Source: Macrocystis pyrifera (taxonomy: Eukaryota > Sar > Phaeophyceae > Laminariales > Laminariaceae). From it: a stretch of 64,000 nucleotides of DNA. The notes below the pieces were generated by a model, which made no database searches, was not told where the DNA came from, and saw only the letters and a list, made by a program, of their open reading frames with translations. How positions within the stretch are numbered: the stretch's first letter is position 1; every line of letters starts with the position of its first letter. A program made the position numbers and the translations under genes. The stretch covers positions 3,286,001 through 3,350,000 of the forward strand of contig JASSKH010000021.1 in assembly GCA_031763025.1 (NCBI GenBank). The letters are read 5' to 3'. This document shows positions 1 through 64,000 of the stretch, in pieces.

Positions 1-770
1 TGCTTTTACCTGCACTGAACTCAACCCACGGGGGCGCTCACCTCGCCACAAACCCAGACCCCTGCGCACTCAGCAGCACACAAGCCTAACAGACCCCTGG
101 AAAACCCACAGCATGCAAACCTGAGGGAGGGGCTCACCTTCACCTCCCCTCTTGGCGATAGCATAATGACAAGTGCTTACGTGCACTGTCAAAGGTGCTA
201 CACTCATCAGTGCTCACCTTCACTGAGGTCAATTGTCGGGGGCGCTCACGTCGCCAGGCCGCCTGCTAGGAATGACAACGTGCTCACCCCCCATCATGCT
301 AGCATACAAAAAGTACCAAGTTATCTATAAACCCCACCCAACACACACGTTTCAAGGGAGAGCTCACCATCATCTGCCCCTGCAATGACAAGTGCTCACC
401 TTCACTGTCATGGTGCTATGCCCTCAGTGCTTACCTGCACCGAACTCAACCTACGGGGGCGCTCACCTCGCCACGAACCTAGACCCCAGGACACTCAGCA
501 GCACACAAGCCTATCAAACCTCTAGAAAACCCACAGCATGCAAACCTGAGGGAGGGGCTCACCGTCACCTCCCCTCTTGGCGATAGCATAATGACAAGTG
601 CTTATGTCCACTGTTAAGGTGCTACGCTCACCAGTGCTCGCCTTCACTGAGGTCAATTGTCGGGGGCGCTCACCTCGCCAGGCCGCCTGCTAGGAATGAC
701 ATCGTGCTCACTCCCCGGCATGCTACCATTCTGAGAGTACCACGTAATCTATGAACCCAACCCCCCCCCT
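1..770. repeat. Tandem repeat, two units of about 427 bp
   Basis: The block beginning at base 1 recurs from base 428 with high identity, including the shared stretch around 'cttggcgatagcataatgac' at about 150 and 578 and 'caattgtcgggggcgctcac' at about 230 and 653. The second unit ends near 770 in a C-rich run. The first unit starts at the window edge, so the array may extend to the left. No coding potential is visible. It looks like a satellite or minisatellite-type unit. Confidence 0.85.
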
Positions 771-2202
771 TATTTTTTGTGTTATGACATAGCATAGACA
801 AAACAAGTCCGTTTGAAGTCTGGCCCAGCTCTTAGTGGCAGTAAGTAAATTAAATAATATCATGGTGTTTCTGCAGAGTTCGTCCAGGACAACATGTCCG
901 CTCACACTCGTGTAGCTTTTTAGGTTTTAGTGTGGCGCTCGAAGAAGGTTCTCTTATTCGTAGGTTTATGCTGGGTACTGTTGTAATTCATACTTACCGG
1001 TACTTGACAACTATTGGTACTGTATATACCGCTACAGAAGGAGTTGACGTTTTCAAGAATCGTTGTTCCGGGATCACGACTATGTTGGTAATTTCAGATC
1101 GTATAATAAACTTAGTGTCATGTTGGCAATCGTAGGAATAACTGCTGTCGTTCATATACTGCCACAGGACATCCGCTTTGTGGTCGATTGAAGGTTACGT
1201 TGATCCCCATATAGGTGAAATAATGATCGTCGGGACCGAAGAGTTCAAAGTCTATTTCCTACGCATTTGGAAATACATACCAGATACAAGTACGTATAAT
1301 ACATGTACAGTTGGTGCGAAACAAATGTTGTGCCCCCTAGAAGATGTGGCAGACAACACAAGAATCAGCATATTACGGGAAGCGACCCTATGTGCATCAC
1401 GATTTTGTACACCTGTGTATTGTGCTATTATTGCGTGAGACATCGTATTAAACCATGCATTTCATTCTACGGTCTGACCTGTGTGGGTTCCCGGAGATGA
1501 TGGCAAATCCCGGGGGGTAGGTCAGGCGGGTGACTCACGAGCATGCAGATAACGTTCCAAGCATTCAGGGCGAGTGTTCCGTGCGTTCAGAGCATGCGTT
1601 TCGTGCCAGGGATTCACGAGTTCATCACATGTTCTCCGTGTGGTTCAAGTCCGTGCTTTCCAGTGATCGACGTACCCAGCTCCCCCAGAGCCCCACGCAC
1701 GTTTAGTCGACCCCCTTCTACGCTGTCCTTCCGAGGTACTACAACTCCGGGCTCACAAATAAATGGTGAAATGTCCCCTGCTCGCCGTGACAGTTACTGC
1801 ATACCCCCAGGGACTAGGACGCTGCTCAATAATGCCATGTTTTTCCATCTGGTGTACGCACTGATCGATGGTCTCCTGGACGCGTGGGTTCGCACGGTAA
1901 GGGACTCGATTGATGGAACGTGTTCCGGGTTTAAGTGGAAATTCCGCTTCGGCTATATATAGTACATTTACCGAGCTCGCGGGGTGAAAAAGAAAATATG
2001 TTTCAGTATTTTGTGCATAAATCTAACCCCTTCTCGCGTTCGCCAGTTGAGAACGTGGTCGCGTTAGTAAGAGATTCACGCAGTTCGTGGCGTGCAGGTT
2101 CACTTGTCTTGCTGTTAGTTCGGACAGCAGACCTAATCGTCTTGTTAGGATCGCTGATATTGGCACGATGCGTCCCAATACCGTAATCCGCTTCAAATAT
2201 GC
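771..2202. other. No recognisable gene
   Basis: This stretch has only short open frames. The longest, at 1543-1962 on the plus strand (139 codons), resembles no family I know. A G|GTAAGG sequence near 1900 looks like a splice donor, but no partner acceptor or homologous domain supports an exon. Confidence 0.5.
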
Positions 2203-2530
2203 TTTTATTTATTTATTTCATCACTTTTTACTTTCCAGCCTAACTCGTAAGAGGTTTTACCCTCAGCCATCTTCTGGACAAGCCATGGTCACAGGTGTCG
2301 TCCCTTCTCCCCCCCGGTACGTGCCTTTATTTTTTGTCGCGCATAGGGTTCAGCATTCCCACTGCTCGTCGATTTTCATCGAATGTAGCTAACTCACGCT
2401 CTCGCGCTTTCCGCTAATCAATTCTTACGCAAGAAAAAGTCCCTACGAGCATGCACTCGGTGAGACTCGAACCCACGAAATTGATCCTGACAGGCACGCG
2501 GACCACCTACCAAGCCACCGGGAACGCCGG
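2203..2530 (-). mobile_element. tRNA-derived SINE, family A, copy 1
   Basis: Read on the minus strand, the head at 2530-2450 carries an A-box-like TGGCTTGGTAGG and a B-box GGTTCGAGTCT, the two internal RNA polymerase III promoter elements of a tRNA. The T-arm stem GTGGG/CTCAC is nearly perfect. A non-tRNA body of about 240 bp follows and ends in an AAAT-type A-rich tail (T-rich on the plus strand at 2203-2218). The acceptor stem does not pair, so it is not a functional tRNA gene. A close relative lies at 19696-20030. Confidence 0.8.
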
Positions 2531-2531
2531 C

Positions 2532-2885
2532 ATATCCGAATATGTGTGTGTGTGTTCTTCACATTAAACCGTTCTTCTACTCGTCGGCATCCAGCAAGCC
2601 CAGGGTCCGTGCTGATTCTTCACCCTAGAAAGATACGAGCTCTGCGGTCACAGACTACGACACAGAGATAACACGTAATGCTTTAATAGCCTACGCAATA
2701 CCATGCCTTCGCACTAGGTGCGGCCGACACAACATACATACATACGCCAGCAACCAAAATACACCATAAACAAAGAGAAGCAACGAAGAAACCAAACCGA
2801 AAAAGAAAAAGAAAAGGAGAAGAATCCCAAATAAATAAGTAAAATGGGAAGCCAAAGTTCAGACACATACTTAATATCCGAATAT
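2532..2885 (-). mobile_element. SINE-like element, family B, copy 1, with 12-bp target duplication
   Basis: The element at 2544-2873 is flanked by a perfect 12-bp direct repeat, ATATCCGAATAT, at 2532-2543 and 2874-2885. A long target duplication of this kind is typical of LINE-mobilised insertions. On the minus strand the element ends in a CA-dinucleotide tail (TG run at 2544-2555). Related copies are at 56836-57160 (plus strand) and 60275-60457 (minus strand, truncated). No tRNA boxes are evident in the head, so it could be a SINE of another origin or a short LINE 3' fragment. Confidence 0.7.
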
Positions 2886-4268
2886 ACGTATTGATGAGAC
2901 GGGTTCGAGATTTGTATAAATGCGGACATATCAGCAGCGGACCACAGATAATCGCTACAGGCTACCTCTAAAATGTCAGGTGTTGAAATGCATGGGGCAT
3001 TGCGAAAAACTCCATTTCTTCAAATGTTACCATGCGCGGTTCAAGTAGTGCCGCCGCCGTGGTTTTTGTCGGTACTTGGGCTGATACGACCTGGGCGGCC
3101 ATCTCACTCTCTGTGGGGAGACAGAGCATTTGTTTGAAACAAATACTGGCACGGGTTCTACTTTATTTAGTATCAACTGTCACCACGGAGCACTGAGTTG
3201 CTGCAGTGTTCTCGGGACGTGCGGTCAAGTTTGATTTACAGTGAGATGCTTTGATCTTGACTTCAGATTTGGTTAAATGACAACAGAGTGTCTGCGCTTA
3301 ATATTTTTGTGTATCAGGTATTTCCGTCGGAAAGATTATCATAAACGGAGGCCTTCTGGCATGCGCGTAAATCAGAGACGAAAAATAGCCACATAGGGTG
3401 TTTGCGAACGAACCTACCAGGTATTATGGTTGGGTCGAGAACCACTGTACTGGCTATTCACCAAACCAAAACATAATCGGTTTTCCACTATTATGGTGTT
3501 TGCGAAGTTCAGATTATGGTTGGGTTGGGCGTATTTTTGTTCTGCCGATCACAAAAAATAATCAATTTCTCAAAATAAGGACCCGAAATAAGGACCCAAA
3601 ATAAGGACCCATATGGGTCATATCTTCACAAAGTTTTCGGCTTGGGTTTGGCTTCTTGGGTTTCGACTATGATCGTACACAGCTTCATTGGTCAGGACAA
3701 CCCGGAGATGCCCCGGGCGAATGAAAATATCGTATTTGGCAAGAAAGCATAATCGTCTACGTCACGTACTCACACACATCGTACCCCAGCACAAGGCGGA
3801 AACCATGTTAGATGGGTTGACTCACACCAGCAAGCTATCTAACCAAGCGCGTGGCCCATTTGATGGTGAGTCCGTGTCAACGCCAGGCCCCCGCGAAGGC
3901 CGGCAAAGTCATGCGGCCGTATGCCGCGGAGGGCTGGCAGGGTGCAACTTGAACATCGTGGACGGCGTTGTGTGCGTTGTGGACTGCTGCTGAAGTTGTT
4001 GCTCTGCTGTGCTGCTTGGGCTTGATGCGGGAACAAGGAAGCGGTACTCTGCACAGGTGGCCAATTGAGTACGTTGCTGGACGTTGTGACGAAACCACAA
4101 CCTTTGCACGTTTCGGCGACAGTGAAAGCGTATACCGCAACGCTTGCATAACGAAACAAATGCACCTCGATTGTGAGACGTCCCTTCGTGAACTTTGAAT
4201 TACGTGTGACCGTGTCGTTAGGTTTGTGGATGTTTTTGGGAACGGTTGTTCGAGTTTATTTTCTCCAA
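2886..4268. other. No recognisable gene; triple 13-bp repeat
   Basis: The only structure seen is three head-to-tail copies of an AAATAAGGACCC-type unit at 3572-3610, plus a repeated 'attatggttgggt' at about 3423 and 3516. Open frames here are short and mutually overlapping, with no familiar domain. Confidence 0.5.
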
Positions 4269-7200
4269 CACGTGTAGTGGGCCAGGTTCCCAACAGAACT
4301 CTGTCCCCGTCAAATAAACGAAGCACTGTATGCGCCACTTCTACCTTCGAGAAAACATACTTTTCCGCTCATACCTTACAGGTTATCTACAAAGACGTGG
4401 TGATCTTCGGGATCAACTTGTCGTACCTATGTCACTTCGGAAATTAGTAATGAACTCGTGTCATGACCTCCCGACCTCGGGCGGTCATCTAGCTTTCAAA
4501 GGCACCTATGATATGGTCCGTGACCGTTTTTGGTGGCCTACGATGCATACAGATGTAGCCCCAACATGTCGAAACTTGTCTATCCTGCCAACTCCGTAAA
4601 ACGTCCCGACGTCCCCCCAAAATTTCCTGTCGGACATCGGCCTGTCACACGCTCATTTCAATGTGTAGCAATCGACTTAAGTTAAGTGGAATATAGGCCT
4701 ATGTCGGAAGGCAACAGATATGTATATCCTCTCGGTGATCAACCACCTCTCGCCCGATTTGTCATTTTGATAGCTCTCAAAATAAAGAGGCCGCCACTAT
4801 TGCCCGCAACGTCGTCGAGCGTGTATTTTCTGCATTCGAACCCCTAGAAACCCTGCACTCAGATCGCGGCTTGGATTTCGAAAATGAGCTTATCAAAGAG
4901 TTGCAAAGAGTCTTCGGATACAAGAAAACCCGTACTACCGCGGCTTACACGCCCCCAAGGAAATTCGGTTCTTGAACGCGTACACAGCACGATTCATAAC
5001 AGGTAGCTATGTATAGCACCCTGGCGTGCGATAATTAGGCAGAATTGCTACCATACGTGCAACTTGCACATAACACGGCCTATTCTTCCACACTCGAAGA
5101 AACACCCCATTATCAAGTGTTTGGGCGCGCCGCCGTACTACCTGTCGATCTCATTCTAGGCATTCCAGCCACAACCGAACTACAGTCACAACTCGACTAC
5201 TCACGCCGCGCGGTCGAAAACCTGCAGTTCGCGTACGAGTTAGCCCGCCGTAATCTCAAAGAACGAGCGGATAAGCAAGCAACCGAGAATGAGAAATTGT
5301 CATTTCCGGTTTTCTAACCGGGCGATCAAGTGTTATTCCATCGCCCGTACCAATGATTCTGACGGCCCCAATCCAGTCCTCGGCACGGCCCGTGCTCAGT
5401 CAGAATTATCTCCTGTCATCTACCGGGTCACCAAACATGGTGCCACCACGGAAGCCGCAGTCCACCTAGATCGCATGAAAAAATACAGCCCCCCTGTCAC
5501 GTCCCCTGTCCCCGACCTGGATGCAATGGATGACATGTTCCTCGGAATAACCCTCCCTGTCCCCGACCTCAATGGCTCAGTGACCAAAGTTACCATCGGA
5601 CCTTTCACTGTAGAGAGCATAGACGGGCATAAACGAACGTGGAGTAGGAGCCGCCTCGCATGCGAACTTCCAATATCACCTAAAGCTGAAAGATTATCCC
5701 TCACAGCTAGGTGTATGGCGTCATTATAGGGTCATCCCACAGTGTCGGGAAATGGTAGAGTCATACCGTGCCGCACTTTTGTCACAGGATCCAACAGCAT
5801 TTTCAACCCCTAAACGACAGCCTCGTCCGTAGCCGCAAATATCAACGAGCACTATCAGTTATAAATTCACATGTCCGGACTGTCCATGCGCGCGCATACT
5901 TGTCCAACGTCAGTACTCGCAACCACTGACGCACGCCCCGTGCTCCGTTGTACCCCTTGCCAGTCGTCGAGTCACTTACCAGCATGCCGTGACTCTTATT
6001 TGCACCGTCCTACGTTTGTCTTACTATAAATATACATATTAGTAAAGTATGTATTTAGTAATATTTTTTTCGGTATTTTTTTTTCACGGTAGGTGGTTAT
6101 CGTTCAGTCGAGTACTATGCCGACTGTAGATGTCCATGGCTTACAGAGTGCTAAAATACCGAGCACCTTTATACACCCGTAAACTTGTCCCGTCCCCAGT
6201 TGTCTCGTCGTTTCAAATCCGTGTGTCAACGACGCTTCGGTGTTAGCCATCTTTTGTCACCTCATATCGCGCACTCTGTTGTAGCGTCGATACGTGCTTT
6301 TGTCCGTTGCATCCCACTGTCGGCCACGATGCACTCCAGTTGCCAAGCACTCTCACACGTCAGGATGTCTTCTACACGAAACCACTTTATGTCTATACGT
6401 ATGCATACGCTCTTACTGTCGAGTATCTCGAGCCCTGCAGGCCGCCGCATGTTGCAGCGTTACGAGTACAACCAGTCAAACACGTTTATACAACGTCCAC
6501 CGTCACATCCTGACATCATGAAATAAAATATAAATCAGATATATGTTGTATGTATTTGTCGCATTCAGTTCAACTGCACGTCCTGCAATCGTTACTTAAT
6601 AGACATCCTATCCGTCGCAAAACGAGCTCTCGATTGTGTATCGCCAGAGTCGGTCAATTACATGTTGTGTATCCAGGACACCTGTATCCCATTTTCACTT
6701 TTAGTTTTGGTGGAGTACTGATCATACGCCATTAAAACTGGGGGGTAATGTAATGGGCCAGGTTCCCAACAGAACCAACATGGCAGCTTATGTACGGAAA
6801 TCCCCCAACGACGTGTCCTCGAGGTCGAGGATGTCTCACGTCTCAGGGACTCTCGTCGACGGTAACCCGCCGACCAGAGGTATCGTAGGCCTGGCGTCAA
6901 GCCAGCACATAGAGGCATCCGGCGGGTAGGTCTTCGATGACGTTGTCCCAGCACCAAGAAGATCCAATTCCAAAAGGTGCCCTCGTCCTGTCCCGATGAT
7001 CCCCGACGCAGTTATACAATATCGAGAAGATCATTTACGGCTAAATGTCATCCATTCCAGGATATTCGATGAGGCAGTCACCCCATCGAGAAGATCCTGT
7101 ACGGGAAGTGTTTCCTACCGCCAGAGCGGAGAGCACTACCAATATGGTCTCTTTGTCTGTCCACACGCTGAAAAGGAGTCGTGTTCCCATGTAAACTCAG

Positions 7201-7410
7201 ATCCACTGGGTCAGTGGACCACCGTCAGGGTTGTGAGCTGTGCTCACCCCCCCTTTCTGGTCACTCTTTTCCTATCTCCTGTTGTCCAAGCCCCACACAA
7301 AGCTTGCCCATACTGTGGCTGCTCTCACGTGTGGGTTCCGACGCTTACCGTCCCGGAGTCGTGGTGTTCGTAACACCCGTGCAGCAAATAGGAACCAAGT
7401 GAATATCACA
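4269..7410 (+). mobile_element. Ty3/gypsy LTR retrotransposon remnant (fossil)
   Basis: Translated similarity shows the 3' half of a Ty3/gypsy pol. An integrase zinc-binding region with the HLAFKGTYDMVRDRFWWP signature lies near 4490-4560, and the integrase core and C-terminal part run to about 5720. A purine-rich tract near 6735-6745 is followed by an LTR-like start, TGTAATGGGCCAGG, and the same start is echoed at 4269, where a 5' LTR remnant seems to abut pol. The LTR end near 7410 is a guess. The copy is badly broken, with many breaks and most of gag-pol absent, so it looks old. Confidence 0.7.
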
Positions 7411-7986
7411 CGTATGACACATTTTTCGATTAATTGTATAACGTTTGTTCTATGTGCTGTTATATACATATATATATTGACGAAATACAACGTCAAATAT
7501 TGACCGAAGGAAATCTAGGGGTTTTGGAGGGGTACTGAAAAGTTGGCATGTTTGAGGAGCAGGGATGGGGAAGAGGGGCATGAAGTTGACAATGGGTGCA
7601 CTTAAACTACGAATTGCCGTCTACCAGGTATGTATGTATCTGCAATCATGATGTTTGCACCGTACAAGAGGTGAGTATGCGTCGATTGCATTATTTTATC
7701 ACAATATTTGTGTCACTTTTGGCATATTTTCGTTTATTGCACAACAGACGCAGAATTCATTTCAAAAGTATGAACAATAGCACAGAACAGTATTCTTCCC
7801 CGACCGTGGAACGTGCCGAAGTTTCAAATGTTTTGCATAATTTTAATGTACGTTTTTTGCGATTTTTGCTTGTAGCGCATGTGTCGCACATGGTGTCGGT
7901 TTTGAACAGTCACAAAACAGCGAAGGAGACCAGAAAATGTATATGTGCGGGAAAAAAAACATGACTTTGTTTAGCTCATGACCCTA
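7411..7986. other. No recognisable gene
   Basis: An open frame of 122 codons at 7596-7964 (plus strand) is AT-rich and resembles nothing I recognise. I see no splice sites or domain to support it. Confidence 0.4.
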
Positions 7987-9185
7987 GAATTATTATTAAT
8001 CAGTGCTGGATCTTATCCACACTTATACTACAGTAGCTTATAGAACACACATTCAATATATTCTGCCAAGTTGCACTTAAACCTACCATACCTTAACCCC
8101 AAGGGAGGGCGGGCGGACTCTTCTCTCAACACACCGACCTTCTAAGGATATCAAACCCCCGCTGCTCGTACCCCCACGAATAGAGTACTACGGTATATGG
8201 TCTTCTTCCTCACTGTGTCAACCCTTCTCAGACTGTCTCCCCAGCTCAACCAACTGCACTCGTCATGAACTCTACGCACCTTTTGACCATCCCCTATGTC
8301 CAAGCATGCCAACAATTCAATACTTCTCCACAAACCCCAGATTTCCTCCGTTCAATCTTCTACTTTGTTTCGCTCATGTATGGAAGTATTATTAATAAGT
8401 GCTGGATCTTACCCACACTTAAACTACAGTAGCTTCTATATCACACACCCAATAGACTGCCAACTTGTACTTAAACCTACCATACCTTAGCCTTAAACAG
8501 TATCTGCATTGTCTGTGTGCTACCAATCCATTCTACATGCACTATCATACCATCCCCACTGCCACAAAAATATTTATTTCTTACTGTGCCCCCTCCCCAC
8601 TTAATTCCCTGTCCTTGCTGAATCCCTCCGGCTACTGATTTAGAAGCTAAAACTCTTGAAACCCTATCCTCCTCCTCCTCTCTTGTCGCTCTTACATACA
8701 TCATAAACGCATCACTCTTCCACCTCCCCTGACGCTGGATTTCCACTGTCGACACCCCTTCTGTAGCAAGTCTCGTTGCTCCCCCAATCCTCCCCGAATG
8801 CAATGCATACTCACCCGGTACCAAACCTTGCCTTCCCACTGATTCTCTTAGTGACACAGCTGTGGCCTGGTTACGAGTCTTCACTCTCCATCTATTCCCG
8901 TCTGCGTATGCAGCCAAAGGACTCCGTACGTCCAATTGGATACAGGATCATCAATTCGAGCATCACCTCAAAACCACCGGCCTCTCCCTTCAAATATGAA
9001 ATAGACGGTGGTATACTGCTGTCCCAATTGAATCCACTCGCATCAACCACCGTTTTCTTGCGTGACACTACTTCTCCATACCTCTTCTGATCCCCTTTTG
9101 ATCCTCTACACAAAAGTTCAACCCGGTCCGCACACCGCCACAGTTCAGGCGATTGCAACTGAACCGTACCACAAACAAGGACACA
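7987..9185 (-). mobile_element. Tyrosine-recombinase retroelement, older minus-strand copy, distal part (fossil)
   Basis: The translation near 8640-8935 has the C-terminal tyrosine-recombinase signature LHSGRIGGATRLA followed by IQRQGRWKSDAFMMYVR, as in the recombinases of DIRS-type elements. Upstream recombinase sequence continues to about 9185. Further along the element, a segment of about 110 bp occurs twice (7987-8100 and 8388-8492), and 8137-8368 repeats the sequence seen at 16570-16820. The rest of the recombinase lies at 16378-16829, separated by the insertion of another element. It is broken: the insertion plus a few breaks. Confidence 0.75.
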
Positions 9186-9405
9186 TCTCCCCTCGTCACT
9201 CCAAAAATGTGACTTCTCAAAGGGAGGTGGAGTTTGTGGAGGCGTTTTGGAATTCGAAGAAGTTGTGCAGAATCGTGAGATGAGGCGAGATCAGACGTCA
9301 GTCGAAAGCGTCTAGCCACCAGAGCTGCTTGGTCTTAGACGGTCGCTGCGGCAACGAGAATTCGTGGCGGTAGTGGGCCCAGACAATTGATCGACTTTCT
9401 TCTCC
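9186..9405 (+). repeat. 5' terminal repeat of the DIRS/Ngaro-like element
   Basis: This stretch matches 15480-15690 and 15980-16190 closely. Shared landmarks are 'gagatgaggcgagatc', 'gtctagccacc' and 'cagacaattgat'. It abuts the recombinase remnant of the older minus-strand element on the left and the gag-like region on the right. Confidence 0.8.
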
Positions 9406-11507
9406 GTCATGGCAGACCAGCCTTCCCTCCCAGCAGGAGATGAGGATCCCCCGCTAGATGTGGTGGGAGGCGCGGACGCCCCGCTCTACGTGGGTGGTGA
9501 GCAAGGGGAAGGAGCCGGCCTGCCTGGGCCCGGAGCACTTGCTGGAGGCATCGGCCAAGGCGGAGCCGTGGGCATCGGCCCGGGCCTTCACGCAGCAGTA
9601 GCCGATCCCACCATGATGGCGGTGCTACAACAGTTGTTGGCGAGCAACCACGCGATTGCGGCTTGGTTGGCATGCCTAGAAAACATCCAGGCTCACCCGC
9701 AGCAGCAGGAGCAACGGCAGTAGCAGCAGCCAAAGGAAATTCAACCACTGCAGCAGGTGGCTAAACCCCCTGGGGGCGCTATCACTGGCGGCCTGTTGGC
9801 CTCGTGGGCCGGCGGGGCCATGCGAGGTCAGCTGCTGCCAGCTTCGCATGACGCAAACCAGCAGTCTGCGATCTCCGCGGGCGTCAAAGCGACCGCAAAG
9901 CAGGCAGTCGACCTATCGCACGCAGCGGAAGGTCCTAAGTTTTTCATCGCGCGTGGAGGTTTTCAACATGCAAGAGGTGGTAACCCGTCCACTCCTTCTC
10001 ATGGCGCTTAACGACGTGGCCTACGTCTCCGACGCCGTCACACAGCAGCTTCGAACCCTGTCGGAATTTGCGGTTGAGGCTTTTTCCCCTCCTCTGCTAG
10101 CCGGGCAGGAGCCGGTGGACATGCCTGCCGATGTACACTTCGCCACGTTTGTTGCAGCGTTCATGGCGACTGTCGAGTACGGTTTGGAGGGAGCGCAGGC
10201 GGTATGCAGGAACAGGGTGCGCACAGTGCGGCAGGAGCTCGAGCAGCTACAAAAATCAGTGGAGGTCTACCTGCGTAGGCACTATTAAACACTCCTGGAC
10301 TACAAGGACAAGGTCCGCGAGGTGCTTATCACAGCCATGAACGTCGGTCTGCAGGTGGGGATGATCGACCTCGCAAAGCAGGGTGGAGTCCTGCACCGGA
10401 AGCACAAATACACAGCTCCCCCGGCCGGCACAGGCGTCCCCATGGCCCCGGCTTTCACGCGGCTTAGAGAGCTGGTAGAGGAAGGCGCTGGATCCAGTCT
10501 CACGGAGCGTCGGTTTCTGGACGCAGGCGCCTGACAAATCAGGCTCCGAGAGGAAGGGAGCCCCCAACGCGGGAGGGCAGCGGAGTGCCCAAACGCAAGG
10601 CCAGGTCGGCGCCAGCGGAGGAGGCGGGTCCCCGTTCAAGGCTCGCATGCTGGAGCGGGGGACTCCGTCTGGCGTGTGCGATTTTGCATGGCGCGGCGAT
10701 CCGTGCCGCGGGTAAACTGCAAGTTTTCCCACCTTCTACCCGCCGGAAAAAATCCGTCGGTCGCCGGGCCGCAGCTGCAGCTCCAAGCACTGCCGCCGCC
10801 GCCACCGCCACCGCCGCCCCCGGCGCTGCTGCACCAGCCGCCGCAGTATCAGGCGGCCGCTGCAGCCGGCAGGAGAACGGCAGCAGGAGGGAGGGGGGCG
10901 TCACGGCAGCCGAGCGTCGCGCGGTTCAGCAGAAACTACGTGGTCGGCAGCCGAGGTGGTGCGTCCGCCGGGGGTGGAGCGGACCGGGGGAACGGCAGCA
11001 TCTGACAATACGGGCTCTGCCATCCGGCAGGGCCGACCGAAGGGGGGGCAGGGGTGACCGGAGAATGGATAGTTTTCGGAGACGCCAGGAGGGCCATGGG
11101 AATTCTTCATGCACTCACTCACGGGTCGGTGTCGCCGGCCCTGTTTCGTGGTGAGAGTCAGGTACCGAGAAACATAATCAGTGAATCAAGCAGCAGATCA
11201 TTTGAGACAGCGCCTCGGCAAGAGACCGTAAGGCAAGAAACAAAATGATTCACACAGGAGCTCGGGGTTGCAGCAAAGCCAGCCCACTCGTCTCATCCAC
11301 CCTCGCATGACCGACACACGCACCCTCCCACCCCCCGCCGCGATGCGCACGCACACGGACCCTTATCGCCAGCCAAGTCGTTCCACTCAGCTTTGCAAAA
11401 ACCGCACGCCCCAACCCCCACGAAAAAAACACCGAGACATATCAGACGCGCACGCATCAGCGAATAACCAGAAGAAGGGAATACTTGATAAAAGGGACAT
11501 TCAGCCT

Positions 11508-11743
11508 GAACAGAGGGCCAGATTACCCCACTTCTTGGCGAAGCGGGACAGTACCGAGGTTGCGGAAGGTTCAGTACAGCAGGCTTGGTGTGGGCAGAGG
11601 GCCAGATTACCCCCTTGCGACGGAAACCGAGACAGTATCGGCTACGCGGAAGATTCACACCACAGCACAGAACAGCTTGAGCAGAGGGCCAGATTACCCC
11701 ACTTTCACGCGAATCGATATAGTGTCGATCCCGCAGAAGGCTA
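11508..11743 (+). repeat. Three tandem units of about 90 bp inside the DIRS-like element
   Basis: Each unit opens with 'agagggccagattacccc' at about 11512, 11597 and 11684. The repeats lie between the gag-like region and the reverse transcriptase and translate to a QRARLP motif in each unit. They may be part of the element's structural protein or a non-coding internal repeat. Confidence 0.75.
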
Positions 11744-14700
11744 AAATCAGAAGGGCCGTCCACCCGTTCAGTACAGAGAAATCCCCACACCAGCGCAGTC
11801 GTCACACATAGCCTGGCAGAGAGAGCAAGGGCAAGCTCAGCCACCCTTGCAGCAGTTAGTTGAATCAGCGCTCGTTGCGGTCGACGCGCGGGAGGGTAGC
11901 GGGTCAGGACGCTCACGGCTTCGTAATGGGGAGTCGCTCAGTCGAAAACGATCAGAATGCATGATACAACAATGGCACGCAGAAAAAGAAAAACTCGGAA
12001 AGGATGATCTTGACGCACGAGAAAGAGAAGAACTGCTTTATTCGCTCGCTAACATTTGCACAACCATGATGCGCGATGAGCAAGGAGTCGTGGGGGACGT
12101 AGACCGAGCATTGGGAGAATCCCTGGTCGCACCGCCGATAGACCCCGCACACATAAAAAACGATACTTCGTAGACCTGAAAGGTGTCGGGGCGGTGGATG
12201 ATCTTGTCGCGATCGTCACGGGGGGGGTACCGGTGAACGCAGCAGCGACGGGTGTAGACCAAGAGCGCGTATTACAGTACGGAAACCACCCCAGTGTCAA
12301 CGAGCATTCGCCAGCAGTCCGGAAAAAAATTGGCGAAGATGCAAGACGTTAAAAATGCTTAGTGATACAAACGTCATCTGCGCACGAAATCCCTAACCTA
12401 CGAGTGTCCCCGTTGGCGGCCGTAGTGACACACACGGTTAAGATCAAAAATGATTTATCGTTCGACAGCGTCCAGGGGAGAAAGATGGACACAACGGCGA
12501 CACCGAGCCTGACACTGTCCCCCAGTGCCGGTGCGCACACGCGCTGCCCAAATTCCTGGACGAACTCGTGACACTGAGAAACAATTTCCCAGTAGAAAGG
12601 ATACTGATGAGTAAGGCCGACGTGTCGGATGCCTTTGTGAACGTGCGGGTGGATCCGGACCAAGCACACAAGTTTTGCTACACATAGGAGATCTGGTTGT
12701 GGTTAATTTCCGTTTAACGTTCGAATGGTCGGGATCGCCGGGTTTCTGGGGTGTCATATCGGCCGCGGCCGAACACGCGCACTGCAACACCAAACTTAAG
12801 TCGAGCCAGCTACTAGAGGAAGAAAGACCCATGATGGCCCACGTTAAGGTGGTAGATCGATGGGAAGAAGGCACACCCACGACGTTTCCCCCAGACGCCA
12901 AAATTAGAGCACCCAGCGGGGGAGAGATATGTGACTCATTTTTCACAACCGTGTATGTAGACGACTATCTCCTAATTAGGGTTGAACATTCAGACGACGA
13001 CAAGCCCGCCCTGATCGCATCAGCCTCTCTTGCTTCGGACACGTACGTTTATTTGGTCCGGGGGAGGAGGGAGTAACGCCTATCTTAGCCCCGGAAACGA
13101 GTACGGACTGGGACTCCACGATTGACGCGTTGGGGTTCACTATCAACTCGCACACAATGAGAGTCTCTAAAAAGCTGACGCTATAAAAAGGTTGCTTCTG
13201 GAGCAGTGGCCGGGAAGCTGTGGAACCTCATGTACGTGGTGCGAGCGGGCAGGTATTTCGTATGGAAGTGTTGCGTTTGACCGGATTACACGATTCGAGC
13301 GCAAGGAAAAACTAAAAGCGCATGGTAGATCTTGGCAGAGAGTTTCACGCTGACCTCTTGTTTTGGAAGTGGACGATAGATCACGAGCTTCTACTAGAAG
13401 GAGAGACGCTTAGCGCGCCCTGTTACACGGCGATAACACGACCCGCCTAAAGGCACTACCTGTCGGACGCGCGTTTCGAAGCTGTGGGGGGATTCTGTGC
13501 TGAGAAGGTGTTTTGGAGATACGTTTTGCCGATAGAGCTGACTGCCGAACTTTAATGGAAAGCCGATCTACAGGAGACCTGTACCATCACGATGAACCTG
13601 TTAGACTTACTGGGAATGGTTGTGACTGCGTGGGTCATGCTCGAATTGGTGGGAGACCGGCCGGATGCGGCAGGGGACCCGATCTTGATGCGAAGGGACA
13701 ACGTGGCCGCCGTATCATGGGCATGTCGAAGCGGGGGGGCGACAGACAAAAGGGCGTGCGTACTCATGAGAATCCTGGGGCACCTTGAACTCGCGGGAGG
13801 TTGGAACCACACTGCAAAACATATTCCGGGCGTGCAAAACACTTTAGCCGATGGGATTTCACGGTGGTCTAGAAAGATACTGGCAGACAAGGTCAGGGAG
13901 CTGACCCACTACAGCGAGCGGTACGAACAACCCATTGGTCGGCGGGGATCGGGGATTTTATATGTTGTGCTCCAGACAAAGCACATCCTCACCAAACACG
14001 ACGACATTCTATGGAACAACATGATTAACGAAGCAGTAGAACTCGGTTGACTCGCGCGCTTTTTATGTTGCATGTCTCGCTCAACACATGGTATGCATAC
14101 CACATGCCCACGCGCCTCACGGGAACAGGGGACGACAACGGAGGAAAGAAGGAAGAGGTGGCGAGGTTGGTCGAAACGCTCGCGCTTGGTTCAGTCGCGA
14201 AGAGTACTCAGATAAACTTCTTCGCGAAGTGGAACACGTGGGTGAAAGAGAGACAAGCACAGGGGAAAGGGCCGAGGCTGCAGGCTGTCGACGATCCCAA
14301 TGCAACGCTGACGGAACTGCTCGAATTCATGACGTCTCGCTGCTTGGTGCATAATAACCAGCAATCGACCGTCAGGGTGTACTCGGGGGCCATTAGCTTT
14401 TCCCACGAGGTGTTCGCCGGCTAGGAGCTACCCTTGTCTCATTGCATGATAGTCGCAGTGGGGAAGGAGATATACGGGGCGCACAGTATGTCTCAAACGA
14501 AAAAACAAGTATAGTTGCCCCTGCCGTGGGCAGTGCTTGCAGAAGGGCGACAGACAGTCGTGAGCATAGCAGACGGGGGATACGTGATGTGCTTAGGACT
14601 CGCCGTGTCGAATTTCCTTTTGTGCCGAGCGTCAGAGTTATGGGCGTACGCAGACGGACAGGTTCATGCCGAGTTTTGTCTGACGCGGGAGTGATTTTCT

Positions 14701-15257
14701 TTCTTTCACAAGGGAGTGCAGGTGGCGTTTGAGAACAGAGCGATCGCCACAGCAGGGCAGGTGAAGGTTTTTGCGTCGAAGTGCGACCAAAAAAGAGCAG
14801 GGTGCACCATCACGGGCACACGTCTCGGAAAGAAGATGTCGGGGGGGGCGCCGATGGGGGCGTTCGAAACTCTGCTCGAACTGCTGGACGTATACCCCTT
14901 GCTACCAGCAGAATCGCCTTCGACCGTTAGGAGCACCACGGTCGGATGGAAAGTGTTTACTGGGACGGAAGCGGTCGCAGCGCTGGGACTCATGGTAGGT
15001 AGCAGCGGTAGAGACCCCATGCAGTTCGCACTGCATTCAGGAAGAATCGGGGGGGGCACTCAGCTTGAGTCCCAAGGAATCTCGGAGTTGCAAATCCAGC
15101 GCGCAGGAAGGTGGAAGTCTTGGGCGTTTATGACGTACATGAGGGAGGCAGGGGAACGGGCCAACTCCGTGTCTGTTGCACTCGCAAAAACGTAGAATAA
15201 CGGTGAGAGTATGGACCGACGTTTGGAGTGGTCAGGTTGGACATATGGGGTGATTGT

Positions 15258-16377
15258 TAGATAGCCTCGCACAGATTGGAGCAGGGCCATCAGAGTTCGG
15301 GTTAGCCTGATCCATGAAACGTAGGAGGGCTTCCTTAAAAGGTAGAAAGGAAAATAAGAACAGGGCTTCTGACGGTGTGAGTGATCGTTCGTATCATATT
15401 TCGGTTTTGACTGAATTTGCACGATAAGGGTAGTCTTCACGTTAAGCATTAATCGCGAATTCTTCAGCCATAACAAATTGTAACTCCCCGTAGGGAGGTG
15501 GAGTTGGTGGAGGCATTTTAAAATCCGAAGAAGTTGGGCAGAATCATGAGATGAGGCGAGATCAAACGTCAGTCGAAAGCGTCTAGCCACCAGGGCTGCT
15601 TGGTCTTAGACGGCTGCTGCGGCCACGAGAGTTCATAGTAGTACGAGTAGTGGGGCCAGACAATTGATCGACTTTCCCACTCGCCCGCCCTGTCGCTCAA
15701 GAGGGGGGGGGATCAAGTTGCAACAAGTCGGTGTCATTGTTTGGGTGTCAGTTGCGAGTGTTAAAAAGCCTCGCAGGGATTGGAGCGGGGCCATCAGAGT
15801 TCGGCTTAGCCTGATCCATAAAACTTAGGGGGGTTTTCATCAAAGGTAGAAAGGAAGATAAGAACGGGGCTTCTGACGGTGTGAGTGATTTGCGTATCAT
15901 ATTTGGGTTTCGACTGAGTTTGGACAACATGGGTAGTCCTCATGTGAAAAAATAATCCAGAATTCTTGAGCCATAACAAAATGTAACTTCGCGTAGGGAG
16001 GTGGAGTGTGTGGGGGCATTTTGGAATTCGAAGAAGTTGGGCAGAATCATGAGATGAGGCGAGATCAGACGTCGGTCGAAAGCGTCTAGCCACCAGAGCT
16101 GCTTAGTCTTAGACGGTCGCTGCGGCAACGAGAACTCGCAGCAGTAGTGGGCCCAGACAATTGATTGACTTTCCCACCCGCCCGCCCTGCCGCTCAAGAG
16201 GGGGGGGGATCAGATTGCAACAAGTCGGTGCAATTGTTTGGGTGTTGGTTGTGAGTGTTAGATAGCCTCGCAAAGATTGGAGCGGGGCCATCAGAGTTCG
16301 GGCTAGCCTGATCCATGAAACGTAGGAGGGTTTTCATCAAAGGTAGAAGGGGGGAAATGAACGGGGCTTCTGACGGA
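15258..16377 (+). repeat. 3' tandem terminal repeats of the DIRS/Ngaro-like element
   Basis: Two units of about 500 bp (15258-15770 and 15770-16258) and a partial third (to 16377) lie head to tail. Landmarks are 'gatagcctcgca', 'gggcttctgacgg' and 'ctcaagaggggggggg', and each full unit contains one copy of the 5' terminal repeat. Known split-direct-repeat elements carry one such block, so an extra unit here suggests duplication by recombination. Confidence 0.8.
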
Positions 16378-16829
16378 ACAAACCTTTGTGGATTTTTCCA
16401 TCATTGTATGCAAAAATCTCCGACGCACGGCCCAAACAAACACATGAAACCCCAAGCATCAGCCACATCACTTTGCCCCGTTCCCCACACTCCGGAACAA
16501 TTGACAATACCTGTTTCAACATGGCCCACGAAATTGGACTCCGAATCCGTTGAGGTTCCCTACTTTCAACACACCGCCCTTATGAGGATATCAAACCCCC
16601 GCTGCTCGTACCCCCACGAATAGAGTACTACGGCAGATGGTCTTTTTCCTCACTGGTCTTCTTCATCACTGTGCCAACCCTTCCCAGGCTCCCTATATAG
16701 TTCAACCAATGCACTCGTCATGAACTCTATGCACCTATTGCCCATCCCCTCTGTCCAAGCATGCCAACGATTCAATACCTCTCCACAAACCCCAGATTTC
16801 CTCTGTTCAATCTTCTACATTGTTGACCA
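16378..16829 (-). mobile_element. Tyrosine-recombinase retroelement, older minus-strand copy, proximal part (fossil)
   Basis: On the minus strand this encodes the N-terminal half of a DIRS-type recombinase, with LGRASEIFAYNDGKIHKG near 16380-16440. Family members continue from this point with sequence like that found at 9185 on the same strand, so the two parts flank the inserted element exactly. 16570-16820 also matches 8137-8368, a second partial copy. It is interrupted and broken. Confidence 0.7.
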
Positions 16830-17589
16830 TACAACACGTCGTGAGTTGGTGTTGTTGTGGGCGTATGCACTGCACTATGTTTTCTTCTCCAATAATTTAA
16901 TTGTTTGCGTTTTTTTGTGTACTTGAAATTTTTCCCGACCAATTCAAATTTTGTATTTTTCTTCGTGTTTCTTCGTATTTTTGTGCGGATTTCATTATTT
17001 TGCTTTGTTTTTGTCGTTTTTTTCATTTTGTGGTTTGTTTCTCTACTCGATTTCGATTTTGTTGTGCTGTCAAATACTACAGCCGTACAACAAAAACACA
17101 CAGCACCTTGACCTGGTACGTTTCCGAACCTGAGTTCATTGTGACGCGAACATTCGACCATCCGGGGACGTTGTGAACGTTCACGTTGGGCAATGTTCGA
17201 CCTTGAGATTTGTGGCTCAACGTGTTTTTATGTAAGGCCACGGTGGCACGCTCACGAAACAGATTCGGCTGGGAAAAGCACGACCCCAGGTTTTTAGAGG
17301 AACGTCGTGGTTATTCCGAGCGGTCTATTCACTCAAACAAAATGATACGTATCGCAAATCTACTCACACTAGAAATCACGTAAAAAGTTAAAATCGACTA
17401 GGAAATAGAGTGGGTGATTATGCACGATATACCTGGTACTCGTACAGCATTACGAGAGCGAACACGATGCACGCTGTCCCCATCATACCCACAAAAACAA
17501 CACACGGTGGCAAAAGAGAGATACTGGTACTCGCGCAGCGCTTTGAATCCACCAAGCAAGTAGCCACCCTATCACCAGATTTCGTGACC
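16830..17589. other. T-rich spacer, no recognisable gene
   Basis: 16900-17060 is strongly T-rich on the plus strand. It gives long phenylalanine-rich shadow frames that are compositional artefacts. Nothing else is recognised. Confidence 0.5.
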
Positions 17590-17984
17590 ATGGCCGATGG
17601 ACAGCAGCCACCGTCTAAGCGCAGCAAGGTCGAGGACGGTCTCCCGGCTTCTCTTTCGGGTGAAGTTGCCTCTCCTGCAGCAGCAGAAGCAGATACGAGG
17701 GTGCAAGGTCGTCCCCAATCGACAAAGCGAAAGGGCAGGGCGCGAAAGAAGCACACATGATACTCGGAGCGATGGTCAGCGTGCTCACATCCAGCGAGGA
17801 GAGTGCCGATGATGATTGGGATACCGACCCCAACACTCTGAAGGAGGAGATGGCGGAGGAACAAGTGCCAAGGAACAAGCTGGCAACTGCCTTTGTGAGA
17901 CGCCGCTGCAGAAGTGAAAGAAGGATTCCCGGCCGAGTGCCGGCACTTGCGGCCGCCAGCAGGCGGAATTCATCTCTGGGATAG
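17590..17984 (+). pseudogene. Short unrecognised coding remnant, basic then acidic
   Basis: An ATG at 17590 opens a 55-residue frame beginning MADGQQPPSKRSKVE and ending in a basic KRKGRARKKHT. An adjacent frame from about 17780 to 17984 continues with an acidic segment (EESADDDWDTDPNTLKEE) and an Arg-rich end. Base composition is GC-richer than the surroundings and codons look coding-like, which suggests one original gene whose frame is now interrupted, or the N-terminus of a spliced gene. The Lys/Arg clusters could be nuclear localisation signals. I do not recognise a family. It may belong to a transposon. Confidence 0.3.
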
Positions 17985-18097
17985 ACATTGAGGTGCTTGG
18001 TCGATGCGTCGTCGTACGTAGGTTCGGCCGCGGGGTGGGACGGAACAATGATCACACCAGTGGTATTTGCTCACTGTCTGTGTGGTGTTGGTTCTAT

Positions 18098-18200
18098 TAC
18101 CGGGGTCCATAGTAAATACGACCAAATATTGTCAGAAAAAATAGGTCATTATGTAGGTTTTTGTGTGCACCATAGGTCCTATTTCCTATGATCGCCGGTA
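18098..18200. mobile_element. MITE, TA-target family, copy 1
   Basis: Ends CCGGGGTCCATAGTAAATA and its imperfect complement face each other at 18100-18198, flanked by TA on both sides. It is 99 bp. The TA target duplication and TIR layout fit a Tc1/mariner-type non-autonomous element. Confidence 0.75.
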
Positions 18201-18551
18201 ATAATCGACTATATACTTCCCTTTTGCAGCAGAGAGAAAAATAAATATGACTGAAAAAAGTATATCGATCGGCCTTGTTTTATGTGCCTTTTCCCCCGGG
18301 CTTTTTTGTAGTGGTCTATTATACCAGGAACGGAGACGTGTACGTACGTACGCCAATGGCCTGAAACACAAGATATCGCCGTGTTGAAAACCGTGCTTGT
18401 ACAAACACCTTGCACGGTGAGCAACAGCAGAAGTTCATGATCTGCGGCATATATTTGATTGATGCCGGTAGACCTAACCTTCCGTTGCAAGATGCTGTGC
18501 GGGGTATTTGTATACATTTTGTTTAGTCGGCGCAGATTTTAGGGTCCACTT

Positions 18552-20641
18552 CATTATTTGGTAAATGGGTGGAAGCTTCCACTCGACTTCCAAAACTTCC
18601 ATTTGGAAGTAAAAATCTTCCAAAACTTCCATTTTGACTTCCAAATGGGTTTTATGGAAGTGAAAATGGGGGTTGTGGAAGTCAAAATGGAAGTCGGGTG
18701 GAAGCTTCCAAATGGAAGTATCTAAATTCCAAATGGAAGTAGTGGAACTTCCAAATGGAAGTTGTGGAACTTCCAAATGGAAGTTTTGGAAGTCAAAAAG
18801 AAAGGTTTCGAATTGCTGGCGAAGCTTCCATTTTGACTTCCAAAACTTCCATTTGGACTCTCACAACTTCTATTTGGAAGTGATTGGAAGTCGAAAAATT
18901 CCATTTGGAAGTCGAAAACTACCGTTGGAAGTCGAAAACTTTCATGTGGAAGTCAAAAACTTCCCTTTGGGGAAGAAAAACAAATCCGTTTGGAATTCAA
19001 AATGGAGGTTTTGGAAGTTGAATGTGGAATGGAATTCGCGTGGTAGGCTCTTACACGACTTCCTATACTTCCATTTTGACTTCCAAACTTCTATTTTCAC
19101 TTCCAAAAGGAAGTAAGTAGGCCAAAGTCCCACATGCATAAGGGCCCCGGGGAGTGGAGAGAAGCGTCTGCAAACGTAGATGTGAGTGTTCCATGGTAAT
19201 GCAAGGCAAACAGATTTCTTGGGAGTTTAATGGAAGTGGATGAAAGCACGTGGAAGCACGTGAAAGCATGCTGAATTTATGCTTGCATATGAGAGTTTAT
19301 GGAAGCTTCGGCAAACAAACGCTGATATGAATTTCCGTGTAAGTAGGGGTTACATGTAACTTTGGAAGTTGGATAATTGGAAGCGGATGTACGTATGTGG
19401 GTTAAGGTGGAAGGTAAGCTTGAATATAGGAGTGGATGGAAGCGCCTGCGGACGTGCGTGGAAGTTTCCATTGAAATGGAAGTTGAACGGAAGATAAATA
19501 AGTAAGTAAGCTTTAGCCATTGGAAGCTTAATAGAAGTGCGTGGGAAGTATGTACAAATAGGTGGAAGTCGCGCTTGGACATGGAGGGAGTGGTCAGAAG
19601 ATTCTGCGTACTCAGATGCGAGTTTCGTTGAAATTAAATGTGAAATGGAAGTTTTAAAAGCCAAACAAAAGTTGTGGAAGTTGATTGGAAGCGGATTTTT
19701 TTGTTTTTTTTTTTTTATCCATCACTTTTACTTCCCAGCCCACTCGTAGGAGGTTTTACCCGCGACGATCTTCTGGACAAGCCGTGGTCGCAGGTGTCGT
19801 CCCTTCTCCCCCCCGGTACGTGCCTTTATTTTTTGCCGCGCATCGGGTTCAGCATTCCCACTGCTCGTCGATTTTCATCGAATATAGCCAACTCACGCTT
19901 TCGCGCTTTCCGCTTATCAATTTTTTAGGCAAGAAAAAGTCCCTATGAGCATGCACTCGGTGGGACTTGAACCCACGAAGTTGATCTTGACAGGCACGCG
20001 GACCACCTACCAAGCCACCGGGGACGCCGGATGCGAGTAGATGGATTTAAGTGAAAGTCACGGTTGAGTATGGAAGTGGACAGAAGATTCTGCGGACGAC
20101 GATGGAAGTTTCCTTGAAGGTAGAAGTCGAATGGAACTTCTAGACGTGAAGTGGAAGTGGGTGACGATAGGTGAAAGTATATCAAAAGGTGTATGGAAGC
20201 ATAGTGGAAGCCGGACGAAGCTTCTACCGGGCATGGCAGTGGAAGCGTCCACTTTGCTTCCACTGGCTTCCGGTGTGGAAGCTTACACTGGCTTGCACTA
20301 GCTTTCAAAATGGAAACTTCCATGGACTAAATGGAAGTTTCCACTCGACTTCCAAAACTTCTATTCGGAAGTAAAAAACTTCCACAACTTCTATTCGGAA
20401 GTAAAAAACTTCCACAACTTTCGTTTGGAAGTGAAAAACTTCCAAAACTTCCATTTTGACTTTCACAGCTTCCGTTTGGAAGTAAAAAACTTCCATTTTG
20501 ACTTTCACAACTTCCATGTGGAAATGAAAACTTTCATTTGGAAGTGAAAAACTTCCATCTGGAAGTCAAGATGGAAGTTTTGGAAGTTTTTTTACTTCCA
20601 AATTGAAGTTGTGAAAGCTTCCACTCATTTGCCAAATAATG
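18552..20641 (+). mobile_element. GGAAGT foldback transposon, copy A (contains a SINE)
   Basis: The element begins CATTATTTGGTAAATGGG and ends with the inverted form TTTGCCAAATAATG. Between the ends, most of the sequence is built from GGAAGT and ACTTCC hexamers, often arranged as palindromes such as CTTCCAAATGGAAG. The same layout, in the opposite orientation, is found at 36365-38068. No transposase is present, so it is non-autonomous. Without the SINE at 19696-20030 its length is about 1755 bp. Direct target repeats are not clear. Open frames inside are repeat artefacts. Confidence 0.8.
19696..20030 (-). mobile_element. tRNA-derived SINE, family A, copy 2
   Basis: This is close to the copy at 2203-2530. 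On the minus strand the head at 20030-19950 has A-box TGGCTTGGTAGG and B-box GGTTCAAGTCC with a perfect GTGGG/CCCAC T-stem, and the element ends in a poly(A) tail (T-rich at 19696-19717). A short CGGA occurs at both borders (19692-19695 and 20028-20031) and may be the target duplication. The related foldback at 36365-38068 lacks the insertion. Confidence 0.85.
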
Positions 20642-20684
20642 AGAACCACCGAGATTTTACTGGTATCAGTAGTAGTCGTGTTCT

Positions 20685-20788
20685 TACGGGGGACCATAGT
20701 AAATAGGATCGATTTTTTTTATTCAAAACAGGTGAATACATATATTTTTTATGAGTACCGCTGGTCCTATTTACTATGGTCCCCAGTA
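20685..20788. mobile_element. MITE, TA-target family, copy 2
   Basis: Inverted ends CGGGGGACCATAGTAAATAG (from 20687) and its complement (to 20786) are flanked by TA at 20685-20686 and 20787-20788. The interior is AT-rich. Confidence 0.85.
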
Positions 20789-20992
20789 TAATAGTTCGTT
20801 CAGATTGCACGCCTCGTGCCCCCCCTGTAACGAGCTGCCACTCACATCATCTATGCCATATAAGATCCGTAACAGATCAGTTCTCGTACATGTCGATCAG
20901 GAAGCAGGAATTAGGAATCGATGGTCTGTCGTATTATACAGCAGTAGTACACACATGACACGAGCATATAGTACGCCGCGATGTCGAGTCAG

Positions 20993-21095
20993 TACGGGGG
21001 ACCATAGTAAATAAGACGAAATATTGTTAGTACAAAGATGAAAATATGTAGTTTTTTGGGCGTACCGCTGGTCCTATTTACTACGGTCCCCCGTA
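20993..21095. mobile_element. MITE, TA-target family, copy 3
   Basis: A 99-bp element at 20995-21093 has nearly perfect inverted ends starting CGGGGGACCATAGTAAATA, bounded by TA dinucleotides. It lies only about 200 bp from copy 2 in the same orientation. Confidence 0.85.
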
Positions 21096-22152
21096 CTGGT
21101 ACACGCACGATAAGGTTCAATTTCTACCACTACGAGAGTGCAACGTTCCTTGCCATCGCACCAAGCGCGCGGCCGTTTTATTGCTGTAGATGAGGTATGA
21201 ACGTGTACGAGTAAATAGCCACCTTATAGAACAACGACTGCTGAGGGCAGACGTTTTCTTTCAGTAAATAGTATGCTCCGTTTTGTACCCGCAAGGATTG
21301 AACTACTTACATGTATTTATGAGGTATTTGACGTGTCGAACACCTGCTAGTGAAACAGGACATTGGTTCACTCCAACATCAACATGTTAACGCGATCCCA
21401 GGTACCCGGTACTCACTGCGGGTCATATGATAGTATGGCAACGTGGACGATGTTCTCCTGGATGCACAATAGTTCATTGGAATGTCCACGACTATGTGAC
21501 CCCCAACCCCCCCTACCTCCCATTGTAACTGTGTAGGCCTTCAATTTCCTGTTCTCCCACATGTACGATAACTATTCGATGGGCATGCTCGATCCACGTT
21601 TCTTGGCCCCCCCGCCCCCTATAATATATACATGGTATATATATATAGGTTGGGTTGGTGTCGTTTGGCGGCGACGCTGTAAAACACGCCCCTCACTGCG
21701 TGAGCTAGACAGCCAGGGTACTTTTTTGTTTTGGCGGTTACCACGGCTGGCGGTCAAGTTAGATAATTTTTGTGCGGGGACAACCTTTACTCCGCGCAAG
21801 GGGAATCATAGAGGAAACTCATTGCTGTCTATGGAAGTGGCCACACCAGAAATTAAATAAATACATTGATGCTGTGACCCATATGCACGAAAGTCCGCCT
21901 CTAGAGGGGTTGTTAGTAGGATGCCGCTCACCCTTCATGCGACTCACCCAACACCTCAGGGCGCTTCGCGCTTGGTGCGAGCACTGTCTGCCTGGTCGGT
22001 GAAAACCCGACGCACTCCGTACCGGTACTGTAGGGATGCGAGGGTAAATGGTCATACGACTACGGCCATGCATGATAATGAGTGCACCTTCCCCCACCCG
22101 ACCCGACCCCCACCCCCACCCCCACTCCCACCCCCGTGCGGCCCGTGTGCAG
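21096..22152. other. No recognisable gene; C-rich tract at the right end
   Basis: I see no supported coding region. The last 60 bases (22090-22150) are an almost pure CCCCCAC tract ending in GTGTGCAG, which reads as a 3' splice site for the next feature. Confidence 0.4.
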
Positions 22153-22386
22153 GCTATTTTCGAGCGCCAGAAAGAGCGCGTAGGTGATGACGCTGTGCCC
22201 TACATCCTCGCACGCATCGTGAGAAGTTGTTTGCAGTACAACGCGGCTGGTGGAATTGGGTGCAGGGGTGCCGGCGATCAATGCAAGCGTGGCCCGTGCT
22301 TTAAGCGCGCGATGGGGATGTTTAGTGGGGACGGCATGGAGGGTGTTTCCAAGGAGGTTGTGCTGGCGTTGCTTAGGCACAAGTGA
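22153..22386 (+). CDS. Candidate terminal exon of an unrecognised host gene
   Basis: A C-rich polypyrimidine tract and GTGTGCAG (AG at 22151-22152) precede an open stretch of 77 codons beginning AIFERQKERVGDDAVPYI and ending EVVLALLRHK before a TGA. It includes a Cys-rich part (CRGAGDQCKRGPC) that might bind metal or form disulfides. Codon use looks coding-like. The last codons are repeated in the same frame further downstream (near 22510 and 23030), as if the 3' end had been duplicated. I could not find upstream exons and do not recognise the family. Confidence 0.4.
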   Translation, partial: AIFERQKERVGDDAVPYILARIVRSCLQYNAAGGIGCRGAGDQCKRGPCFKRAMGMFSGDGMEGVSKEVVLALLRHK

Positions 22387-23160
22387 GGAATCTCATTAGG
22401 CTAGTAATTTTTGTTTTGGGGGGGGGGCACCCTCGTCGCCCCCGCCACTCCCCCCCCCCCCCCATCTCCCACAAACACTCCCGCCCGAGCACACCGAGGG
22501 TGTTCCCAAGGAGGTTGAGCTGGCGTTGCTTTGACAAAATTGATGAAGAATTTGTTGCTTTGTTTTTTGTGGGGGGGTAGGGGGTCATACCCTCGTTGCC
22601 TTCACATTGGGTACACTAAATAGCAGCGACAATAGGACCTGTATTGTAGGAGAGAGACGGTGGCTGCAGACGGCGAAACAGCAAGGGGACAGGATGAGCA
22701 AAAGGTACCTATGAAGTATACTCATGAAACGTAGTGAGCGCCCAACTGTTGTTGGTAGTGGCCTTATTACGAGCATGAACGGTGCTCTGTCTCGGAAGGG
22801 AGGAGTGGTCAATGGTCAAATGATTGAGGCAAACAGAAAATGAGTACACCCCTCCCTTCCATCCCCCCCAACTACCCCCCCCCCCCCCCCCCTGGCGTTG
22901 CTTAGGCATGAGCGGTTGAGAATCTCATTGAGCGAGCATGTTTTTTTATGGGGGGGGGTCCACTCTCGTGCCCCCCCCCCGCCCCCGCCCCAAAGACCCC
23001 CACGGAGGTTGGTCCCAAGGAGGTCGTGCTGGCGTTTCTTAGGCAGAAGTGATGAAGAATCTCAAAAGGCGTTTTAAATGTTTGTTTTTTTTTGGGGGGG
23101 TGGGTTAGAGGCTACCCTCGTCACCCCAACCCCCCCCCCCCCACACACACTGGCGTTTTC
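22335..23160 (+). repeat. Diverged tandem copies of a gene 3' end
   Basis: The stretch 'aaggaggttgtgctggcgttgctt' and following 'gaatctcat', then a G run and a C run, appears near 22350, 22510, 22895 and 23020. Spacing is irregular (150-380 bp). The copies near 22350 and 23020 keep an open frame to a stop with similar peptides (KEVVLALLRHK and KEVVLAFLRQK). Runs of C and G of 8-18 nt separate the copies. Confidence 0.6.
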
Positions 23161-23755
23161 GAGCACCACAAGCAGAGCTGCAGCGCAGACGAAAACGTGT
23201 TGTACTTTGTTACGAGTACTAATTCCAGATTGGCCGTAGTACATTGTGTCTGAGCACAATGTGTCTTGGATTGGGGACAAGCAGCGTGTGTCAATGTTCA
23301 GTTACTGATGGACTCAATGGAGGTGTTTGTTGTAAGATGGAGCTTGCTCGTAGCACGGATATGCTGGCGCTTTGGTGGTATGGATACATGCACTATATCT
23401 GAAGTTGTTTTGTTCTTTGAAATCGATGGAAAGTTTTTCGTGGGTGGTAGTTAGGCGGGTGAGCGAGCAGGGGCTAATTTGGACGCCAGGGCTAAAACTT
23501 GCTGTACTTTTCCGATTGTATGACAAGGTGTTTTGGGGTTTAGCGACGCACGCGTTCCTTCTTGTTTCCGTAGCCAAATAAAAAGGCATATGCTTAGTTA
23601 TTGCCAACGACATCCGCGAAACACGAAAACTATTATCAAGTCGAAAAGTAAAGTTGTTTACAACATGTTTGCGGTGCGAGCAAAGCAAGGCATTCATATG
23701 TTGGTAGTACAAAATGCACCCTCCCCAGGACGAAAAATGTAAATGTGTCTTTTTA

Positions 23756-23998
23756 TTATTGATGCCGCGGGAGCAAAACGACCTCATCGTATTTCTTCTT
23801 GTCATGCGTGCCTCCGCACAAGTTCCTGGAATACTTGCTGACGGCCTGCTCCTCGAGCCCCAGGTCACGTTCAACTTCTTCCTGCTTGCGCCAGTGACTC
23901 GGTCGTGGCTGAGCGCACAACATCGCAGGAAGATCCATCGCCGAAGTATTAACCGGAACAAGCGCTGTATGCGCGCCTGCGTATGATCCCCACAGCAC
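23756..23998 (-). CDS. Candidate terminal exon of an unrecognised host gene
   Basis: On the minus strand an open frame of 80 codons ends at a TAA at 23758-23756. Its second half (HWRKQEEVERDLGLEEQ then KYSRNLCGGTHDKKKYDE) is highly charged with coding-like codon choice, unlike the overlapping longer frame. Possible acceptor sites (TACGCAG near 23975, GCGCTCAG near 23905) would allow an exon start inside the open frame. I do not recognise the protein. The candidate plus-strand exon at 22153-22386 would converge on it. Confidence 0.35.
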   Translation of the reverse strand: MLWGSYAGAHTALVPVNTSAMDLPAMLCAQPRPSHWRKQEEVERDLGLEEQAVSKYSRNLCGGTHDKKKYDEVVLLPRHQ

Positions 23999-24995
23999 AA
24001 GAAAAGGCGGTTTTTGTTATTGAACGCTGCGCCGGTGTTTGCAGTGTGTCACACTTACGGCCTGGGTGCTTTATTGGCAACACAATCTTACAAATATACT
24101 CGAGGGCTGTTGATAGGGCCGTCTCGACGTCATCTATATCCCATCCCTGACCTTGTGAGTATTGTATCGAGATCAGGATGAACAGCAGCGCCAAAACGGG
24201 TGGACCTGACGTTCGTTTGTAACAGGTGGGCAAGCTCGCACATGATAATAACGCTACTACAGCACCGTTTTATTCGTGGAAAACGCCGTTTATGAACAGT
24301 ACTAGGTATGCGGTACTGTCCTTTTCTTCGTTGCAGGATAATGCAATAACACGGGGATGGGGTTTATGGATCCGTCTAGAATTCAGCCATTTTTTATCGA
24401 GTAGGCATTCAGTTCAAAAAGGAAAAAAGCATGGAAGAACGGCTGCCCGCATTACGGGTGGATCCAACACGCTTTCTTACCTGTAGGCGAGCCTGCACAT
24501 ACTAAAAATGGTATTTAAACATGTCTTTTTCAGGGGGAAAAGGCGTTTTTGTAAGATGCTACGTTTACGGTATACCTGGTAGGTGTTTTCGTGACCGCAA
24601 CGTTGAACCTTGAGACTCAAGAGAAGCTCATAGATTCGTCTACATATCAGATATCTTTTATCCACCAGACGTAGAGTCCGGAAGGAAAAACCTGGAACAA
24701 CAGCAGCCCCCATTACGGGTGGATCCGACACGCTTTCTTACCGGTAGGCGAGCCTGCTGTTGCTAAAAATGGTACAAAAACATCCATTCTTGGAGGAAAT
24801 AAGCCATTTTTCTAGCATGCTAGGTTTACGGTACTAGTCCTAACCGTTTCGCTACGTTGGGCTGCAAGACCCAAGGGAGGTCTACAGATTCGTATATATC
24901 TCAGCTATCTTTGTCTCCAAGACATTTGGCCGAGTATGCGAAAGCCAGAGAGAACGGCGGACCTCAAAACGGGTAGATCCGGCCCTAGCTTGGCG
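23995..24995. repeat. Four diverged tandem units of about 260 bp
   Basis: The landmark 'acgggtggatcc' with variants recurs at about 24196, 24452, 24714 and 24972, and associated landmarks (a 'ggtaggcgagcctgc' type and a 'tttacggta' type) recur with the same spacing. The two middle units are closest. On the minus strand they contain CTACAG|GTAAGAAAG, which looks like a splice donor, so the array may be duplicated exon-intron units of the gene whose terminal exon is at 23756-23998. That link is inference. Confidence 0.65.
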
Positions 24996-24999
24996 TGTG

Positions 25000-26094
25000 T
25001 GGGTCCTAAGCCAATCTTACCTTACCAATCCTGCACAACTAAAACATGCATTTCTACTGCTGTACGGCACCTCGTGCGCCAATTCCACCACAGGTGATAG
25101 ACCATACATCAGGGCAGTGACATTGGTTACCGTCGGGGGTGGTGTGCATTTGTGGGTGTTGTTGCAGCGTGAATACTTGTACACGTACGCCTCGCTGACC
25201 CTAGCCAACCCTTCGGTCCAGTTTTGGATCTAAAACCAGACCTTTCGGACCCAAAGTCAACTTATACATGATCGTTTGCCACGTAGCGGAGGTGGAATCA
25301 GCTTCAAACAACACGGCGGTGAGGATGAAGCCCTCTTCGGATAGTGTACGTGTTGATTGATCTCTAGAGGTATAGGCACAGCTGGCACGGGAACGCGTGG
25401 TTGATTCCAGGCAGTAACACGGAATTCTCTCTTAAATTATATCCGAGCTGTCAAGTGACAGCTCATGCATCGTATGCAGGTTAGTATCCAACAGCTTGCG
25501 GGAATAAACCTCCCGTTTATCCCGCCAAATATCAAATATCTGTCTAAATATCCCTCCCCAATAATCCCATATCAATATATGGAAACCCCTAATGTTAGAT
25601 GGAACATCTCCGTCGTGTTTCTGAGCACAATCAATATCCCCTCTGCTCATTATACACGACCATACTTCAATATCCCCCCAACTCTGTACACGACAATACA
25701 CGATAATGTACGACTCCGCTGGGTTGAAACATCTCAATACTATGACCAACTCATATGAAATTCAGAAACACAATTTTCAAGATCCAAAAATCAAACTCTC
25801 AATTTCCAAAATACTATCCAAACCCTCCAAGTCAGAAAACGTTTCGTGTGGACCGCACACGCCCCCAGGCGCTTCATAGCCTCTCTTCAGCCTTATCCAA
25901 AGCCTCTCCTTCTATTTCATGAGAAATTAATGCTAGTCATAGAAAATAATACAGTAGCCATGCTCATCGAAATAAAAATTAAGCCAAGAAATTAAATGCC
26001 AGAGATCGCAAGGAACCCCGTTCTTCCGGACAAGAGTCTCCCCTTGTCCCCTACTCCCGCCGTAGATACACTGATCGCGACGGTGATGCGAGAT
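25000..26094. other. No recognisable gene
   Basis: The right part (25420-26094) is AT-rich and may include the 3' end and LTR of the adjacent copia element, but I could not identify a matching LTR pair. Confidence 0.4.
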
Positions 26095-29000
26095 TGCATA
26101 CATGCCTTCACTTGAATTTATTTGACGTTGAAACTAATCGAATACACCAAAACTCTCTCCTCTGTCCGGAGGTACTTAACCGATACGTCCCCGTCTCCAC
26201 CAACTCACGCAGAAGTGGTACCTTACGTCGATGTTCTTACTGTTTGACGAGCTCAAGGGAGTTTTGGCCAAGTCTATCGCGCCTTTGTTGTCTTCAAACA
26301 AGCCAACACTCGGCGACCCCAGACTGGGCATCAGAAAAACCAACGCTCCTCTCGCGTAAAGGGTTTCCTTTGCCCCGTCGGTCATTGCTACGTACTTCGC
26401 CTCAGCGGTGGATAGGGTATCGGATTTCTGCGTCCTAGAGAACTAGGACACAAGCGTACTTCCACAACAGATGGCCACGCCTGAAACTGAAACCCTATCG
26501 TCGGCCTTATGGGCGTAGTCTGTGTCCACGTACGTCTCTAGGTCGTACTCTAACTGCACATCCTCTAACTTATTATCCACCCTAAAAGTCAGGCCTAAGT
26601 GGGCCGTATCGTCCAAGAGTTCTAGCAATTTCCTAGCCGCCTTAACGAGTATTTCGTTACAGTCATGCGAGAACCGCGTATTCGCTCGCACTGGTTGGAG
26701 ATGTCCGTCCGCGTCTTGTTCGAAACACACATTAGAACCCCTACCATTTCGCGGAAATTCACCTCCACCACAGTTTCCTCGTCACTCACGTGCCAGAGGT
26801 CCAACAACGGTGGAGCCGGAATGGGACTCGTTTTTGTGATACCGAAACATTCGACAGCATTCTGGATAAACTGAATCTGAATAATCTCAAGCGTGCCCTT
26901 CTCGCGATCCCTTTGGCACTCGCTACCCATGTACCACGTAAAATCTCCGAGATGTTTCGTAGGGAATCTCATTTTTAGATCTGTCACTATCGAATATGTG
27001 ATCTCTTTGGTAGCCGTGATCTTGACGTCATCGACATGGACCACCAACATCGCTTTAACCTCGTCATTCACCATCACTCGGAACACGCACTGGTCTACCA
27101 AACATTGCTCAAAACCACACTCTATCAAGGTTGACGACAGAAGCCTATACCATGAACTACCACTTTGTTTCAGTCCGTATAGAGCCTTGTTCAGTCGGAC
27201 TACCTTACCCGACAATCGCCCACACCAAGCGGTCAATCTCAGGAAAATCTCAGTATCCAACTCTAACTGTATAAACGCCTGATCAACGTCCAAGGGCCTC
27301 AAATCCAAGTGAATCTTGCATGCAAACGCTGCTACAAATCTGTTAGACGTGGTCGATGCAGTGGGGGCAAAAGTGTCGAAGTAATCAACACTCTCCTTCT
27401 GGCTATAGGTCTTGGCCACCAGTCTCTCACCTAGGCTCGCTCAACCATGCCATGCTCGTCACCTTTCCACATCAAAAGCCACTTCGAATCCACAACATTA
27501 CTACCCTTGGGGACTTCAGAAATCTCAGAAAAAATCAGGCGGCCTCTAGTCCGTCAAATTTCGCTCCCATCGCCTCCGTCCAAACGTCCGAATGCCCTGA
27601 CGAGCGCGCCACGGAGTATGATGCTGGTTCCGGCTCCGCCTCTTTTACAAGGCTATTCGGCACCTTCGTCTTTTCACGCCCTGTCTCTTTGGCCACCAGT
27701 AGCGCCTGGATAATACGGCCTCCTTCTCAGGGCCCGATCTTACTAATCAGCCCTGCTGCCGTTTCTCGGTTGAGGGCCCTGGTCTTCGCTTTCGTGCTTC
27801 CCTCCCGAATCTCTTCATCATCGCTCGGTCCTGACAAGTTCGCTCCTAGTCGGCAGCAGTTCGGGTCGCCGTCGAGGTCGGAGCTCCATCGTCAGAAGCT
27901 GACGCGTCGCTCCCATCCTGGGATGAAGTGTCGCTGTCGGGCGATTCGCTGCTGACCCTTGATGTGTCGTTCAGCTCCACACCTTCGGCTTACTAATCAT
28001 CGCCCGCTTGCGTCGTCGGGGGCACCGCAGGGAGTTGGTGAAAACTTCACCTCCCCAATACCGGCGGTGGTGTCGCCGGGGCGGAATCAAAGTCATCCGT
28101 CCCTCCCGGCTCAGCCACATCTTCTTTCACCATCGCCCCTGCCTGCTCCGGTAAGTCCGGCAGCTGCGGTTGCGGCGCTCTTAGTTCAAGCGTGGCCTCC
28201 CACGTCACGTCCCTCGTCTCTACAACTTGTTTGCCCGCATGAGCATCCGCAAGGAGTCACCTGGGTGGTCGATACCCGGCCCGAGGTAGAAACAGCTCTC
28301 GGCTCGGGGGTGCGATTTCGACGGACGTTTCCAGCGACAGTACGCTGGGCGAAGGATGGGTACGGCGAACCAGGTGCGGCAATTCTATACCACATGCGGC
28401 GGCTTGTTCCCGGGGTTTGCAGTGGTCGCGGTGTGCTTCAGGGCGTCACAAGCACAGCGCACCGGTTCGGCCTACAGGGATTTGGTCGGCGGTAGTTGGA
28501 CGCGAGGAAATATTATAGGCGCTTGGATACGTGCGGCAAGTCTCGCGTTCTGGATCCAGGTGCTCGCTGGACAACATCGTTCTTCTTTGGGCTGTCGGCG
28601 TTTGTGAACTTTTGCTTAATGCAGAACTGCTTGCATACCTCTCCAAACTTCCCACCAAAGAATTCCCCCCCGCTGTCAGGCCTTACAATCGCAACCTTTA
28701 AGGGGACACCATCGGCGCGCACATCAGCAAAAAACTTCCTAAACGCGTCTGCTGCATCTAGTTATTCAGAAAATATATTCACGCGTGGCGGGAGTAGTCA
28801 TCCTTCACTAGCATGACATACCGCTTACCCAACAGGGAAGGGGTTCTCGTTGGCCGGCTCAAGTCCACAAAGAGTCGTCCCAGCTTCTTTGACGCTCTCG
28901 TCATAGTGCTGCTGGGTATAGGCTTGCGGTAACCTTTCGCCATCCAACAACCAGTACACGGTCTTAGTTTGCCTAGCAGTACTACATCGAGTGACTCTGC

Positions 29001-30300
29001 AGTCTCTCTCAGCAGCAATTCGTTCGGGTGACCATGCACACAGTGAAAAACGTTGATGTCCACAGATGTCTCATTCGATGCTGCCGGAGGCAAGCACGCG
29101 AAAAGCAAGGGGGAAAGCGCAACCGGTTTCCACGCAGTTTTCAGAGGGTCGGGGGTCAAGAGGGGGGACGGCGCGTATCCGTCGTCTAGCTCTATTCTGT
29201 AGGCGAAACTAGAGTAACTAGATCCATCACCTTCGAATTTCAACCTACCATTGAACAGAGAGATGCACAAATTGTCTCTGCCATGAACTCTACTCCGTGC
29301 TTTTGCGCAGCCATCAGTGAAAATAAATTGAACGCTATGTCCGGCACGTAAGCCACATCCATCAGTTTAACGGTGAGATCTCCTGGGAATACAGCAGTTA
29401 GTATGCCATAGCCCGCCACGTCGATCAGGTGGCTTTTCCCGATCCTCACCTTGTCGTCGCACAGTCGCACGTCACTCAAAAACTCAGCTGAATGGGTCAT
29501 GTGAAAGGATGCACCACTATCTGCTATCCATTTCTCACTTGTGCCATTACTACGTTCCTGTGTACACGAGTTGTTCATTGTACCTAGCATGCACTTCGCA
29601 AGACAACATACAGTCTCAACGCCGTTGTCCTGGCCCTGGGATCCTCCACCGGACGTCTGCTCTGAAGCCGGGGGGATGCGAGCCTTGCAATATTTCCAAC
29701 TGTGCCGGGGCTCTAGGCAACGGATGCATTTTCCCTCAACTTTGTCGTACGCTGAGGGAGATGATGCTTGTTTGGGGGCGGGAGTTTTGCCACTAACGTC
29801 GCTCCTATTATTGTTCGATTCAGTCCCTCCACTTTTTCCGCCCCTAAAACGTGATTTACCATTACGGCTATTGGGGTTGCCCTGTGCTCTCGGCGCAGGG
29901 AGGTTCAATTGTCGCTTTCTGACGATACTTTCAATATCCTTTCTTTGGATGTCTTCTTTGTAAAAAATGGTTATTTTTTCCATCTCATGGTCACTCATGA
30001 GAGATCTTACCAGCTTTCAGTTTACATCGCGCAACGACTTTTCTAACTGGAGAAGCAAGCAGTCCAACGACTTTATCTACACGGCTGAAGAGTTTCATAG
30101 GCTCTTCGTCCTGTTCCATTCTTATTGCGTGAAACGCGTCCGACCGCTTTACTTGGTCAGCCATTAGTTGAGGTATAAACCAGTCTTTCAGCATTTTCCA
30201 ACCGCCACTCGGCGATTTAGTCGCAAATACCCTGCCTGACAGTTCAGGGTCGGTCATACTCTCAGTGAAGCATGTCCACGCCATCTTAGCTCTTTTGATT
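26095..30300 (-). mobile_element. Ty1/copia LTR retrotransposon (fossil)
   Basis: All copia parts appear in minus-strand order: gag (about 30284-29700) with a CIRCLEPRHSWKYC zinc knuckle, protease with WIADSGASFHMT near 29530, integrase with an HGHPNELLLRETAE zinc region and a DSGGEFFGGKFG core (29270-28513), reverse transcriptase with KALYGLKQSGSSWY and VVHVDDVKI (27419-26622), and RNase H with EDNKGAIDLAKTP (26730-26170). Gene order integrase before reverse transcriptase marks it as copia. LTRs were not identified. It is broken, with several breaks, but all domains remain recognisable, so it is moderately old. Confidence 0.85.
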
Positions 30301-30336
30301 GTTCAGGGCTCAATCCCTGCTCCAAAAAGCACCTAT

Positions 30337-30439
30337 TACGGGGGGCCATAGTTAACAGGACCTATGGTGTACATACAAAACTGTGTATTTGCTTATTTTT
30401 AGTAACAAAATTTGGTCCCGTTAACTATGGACCCCTGTA
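30337..30439. mobile_element. MITE, TA-target family, copy 4
   Basis: Inverted ends CGGGGGGCCATAGTTAACAG (from 30339) and its complement (to 30437) sit between TA dinucleotides. It lies just upstream of the copia gag start, so it may have landed in that element's leader region. The ends carry 'gttaac' where copies 2 and 3 have 'gtaaat'. Copy 5 shares this version. Confidence 0.85.
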
Positions 30440-30739
30440 ATAGTTGTTTTGGTGATGTCGCCAACCGCAACTTGTATGTCAGTTTCCAGAGAGCCAAGCA
30501 TCCACTCATCGACGCGAAGACTTCAAAGCATTCGCTCCATACAGGGTAGTGCTCAGGGAACGTGCTAAACGTGGGTACAGCAGACTTAATGCTGCTGAAT
30601 TCTCAGGGACCTATGTTCACATTTGAACTACGTACGTAGTCCCCACTATCAGCCTCTACTTCACCGAGGGACGGCAAATTCCCACCGGTATTGACTCCTT
30701 CTTGTCCTTCTTGTCCAGAGTTGGCAGGGTTCTACACTA

Positions 30740-30955
30740 TTTGACCTTGTCGTGGGCATGCCGTGGCATTGCCATGGTACCGCCCATGGCATACCATGGC
30801 ATTACCACGGTATCCCATGGTGTGACATAAGATTCCATGGCACGCCGTGGGGGTTGCCATGACATGCCATGGGTAGTACCATGGCAACCCCCGCGGCTAC
30901 CGCCACGGCACTCTATGGCAACCCCACGGCATGTCTGGGTGCCGTGGACGTTGGG
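30740..30955. repeat. CCATGG-rich imperfect foldback
   Basis: About twenty variants of CCATGGCA and its complement, such as 'gccgtggcattgccatggta' near 30759, fill this stretch. The left and right halves are imperfect inverted copies of each other around 30840, giving a potential long hairpin. No terminal repeats or target duplications are evident. Confidence 0.65.
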
Positions 30956-30969
30956 GTGTAGTGCAAATC

Positions 30970-31450
30970 GTCTCCAAATTGTTATGCCGACATTCGAGGT
31001 GGGAAGCAAAAAACTTAAGTACGAGTACAACAAAAAATCGAGTACTTGTACTTGTACAAAGGGTGCAAGGGTTAGACCGACGAGCCGAGCGTACAGCGAC
31101 GCTGACTCTGGCCTCGTGTGTTTTACTCCTACTGCTTGCTACTGCTGCTGTTTTTGTTGCAGGAGAAGCTGTGCTGTGGAAGTCGTACAACAGTAGTAGT
31201 GGTGGCATCTGCTACAAGAAGCTCTCTTGGACGTGTCAGGTTGTAGAACTTTCGTCTCCAAATTATTGTGCCGAATATCGAAATGGGAAGGGAAACATAC
31301 AACAAAAATCGAGTACGTGTACGTGTACAATGAGTGCAAGGGTTAGACCGACAAGCCAAGCGTATAGCGACGCTGACCCTGGCCTCGTGTACCCTACTGC
31401 TTGCTGCTGCTGCTATTGCTGCTGCTGCTGTTGCCGCCGCCACGTCTGCT
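30970..31450 (+). repeat. Tandem duplication with 284-bp period
   Basis: 'gtctccaaattgttatgccg' at 30971 recurs as 'gtctccaaattattgtgccg' at 31254, and the following 'gtgcaagggttagaccgac' and 'agcgacgctga' keep the same spacing. Both units end in a CTG/TGC-rich microsatellite (31130-31160 and 31400-31460). Open frames across it are repeat artefacts. Confidence 0.8.
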
Positions 31451-31524
31451 GCTGCTGCTGACGACTTTTGGTTTCGTGAAATAATGAACCCAAACGTCAC
31501 GCATACATATGACGGACGCAGATG

Positions 31525-31690
31525 TTCGTTATAAGGACAACCCTGGGGTGGGTAATCGATCGATCTTTCACCCCTATAACTCAGTAGGAAACACCTTCAC
31601 ATTTTTCGTCGTCGAGGACACGGGTTCGAACCTCACTTCGAGCGTTTCTTTTATAGAAACGTTTGCGGCGCGTCCCTACAAAACAATTCT
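31525..31690 (+). repeat. tRNA-like repeat, copy 1
   Basis: 'cccctataactcagtagg' near 31573 resembles a tRNA A box and 'gggttcgaacctc' near 31622 is a good B box about 40 bp further on. The upstream 30 bp also match the second copy at 31789. It may be a tRNA-derived SINE fragment, or a tRNA relic carried inside an LTR. Confidence 0.45.
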
Positions 31691-31788
31691 CCCTGGTTCC
31701 CCAGGTAATGAAACGAAGCGGGTAGGTCGGCGTACGGCCGTATACGGTACCGACGCCCCAAAGATCCCGCCGTTCAGAGGGGGGGGGG

Positions 31789-32160
31789 TGTTGTAACGAA
31801 TACCCTGGGCTGGATAATCGTTCGGTATGTTACCCCTATAGCTCAGCAGGTGACACCCTCACATGTTCGTTCTTGTTTCAGGATACAGTAATTCGTTTTC
31901 GCCGAGCATGATGCATCGCAGATATGACTACGGCAGGAACTGAGGTCCTGCCTTATGACCACCAATTAATTACTAGTAGTCGTGCGGAATACAGGGTCGT
32001 CCCGAAGTCGAAGAGAACCGTCAGTCAGGGTCGATATTAAGGGGACGCTGGGACCCAAGCGTCCCCTCGTTCCCGGGTTTTCGGCTACTCTAATATCTAG
32101 ATATTTTATCGGAACAGAAAAACACATCGCTAGTTCAACGCGCTGTGTTTACAACTTCGG
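31789..32160 (+). mobile_element. Candidate gypsy-type LTR with tRNA-like segment (fossil)
   Basis: A G-rich tract at 31780-31788, as a polypurine tract would be, is followed by TGTTGTAACGAATACCC. The stretch at 31829-31848 (CCCCTATAGCTCAGCAGG) repeats the tRNA-like sequence of 31573. Near 32160 the sequence 'ggttggcgctcaccag' resembles a primer binding site. No internal coding region accompanies it, so it would be an isolated LTR remnant. This is a tentative reading. Confidence 0.3.
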
Positions 32161-32306
32161 CTGGTTGGCGCTCACCAGAGAGCGACGGTGACTTGAAAGA
32201 GAGGTTCGACACAGCAGCTTGTGTTTCTCTCGAAATTGATCTCCCGCCCGTTTTCAACAGAGGCCTACACCTCTACTTAGAGGTGCTGCAGTGGTCGAAA
32301 TTGGTC

Positions 32307-33258
32307 GAACTTTGCAGGGCTTTTCGGGGATCATGGCTCGACTTGCGGGTCAGGTCACGGGGTGTTCAAAAGTGTCACACGTCGGGTCGGTTCGGGTCGG
32401 GTCAGGAAGTGTTCATAAATTTCACGGGTCGGGTCGGGTCGGGTCAAGAGGTTTTCAAATCTCGCGGGTCGGGTCAGGTCGACTGAAGAGTTTTTTCAAA
32501 TCTCACGGGTCGGGTCGGGTCGGGTCAAGAGGTGATGAAAAGCTGACGGGTCGGATCAGGTCATGACCCGTGAGAAACGGGTCACTCGTGGATCGGGTCA
32601 GCGTGACCCGCTCGTTGCATTCTGCTGACCCGCGGGTCGCACCCGCGCATCCGGCCCGCGCATCCGACCCTGAAAACACTTCCCGCTCTCTTACCCACAG
32701 GCTTCTCTTGTACAAATACTCAATAATACTCCTTTGGTATCAATTTAAACGTTAAAACATCGCCAAGTCTATATATGCATGCCCGCATCCATCCATACCC
32801 ACTACAGCCAAGCCACATGTCGCTGCTGGGCACAAAAATGAATTTTAATTCGTTTTTGAAGGGTCGACCCACGGGGCGGATCCGCAGGTCGAACCTGCGG
32901 GTCAATATAAATGGTCTCGGGGGTCAAGGTAACCCGACCCGCATTGAACTCGTGTCTCATGGGTCAATCTGAAAGTGGCGGGTCGAGTCGGATCGGGTTA
33001 GGAGGATTTGACATATCGCGGGTTAGGTCGAGTCGGGTCAGGAGATTTTCAAATATCACGGGTCGGTTCGGGTCGGGTCAACAACTTTGTAAATCTCGCG
33101 GGTCGGGTCAAGAGGCTTTGAAAATCTCGCGGGTCAGATCGGGGCAAGTCTACACACCTCAAAATTTTCGTGGGGCGGGTCGGGTGCTGACCCGACCCGA
33201 CCCGACCCAACCAACCCGTGAGGTTTGACCTGACCAGCGAAAAGCCCTGGAAATTCGG
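32307..33258. mobile_element. Non-autonomous hAT-like element filled with GGGTC repeats
   Basis: The element at 32315-33250 (936 bp) has 12-bp perfect inverted ends CAGGGCTTTTCG. The adjoining 8-mers GAACTTTG (32307-32314) and GAAATTCG (33251-33258) match at six of eight positions, as a decayed 8-bp target duplication would. Inside, two fields of GGGTC pentamers (32340-32690 and 32870-33235) flank a plainer centre at 32700-32860. CAGGG ends and 8-bp duplications are hallmarks of hAT transposons, and arrays of short motifs near the ends are the usual transposase-binding sites. No transposase gene is present. Confidence 0.7.
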
Positions 33259-36200
33259 GGTGCAGAAAATGAGATAAAAAACAACCCCCAACTGGACGTT
33301 TGGACTTTACTTGCGGACAGCTGCAGCTCCTCACCGGATACTTCAGCCCGCGAAATTGAAGGATGCTCTTGGTGGGATCTGTGGGGTATCGGGTGTGCCA
33401 GGCGGCAGTGGTAGGTACCCACAAGCGACGCACGAGGTGCTTTCGTGTACTCGAAGTTGCGAGCGAGTAGCACGAAAGTCTTGCCAAACGCTAAAATGTT
33501 TATTTTTTTTGCAAGGGAGGATAGCACAATGGCTAAATCACCGATGAAGCAATGACCTTCACTATATTGTTGCTGTTCTCCAGGCGGATAATACATCTTA
33601 TAGAGAGTCGTCGTCGAAGATGGGGCGTGAGGAGAAACCTCGTTACCATGATGGGTAGTAATTTCTTTGGCCCAAAAGTGGGCAAAAAAGGGCTAAAAAG
33701 CTCAGGATTCTTGTAATTTTGCGTTAACTATTCTACAACTACGAAACACGGATCTTGGTTGCAAATCCCTTACTCTAACCCCAAGTCGTATGTATATGCT
33801 GCCGAAACGCCTATGCGCGGGTACTTCATATTCACCATTCCTGAAGGTGCCAGCGTCCCTTTGACGAGGAGTATCTTGCAGGTTTTTTCAGTATTTTCCC
33901 AAAATTCGGTATTCTCCCAATTTGTTTTCGGGAAAAGCCGAAAACTCGGAACCCGAAAAATGGCGTCTTGAAGTTTTCCAAGTTTTTTCAGGAAATTTAG
34001 GTGTAAGGCTGTACAGATTGAGCAGCCCCACCGCTCGAGCTGTGCCGCCACTCGCGAGCGCACAAGGCTGACAAGGGGCGTTCCTAAGGTCATTCGCATG
34101 TCATGGCCGAACGCAGAAAACGCAATAGTTTTATGAGCTCTCGACAAGATTCAATGTTACAGCGGTTCGGTGCAACAGGGCATTGCTAAGATAGGCGTCG
34201 AGAGGCCCGACAGGCGCTGAGTTGAAGTCGAAGGAGGGGGTTGCCTTGAAAAGGATTGCCAGTGAGGCCGACATGCGGAGCAAAGACAGGATCCATGCCG
34301 AGCTGTCAGTCGACCTAAACAATAGAGAACGATGATGAGAAATGCCCAGGGAAGCATCCCTCCAGGAAGTCAACCTCAGACGGAATGTGGAACGCAGATG
34401 GACACACAAGTTTTTCCCTGGCCAAGAGCAATCCAAACACTCTGAGACCCGCCTTACGTCCTCAACATCTGGCCTGTCGAGAAACGGGGAAAGGCACAGA
34501 AGCTAGCATGGACCAACAATACTACAACCAGCACGTGGAGGCCAGCATGGCCGCAGGTCAGACCAGTTCCGAAGCGTTTCGAGTTGTGGCGATAACGAGC
34601 GAAGAATGGGCCCACGAACACCACGAGTCGGTAGGAGGTGGAGTACCACCATGGGTTGGTATCGAGCCGCCTCCTAGCGGGCACGTAAGGACCCCCGCAC
34701 AAAGAACGTTTTCGAAACATGGTGTCCAATCCAAGATCTGTGCGCCGCTTGTAGCGGTTAATAGGGCACTCTACTCACAGGATGGGTTGATACAGCGTAC
34801 TCAAAGACGAACCTGCTCGACACTCGGTTTCGCTTTTTTTGTTGTTGCTGCCATCCACAGAAAAAGTCGTTTACACACAGGATTCCTATGAACAGAACTT
34901 TATCGGCCGACACCCGCAGGTCGACAGGCGCCCAGCCCTCACGGCTGGGAAGTCCTGAAAGCACCCACACATTTCACAGCAGCAGTGTTACCAAGCCTCT
35001 GTGTTAGCAATCATCGGCCCATCGCTTACAGATAGTAGAGGAGTCTGGGGCTTCCCAGCGTTGAGATCGACTGCACGACCGTTTTTGAATTATCAATCCT
35101 CGCTGAATTTGGTGACAAGCCGAAGTTGAAGGAAAAACCGAAATATAAAATACGTGTCGTTAAGATTGACCGTCAGAACCGTCGTGGCCAATATGTGCTA
35201 CCCCATTGTAGCACGCGTCAGACCCGCAAGGGAAGAGGTGCGCTCCTCTGCCGTAGTTCGAGTTTCGTGTCGCGTTCCATTTTATCCTCGGAGGCCTCCC
35301 ACGCGCTGGACGTGTAATCCGCTGTGTGTGGCTGCCTGCCGAGGGCATCGAGTCTCGAGTTCGATCAGTCGTTTCTTTGCCGGTGGTGGCGGTTTCTCGC
35401 GTTGTGGCTACCGCCGGGCTGCAGGTGGTGTTAGACCGCGAGCGATTCGGCTGCCATGGCGGGAGATTCCTGCCGCGCTGAGTAACCCCGCTGGCTGTCC
35501 GCTGCCCGCTTCGGTGCACCGCCCGAACACAAAAGCCTATAGCCCAACGAGAGCCGAGTCCGGAAAAGCTAGGTTTCATCACAACCATTCGCTGGAGATC
35601 AGCGACTGGCTGCCTGGCCCTTTTTCCATCGACCCTGCTGACTGTACGTACGCCAACTTCGTTGCGCTCGAAAGGTACTGAGTGGGCACGCCACTCCCGC
35701 CAATACTTGACCTGCCTTAGGCCCTCGTGTTTCAACAAACCCACCCGGCCTTTCACGCCTCAACTTTGTTCCCATGTCAAGTATAACTCTTGATTCATGC
35801 TGGAACCTGTTGTTAGTGACTGTTTACTGCTTGCTGAACAAGGGGGGTTTGCATATTAATTCATGATTGGTTATTCTACCACCAGTATTACTGTGCGAAC
35901 TCTGATTTGTTCGCCATCGGGAAAAATAGATCATTTAATGTTCTGCGGATGATCGAATAGCATTTAGTAGCTGGGAGGGCGTAGGCTGTTCGTGTCGAAA
36001 GTTGCGACCTTTTAATGTTTCTTTATTCGGTAATTCGGAGCTAGTACACAAAAGCCAAAAAGGGTACTTTCGGTTTTATTATGTTTCAAGCAACTTTTAG
36101 TTCGGGTAATTTTAGTGCCTTATAAATTCCATGTAAAAAGAGATGTATGCTATCTCGCTTTTACCGTCACGATTTGTATTTCTATGGAGCGGTAGTAGTA

Positions 36201-36364
36201 AGGGACAGAAAAAGGTTTTTCTCCGGGGAACCTCGCGATCTCTGACAACAATATTGTTTTCGGCTGACATTTTTGCGTTTGGCACGGCTACTGTAATCTT
36301 TTCCGTGATTGCAAAGTTTGTGTGGGGTTGAGGAAGACGTTTTTGCTGGTCGCGCAGTGGTCCT
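33251..36364. other. No supported gene; two unrecognised open frames
   Basis: Open frames at 34385-34891 (168 codons, plus) and 35154-35681 (175 codons, plus) are long for chance but show no domain I know. The first contains a His/Glu-rich segment (EEWAHEHHESVGGG) and a CG-rich composition. Both overlap long frames on the minus strand. They might be host exons or decayed element sequence. Confidence 0.3.
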
Positions 36365-38068
36365 CATTATTTGGTAAATGAGTGGAAGCTTTCACAACTT
36401 CCACTTGGAAGTAAAAAACTTCCAAAACTTCCATTTTGACTTCGAGATGGAAGTTTTTCACTTCCAAACGAATTTTTTTTAAACCTCTAAATGGAAGTTG
36501 TGAAAGTCAAAATGGAAGTTTTTTACTTCCAAATGGAAGTTGTGAAAGCCAAAATGGAAGTGTTTTACTTCCAAATGGAAGTTGTGAAAGTCAAAATGGA
36601 AGTTTTGGAAGTTTTTTACTTCCAAATGGAAGTTGTGGAAGTTTATACTTCCGAATGGAAGTTTTGGAAGTCGAGTGGAAAATTCCGTTTAGTCCATGGA
36701 AGTTTCTATTTTGGAAGCTAGTGCAAGCTAGCGTAAGTTTCCAAAGTGGAAGCCAGTGGAAGCAAAATGGAAGCTTCCACTGCCATGCCCGGTAGAAGCT
36801 CCGTTCAACTTCCACTAAGCTTCCATACACCTTGATAACCTTTCACCTGCCGTCACCCACTTCCACTTCACGTCTAGAAGTTCCATTTGACTTCTACCTT
36901 CAGGGAAACTTCCATCGGCGTCCGCAGAATCTTCTTTGCATTTCCATCCTCAGCCGTAACTTCCACTTACTTCCACCTACTCGTACCCGCTTCCATTCAA
37001 CTTCCACAAATTTTGGTCGGCTTTTAAAACTTCCATTCTACATTTAATTTCAACGAAACACGCATCTGAGTTCGCAGAATCTTTTGACCACTCCCTCCAT
37101 ATCCAAGCGCGACTTCCACCTATTTGTACGTACTTCCCACGCACTTCTATTAAGCTTCCAATGGCTACAGCTTACTTACTTATTTAACTTCCACGCACGT
37201 CCGCAGACGCTTCTATCCACTCCTATATTCAAGCTTACCTTCCACCTAATCGCACTTACTTACATCCGCTTCCAATTATCCAACTCCCAAAGTTGCATGT
37301 AACCCCTACTTACACGGAAATTCATACCAGCATTTGCCGAAGCTTCCATACACTCGTATGCAAGCATAAATTCGGCGTACTTTCACGTACTTCCACGTGC
37401 TTTCATCCACTTCCATTAAACTCCCAAGAAATATGTCTGCCTTGTATTACCATGAAAAACTCGCATCTATCTACGTTTGCAGACGCTTCTATCCACTCCC
37501 CGGGGCCCTTATGCATATGGGACTATGGCCTAATTACTTCCTTTCGGAAGTGAAAATGGAAGTTTGGAAGTCAAAACAGAATTATTGGAAGTCGGGTAAG
37601 AGCCTACCACGCGAATTCCATTTCACATTCAACTTTCAAAACCTTCATTTTGACTTCCAAACGGATTTGTTTTTCTTCCCCAAAGGAAAGTTTTTGACTT
37701 CCAAATAAAAGTTTTTGACTTCCAAACGGAGGTTTTCGACTTCCAAATGGAAGTGTCTAGCTTCCAATAACTTCCAAATGAAACTTCCAAATGGAAGTCG
37801 TGAAAGTCCAAATGGAAGTTTTGGAAGTCAAAATGGAAGCTTCCTTCCTCCGAAACCTTCCTTTGTGCCTTCCAAAACTTCCATTTGGAATTCCATTTGG
37901 AAGCTTCCACCCGACTTCCATGTTGACCTCCACAACTTCCATTTTGACTTCCACAACTTCCATTTTGACTTCCACAACTTCCATTTTGACTTTCATAACT
38001 TCCATTTGGAAGTCAAAATGGAAGTTTTGGAAGACGAGTGGACGCTTCCACCCATTTACCAAATAATG
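36365..38068 (-). mobile_element. GGAAGT foldback transposon, copy B (without SINE)
   Basis: The ends CATTATTTGGTAAATGAG and TTTACCAAATAATG match those of the element at 18552-20641. Internal landmarks match it in reverse order, for example 'cgcagaatctt' and the lattice of ACTTCC/GGAAGT palindromes. At 1704 bp it is close to copy A without its SINE (about 1755 bp). Around 36990-37010 it shows the uninterrupted site where copy A carries the SINE. Confidence 0.8.
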
Positions 38069-38324
38069 AGATGGAACTGTTTTCAAAAGAGCCAGGGATG
38101 GTGTTCATTTGGTCTCTTCAAATGACAGCTACGTACCGGTTGGTACCATTGCCTGTTGTGGATTATGTGACTTTTGACATCTGAGGTTGTCAGCGGAACC
38201 CCACGATGCTCACTTCTTCCCCGCCCGTACCCTGTGGGAGGGCAACAATACATTATCTTAAACATACATCCATAGACTGCCATGCAGTCTGGGCTACCCG
38301 GCCTGAGGCTACGAACACAGCCGG

Positions 38325-38960
38325 CATAGATGAAAGCAGTAAAAGTATCTCTGCTGTCGATATTCGCCCATGATACACCACCACGCACCGACCATCTCTG
38401 CTGCTCGAGATCTTTTTTGTCGCTACTACGAGCTACCTGGATCTGTCGGTTGCTATCGATCGCGTTCCAACGTAGGGAGTTTCTGCTGCCCAACGAGATC
38501 GTTGCACTGCGGAGCCCTCCGCTGGTAGAGGATCCCGCAAGCTGGATTTGGCCCCAAAGCGCATGCATCCGATAATGGGAGTTGTGGTACATTAGGTGGC
38601 GAATTTCGTAAGGAGGGTGGTACGAACGATGTTAGATGTTGCTGTTGTGCTTGGCAGCAACATAAAGCACTGTAACTCTCCCAGCCGGCAGAGAGGACAG
38701 CAGTAACGGTACGTGCCTCTGCTGTCGATGTTCGCCCACGCCACCACCACGCACCGGATGTCTCTGCTCTTCGTTTTTCTTTGTCGCTACTACGAGCTTC
38801 CTGGATCTGTGGTCAGGTGTTACCGCTCGCGTTCAAACGTAGAGAGTTTTTGCTGCCCAACGGAATTGTTGCACTGCGTAGTCGTCCGCTTGCAGCGAAT
38901 CTTGCAAGCTGGCTATGGCCCGAAAATATATGCAAAGCTCGTACTCATTTCATTGACTGG
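38325..38960 (+). repeat. Diverged tandem duplication, period about 370 bp
   Basis: 'ctctgctgtcgat' at 38351 recurs at 38724, and 'gtcgctactacgagct', 'ctgcccaac' and 'gttgcactgcg' keep the same spacing. A plus-strand peptide is partly conserved between copies (RREFLLPNEIVALRS and RREFLLPNGIVALRS), with change concentrated elsewhere, so the unit may once have been coding. I do not recognise the peptide. Confidence 0.7.
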
Positions 38961-38969
38961 CTTGGTGGA

Positions 38970-40849
38970 CCCAATAATTTCTGCGGCCCTCCGCCGACAA
39001 TCAACAGGACAACAGTGGTAGTAGTACTCTGTATTAGTAGCAGTATGTTCCGGCTGTCGTCGTTGTTTGCCACTACACCACACACGGTGTGTATCTTGTG
39101 CCGTGAAACGCTTCAGCCCCGGTATATGCCCGGATCTAACCCATTGTGGACGGCACTCCCGGTATAATGTTGTAGTTACCATTTTTCAAAAGGGTTTTAT
39201 ATTTACGGCCAGCGCTGGCGGCTAGAGCGGCACCACCTCCCATCACCGCCACTATCAAGTCTAGATAGCTGCAACCGCAGCAGCTACCACCCCTCCGAAA
39301 AAAAAACGCTATAAGCGACGGTTCCGAGACAGCTTCATGTATAAAACAACGAGGGTAAAATGGCACAGTGAATAACTAACAGGGCGGATGCGACGTATTT
39401 TCCTGTCTTGTCATCATACCGCTGTAGGTAGCACTCTACCTACTACTGTAGGATACCTACCAGAAACGTGTGTGCATATGATAAGTCACAGCAGTACCTA
39501 TGTACGACTGATACGCTAGTACAGCAGATACGTATTGCATCTAATTACTCTTGGTAGTCACCAGCCCCGAGATAGCCCCTACTTACTGTTGTTGTACCCA
39601 CTGCACCAACTACTGGTTGATGTACGTCTGCAGCTACTGCTGCTGCTGCTACGCCTATTGCGCCTACCTCTACGTATGTATGCGTTAGTTAAACGTATAA
39701 TGTAAGGCTACGCCATTGCCTGTTCCCAAAAACTCCAGAAGCACCCATCCATCCGATCCGTAAACAAAGCCCATACACCGTAACCATAACACAGACCACC
39801 GCCTCCCTTATCACCATACGCATATCAAGGTTACACCCAGGAAACAGCACGCCAACGCGTATCGTTGTCGTGGTTGACAGTATAATAGACTGCTTCACAA
39901 TCAAATCGGATTCAGATAATTAGAAGAGTACATCCTCAATCGAGAAGCTCTTGTCAGCAATGACTTGAGGCAAAGATGCTGCCAACCCTAAGCCCTCTTT
40001 CGTCGACCGCATCAGTTTCCACAAGCAAATGCCAACTGCTGTATGTCAATCTTAGCTCGCGCCCGCCACGAAATATAAAACGAGTAAGTTCAGTTTACTT
40101 CACGTATATAGACCCCGGCCCTGGAAGCATACGTCCGACGAACTTCGAGTGCCGTGGTCGCTTCTTCAAAGTAGACATTCTATGCATGTTTTGCCGCCGT
40201 GGGTTGCCGCCTTGGAACTCTCTGGCGTTCACATCTAGGCTACACCCTCAGGACGTCTGGGTTGTATCTAGGGTCATGCGTGGTCGGGGCCGTACGATTT
40301 CCCACAGGACACGTGAATGGAGTTCGGGCAGGCGTGCTTGCAAAACACGACCTAAGTTCACTGAGTCTTTTTTTGTATGACGCCGATTTTTCTGTATGCA
40401 ACGTCACGTGTCCTGTGCTTTTTCTGCGATGGACCTTGAGAGCCTGAAAACGAACCATATAGACAGGCCTTCCATCCCACAGTGAGTTGCCGGCATGACG
40501 CTTGTACCCTCCGTAATGTTTACTGTTGGACAGGTCGCGATCTGCAGTAATTTCCCCTTAGTACATGCTTCATAGCCCACTATGCTCTGTTGTGTAGGAT
40601 ATACCCGGTATGTGTAAGAATAGTACAGAATCAACCCAGGAAACGTCTGCTAGATTGATGGATATCATACGGCTGCCACCCATCACGAGCTATATATGTA
40701 AATAATATTGCACAGATCACAAATCTGTCCGCCCTGAAAAATCCAGGTCGTGACTTCGGAATCTGAGATCTATCTGATGTGTGGACCCGTTCGAAACCTC
40801 CCGTTCTCCTTCGTCGCTCTTCTCCTCACTTCGTTTAGGCAATGACTCT
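38970..40849. other. No recognisable gene; downstream flank of the glycosyltransferase gene
   Basis: Short overlapping open frames only. The region lies 3' of the minus-strand glycosyltransferase gene, so its right end probably includes that gene's 3' untranslated region. No clear polyadenylation signal is seen. Confidence 0.4.
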
Positions 40850-42418
40850 TTAGCAGCCTTGCGCACCGCAGTACTGGCGACCATTGCTTGCATGAAACGA
40901 CTCACAGGGCTGGATTTGGCGTTTGGTGAGCCACGAATCGCCATAGCCAGTAGCAATATATTCGCACGTGTCCAAAGACAAGTACGGATATCGTTGAATG
41001 TCACCGCCCCCGGCGTCGTTCCCCTCCGGCAAGTGCCGTGTCGGTGTGTCCTTGGCGGCCTCCCACAGCACAGCCATCTCTTCCGGATACGCGTGGTGCA
41101 CTCCCATGTGCTCTTGGCACACAGACTCATAGGTCGAAGGGCCGCGTCTCTCTATTTGTTTCATCATACGTTTCACCAAGAGGCCGTCGTGGTCGAGCCG
41201 TTCGTCGTGTACCCAACGCACGTCGCCGTCTTTATTGGCGTCGTGATCCACCGTGAACCAAAAACCCGCCGTAGTCCCAGCATAGGGACCACAGCGAAGG
41301 TCTTCAATTGACAGGACGCGGTGGACTAGAGCGCCCGATAGGAGCATGTACGCCTCGTCTATCCGTGTCTCGCCAGGCTTGCAGTATCGGAAGCCGGCGT
41401 ATAGCATCATCTGCGGCAGCGACGGATCCTCTCTTTCATAGGCCAGAGTCATCTGTCCCGTCAACGAGCGCTTCGTCGCTTCCAACTCATCCAGCAAGCG
41501 GTCAAGGCAAAGGAAGTAATCATCGTCCAATCGGAGGAAAAAATCGAAGTTGTACCGGCCGGACACGTGCTTCATCGCGGAGAGAAGCTTGACAGCAAAG
41601 TTCAAGCCCCTTTCGATGTTCACTACGACAAGATCTCCGTAGGTCTCCGACTCCTCTTTCAAAGCCCTCGCCTCGGCTTGGCCTTCCGGCTGGCTTTCAT
41701 CCGGCGCCTCGGTGAAAAACCGCAGCACCACACGATCATCGGCCCACGCTAGCCACGCGTTACGTACGGCATCTCTCCTCTCCTTACGAATCGTCACAAC
41801 AGCAATGACCAACAACACGGAAGGCTTGTTACCATCCTCGACGTGTTTCATCCCTATTTCCGCATCAGCTTGCAGTTTCCGCTGCTGCTGCTGCTGGCCG
41901 TTGCCTTTTCCCAGGGTTGCTTCGGTTACTTCCGACTCAGCCATGGTTTTTGTCGTTACAAGACTCGTTCTCGCCGCCGATGCCTCGACCGCGATTGCGC
42001 GTTTCGCAGAAGCTGCCCCCTTGCTGGATTCTACGGGATGCTTGAGCCAGTCACCTGTCGCAAAGGTCACCTTCCCTTCCCCCTCTTCCTCCACATAAGG
42101 ATTCGCATTCGCTATGGGCTTTCCCAATCCCTCCATGGCGACACTCGCTGCCGGGGGGTTGAACTTGTAGCCCACGGAAAGTAGATCTTTCAACCACGCC
42201 CGTGTTAAGGCCACGTCCTCTTCTTCTACGATGCCATGCTCGTACATGTCAATAGCAAGGTCTTGGATTTGCACCGGGGAACGGGCAGCAGCAGCGACAC
42301 CTTCGGTGGCGTTGTTCTGACGCCAATATGCTGCTAGGTGAGCGACAAGCGCTCCGCTCCGTTCGTACAGCTCGAACTCGGCTTCGAAGTCCGACATTAT
42401 GTGGCGCGACTCTGTCGA
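40850..42418 (-). CDS. Exon 5: DUF288 C-terminus, linker and GT31 domain
   Basis: A single open exon of 522 codons after the acceptor TTTTGCTGCAG. The first 90 residues (DFEAEFELYERSGALVAH, MYEHGIVEEEDVALTRAWLK, LLSVGYKF) match the C-terminal part of DUF288 proteins, which ties it to exons 1-4. A low-complexity linker with a run of five Gln (about 41880-41900) follows. The GT31 region has RRDAVRNAWLAW, LNFAVKLLSAM, FLRLDDDYFLCL, LLSGALVHRVL and WVHDERLDHDGLL in family order. The C-terminus is Cys-containing (CESFHASNGRQYCGAQGC). Taken alone it would be a GT31 enzyme without a membrane anchor. Confidence 0.85.
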   Translation of the reverse strand, partial: STESRHIMSDFEAEFELYERSGALVAHLAAYWRQNNATEGVAAAARSPVQIQDLAIDMYEHGIVEEEDVALTRAWLKDLLSVGYKFNPPAASVAMEGLGKPIANANPYVEEEGEGKVTFATGDWLKHPVESSKGAASAKRAIAVEASAARTSLVTTKTMAESEVTEATLGKGNGQQQQQRKLQADAEIGMKHVEDGNKPSVLLVIAVVTIRKERRDAVRNAWLAWADDRVVLRFFTEAPDESQPEGQAEARALKEESETYGDLVVVNIERGLNFAVKLLSAMKHVSGRYNFDFFLRLDDDYFLCLDRLLDELEATKRSLTGQMTLAYEREDPSLPQMMLYAGFRYCKPGETRIDEAYMLLSGALVHRVLSIEDLRCGPYAGTTAGFWFTVDHDANKDGDVRWVHDERLDHDGLLVKRMMKQIERRGPSTYESVCQEHMGVHHAYPEEMAVLWEAAKDTPTRHLPEGNDAGGGDIQRYPYLSLDTCEYIATGYGDSWLTKRQIQPCESFHASNGRQYCGAQGC

Positions 42419-43132
42419 CTGCAGCAAAACGGTTCATCGAAAGACAAAAAGAAATAGTGGCTGGGGGTGGGGGATGGGGGTACTCATTCGTTGTTCGAGT
42501 TTGTCTTCTTATAATTTACCATGCGTCCCTTTCGAGACGGAGCACCGTTACCACTCCTAATATAGCTACCTCCTAGATTTAGGCATTCATTACGTTTTTT
42601 TCCGTGTAGTGTGTGGGGGGGGGGGGGGGGGGGGGGGGGGTAAAGAAGCGTTGAAGCAAGAGGCACTGATCGATCGAACTTGTTCGAGCTCTTGGGTCCA
42701 AGTACGTTCGTAACGTAGGCCGAACATGACCCTCATCATACGCATCCGCTGGCAACTCTCGCTAACTGCAGCTGATGAGTCCCAAAAAGAATACCGGCAC
42801 TCATACAGCTTGAATTACATTCGACAGGGTCCACCATTGCTGTTATCCTCGAAAACAAAACAACCACCCCCGCTCCCACCCGAAACTGTTTACCGTGCTC
42901 ACTCGTGTCACCCAAGGAGCAGCAACAGCGGTTACGGCACCCGTCGCCGGAAGCAAAGCTTGCGTGAAGTAGCTGCGCCAGATGTCGCTGACCCTCTCGT
43001 TCACCGTGATGGGAAGCAGCAACCCCCCAGAACGCCGGGATGAAGTGGAGTGTTGCCTGCTCTCGAGTACTCGAGTACCAACAAACAACGGGGTCGGGTC
43101 AGGTACGTTCGACGCGACTAAGCTATCTTGAT

Positions 43133-43188
<56 letters not shown>

Positions 43189-46100
43189 CAAGTGCACGTG
43201 ATAGGCGGAGAGCTATCAATTAGCCAGCAAGATGGCTATATCAGGCGAGCTTGATGCGGCAAAATCATATTGACAGGGGGGGGTGATTTTTCGTATATGT
43301 GACTCGACAAAGGCATTGACCACCAGCAAGGGGGCTGCAGTAGGTCAGATACGTTTGCTGTGGCGGAGCTATTGACGGAGGGATGGAACGTCTGGGTCTC
43401 CATGGTTCTCACGAACAGCCAAGCTCCCGGGGTAAAGCACTCCTACTGTTATGTCAAAAACTCGGACCCGCTTAATTATGACGAAACAATTGAGAGCTAT
43501 CGTACCCCACCTAGTGCTGAGGTCTAGCTCCGCCTGCTTTATACATTCGAACGTGTTGTTGAATAATCTGACAACCGGGTCAACAACAAAACCACGAATA
43601 ACCCTTGCGTTGCACATAAAGAGCATTGTTCGTTTTCTGTATCTGCTTGCTGGGCTTTGGTTACCTGGGCGTTGTAAGGCGTGAAGGCAAACTCCGGCAC
43701 AATATCGAGACTGGAGTCACGCCTTTCCCGCTCCTCGGACATGCCCGCCTCCCTCCCCCCGATTTCGAGCGGTAGGTCCCCTAGCTCAGCCGTCAGCGCC
43801 AAGCGATACATTGCATCGACGTCCGGCTCATGGTTTGCCAGAGATTGCACCACTCCAAGGGGGAGCGGTGTTCCCTCTAGCACAGCCAGCGCTCCCTCCC
43901 GTCCGCCTTCTAGGCCTGCTACACCGCATGCGAAAGACGCTGGGTCGTTTACAGCGTCGAGCGGAAACCCTCGAGGCCAAGCACCCCGCGGGCCTCCAAA
44001 ACACGGATACGGGTTATGGACGGCTGAGCGATCACGTCTTGCCCCTCCCACGGATCTCGTTGGGGGCACCAAGGTAACGAACGGGGAACCCGAGTAAGGT
44101 ATTCCGTCCTCTGGATGTATAGCGGTGTTGGCGTCGTCAAGGTCGTAAATCACCTAGGCCAGAACCAAACGCGAATCCATGTGTTAGTGCTTATGTGCGC
44201 TGATATACAGGGGGTGCTCCTTACGGGAAGGTCGGGGGCGATGCAAGCGCCTGCAATACGGGTGCCCTTCTAAATGACACGTGAGATCACAGCAGCGAGG
44301 ACGGCACCAAGTATTTGCCACGTACTGGGCAGGTTGTCCTCGCTTCAAACGGTCGGTGCTGAACAAAAACACACGATTAGCGAACATCTACCCACGAAAT
44401 ACACGCTGTTTATTCGGTTAGCCTTGGTGAGCTCATACCGCGGCAACGACGCACGTTTTTCTTGATACGTGCTGGGGAGGAATTGTCATCAAGATGCTAC
44501 ACGAAGACACGAGGCTTGCGTACATCTACCTACACACGGTGCGCACGGCGCTTCCGGGTGCCCGGCTGAGCGCATACCCCAACGGCGATGCACCCTATTC
44601 CTAGCGCGCGCGGACGTGACCATCGCGAACAGAATCTCCAACGAAATTCATTCAAGGCTGCATGCGAAAAAGTTGCTGTATCTGCAGTAGACATCAACGC
44701 TATGGCAAGCCATAGTAGGCCGCGGTGGCTGTTCAACTACATTCGACTCGGGGGCGATCCCGCCCCCTTCCCCCAGCGCATGTTGATGGTAAACACGAGT
44801 TCTATTTACTTTACCTCCCCCACGCTCTGCCCAATAGTAGCTCACCTTCGCCCCGTGATGAATAGCGTACAGGTAGCCGACGTTCTTGCGACCAAAGTGG
44901 TCGGGTGGAATAACTTCCAGTATCCGGTACGGCAGTGCTTCTTGGTCGGCAAAAGACAGGTATGTTACTCCCGCGGCATCAAACATCTTGGCACCTGCGA
45001 TGGTGAAGCGATTGGGAAGGAAGACACACATATTAAACGGCGTTCAGTCGGGAGTGGTGATCTTCGTGCGGCAGGCAATTGTTTTCAGCTCTGATTGCCG
45101 CTGGAATCGTCACCCCAACGGCAACGTTTCGCTGGCAGGAGATACTCGCGGACGCTTAGGTGAAAAATAGCCAAATATTTTGGCTGGCGTTGCGCTCTTG
45201 CGTATGTACTCTGGCGATGGCGGTTGATGAAATGATGTTTTTCTGCAATTGTATTACCGAACGCTCGACCAAGCGAGCCCTTCGTCGACCTCTTCAAGAA
45301 AATGCACGTCTCCGTGGTAACAGCTCGGGTTGGCAGGTAGCCAGACCCCATACTCGGTGATTGACAAGGCGGAAATGGCGAAATGAAAAAAAAAAAGGAT
45401 TAATTTATGAGGCAATCTACGACAGGAGTTCACCTTATATTTTCTGAGGCTCCTATGTTCCCCCAAGGTATGATGCGGAGTTAAACGGGAACAAAACACA
45501 TGAACACGACTGATGCTACACGCATCTCGTACTTGTACGTACATGATGTCCAACCACGTAGAGCACAAGCTTCAAACTCATCCTTCAACTGGCGCCCGGC
45601 AAGGACGCCGTGATGGCTCAGAAATCGTTTTTTCCAAATGTGATAAGCATTGTAGAACGCCTCTTATATCACTTCTGACCGTGTTGTTTGTTTATGTATC
45701 GGGGCGGCCAGTGCCGATCTCGCACCGCTAACTACGGTGTACAACGAGGACGAAGATGAGAAAGGCGCGCTGCTGCTTCCCGCGCCGACACGACGATCAC
45801 ACAGACGTATGGTGGTCTCCTTGGTGTGGGCATGTCCAGAAGCTCGTCTTGGGAACGTGTCGAGTGGATAAAACTGGCGCCGGTTGGCTCAAACCAAAGA
45901 CGAGTGTCCGCCATGGAGCATTGACACAATAGGGGTGTATGTCTCTTTTTTCCTCAGTAGTGTTCGACGGGTAGAGCTCTTCAAGCCAAAAACTACCGGT
46001 GAGTATGATACGTTTACTATTACGGGGGAAACATAGCGATCAGGACCAAAAATGATCAGTTTTTGTGTATATGATAGGTCCTGATTGCTGTGGTCGCCCG

Positions 46101-49100
46101 TACTGATAGGGACCTGGTATTTGTTTCGGGACTATATGGCGCATACAAAGGTTGGTCGGGTTGTACAAACAAAATGTCTCCGACGTCATGTCTCAAGGTA
46201 AGATATTGAGCTTCTCTTGAGCTCAGAAATAAAGCACCATCTCTATCATGGCCTTGTCCCACCATGGGAAGCACGGGAACACCTGACTTGGACAGATGAA
46301 AGATCTGCACGAGACAGCAGGCTCAGCTCCCCGAGGCGAGAGGGACAGGGGTGTGACTCGGACGCCTGAACTGCTGTCTTCCGACGGGTGCTGCGGTAGC
46401 GGTAGCACCTAAATTTTCCGAGGCCCATCCGCTGGAAAAACTCTATCTTACCCAAAACCTGTTTTGTGAAACGAAGCTAGGAGCGCAACCCAACGAACAA
46501 TCCCAAAATTCTACGTAGGGTCTATATAGACTTACTTACATACCTATTTATCTCTCAGCGTGCTCGGTTGGTACATCCCTGGCATCTCAGAGCTTCCACA
46601 TGGACACCACCTCTTTCTGTTAACTGCCCAGCAAGAGCCTTTTTTTCTTATTTTCTTCTTTCTGTGCGTGCGTGTATCAAGAACACGACACTGCGGGCAA
46701 GCCCGGCGCCGTCGCGGGTGTCAGCGGGTGCTGGCGGGTAGAGAGGGGGGTTGAACGGAGCGCGGTCGCCGATTTCGTGGCTAGGCGTCACGTGCCCATC
46801 GAGACACGAGGGAAACATGAATAGGCTTTGTCTGGCTTCCTTGTGTGGGGTCAGTTACAATATGTACGAGTCTGTAAGGGTCACTTTGTTCTGCAAGATA
46901 AAAATTCAAGCGGTGTTTATTTTTGCGACCAAACTGAAGTTCACAGAGAGAGCTACGCAGTCTGAGCACAAACATTGTCGAGGTGGCGAAAAAGGGCCGG
47001 GGTGGGCACCGAGCTTCACGCGAGGTGGGCGACGGGGCTCATTGTGGCAGAGAGGGAGGAAAGCTTTACCCCGAACGAACCGGTGGCGTGGTCGTCGCCA
47101 GAGGGGCGGACGGCGTACGAGGCTGAGAGAAGCTCTGCTGGTTGATATATTTTTGACCTGCGTAAGGTGTTCCAATGAAGAGAGGGCAGTGGGGGGGGGG
47201 GTTGTATTTTTTTTCGTTTTCATCTTCGTTGTTTTTGCGGTGGTGCTGGGCCGTGCCGTGCTTTCTCTTTTGTGCGTATCAAAAAAGAAGGAAATAAGTA
47301 CCCTACCTGGAGTATGTACCTACATACGGCATCCGGCGTTCGGGTTGCCTTCCTGGATTGCGCATGGAGCTCTTGGCATTTGCAAGTCGCTTGTTTTGCA
47401 TCTAATTGTCGGGGCCTTCTGTTCCGTTCCGTTCTTCCTCGTGAGCTAGCGTTCCGTCGGCTACGCGAAGCGCTTGTATATGTGTATCACGAGTACTACA
47501 GGTATTGCAACACGATTTTGGTATTCCAACGATATTGGGGTCAAGGGGGCCCGGTCAGTCAAAAATGCTTTCATCAAAAAGTGCTACTGTGCAAAACCCC
47601 TATTGTAGCAAGCCTTATCCCAGCTTCTCCAGCGTCTCTCCCATTGTTTCTGCTCTTGATGAAGCTGTTGTTCACGTTAGGGCAAAAGCCAAAATCAGGT
47701 GCACTTGTTCCATTCCATTTGAGCCCAAAAGCAGATACGTACTGGAACCAAGTAAAAAACACACGCCTCTCGAGAGGGGTGTTTCTGGCCACGAAAATTC
47801 ACAAACATTTTTTTTTTTGCGCCTGAACACTGAGCGTGTGGCCTCCAAAATCTGAACGGTTGTATTTTCTTTGGGATATAGGCACCACGTGCTCCACTTG
47901 GACCTGCAATGGTCACCAGCCTTCGGTAGTATTGCCACGGCGGGCGCGCCGAGGGTATTTGCTCTGGCGCCTCCTCCCCGTTGCCAGCTTTGAAGCCTCT
48001 CGACGATCCTCGCGGAACCGCCTGCTCGGCGCGAAGATATTTCACCAAACCTGAGGCCACCTCGACGCGGGGTAAGGCAGACGGACTACCGTCCGTGTCC
48101 ACGATGCTGACTTAAGCCCATCGTACACCCCAAAAAAGCAAAAGTAAAAGCAGCGTGCATATGTATATAGATACGCAGGTACAGAGTTTGGACATAAGAA
48201 TTGCAACTGAGGGACCGGAACCCGCATACAAACGCAGGGGAACAAGAGTGTACGTATGGCTTCTCTGATTCTCTGGAATTCCGGCTAAAACAGGTGAAAG
48301 CTAGACAAAGTAGACAAATCCAGATGTACATGGCCAGCTTCAAGCCAAAAAACAGGTCCGATGCGTGCCTGGCCAATGGCAAGGCTCCTGGCGAATGATT
48401 GTGCTTGTTTCTAGTGTTAACTTGACTTAGCACAAAAGCGACAAGGTACATACTTCGAGGTAAAAAAAATGATTTTGGCAAGAACATTTTTTTATTGGCT
48501 TGAGTGGCGAAAAATACTGCTCACAACACTGATGGTTTGGTGGAACAGGAGCTGTGGAATTCAGGGATCATTCTCCTTGCTCGGGTTCTACTGCAACGAT
48601 ACTTCAGTCCTGCAGAAGATTTGAGTCTGTCCTTTCTCTCCAATACCATCTGGGACTAAACCGGTGGCTTCACTTCCCGCAGCTGGTTGTTGTTGCCGTT
48701 GTCTTATGGTTATCGTTGTTGTATTGTCATTAAAATATCGTCGCGGATGTTGTTGTCGCGACGGTTAACTGCCGTACCTACATAGAGTCACCCCACGGTA
48801 CGGGTTGCTCTTCTTGGGCCTAAGGTTTCTGACCGATTGAGTTTCTTAAGTGAGGAATCAGCAGTTAGTATGATGAAAATTTTACTCGAATATTCGTTTT
48901 AGGACGATTAATAGCGCATAGAAGTACCGGCCGGGTGGCGCGAACAAATTTCTTCCATGTATTGTATCGGGTGAGATATTGAGCTGAGGGGCTCAGGAAC
49001 GTCTGGTGCACTCCTACCGTGGGATGGCTCCATATCGAACGCCTCCAGCACATCCTAGGCATGTACTGACACATGTCTATAATTTACCTGGTACTATAGG

Positions 49101-49946
49101 TATGTACTTCTTACGAGGATTTGTGTGTATCATTTATACCGGAGAAATGGTCGTGGTAATATATCTCATGATGGCCGTGTGCTGTGTGATACTCCTCATG
49201 TCCAGGAAACAGCGGCAGTGTAAACACACGGGCTACCCCCTATCGAGGAACGTGAGTTTCGTATACAGTACGCAATCAAACTCTTCTTCATTAGACGAGA
49301 GGTTGGGAACAGAAAGTGGGCTACTTTAGCAGAGCACCCTCGGCGGGCTTTCGACGGCAACCCACGACACTGGTGAGAGTATGCGCCCACACTTTCCTTG
49401 CTCGTTCCGATGCCGGGGTCATCACGATCGGTTCAGGGTGGGTCGCAAGCTGGTGTAAACATATTCGGCGCCGTAAGTTAGATTTGAAAAAAAAAAAAGA
49501 CCCACTCTCCACACGAGAGCATGCTTAGTCTTACTCGTTGAGTGCGACTGGGTCTGTACGGTCAATGGTGCAGCGGTTCTTTCAAGTCTCCGTCAATCCG
49601 CCTCCTTGGGTCTTTACTCTCGAGTGAGAATACCCTCCAGCAGTGTAGGCAAGAACATTACGCCCATTCCAATGTATCGTAAGCCTTATTGCCCTCCTCC
49701 TACCACCAACATACACCTCCCCTCACCGTTTTTCTCGTAGCCAACGACCAAGACGCACCAATCCTTCATCCTCGCCAGCTGCCTGACAGCCTCTGTCGCT
49801 CCAATGGCAGGCGACGACAACACGGTAACTCCCCACCGGTCGCATGATGCCCTTTTCTCGGTGGCCGGAAAAAGTGGCACACCTTCTAGTATTCCTACGC
49901 CGTCCGGATCAAACCTCGGGCCCTTATATGTCCGTGTCTTCGTCAT
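40850..49946 (-). CDS. Two-domain glycosyltransferase: DUF288/STELLO-like plus GT31 (five exons)
   Basis: Five minus-strand exons (49946-49727, 44994-44846, 44153-43665, 43056-42903, 42418-40850) join at GT-AG borders with compatible phases into about 859 residues. Residues 1-430 or so resemble DUF288/STELLO glycosyltransferases: DRWGVTVLSSPAIGATEAVR, then FGRKNVGYLYAIHHGAK, then IYDLDDAN (DxD-like), NPYPCFGG...WPRGFPL, EPDVDAMYRLA, RVSDIWRSYFTQ and YEHGIVEEEDVALTRAWLKD. Residues 540-785 resemble GT31 beta-1,3-galactosyltransferases, with RRDAVRNAW and FLRLDDDYFLCL (DDD at 635-637). A linker with five Gln separates them. Such enzymes normally act in the Golgi on glycans or cell-wall polymers. 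Exon 4 carries one surplus base. The true start and membrane anchor may lie further upstream. Confidence 0.75.
42615..42640. repeat. 26-nt G run in intron 4
   Basis: Pure G on the plus strand, so a C run in the pre-mRNA of the minus-strand gene, about 200 nt upstream of the exon 5 acceptor. Confidence 0.9.
42903..43056 (-). CDS. Exon 4 of the DUF288-GT31 gene, with a one-base frame break
   Basis: Acceptor GAGAGCAG and donor ACACGA|GTGAGC enclose 154 bp, one more than a phase-0 exon needs. It opens ATLHFIPAFWG and then, shifted by one base, reads GLLLPITVNERVSDIWRSYF, a highly conserved family block. The switch coincides with six Cs at 43023-43028 (six Gs on the coding strand), where five would keep the frame. 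This could be a homopolymer sequencing error or a real inactivating mutation. Confidence 0.75.
43134..43187. repeat. 54-nt G run in intron 3
   Basis: Uninterrupted G on the plus strand. On the coding strand it is a C run ending about 77 nt before the exon 4 acceptor, where it could act as an extreme polypyrimidine tract. The plus strand could form G-quadruplexes. True length is uncertain because such runs assemble poorly. Confidence 0.9.
43665..44153 (-). CDS. Exon 3 of the DUF288-GT31 gene
   Basis: 163 codons in phase 0 at both ends. The acceptor TTCTGGCCTAG is preceded by CACTAAC, a good branch-point match, and the donor is GCCCAG|GTAACC. It begins VIYDLDDANTA with a DxD-like motif that probably binds a nucleotide-sugar metal ion. 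It also contains NPYPCFGG, WPRGFPLDAV and PDVDAMYRLA, and ends TPYNAQ. These are all family landmarks in the expected order. Confidence 0.85.
44846..44994 (-). CDS. Exon 2 of the DUF288-GT31 gene
   Basis: 149 bp between the acceptor CACCATCGCAG and the donor GCGAAG|GTGAGC. It encodes AKMFDAAGVTYLSFADQEA then LPYRILEVIPPDHFGRKN and VGYLYAIHHGAK, the most conserved N-terminal block of DUF288. Intron 1, at about 4.7 kb (49726-44995), holds a MITE at 46023-46100. Confidence 0.8.
46021..46102. mobile_element. MITE, TA-target family, short copy 5
   Basis: Inverted ends from 46023 (CGGGGGAAACATAGCGATCA) and to 46100, between TA dinucleotides, 78 bp. It is shorter and more diverged than the other copies. 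It lies inside intron 1 of the glycosyltransferase gene. Confidence 0.7.
46145..46330 (-). repeat. Diverged repeat pair in intron 1 (other copy at 48940-49040)
   Basis: 'agatattgagct' and flanking sequence at 46200-46240 recur near 48973-49012. On the minus strand both copies are open, with partly similar peptides (LSSREAQYLT and LSPSAQYLT). I cannot assign it; it may be a decayed element or a lost exon duplicate. Confidence 0.35.
49727..49946 (-). CDS. Exon 1 of the DUF288-GT31 gene
   Basis: An ATG at 49946 opens 73 codons plus one base. DRWGVTVLSSPAIGATEAVR and DWCVLVVGYEKN match the N-terminal sheet of DUF288/STELLO proteins. The exon ends AACG|GTGAGG and leaves a split Gly codon, completed by the GT that opens exon 2. 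The frame stays open for some distance upstream of the ATG and there is no signal anchor here, so this may be an internal exon. Confidence 0.65.
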
Positions 49947-49949
49947 GGA

Positions 49950-52900
49950 GAACGAAGGGATCTGGCCCGGAACGCGGTGGGAGACCGTTTGATTGGGCAG
50001 CGAAGGGTCCGACCGAAGTTGAGTCGGTTGTTGGTTTCGTTTTGGGGGCGTGCAAAGGAACGGTATTTAGGAGGCAGGTCGCAAAAGGGTAGAGGAAACG
50101 GCTAAATGCGACAAACATACCAAGTCAGAGAGTATATTCGTCAATTAGACCGTACTCGTACGCTGCTCTTTGCGGCGACCTCTACATTGTACACCACTGT
50201 TTCGAAAAAGACGTGCATTTTTGTGTATTACTAGTTAGTTATAATGGTCATTACATTTCGGTACATATTGTACCGAAAGGTGTTCCATGCATATGTAGGA
50301 CGTGCGCATTCGAATCATGCTGCGGTGCAGTACGAAAGAAAGGTACAAGGAAAAGGCAAACTCTCTCAATCGTTCTGGGAATTAAACACGAGGCACAACG
50401 CTGGAGTTTCAAAAATGTACTCTGAATTCAACGCGGCCCTCGCGGCTGAAACATCTTACGTACGCTGACACCTACTACTATTGTTGTATCGCCACTACTT
50501 GCTGTAATATGACAACATGAAGGCAACAAGATCAACCTAGAGCTACGTACGGTAGGCGCCTCTGAAACAACTGTTTCTTCTACTGCGCTCGTCAAAGGGC
50601 ACCTGTACGCAACGTGCGAATGTGGACCGAACGTCTCGGACGCCGGACCACTGCTGTAGGACATCATCAACCCCACGCAACCCTTGCGGCACTGCTGATA
50701 GTTGGGGGTATGTTGTGAGTGAAAACAATTCACGATGAATGGTAGAGCGCAAGCCTCGGAGTTCGAGCAATGTGGCAGCATCATATTATCAACCCCACAC
50801 AACTTTTGCACAGTTGTAGTACAGTAGTTCGGAGTTCTGCTGTGCGTATTCTTAACCGCGCATTCAGCTCGACGTACTTCCTTAGTTTGATTGTGCTCGG
50901 AAAAATCGGCGCCGGAGAACAGATTGCTGACAAGGAAACTCTGCGTCGAGTTCGACGAGCTGAACGCTGTCGGAGACATCCACGCTCGACACGGTACGTC
51001 GGGTGGTATGTGGACACCGTCAAATCATGCTGCTAAAGCGCATCGAAATCGAAGGTATGCGGTAGATCAGGTTTGACTACAGGCTTCACTACCTCCTGCC
51101 GTGCAAGAAGAGAGTATGCCTTCGAGCATGAAATGCCATCAACACGTGATAGTTAAACCGCAACAATGGCAACCTCGCTGACACAGTCAAGGGTCTCCAT
51201 GTACTTATTATTGGCACGTTCCCCCTATAGACTGGCGAAAACTAAACTGCTCGGCGTTATTCATGAAATGCAGCGATGTTTACGCCATCATGAAAGGGCA
51301 GGCCGACCATAGCAACAAGAGAGTCCACCGTGACAGCAGATCCTGCCCTCGTGCATCCCCCGGAAGCACACGGCAGAGCGTCTCGCGACCTTCACACAAT
51401 CAAGCGCATGGCGACGCAGAAACCGGCATCTCCATCGTGCTCAGACACGAGAGGGTAACTTGCGGCAGCGATGAAGGGCGGAACGCCTAGGAGAAACTGC
51501 AATAGAATTGTACTATTAATATCTAAGTCACTGACGGGACCACCCGCGTAAGGGCAACAGAGCGGGCAGCAACCACCGTGAAGCAAGTCCGGACAAGATC
51601 CGGGTTTCTCCTTTACCGAGGCGATAGTCAAGCGCGCAGAAAGGTTAAGCGACGGACGAGCCCATGACCGGCCGGCATTGCAAGGACATCTCCGTCCGAG
51701 CGTTGCCCAGAGTACGAGAGCATCAAAACTATGATGCATCGTAACCCAACCTTTGACCTCGCCCAGAACTGGACGCCACTTGTATCTAGACAACCATTGC
51801 CGTGGCGCTGCAGCAGGGGGTATGACTACTGGACATGATGTCACGTCAGTGGAGTCAGTTGTTTGACACCAGGTACGTGCACTGCTGTGTATCTGTTACG
51901 AGGAATGACTTATCCGCGGAACGACGGTATACAACTGCCAAAAGCAACATCGGAGCATACACCAAGCACGACAAGGGCCAGAACGACGTCAAAAGGAACA
52001 TTGCGGGAGCCAAGGGTGAGTCCAGGAGCGCAAGCGGCGCGGAGGAAACGTAGTGCTGCGTCTACAAGTCCACGCCTCACAACAACGCTGAGTGCTATCA
52101 GTATGGAGCGCCACGCCCACAGCACAGCGCATGCACCACATCTGTGCTCGGAGCCAGCAACGCTTTGGCTGTTGACTAGGAGTCGACCTTCAGCGTCAGC
52201 GATTATTGCTTGGCAGTGGTTTCTTGAGGATAGCGTCTATCGCAGGAAGGACCGTTTTGCCGAACAACTACGCACAGAATGGCGATGATGGTAATCCCCG
52301 GGTTGAATGACCTGGTAAGACACTACTCTTTGTTGAACAACCGAAGACGATCGTGCCCACCGGCAACAGTAAACTATGTGGGACTGCAACTGGAATCCTC
52401 CAACGCGCTATCGTCGACCAGACTGGCAAGAAGTGTCAAGCCCGTTTTCGCCCCTTGGGCTTTCAGGCCTGGGGCGCCACTTCTTCTGCTCGGTCTTGGA
52501 AATAAGGAAAGGGATCACCACCATCAATGAGGAGAGGCATTCTACGATAGAGGTCCACCCTAAATTTTCTGAGGCTCTTCACTTGACCTTAAGGAGCTCC
52601 ATAGACCTCACCCGAAAACTGACTTCAGCAAAAATAAAATTGCATGCCGATCAATAAATTCGAATACCCAAGTATACAAAAAAAAGTCATTTTTCGGGCA
52701 ATTATGATGTGGCCGTGCGAAAGAGAGCGGTGATGATGGAGAGTGATGGGAGAGTGAGGTAGTGGTGCTCACATCTCTGGTGCGATTACCAGGTGTAATC
52801 ACCCTGACAAGTCGTGAACAACTTACTATACATGACCCCATGATATGACCATATGACCATGTGCCAGTACGCCAGAACCCCCGTATTCCAGTATGCTATG

Positions 52901-54424
52901 ATACGATACGCCACGAGTAGTCGTACTCTGTTTTGTTTGTCCTACAGACAATCTTATCATAGATCATCGAAGATGTGCATCTGAATAGTATACGATTAGA
53001 CGTGGCAGTTTTCTGTATATTCCAGCACCACACACTGCGACAGCACCGATGCGTGGCACGTTGCCAGAAAATCCACGCACGATCGAGGACAAAGAGTATT
53101 GTTCTGCCGTTCTTCTTATTTCTCGATCTGGTCAAGAAAAGCAAGATCACTATTAACATCAGTAGCCACACTTGCCGACGCAGTCGATGTTCGCAGACTG
53201 CGCGACCAAGCACCTCACTAAAAACCAATTCGGCCTGATCCTGCAGAATCTCGGAATTTCCCGTGCTGAGCAGGGATTCTTCGAACGAGAGAGATCACTA
53301 ACGCGTACGACACCGTACATGCAACCAAGGGATTTCTTTTTAACTAGTCTTTGCGGTTGTCAATAAATACTCTATCGTGCTGAGCAGGGATTGTGCGAAC
53401 AAGGGAGGGCGAACATCAACTCCTGCAAGATCGGAACAATGCAGGGCGTGATTTCTCTCTAAAACCAGTTTACGTAGTCCCCAGCAGCTGTAAAGTCAAT
53501 GGCAGTGTTCCTTCTTTTGCTTTCGCGCGGCAGGAAAACTGGGAGAGACGTTCGGTTTTGAGCTTGTTGCGGCATGAACGGGGTAACTGTCGTAGAGTAT
53601 GTCGGACATATCCTGCTTGGCCGATTGACTGGACGGAATATTCTTGGCTTTCGATTCCAGTTTAGTAGACTATTGTTTGTAAGCCAATGCGTGGTATGTA
53701 TATAGCTCGCGGGTTTGGGGGGGCGGACATGGACGTAGCAGACTGCTACACTGTAGTTTTGCTTTCAAATTGTAGTTTAACCAACTGATTACTGAGGTAT
53801 TGTTCTACCGGCTTACTCGGGAGCGCGCGCAAACCACGTCTATTTTGTAAAAAAATAATCCAGAGTGCCGACGGTCATACACGTACAGTAGCCGGATTTG
53901 TTCTATTGTTTCCTATGCAACAGGCCATCTTCGTCGCGGCTAAGGCCATTGTTGAGCAGAACTTTGAGATTGCAAAGAGTTGCATTCAGTATCAATGCGA
54001 GCTTACGTCAGCAAGTAAGTTGTTCGAGAAATTTTGGTATTCGACGTTGAATGAATAATATATTCGGCGATGCCACCTCCATCGAGGGGCCGTACTCATG
54101 AAAGGTCATTCGCTACAGCGGTAATCAGTAGCCTGCCAAGTCGCTGATCGATAAGATAGTCGTCTAATTCCGCATTCAGTAGCATGGCTTCATATTGCAG
54201 CACAAACACGACAGACAGCATTGCCCCGGCACGCGGTCTTCTCTACACGTCATTGCTCTGGTAGCCAGAGCGCGGTGTACCAGGCTGCCTCCGGTAGCTT
54301 GTTCGCAGGTCGGCAAGTTACAGTCATAGTCGTACGTAGAAGCACGTTACGAGGAGTTTTCAGGGTTCTTTACGGTTATCCCTCCGTACACGGGTCATTT
54401 CAGGGCCTTACTCGGGGCAGATTA
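49950..54424. other. No supported gene; two short tandem duplications
   Basis: 50620-50840 contains two diverged units of about 120 bp ('catcaaccccacgcaaccct' near 50664 and 'tatcaaccccacacaacttt' near 50786). 53258-53478 contains another pair with the same period ('gtgctgagcagggatt' at 53262 and 53379). The two pairs are unrelated in sequence. Open frames at 50428-50979 (minus), 51392-51844 (minus) and 51863-52288 (plus) have no recognisable domain. Confidence 0.45.
52537..52700 (+). repeat. Interspersed repeat, copy 1
   Basis: 'ttctgaggctc' followed by 'cacttgaccttaaggagctc' and 'cagcaaaaat' matches 58640-58800 over about 150 bp. CCTTAAGG lies near the centre. The family is unknown and no terminal repeats are visible. 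Confidence 0.65.
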
Positions 54425-54645
54425 TGATCTTGGGAACTTTTCTTCCGGGGCTTAGCCACCACGGGACTTCACGGAGGGGTTGGACGGGAACTGGCCTCCA
54501 CGGGAACCCTTCTCGCGGGAACTAGCCACCACAGGAATTCACAGATTTTTTTGTACGGGAAGCAGCCAACACGGGAACCGGCCATCACGGAAAATCTTCG
54601 TTGGTGAACTAGCCACGGGATTTTCACGGGATATTTGTAAGCGCA
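54425..54645 (+). repeat. Degenerate short tandem repeat
   Basis: About eight variants of a 20-30-bp unit based on 'gggaactagccaccacggga' follow one another with irregular spacing. This is minisatellite-like and non-coding. Confidence 0.65.
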
Positions 54646-54824
54646 TACCACAGGAATGCATGGGGCGCGGACAAGCCATCGCCATCTCCATATGTTTTTC
54701 TTAATAGCATGTACTAGGCATTGTACGTACGACGTACGTTTGGATTCACGGTATTTACTTGTGCCTCGACTTCGGTTGTGAGCTTTTCATCACACTTGCC
54801 CTAGGAAATGAGAAGGGGGGATCA

Positions 54825-54985
54825 GTCGAAAGGAAACCGCGATTGACGAAAGCAGGAAAAGAGACAGCCAACAGGGTCGCAAGGTACCAGGCCGGCTACT
54901 CGTAGCGCAAAGCTCTGCGGCTGCTTCGGGTGCGACGCTGTTGTGTTGTGTTGTGTTGTGTTGTGTTTTGGTTTGACTATATTTT
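54825..54985 (+). mobile_element. LINE 3' tail, copy 1
   Basis: 'gacgaaagcagg', 'agacagccaacagggtcgca', 'aaggtaccaggccg' and 'ctctgcggctgcttcggg' match the 3' end of the LINE at 59095-59935 and the other tail copies. It ends in a TTGTG microsatellite at 54940-54970. No coding part is attached, so it is a severely 5'-truncated LINE or a SINE sharing the LINE tail. Confidence 0.65.
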
Positions 54986-55395
54986 ATTTTCCCCTTTCGC
55001 TTCTAGTCTTCTACCAGGTATATGTGAAAGAAAGCTGCCTGGCTAGCTTGGTGGGCGTCGAGGTACCTGGTTTTGTTGTGGTTGCTTCTTGCCTTTGCTT
55101 TCTGCCCTCCTGTACTAGCAAGGTACCAGGACGACTATTTAGTAGGTACATGTAGAACCTGTCTAGGCTACTCGCAACGCAAACCTCTGCGGCTGCCTCG
55201 GGTAAGACGCTGTTGTTTTTTTTGTCTTCTTTTTTTTCCCCTTTAGTTTTGATTCTGGTGATACCTGCTACTGGTATGAAAGAAGTCCTACCTGGCTTGG
55301 TGGGTGGCGAGGTGTTTTCCTTGTGGTTCTTTCTTGATTTTTGTTTTGCTTGTTTTGCTTCATTTGTTGCGTTTTGTGTGCAGCAAGGAAATTCT
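54895..55395 (+). repeat. Tandem duplication, period about 271 bp, including the LINE tail
   Basis: 'ggctactcg' with 'ctctgcggctgc' at 54897 recurs at 55167, and 'gaaagaaagctgcctgg' recurs as 'gaaagaagtcctacctgg' with the following 'cttggtgggcg/tggcgaggt'. Part of the pattern, including the TTGTG run, has diverged. It probably duplicated after the LINE tail inserted. Confidence 0.65.
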
Positions 55396-55619
55396 AAAAC
55401 CCTCGTGCTATTTTCCTACTGTATGTTTCGTTGTGGTCGCTTCTTGCCTTTGCGTTCTGTTCTTCCGTACTTTTCCTCCTATTAATAATAGTTTTTCTTC
55501 ATTTTTTTACAGCAGTAGTTACGTATTCACTTTTATATGTGTTTTTCGTCGTCTTCCTTTCGTGCTTGGTCTTTCGTGTTGGGCGCGAATATGAGGCTGA
55601 ATTCGCCACAGATCTGTGT

Positions 55620-55895
55620 AATGGGTGGCGTCCAAGGAAGTGGGAAGGGGGGCAACGGTCGTGAGGAAATTATGGTTGACAAAAGAAGGAAGGAGACAAA
55701 GCAACAGGTATCAGACCGACTATTAACCCTTTTAGTACCGTAGTCCCGTTTTGGGGACAAATCACTTGGAATTAGACTGGTTTGTCCCCAAATCGGGACT
55801 GCGGTACTAAACGGGTTAATAGCAGGTAGACCCTGTCTGTGCAACCCGGACCACAAACTGCTGCGGCTGCCTAGAGGGTGTTTTTTTTTTTTGTT
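55620..55895 (+). mobile_element. LINE 3' tail, copy 2, split by a MITE
   Basis: 'gacaaaagaaggaaggagac' and 'aaactgctgcggctgcctag' at the two sides are LINE-tail landmarks. The 89-bp piggyBac-like MITE at 55727-55815 sits between them, so the MITE is younger than the tail. Confidence 0.65.
55723..55819. mobile_element. piggyBac-like MITE with TTAA target duplication
   Basis: TTAA at 55723-55726 and 55816-55819 bounds 89 bp with long inverted ends CCCTTTTAGTACCGTAGTCC and CCCGTTTAGTACCGCAGTCC (complement of the right end). TTAA duplication and CCC-starting ends are the piggyBac signature. Almost the whole element is a hairpin. A right-hand half of a related copy is at 58543-58583. Confidence 0.85.
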
Positions 55896-56089
55896 GTACT
55901 TCGTTTTTTTTTTTTCGTTTCCTTGCGTGTTGGGGCCCGTACGAACGAGGATAGCTTGAAGCTACTGTACAAGCAGTATACGTTCGGAAATATCTTTTTC
56001 GTTTGACTTATTAATTTGAAGTTCGAAAAAAACAAATACAGACAAAAGTCTTTCGGGCCTTCTTTTTTCGCTCTTCGTGTGGTTCAATT

Positions 56090-56265
56090 GGGGAATATAA
56101 TTGTTCCAACTCGACGAATCCGAAGCAAACCACGCAAACTTGAGCCGTGTCGCCGACTTCTTCAGAGGTGAGATCCTGTTCCCAAGAGCCGAGAGGCGGG
56201 GTCACCGGAGCAGCCTCGGCGGGAGGTGCGACGGCCCCTAGCATAGAGTAGACCACTGGCGGCGC
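56090..56265 (-). CDS. Candidate exon on the minus strand
   Basis: A strong acceptor (TATATTTTTTTCAG ending at 56266) opens a frame reading APPVVYSMLGAVAPPAEAAP then SWEQDLTSEEVGDTAQ with coding-like codons. The donor is unclear. It is phase 0 and could follow the candidate anchor exon at 58341-58134 and precede the DUF288-GT31 exons as a linker, but no homology supports that. Confidence 0.3.
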
Positions 56266-56835
56266 CTGAAAAAAATATAAGGCCATCGCAAACCCAGTTG
56301 TGCATCCCTTTTAGCCTCCCTAACCACACAAGCACCCACCAGGTGACAACGTTTCGCTCAGACGTTCGATCGCCGTATATCTCCGTCGCTGCTGCCTGCG
56401 TGCGTCTTCGGGGTTGTGCCAGGCACCCAAGACATCGCAAGAGCAACAGCCTCTTAGATGGTGCCCGCAGAAATAACTAGCGGCTGGCCGTGACGCCCCG
56501 GGGAAGACGCGGGCCGTCGCTGGCCTCGTTGGTGGCTCTCGGGTGTTCGTTGACCCTCGTGCGTTATTCGATTTTTCAAACAAATACGGTATTCCTCGAC
56601 GGGACTCTGTCACTTTTTCTACGAAATATTTTTCTTAAATCAGGCCCTTGCTATTATTAATCAGTAGCTTCTTATTTCTGTACGCCTGGGATTTTTGTAT
56701 TCTTTTCTGCACAAAAAATGGTTGTGGAAGTTTGAATAATTTCATCATCGACCAACCAATCAAAACATGCCCGATGCCGACCACGCACCACGTATTCCGA
56801 ATAAATATTGATATTATTATTTATTGTAAATACTG

Positions 56836-57160
56836 CATGTGTGAGCTTTGGCTTCCCATTTTAGTTATTTATTTGGGATTCTTCTCATTTTCTTTTTCTT
56901 TTTCGGTTTGGTTTCTTTGTGCTTCTCTTTCTTTATGGTGTATTTTGGTTGCTGGCGTATGTATGTATGTTGTGTCGGCCGCACCTAGTGCGAAGGCATG
57001 GTATTGCGTAGGATATTAATGCGTTACGGTGTGTTATCTCTGTGTCGTAGTCTGTGACCACAGAGCTCGTATCTTTCTAGGGTGAAGAATCAGCTCGGAC
57101 ACTGGGCTTGCTGGATGTCGACGAGTAGAAGAACGGTTTAATGTGAAGAACACCCACACT
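56836..57160 (+). mobile_element. SINE-like element, family B, copy 2
   Basis: This copy matches the complement of 2544-2873 along almost its whole length: 'tttggcttcccatttta', 'ttgtgtcggccgcacctagtg', 'gacgagtagaagaacggttt'. It ends 'gaagaacacccacac', where the first copy has a CA tail. A short ACTGC on both sides may be a remnant target duplication. Confidence 0.75.
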
Positions 57161-57635
57161 GCTGTACATATATATCCCCTTCCTTGGTCTCGTTTTAGAT
57201 AGTCCGATGCGTTTTATATACTGCTGCTGTACTTACTGTATTATAGTAAGTACTGGTCGCATGCATAGGTCGCATGCCTATAGCGAATTCATGTTTCCAG
57301 TGACGACGTAAAACCATATGCGTACGTACGTATAGTAGTAGATAAAACCCTTTTGTGGGGTTATTGGCAATAGGACCGAGTACGAATGAATACGTAAGCT
57401 ATCGGAGTATCGACCTCCACGAGCGAAGCACAGCAGAAGATTTCTGTACCGAATCCGTCAGTACAACGACCGCGTACGGTACATCTTATCAAGAGTCGTG
57501 TATCGTTGTATCTTCCCCCTCGTATACGTAAAAGCTTTGATAACAGGGAATGAACGTACTTTGTAAATCCATGTAGATCAACGATCAATTCCCAACCAAA
57601 TCAGAGAGAAAACACCTTCCTTGTACAAGTGATAT

Positions 57636-57737
57636 TACGGGGGTCCATAGTTAACAGGACCTATGGTATACATAAAAACCTATATATTTACCTATTTTAC
57701 TAACAATATTTGGTCCTCTTTTCTATGATCCCTCGTA
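57636..57737. mobile_element. MITE, TA-target family, copy 6
   Basis: Inverted ends from 57638 (CGGGGGTCCATAGTTAACAG) and to 57735 lie between TA dinucleotides, 98 bp. It is closest to the copy at 30339-30437 (shared 'gttaacaggacctatggt'). Confidence 0.8.
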
Positions 57738-58133
57738 GTAGCAGTTTCTCCCTCGATCTGTCGTTTCGGTTAAGGTCTTCTTGTGTTTTGCGTATATTAC
57801 GTCGTTCTTCAAAATGTCTTCTCACATAATGATACTGGACCTCACGCGGGCCACACCAAATTCCCCGATTTCCATTGTTGTATCACCGAATTACATAGTT
57901 GCTGTCAACAACACAAGCGAACACGCACACCACGAGCCCTGTTGTTTGTGGTATGGGGTGACTTTACAAGGGTTTGCGGATATCTGACTGTTTCATGTAT
58001 GATGGGGTTTCGTACTGTGCATCGAGGCACTATTTCATATTCCTCGAGAGTTGAGGTTGGCTCTTTTCAATCAACTACTCGCCCACAGAGAGTCTGCGCA
58101 ATAGTTAACTGCCGCACCAGCAGAGCGACCCAC

Positions 58134-58341
58134 CTCGCCAAGGCTTGAGCCCGTTTTTTGGTAAATCCGGTGTGCTGGGAAGGGTCGAAGGTTGCCTCGG
58201 GTTCGGACGAAGTTGCTCCAGCCGTTCCGCGTATTCTCCCCCGACGGTTCAGGCGCGACGATCCATGCGATACTGAAGACAAAGCCAATCATGGTAGCGG
58301 CGACGACCATCATCCACCACCAGGAACTACTGCTGCTCCTC
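58134..58341 (-). CDS. Candidate membrane-anchor exon
   Basis: Between an acceptor CATCTAG (AG at 58343-58342) and a donor GGCGAG|GTGGGT, the minus strand reads RRSSSSS followed by a hydrophobic segment (MMVVAATMIGFVFSIAWIVA) and a polar stem. This is the layout of a type II signal anchor in a Golgi glycosyltransferase. It ends in phase 0. It lies upstream of the DUF288-GT31 gene on the same strand and could supply its missing anchor across a long intron, but that is inference. An independent small membrane protein is also possible. Confidence 0.3.
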
Positions 58342-58542
58342 CTAGATGATCCATGTTGGCAGCTGAGGGGAAGAGAGTCGATACACGAAAAGGCGGGACG
58401 GGTACCACAGAGTAAATAAAAAATAACCAAAGTTTAAGAGACAAAACGCGGCTCACACGTTTGAAATCGAAATACGTTTTTTTACAACAAATAATGTTCA
58501 GCGCCGGGCTTTCAATTTTAAAACTGCAGTGCTTCTACGTAG

Positions 58543-58583
58543 TTTGTCCCCAAAACGGGACTGCTGTAGTACGAAAAGGGTTG
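58543..58583. mobile_element. Half of a piggyBac-like MITE
   Basis: 'tttgtccccaaaacgggact' and the following bases to 'aaaagggttga' match the right half of the element at 55727-55815. No left half is present. Confidence 0.6.
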
Positions 58584-58639
58584 ATACCAGGTATGCATGC
58601 GATACAATGGGCTATTAATAGACGAAAACCAGGGTTTGA

Positions 58640-58800
58640 AGCGTTCTACGATAGAGATTCACCCGAAATTTTCTGAGGCTCCTCACTTGACCTTAAGGAG
58701 CTCCACACCTCACCCGAAAAAATGACCTCAGCAAAAATCAAATTGGATCCCGATGAATAATCCCGTGTCCTAACTATACGAAATGTCGTCTTTCGAAATA
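58640..58800 (+). repeat. Interspersed repeat, copy 2
   Basis: Matches 52537-52700, sharing 'ttctacgatagag', 'attttctgaggctc' and 'cacttgaccttaaggagctc'. Boundaries are estimated from where identity fades. Confidence 0.65.
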
Positions 58801-59094
58801 AGATTGGCATTGCGACGATTTGGGGTTAGGGAACCCTGTCACTCAGAATACAATTTAGCGGAAATGTTCTACCTCTATCTATTGTAGAACGCGTCGTTTG
58901 TATAAACGGAGTAGTCTACAGTCGTATGTATATAATTTTTCTTAAGGTGGAAATTCTGAATGCCTTGGGACCACAATACCCCAACGTAACGCAAAAACAG
59001 AAATATCTGGCGAGAAGAAAATAATGAAAAAAAACAGTCGGTAACGGGTTAGCCTGAGTTCATAGAACAACACCTGGGCCAAATTTCAGGGTCC

Positions 59095-59935
59095 ATCTCC
59101 AAGAAACGGAGAGGACGTCAGACGACCGCCTCGCTTAGCCAGAAAGTTCGAAAACTGAATGAAGCCCGAGGTGAATGGGACCCTGCTGCACGGGTGAGTG
59201 GCGTGGGCACTTTGCCAAGCTTCTAACGGCTCACCAAGTCCTCCTGCGAGTCATTGCCTTCCAGCGCCGATTTTGTGCTGACCACGCCACCGTCTCGTAC
59301 GCGAAGGCCCTCAAAATGACACGTTGCCAGAGCATCGAAACGATCATCCGTAAACGGCGGCTCTACTTTGCGGGGGCTGTGGCACGACAAATCAAGGAGC
59401 GATTACCCAGTCGGGTAATGTTCGGGGCGATGGCTGGCGGGGAGAAACCAAGACCTGGCGGACAGGTCAATACTTCGCATGGATGGATAGTCGAAAACCT
59501 TACGAAGTTCCGAGTCACCGAAGGGTCAACGGAACACACCCCCTTGGTGTTTGGAGTTGAGACCGCACTGTGGTCCACTGCAGCAAAAAAGGCGAGGAAA
59601 TGGTACCGGAGAGTCCTTGAAGCAGCCCAACGGTTCATGGCGAGTTGGCACGAAGATGGGGCACAACTGAGTAGGCAACGCCGCGCATCCGCCGTGGGTG
59701 GTGCCCAAGGAAATGGGGGGGGGGGGGGGGCAACAGGAGTAGAAGGAAACCCAACCAACGGAACGCGGGTAGGGGGGGGGGCGACACGAGGAGTATAAGA
59801 GAACCGCGTGGACGAAAGTAGAGAGGGGACGGCAGACAAGGTAGCAAGGCACCAGGCCGACAATATGTAGTTAACTCTGTATAACATGTATATGCTACTC
59901 GTGCCGCCAACTTCTGCAGCTGGTTTGAACGCGGT
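59095..59935 (+). mobile_element. LINE, 5'-truncated copy
   Basis: The region aligns with 63545-64000 of the larger LINE: AHQVLLRVIAFQRRFCADH, SYAKALKMTRCQSIET and IRKRRLYFAGAVARQ are the conserved C-terminal block after the reverse transcriptase. The frame (59175-59798) continues about 200 codons, ending in a Gly-rich tail near a run of 18 Gs. A short deletion near 59210 removes sequence present in the larger copy. The 3' untranslated tail with 'gacggcagacaaggtagcaa' follows. A LINE of this kind would mobilise itself and perhaps the SINEs here. Confidence 0.75.
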
Positions 59936-60089
59936 CTCCTCTTGTCTTCTTTTTTTTTGCGAATAATCCTCCGTGATTTTCATTTTTTAAACTTCGTCTT
60001 TCTTTCTTCGATCCTTACAAAAGGAGTCGTGTGGCGTTGATGGATGAACAGCTACCTTTGCTTGTTTCGTATTGTGTGATGCACCCTCT

Positions 60090-60240
60090 ACGGGGGTGGG
60101 GCGTAGTTGACGAAAGCAGGACGGAGACGGCAGACAGGGTAGCAAGGTACCAGATTGAGTTGTAGGGAGAACCTGGCTATGCTACTGTAGTACCACAAAC
60201 TGCTGCGGCTACCTGGAGGGTGTATTGTGCTTCGGTTTGT
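60090..60240 (+). mobile_element. LINE 3' tail, copy 3
   Basis: 'ttgacgaaagcaggacggag', 'cagacagggtagcaaggtac' and 'aaactgctgcggctacctgg' match the LINE tail. No coding part is attached. A family B SINE-like fragment follows 35 bp later. Confidence 0.65.
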
Positions 60241-60274
60241 GTGTTTTTTTCCTTGGTTCTTAGTATTTCTCTGC

Positions 60275-60457
60275 TTATATGTGTGTGTTATTCGCATTAA
60301 TCCGTTCATTCTACCCGTCGACATCCAGCACAACCAGTGTCCGTGCCGATTCTTCACTCCTATTAATAGAAGAGATGCAAGTTTTGTGGTCACAAAAGTA
60401 CGCCACAGAGATATTACATAGTTGTGCAGTAAGCAGAGTAGACAACGCAATGCCACC
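60275..60457 (-). mobile_element. SINE-like element, family B, copy 3, truncated
   Basis: Same orientation as the copy at 2544-2873. The TG run at 60279 is the CA tail of the minus-strand element. Identity is lost after about 180 bp, so the 5' part is missing. Confidence 0.6.
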
Positions 60458-60579
60458 TAACCCATCGTACCTTTGGCCTACCCCGTCCTTGAGGTGGGCG
60501 GAAGGAGTCAGCCAGGACCTGCAACGGTCTAGCGACAGTCACACGAGCGTCGAGCCTCGGGCTGGATAAAGGGGAAACC

Positions 60580-63500
60580 TTGCGCGGCCTGGCTGATGGC
60601 CTGCTCACTTTGAGGACCGCGTGGGGTGATGTTTTTTCTTCTCAACTCCGACGCCAAGGAGTTCATCTCCGAGGCCAGGCAGATACATCACAGCAGAGAG
60701 CGCTACATGGGCAGCGGGGGGTGCGGAGAGGCTTATCACAGCGTGAGTACGCATACACGACAGGAAGGACGGGAGTGTCGGCGTTGGCTGGGACGGCTGC
60801 ACCCAGTCAACGAACACCAAGGCACGTATCGGGCTATACGAAACAGAGAGCCGAATTCGTCATAGCGAATAAAAAGAAACAAAAGAAGCAGAAGAGGAGG
60901 AGGGCACGAGCCTCACGTCGGCTGGCAAACAAAGCTGCACGTGAGGTACGTAAGAGACAGAAGGGGGCACTTGTGGCGGTAGTGACCTACAATGCGCGCA
61001 CCCTGGCTGTAATGGGGGAGAACAGGTATGGACATGACGAGCGTGTACTGGCGAAGGGCCAGCAGCTCGTCTGTCACTTCATTGGTCTCCAAGAGGAGTC
61101 CGGCAGCACGGCGTTCCGTGCGGCAGGTTATCGCGTCTCTTGCTAAGGTCAGGCAAGAATAGATGTCGGGCAAGGGCTGTACGGAGTAGGTCTAGCTGTC
61201 AAGGAGTTGTTGTGCAGCAAGTCTGTGTACCCACACCAGTTTACAACGTATTGACGAACGTTTTGTGTCTATGCGCTTTGAGCTGGCTGGTAAATGCGAG
61301 GCAGTTAATTTCGTCGTCGCGTATGCTCCAAATAATTGCGTCAAAGACGCCGAACTGAAACTTATTTTCTGGCAGAAGCTGGAGGACTTGGAACAGCTTC
61401 CGACGAAAGAATGCCTGTGTATACTGATCGATGCCAACGCTCGAACCGCAGAGGATAGAAGTGTGCGGTGATGATGAATGTAGAGTGCTTGGAGCATATG
61501 GACGTGATGTTAGCAACGACAATGGTTAAAGATTCTGTCGTTCGCCACCAATTGCACGGGTAGATCTCACCAACGCGTTTTCCAGCACGCGCAAGGGTGG
61601 AATACCGCGTTCACACAACGGCACCAGCCCGAATGACCGTATGCGGATCGACTACATCCTAACCCGCCAAGCCCATCGACCTAGAGTACATGATGTTAAA
61701 GTCGTCCCACAGCCTTCGCCCCTAGCTAAGGCCGACTCAGAGCACAACATTTGGTACATCAAAGTCCGACTCAGTGGTCAGTTTGCACCCAACAAACACG
61801 AAAACCCCGAGAACACCGAGAGATCGAGAGGTAGCTTTTTATGTCCGATGAACAGTGCCGTCAACGAGTAGTCAAGAGGGTCGTTTCCACTTTCACTCTC
61901 AATCAGCTCATCCAGCCCCGTAGTACAGTTGGCATGGTTTGAGTTTTTCACCACGGCTATTCTTGATGCGGTCGAAAAAGACGTACCACCCCCCGCACGC
62001 CACCACCCCAGACATAGATGGTGTGAATCTGCCCAAACCATGGCCGAAAAATGGACAGCGAGGGAGCATGCACGACGATTCTTGGGTGCCCATCCCCGGG
62101 ATAGAAGCGCGTGGAAGACACTGAGATCTGCATGTGCGAACCTGCATGAAGTGATTGCCGCATGACTACATGCGTACTTCGAAGAGTACCTCGCCGACAC
62201 CGAACGACTTATAGAGAACAATGACTAGAGGGGATTTTATGAGCATCTGAAACCTACGGTGGGATTAGAAGGTACTAAAGCGAGAAGCGAGCAGTTTATT
62301 AGGGAAGAGAGCGGCACCCTGTTGTGAGATAAAGTGCGAATTCGTGAACGGTGCGAGGGGTTCTGCCACAAACTCTGGAACACGAAATCGCTGAAACTCG
62401 ATACCACGATCATCAACCTCTTGCCACCGCGACCGCTCAACTGTCACTCGGAGATGAACCATCTATGGGCGACATGACGGAAGCACTCAAGGGCATGTCG
62501 ACTTGATTGAAAGCTGTTGGGCCAGATGGCCTCCAGGCCGAACTCTTCAAACTAGACCATCCCGCATTCGCCCAGGGCTTTCACAGCATCCTTGCCAATG
62601 TTTGGGTAACAGGAGAGGTCCCCCAGCAATGGAAAGATGCGATCATCTAGGTCCTTTACAAAAAGAAGGACCAAACTGATTGAAACAACTACAGAAGGCA
62701 CGCAGGCAAGGTGTTGTTGAAAATCGTCCCGTGCCACCTTTGCAGCTACTCCGAGACCGAGGTATTACTCCCGAATAACAGTGCAGCTTCCGCCCCGCAC
62801 GAGCAACGATCGGTAACAGGGCGATATGTTGCTCGTCGTGCGCCGGTTGCAAGAGCTCGGACGACAGAGGAAAATCCCCTGCACGTGTGCTCTATCGATC
62901 TCCAGAAAACGTACGACTCTGTCGACCGAGAGCTGCTGTGCAAGGTACCCACACGCGCTGGCGTACTCACAATGTTCCGCAATCTCCACAACGGCATGCG
63001 GGCTGGCTTGCGTACGGATGACGGCGAGCACTCGGAATGGTTTGAAGTTACACATGGGCTGCGACAAGGCTGCGTCCTATCACCGTTACTGTTCAGCGTG
63101 TTCTTCGCTGCTGCATTACACGTACTGGCACGCTTGAGCAAGTACGAAGCCGTCGTCGGGAGTTTGGTTCAACTCAATGATGATGGCGTAGTCGGAACCG
63201 AGGAGCCGGAGCCGTTGGCATGCGTGCAAAGGGCTGTATGGGGCATTGTACGCCGATGACGCAGGGGTTGTCTCGAAGCCGCCAGCTGAAGGGCTCGCGA
63301 AAATGATGACGGTCATCGTGACTGTCCTCGAAGCAGCAGGCCTCACGGTACCGGAAATGAAGGCGGAGACAACGCATTACCAACACCAGACCAGACAACC
63401 CTCGTCCCACCGCTCGTCGTCGAAGCAGCCGGCCAGAGGTATAAAACAGACGGCCCAGTTCTTAGTAGGCGGCACTATCCTCGAAAACGTTGACTTCTCG

Positions 63501-64000
63501 CTCGAAATCGACCGATGGATCCGTTTCATGCGGGCATACCTCAAACGCTTCGGCCCGGAGTTGTATGATAGGACGACCGCCTCCCTCAGCCTGAAAGTCC
63601 GCATGCTGAAGGCCGGGGTTCTTGAGACGCTGCTATATGGGTGTGTGACGTGGACTTTCGGAGCGGAACACTTTGCCAAGCTTCGAACGGCTCACCACCA
63701 AGTCCTCCTGCGAGTCATTGGCTTCCAACGCCGACTTTGCGCTGACCACGCCACTCTCTCGTACGCCAAGGCCCTCAAGATGACACGTTGCAAGAGCATC
63801 GAAGCGACCATCCGTAAACGGCGGCTCTTTTTCGCGGGGGGTGTCACACGGCAAAGCAAGGAGCGATTACCCAGTCGGGCAATGTTCAGGACGATGGCTG
63901 GCGTGCAGAACTCGAGACCTGGCAGACAGTTTGAGACTTGGGCACGGCTGCGTAGTCGAAGACCTTAGGGAGTTCCGAGCCACCGAAGGGTCAACGGAAC
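60580..64000 (+). mobile_element. LINE with endonuclease and reverse transcriptase, decayed, continuing past the window
   Basis: A frame at 60580-61146 ends in a Lys/Arg-rich stretch and the start of an APE-type endonuclease (VVTYNARTLAV, HFIGLQEES), then stops. The endonuclease resumes in other frames (FVVAYAPNNC, ILIDANART, RIDYILTRQ, SEHN). Reverse transcriptase motifs follow: AVGPDGLQAELFK near 62517, VPQQWKDAII, CSIDLQKTYDSVDREL (62893-62940), GLRQGCVLSPLLF (63060-63095) and MYADDAGVVS (63246-63275). The C-terminal block VLLRVIGFQRR...IRKRRLFFAGG ends at 63968. Several stops and frame changes make this copy inactive. The element type is an endonuclease-bearing non-LTR retrotransposon. 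Confidence 0.8.

Follow-up and report, generated by a model that had tools for sequence, protein, structure and literature searches.

The 64,000 nucleotides of Macrocystis pyrifera DNA analyzed here (the window) raise the question of whether a STELLO (DUF288) module and a GT31 module are encoded by one gene and, if so, what the joined protein would do. The fusion is real: a predicted gene in this brown alga joins the two modules in one chain. It lies on the minus strand in five exons, running from 49961 to 40850, and encodes a GT75-like STELLO module followed by the GT31 module (Table 1).

Gene model and the frame break in exon 4

The join falls within exon 5, which alone spans the STELLO tail and continues into GT31. 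The initial annotation had read this large 3' exon as passing from the end of DUF288 into GT31 without a stop, and this proved correct; measured from stop to stop, the frame spans 527 codons (40850 to 42433, minus strand), with both domains matched. No other frame in the window is as long, the runner-up being 272 amino acids, and when the window was simulated 60 times with an order-2 Markov model, the longest frame had a mean of 256 and a maximum of 390 amino acids.

Table 1. Coordinates of the predicted STELLO-GT31 gene and its features within the window
Feature	Position	Strand	Description
Exon 1	49727..49961	-	Start of GT75-like STELLO module; AG before 49961, donor GTGAGG at 49726
Intron 1	44995..49726	-	4,732 nt, GT-AG
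Exon 2	44846..44994	-	STELLO module, HFGRKNVGYLYAIHHGAK
Exon 3	43665..44153	-	STELLO module; DLDDA at 44130-44144, PRGFP, PDVD motif
Exon 4	42903..43056	-	STELLO module, RVSDIWRSYF; Pfam STELLO profile begins here
Frame break (+1)	43023..43028	-	Run of six G within exon 4
Exon 5 (last)	40850..42418	-	STELLO tail, linker, GT31 domain, tail; stop TAA; 522 codons
Linker between modules	41903..42163	-	pLDDT under 50; linker codons Ka/Ks 0.70
GT31 DDD	41519..41527	-	Motif II, metal/donor site; residues 298-300 of exon 5
IDEAY	41348..41362	-	Region of canonical motif IV
AGTTAGFW	41258..41281	-	Aligned with GT31 motif V, EDVSLGAW in B3GALT6
His441	41096..41098	-	Invariant in 58/58 brown-type rows (among matches listed)

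In profile searches, exon 5 alone matched Galactosyl_T at 37.3 bits (cut-off 23) and the STELLO profile over positions 35 to 110 at 21.9 bits, under the cut-off of 27.8. When the exon-joined product was read across the frame break, the Pfam check that had been suggested placed both families above their cut-offs, with 36.3 bits for STELLO (PF03385, profile positions 1 to 110, gathering threshold 27.8) and 36.1 bits for Galactosyl_T, whose match covers positions 1 to 108 of 195 at either score. The pieces from exons 1 to 4, scanned singly, matched no Pfam family. The DUF288 label is loose, as the profile starts in exon 4 and exons 1 to 3 fall in the GT75-like region upstream; profile positions ~111 to 387 are unmatched in the window product, and GT31 follows in their place. 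Matches in ten relatives scanned with the STELLO profile, a set without plant STELLO, also end at 108 to 121.

The four upstream exons had been described as lying in the right order and phase. The order stands, with GT-AG introns and brown-algal relatives that match every upstream exon. The phase does not, as exon 4 carries a frame break that puts ATLHFIPAFWG and LLLPITVNERVSDIWRSYF in successive frames, and because of it the window copy as assembled encodes no intact protein. A second copy of the gene in this genome shares these exons, among them a counterpart of exon 1 (L007, about 1492 to 1265). At the site matching 43023 to 43028 it has five G and reads through; its own frame break is in exon 5.

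The occurrence of a break in each copy, together with a Ka/Ks of 1.29 for exon 1 alone (from 15 differences), would suit a pseudogene, with the window copy a recently broken duplicate, and two HSP70 copies on C205 have no frame break, so indels are not ubiquitous in this assembly. We nevertheless regard a pseudogene as improbable. Ka/Ks is far below 1 across both the STELLO module and the GT31 module, and each fused copy has one break, located within a short homopolymer run. In a standalone STELLO gene on C199 the frame changes twice within exon 3, and in a third HSP70 copy on C205 it changes once; these would fit assembly indels, though they do not prove them.

The 5' end of the gene may extend further than modeled. 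The relative P0003 has a longer N-terminus than the window model and an N-terminal helix at 13 to 31, predicted with low confidence, so the model's Met at 49946 could be an internal residue; another N-terminal exon, carrying a membrane anchor, is expected upstream of exon 1. A scan for minus-strand frames that start with ATG and have both a hydrophobic stretch and a phase-0 donor, extending up to 10 kb past the window, gave six rows, two from one frame, and no convincing anchor exon. The nearest candidate, at 52001, was unconfirmed by alignment of the two gene copies. The window upstream of exon 1 had no match in tblastn with six relatives. For the second copy, one tblastn alignment extends further upstream, yet the frame there contains a stop.

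Fused relatives and fusion history

A search of related species for the joined architecture, which had been proposed as a check, found it in proteins from Ectocarpus, Pylaiella, Discosporangium and, in partial form, Sphacelaria; with the exons shared by the second genome copy, this bears out the fusion. Among the matches listed, 31 other brown-type proteins ("brown-type" being defined from trees and named members) carry a STELLO part and GT31 together, and in 28 of these the STELLO part takes in the tail. Standalone STELLO (P0016, and C199 in the same genome) and standalone brown-type GT31 (P0151, P0168) also exist, which is the one point in favor of two separate genes misjoined by read-through. 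Against this stand those 31 proteins and the position of the join inside one open exon, and a misjoining is scarcely credible. The common ancestor of the sampled brown algae probably had the two modules in one chain already.

The pairing also occurs outside algae, as bivalves and a brittle star have both modules in one chain in reverse order. The matches listed comprise 286 proteins, 61 of them fused (36 forward, 25 reverse), 180 with STELLO only and 45 with GT31 only. They were taken from the best 120 of 156 matches and the best 120 of 1109 from a search seeded with the fused protein P0063, with 4 rows added by hand; the fused set is biased by its fused seed, and 61/286 is no frequency estimate. 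STELLO modules were also seen paired with epimerase, DUF7796, GT29 and methyltransferase domains, GT31 being one partner among several.

A single shared origin of all fused proteins was rejected in the form of one clade: on a quick STELLO tree, the fused rows together with two brown standalone rows did not group as one (AU test, p 8e-66; 41 rows against 35, the group having been named after the tree was seen, a choice for which the test makes no correction). This result fits several fusions or one old fusion with many losses alike. The GT31 tree has two STELLO-linked groups with a long branch between them; its outgroup comprises three clearly canonical rows, two partial, and long branches meet there, and we make no claim that the groups are sisters. 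Because the order is opposite and the two GT31 groups are parted by that long branch, more than one fusion event, in both orders, appears to have occurred.

Active-site residues of the two modules

The STELLO module has the GT75 fold in the predicted structure, and the window keeps the core GT75-type residues D109, D110, R159, D195, D197, Q229, R257 and D260 (MtdL numbering), R159 being aligned to the Arg of PRGFP in exon 3. The DD and DVD motifs are required in Arabidopsis STELLO (PMC4906169); their aligned residues D109, D110, D195 and D197 are kept here, the Arabidopsis correspondence being by motif and not by alignment. The metal and diphosphate ligands are lost. At MtdL Asp87, Asp111 and His287 the window has F, A and R, and its DLDD-A motif lacks the third Asp, a metal ligand in MtdL; the loop-A Arg and His (R289, H292) are also absent. 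The loop-A residues sit at the exon 4/5 junction and hence depend on the splice model, while the loss of D111 is independent of it; the loop is changed in the second copy's translations as well. Compared with MtdL and plant UAM/RGP, both GT75 NDP-pyranose mutases, the window copy thus has Phe for Asp87, is also changed at D111, H287, R289 and H292, and is joined to GT31. Arabidopsis STELLO1/2 (GT75-related, PF03385) likewise have a GT75-like module, and the type II Golgi topology of those proteins is expected of the window gene; the window copy departs from them in its lost metal and diphosphate ligands and in the profile region that GT31 replaces. Given that R159, D195, R257 and D260 are kept, the window copy may retain some STELLO chemistry.

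The C-terminal module has the GT31 fold, with 9q8z and 9o4g among its fold matches, and shares with the beta-1,3-galactosyltransferases B3GalT6 and B3GalT5 and with GfsA a DDD metal motif and a conserved C-terminal His. By comparison with H379 of GfsA, that residue, His441, is a candidate metal ligand. The module differs from these enzymes in its fused STELLO, in an Asp-Glu pair near motif IV and in having Gly in place of the motif V base. The pair (Asp354-Glu355, in IDEAY) does not vary across the 58 brown-type GT31 rows among the matches listed. The Gly occupies the position of the catalytic-base Asp, as judged by sequence alignment, and that Asp is kept in only 5 of the 104 STELLO-linked or brown-type GT31 rows among the matches listed, so the GT31 module could be inactive or work differently. 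A conserved Cys lies in the tail after the domain. How the two modules are oriented to each other in the predicted structure is unsure (pTM 0.60). The uncharacterised bivalve and brittle-star proteins also have an Asp-Glu pair, and most have Gly in place of the motif V base; they differ in module order, in belonging to another GT31 tree group and in having STELLO D111, R289 and H292 intact (25 of 25 reverse-order rows among the matches listed).

These residues bear on the initial annotation, which took DLDD and DDD as two catalytic sites of a bifunctional enzyme adding successive sugars. The GT31 half of the motif claim holds, with DDD and the invariant His kept; the STELLO half fails at the missing third Asp. 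Two-site Golgi enzymes are known, chondroitin synthases among them, and besides the eight core residues kept in the window, P0010 of Discosporangium, P0006 of Ectocarpus and P0007 retain D111, R289 and H292; Ectocarpus P0003 has a worn site, as does the window copy. For the window copy the proposal is not supported, given its loss of D111, R289 and H292, the changed loop of the second copy and the Gly at the GT31 base; that two working sites attach one sugar after the other is unlikely in our view.

The catalytic Arg159, Asp195 and Asp260 of a GT75 NDP-pyranose mutase are all present. A similarly doubtful alternative is that STELLO converts an NDP-pyranose to an NDP-furanose that the fused GT31 transfers, an ancestral activity lost or altered in the window copy. 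MtdL Asp87, needed for MtdL mutase activity, is mostly Phe in STELLO modules (172 of 176 standalone, 25 of 25 reverse and 9 of 14 forward, among the matches listed), and the inactive AtRGP5 has Tyr there (PMC9937993). The Arg matching the self-glycosylation site (R271) is dispensable in Arabidopsis (PMC4906169). In fold score, GfsA falls far below B3GalT6, and the window copy is without metal ligands.

Proposed function and significance

The reading we prefer, with a probability of roughly 0.55, is that of one Golgi-type glycosyltransferase with a working GT31 and STELLO as a folded partner. One gene would give one protein with two modules of catalytic type. The STELLO module at the N-terminus is folded like the GT75 NDP-sugar mutases, and a flexible linker connects it to a C-terminal GT31 module, from a brown-algal subfamily, that replaces the C-terminal part of the STELLO profile. 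GT31 is most likely the working transferase in this lineage; it would act in the Golgi lumen and add one sugar, probably galactose or a related one, to a glycoprotein or polysaccharide of the wall. The STELLO module, having lost its metal and diphosphate ligands, most likely positions the acceptor or partner proteins.

In brown algae, GT31 is among the largest glycosyltransferase families, and members have been suggested for arabinogalactan-protein synthesis (PMC11468063). The enzymatic activity of STELLO is described in PMC9321575 as not established, and plants without STELLO make less cellulose. A cellulose role for the window gene would be an extrapolation from plants. A search of the literature for DUF288 or STELLO with brown alga or GT31, with most subscription journals outside its scope, found no report of the fusion, including in the passages covered of PMC5466300, the CAGE paper, a brown-algal CAZyme survey and a fucoidan review.

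More tentatively, STELLO and GT31 could be a functional pair across eukaryotes, joined repeatedly and in both orders, with STELLO supplying or presenting an activated sugar for GT31 partners with moved acidic residues (Asp-Glu close to motif IV and Gly where motif V has its base). Both plant STELLO and the GT31 CAGE enzymes are important in cellulose synthesis, and neither has an established activity; if such a pair exists, these free-standing enzymes should act on the same glycan. Natural variants with intact and worn STELLO sites are ready-made test pairs, and the opposite-order fusions of brown algae and bivalves offer a direct lead on the working partner of STELLO.

Gene structure and reading frame

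The fused gene lies on the minus strand of the window, in a genome of 537,376,219 bases, and comprises five exons with GT-AG boundaries at every intron and intron phases of 1, 0, 0, and 0, the last value holding only when a frame break in exon 4 is read through. The exon 5 frame, 527 codons from stop to stop, is the longest in the window; the runner-up has 272, and the longest in 60 order-2 Markov simulations did not exceed 390. The exon-joined product matched the Pfam profiles STELLO (PF03385; 36.3 bits) and Galactosyl_T (PF01762; 36.1 bits), both above the Pfam cut-offs. Only the first ~110 of 387 STELLO positions were matched, with GT31 occupying the place of the remainder, and the match likewise ended at 108 to 121 in ten scanned relatives. 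An N-terminal helix (13 to 31) predicted with low confidence for the Ectocarpus protein P0003 is absent from the window gene model. Plus-strand G runs of 26 (42615-42640) and 54 (43134-43187) lie within introns of the gene, and short tandem-repeat arrays, mostly with a 21-base unit, occur at 36489-36671 and 37648-38007.

Coordinates of the fused gene and related features (window positions unless a contig is given)
Feature	Location	Strand	Basis or remark
Exon 1	49961-49727	-	exon translation, splice sites
Exon 2	44994-44846	-	exon translation, splice sites
Exon 3	44153-43665	-	exon translation, splice sites
Exon 4	43056-42903	-	exon translation, splice sites; frame break inside
Exon 5 (last)	42418-40850	-	exon translation, splice sites
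Standalone STELLO-module gene	L008, G000:C199 around 4794550-4799710, and L010		stop right after module
Segmental duplication	38318-64000 vs G000:C202:3172000-3201900 (L006, L007, L012)		both fused copies and introns included

The initial annotation held that the upstream exons follow in the right order and phase. The order stands: brown-algal relatives matched the exons in the same order by tblastn, and the introns are GT-AG. The phase fails at exon 4, where the frame shifts within a six-G run (43023-43028). In a second fused copy from the same genome the run has five G and the frame is continuous, so the annotated phase is one base off in this assembly. That copy has a frame change in exon 5, plus one TAG in one search row, and the standalone STELLO gene on C199 has two frame changes in exon 3. 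In an HSP70 copy (G000:C205:2197318-2197636), adjoining pieces overlap in two frames, by coordinates, which suggests a conserved gene with an indel; two further HSP70 copies close by show no break. We lean toward reading the frame breaks as assembly indels.

The second copy lies ~151 kb from the first, with 86 to 87% identity in exon 5, and both belong to a larger duplicated stretch of many blocks, mostly 72 to 90% identical and some rearranged or repeated. Ka/Ks between the copies was 0.42 overall, 0.31 for the STELLO part (429 codons; bootstrap, 0.19 to 0.55), and 0.36 for GT31 plus tail (325 codons; bootstrap, 0.21 to 0.60). The linker gave 0.70 (104 codons), possibly inflated because codons were paired frame by frame and a few near the second copy's break may be mispaired; exon 1 alone gave 1.29, from 15 differences. 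Since the duplication, both modules appear to have been under constraint.

Distribution of the fused architecture

The STELLO-GT31 fusion proposed in the initial annotation is real, both Pfam domains occurring in single proteins of named brown algae: among the 120 of 156 matches listed in the first protein search, Ectocarpus (P0003 to P0006, partial P0012, P0013), Sphacelaria (P0008, partial), Pylaiella (P0009), and Discosporangium (P0010). The reverse order, GT31 then STELLO, was seen in the bivalves Pecten, Mizuhopecten, Argopecten, Ylistrum, and Mytilus and the brittle star Amphiura. Two purpose-built profiles sorted 286 rows (282 database proteins, the window product, the C199 row, an own-genome GT31, and human B3GALT6) into 36 STELLO-GT31 (forward), 25 reverse, 180 STELLO-only, and 45 GT31-only. 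Four forward rows (P0028, P0063, P0202, and P0207) fell outside the brown-algal groups on trees. The STELLO tail is present in 28 of the 31 brown-type fused proteins other than the window product; P0019, P0021, and P0146 have the N-terminal STELLO part only. The C199 STELLO piece ends directly after the module, as does Scytosiphon P0016. P0028 carries two consecutive GT31 domains, and STELLO modules with DUF7796, sugar epimerase/dehydratase, GT29, or methyltransferase domains were seen in P0025, P0031, P0051, P0058, P0065, P0106, and P0280. Fusion of the STELLO module to other domains seems to be common.

In the 48-row GT31 tree, the 14 brown-algal domains formed one group (90/88), separate from the domains of reverse and other forward proteins (97/84, and 99/98 on a branch of 2.0). 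In the 76-row STELLO tree, the 12 brown modules clustered together (99), with the four non-brown forward-fused modules scattered. A single clade of all fused rows, a group chosen after the tree was inspected, was rejected on the STELLO tree, a result that does not separate several fusions from one old fusion with many losses; several independent fusions are the simplest reading.

The two active sites

In MtdL, which belongs to GT75 and is an NDP-pyranose mutase, Mn2+ is bound by D111 and H287, loop A residues R289 and H292 touch the diphosphate, R159 and D260 are the proposed nucleophile and base, and changes at D87, D109, D195, Q229, or R257 abolish activity (PMC9937993). We compared 215 STELLO rows (14 forward-fused, 25 reverse, and 176 standalone), excluding P0009, P0011, and others with <70% module coverage. 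R159, D195, D197, R257, and D260 were near-invariant, the His287 position was mostly Gln, and the D87 position was Phe in 172/176 standalone, 25/25 reverse, and 9/14 forward rows. The window product keeps D109, D110, R159, D195, D197, Q229, R257, and D260 and has A at 111, R at 287, T at 289, and R at 292. D111, R289, and H292 were all kept in 207 rows, one was lost in P0096, and all were lost in seven: the window product, P0003, P0004, P0005, P0008, P0012, and P0013. These seven fell in two places on the STELLO tree (window with P0008; Ectocarpus rows), and P0006/P0007, P0010, P0016, and the C199 module retain the site. On this tree the site was likely lost more than once, with moderate branch support. 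In Arabidopsis, DD205-206 and DVD297-299 are described as required, and R271 and DD591-592 as dispensable (PMC4906169).

In the GT31 domain, DDD is kept in 56 of 58 brown-type rows (window and P0174 counted), the other two having Ser at the third position, and Asp354, Glu355, Asn395, and His441 (exon 5 numbering) are invariant in all 58. The column of the canonical catalytic base was set by B3GALT6 EDVSLGAW, with motifs I to V following the summary in PMC11538602. By sequence rather than structural alignment, Asp occupied that column in 1/32 brown-type fused, 0/42 brown-type GT31-only, 0/5 other forward-fused, and 4/25 reverse rows; Gly was commonest. P0174, omitted from these groups, retains Asp by eye. 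An Asp-Glu pair 15 to 75 residues past DDD, absent from B3GALT6, was found in 32/32, 40/42, 5/5, and 25/25 of the same groups, the pattern being loose enough for chance matches, as perhaps in the canonical own-genome L014. We infer that this pair could be a replacement base.

Function and significance

For the window copy we slightly favor, at roughly 55%, a protein in which GT31 would be the single working transferase and the STELLO module would be retained for folding, positioning, or partner binding. Two-site transfer, or hand-over from a mutase to a transferase, may apply chiefly to relatives with an intact STELLO site. The fused Discosporangium P0010, which branches deepest among the brown rows of the STELLO tree, has D111, R289, and H292 intact and Asp at the GT31 base position; both sites may thus have been functional in the ancestor of the brown proteins.

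Golgi glycosyltransferases with two domains are known. Databases contain proteins with the STELLO-GT31 combination, unnamed or labelled uncharacterised, and we found no description of it in the literature searched on STELLO/DUF288 with brown algae or GT31. Beyond the initial annotation, the analysis adds a GT75-mutase fold in which ligands are lost, the absence of the GT31 base, and the animal fusions in opposite order. Plant STELLO and the GT31 proteins CAGE1/2 act from the Golgi on cellulose synthesis, and neither has an established activity; the CAGE paper cites STELLO as a parallel (PMC9321575). Because the fusions were apparently repeated, a shared STELLO-GT31 pathway becomes testable.
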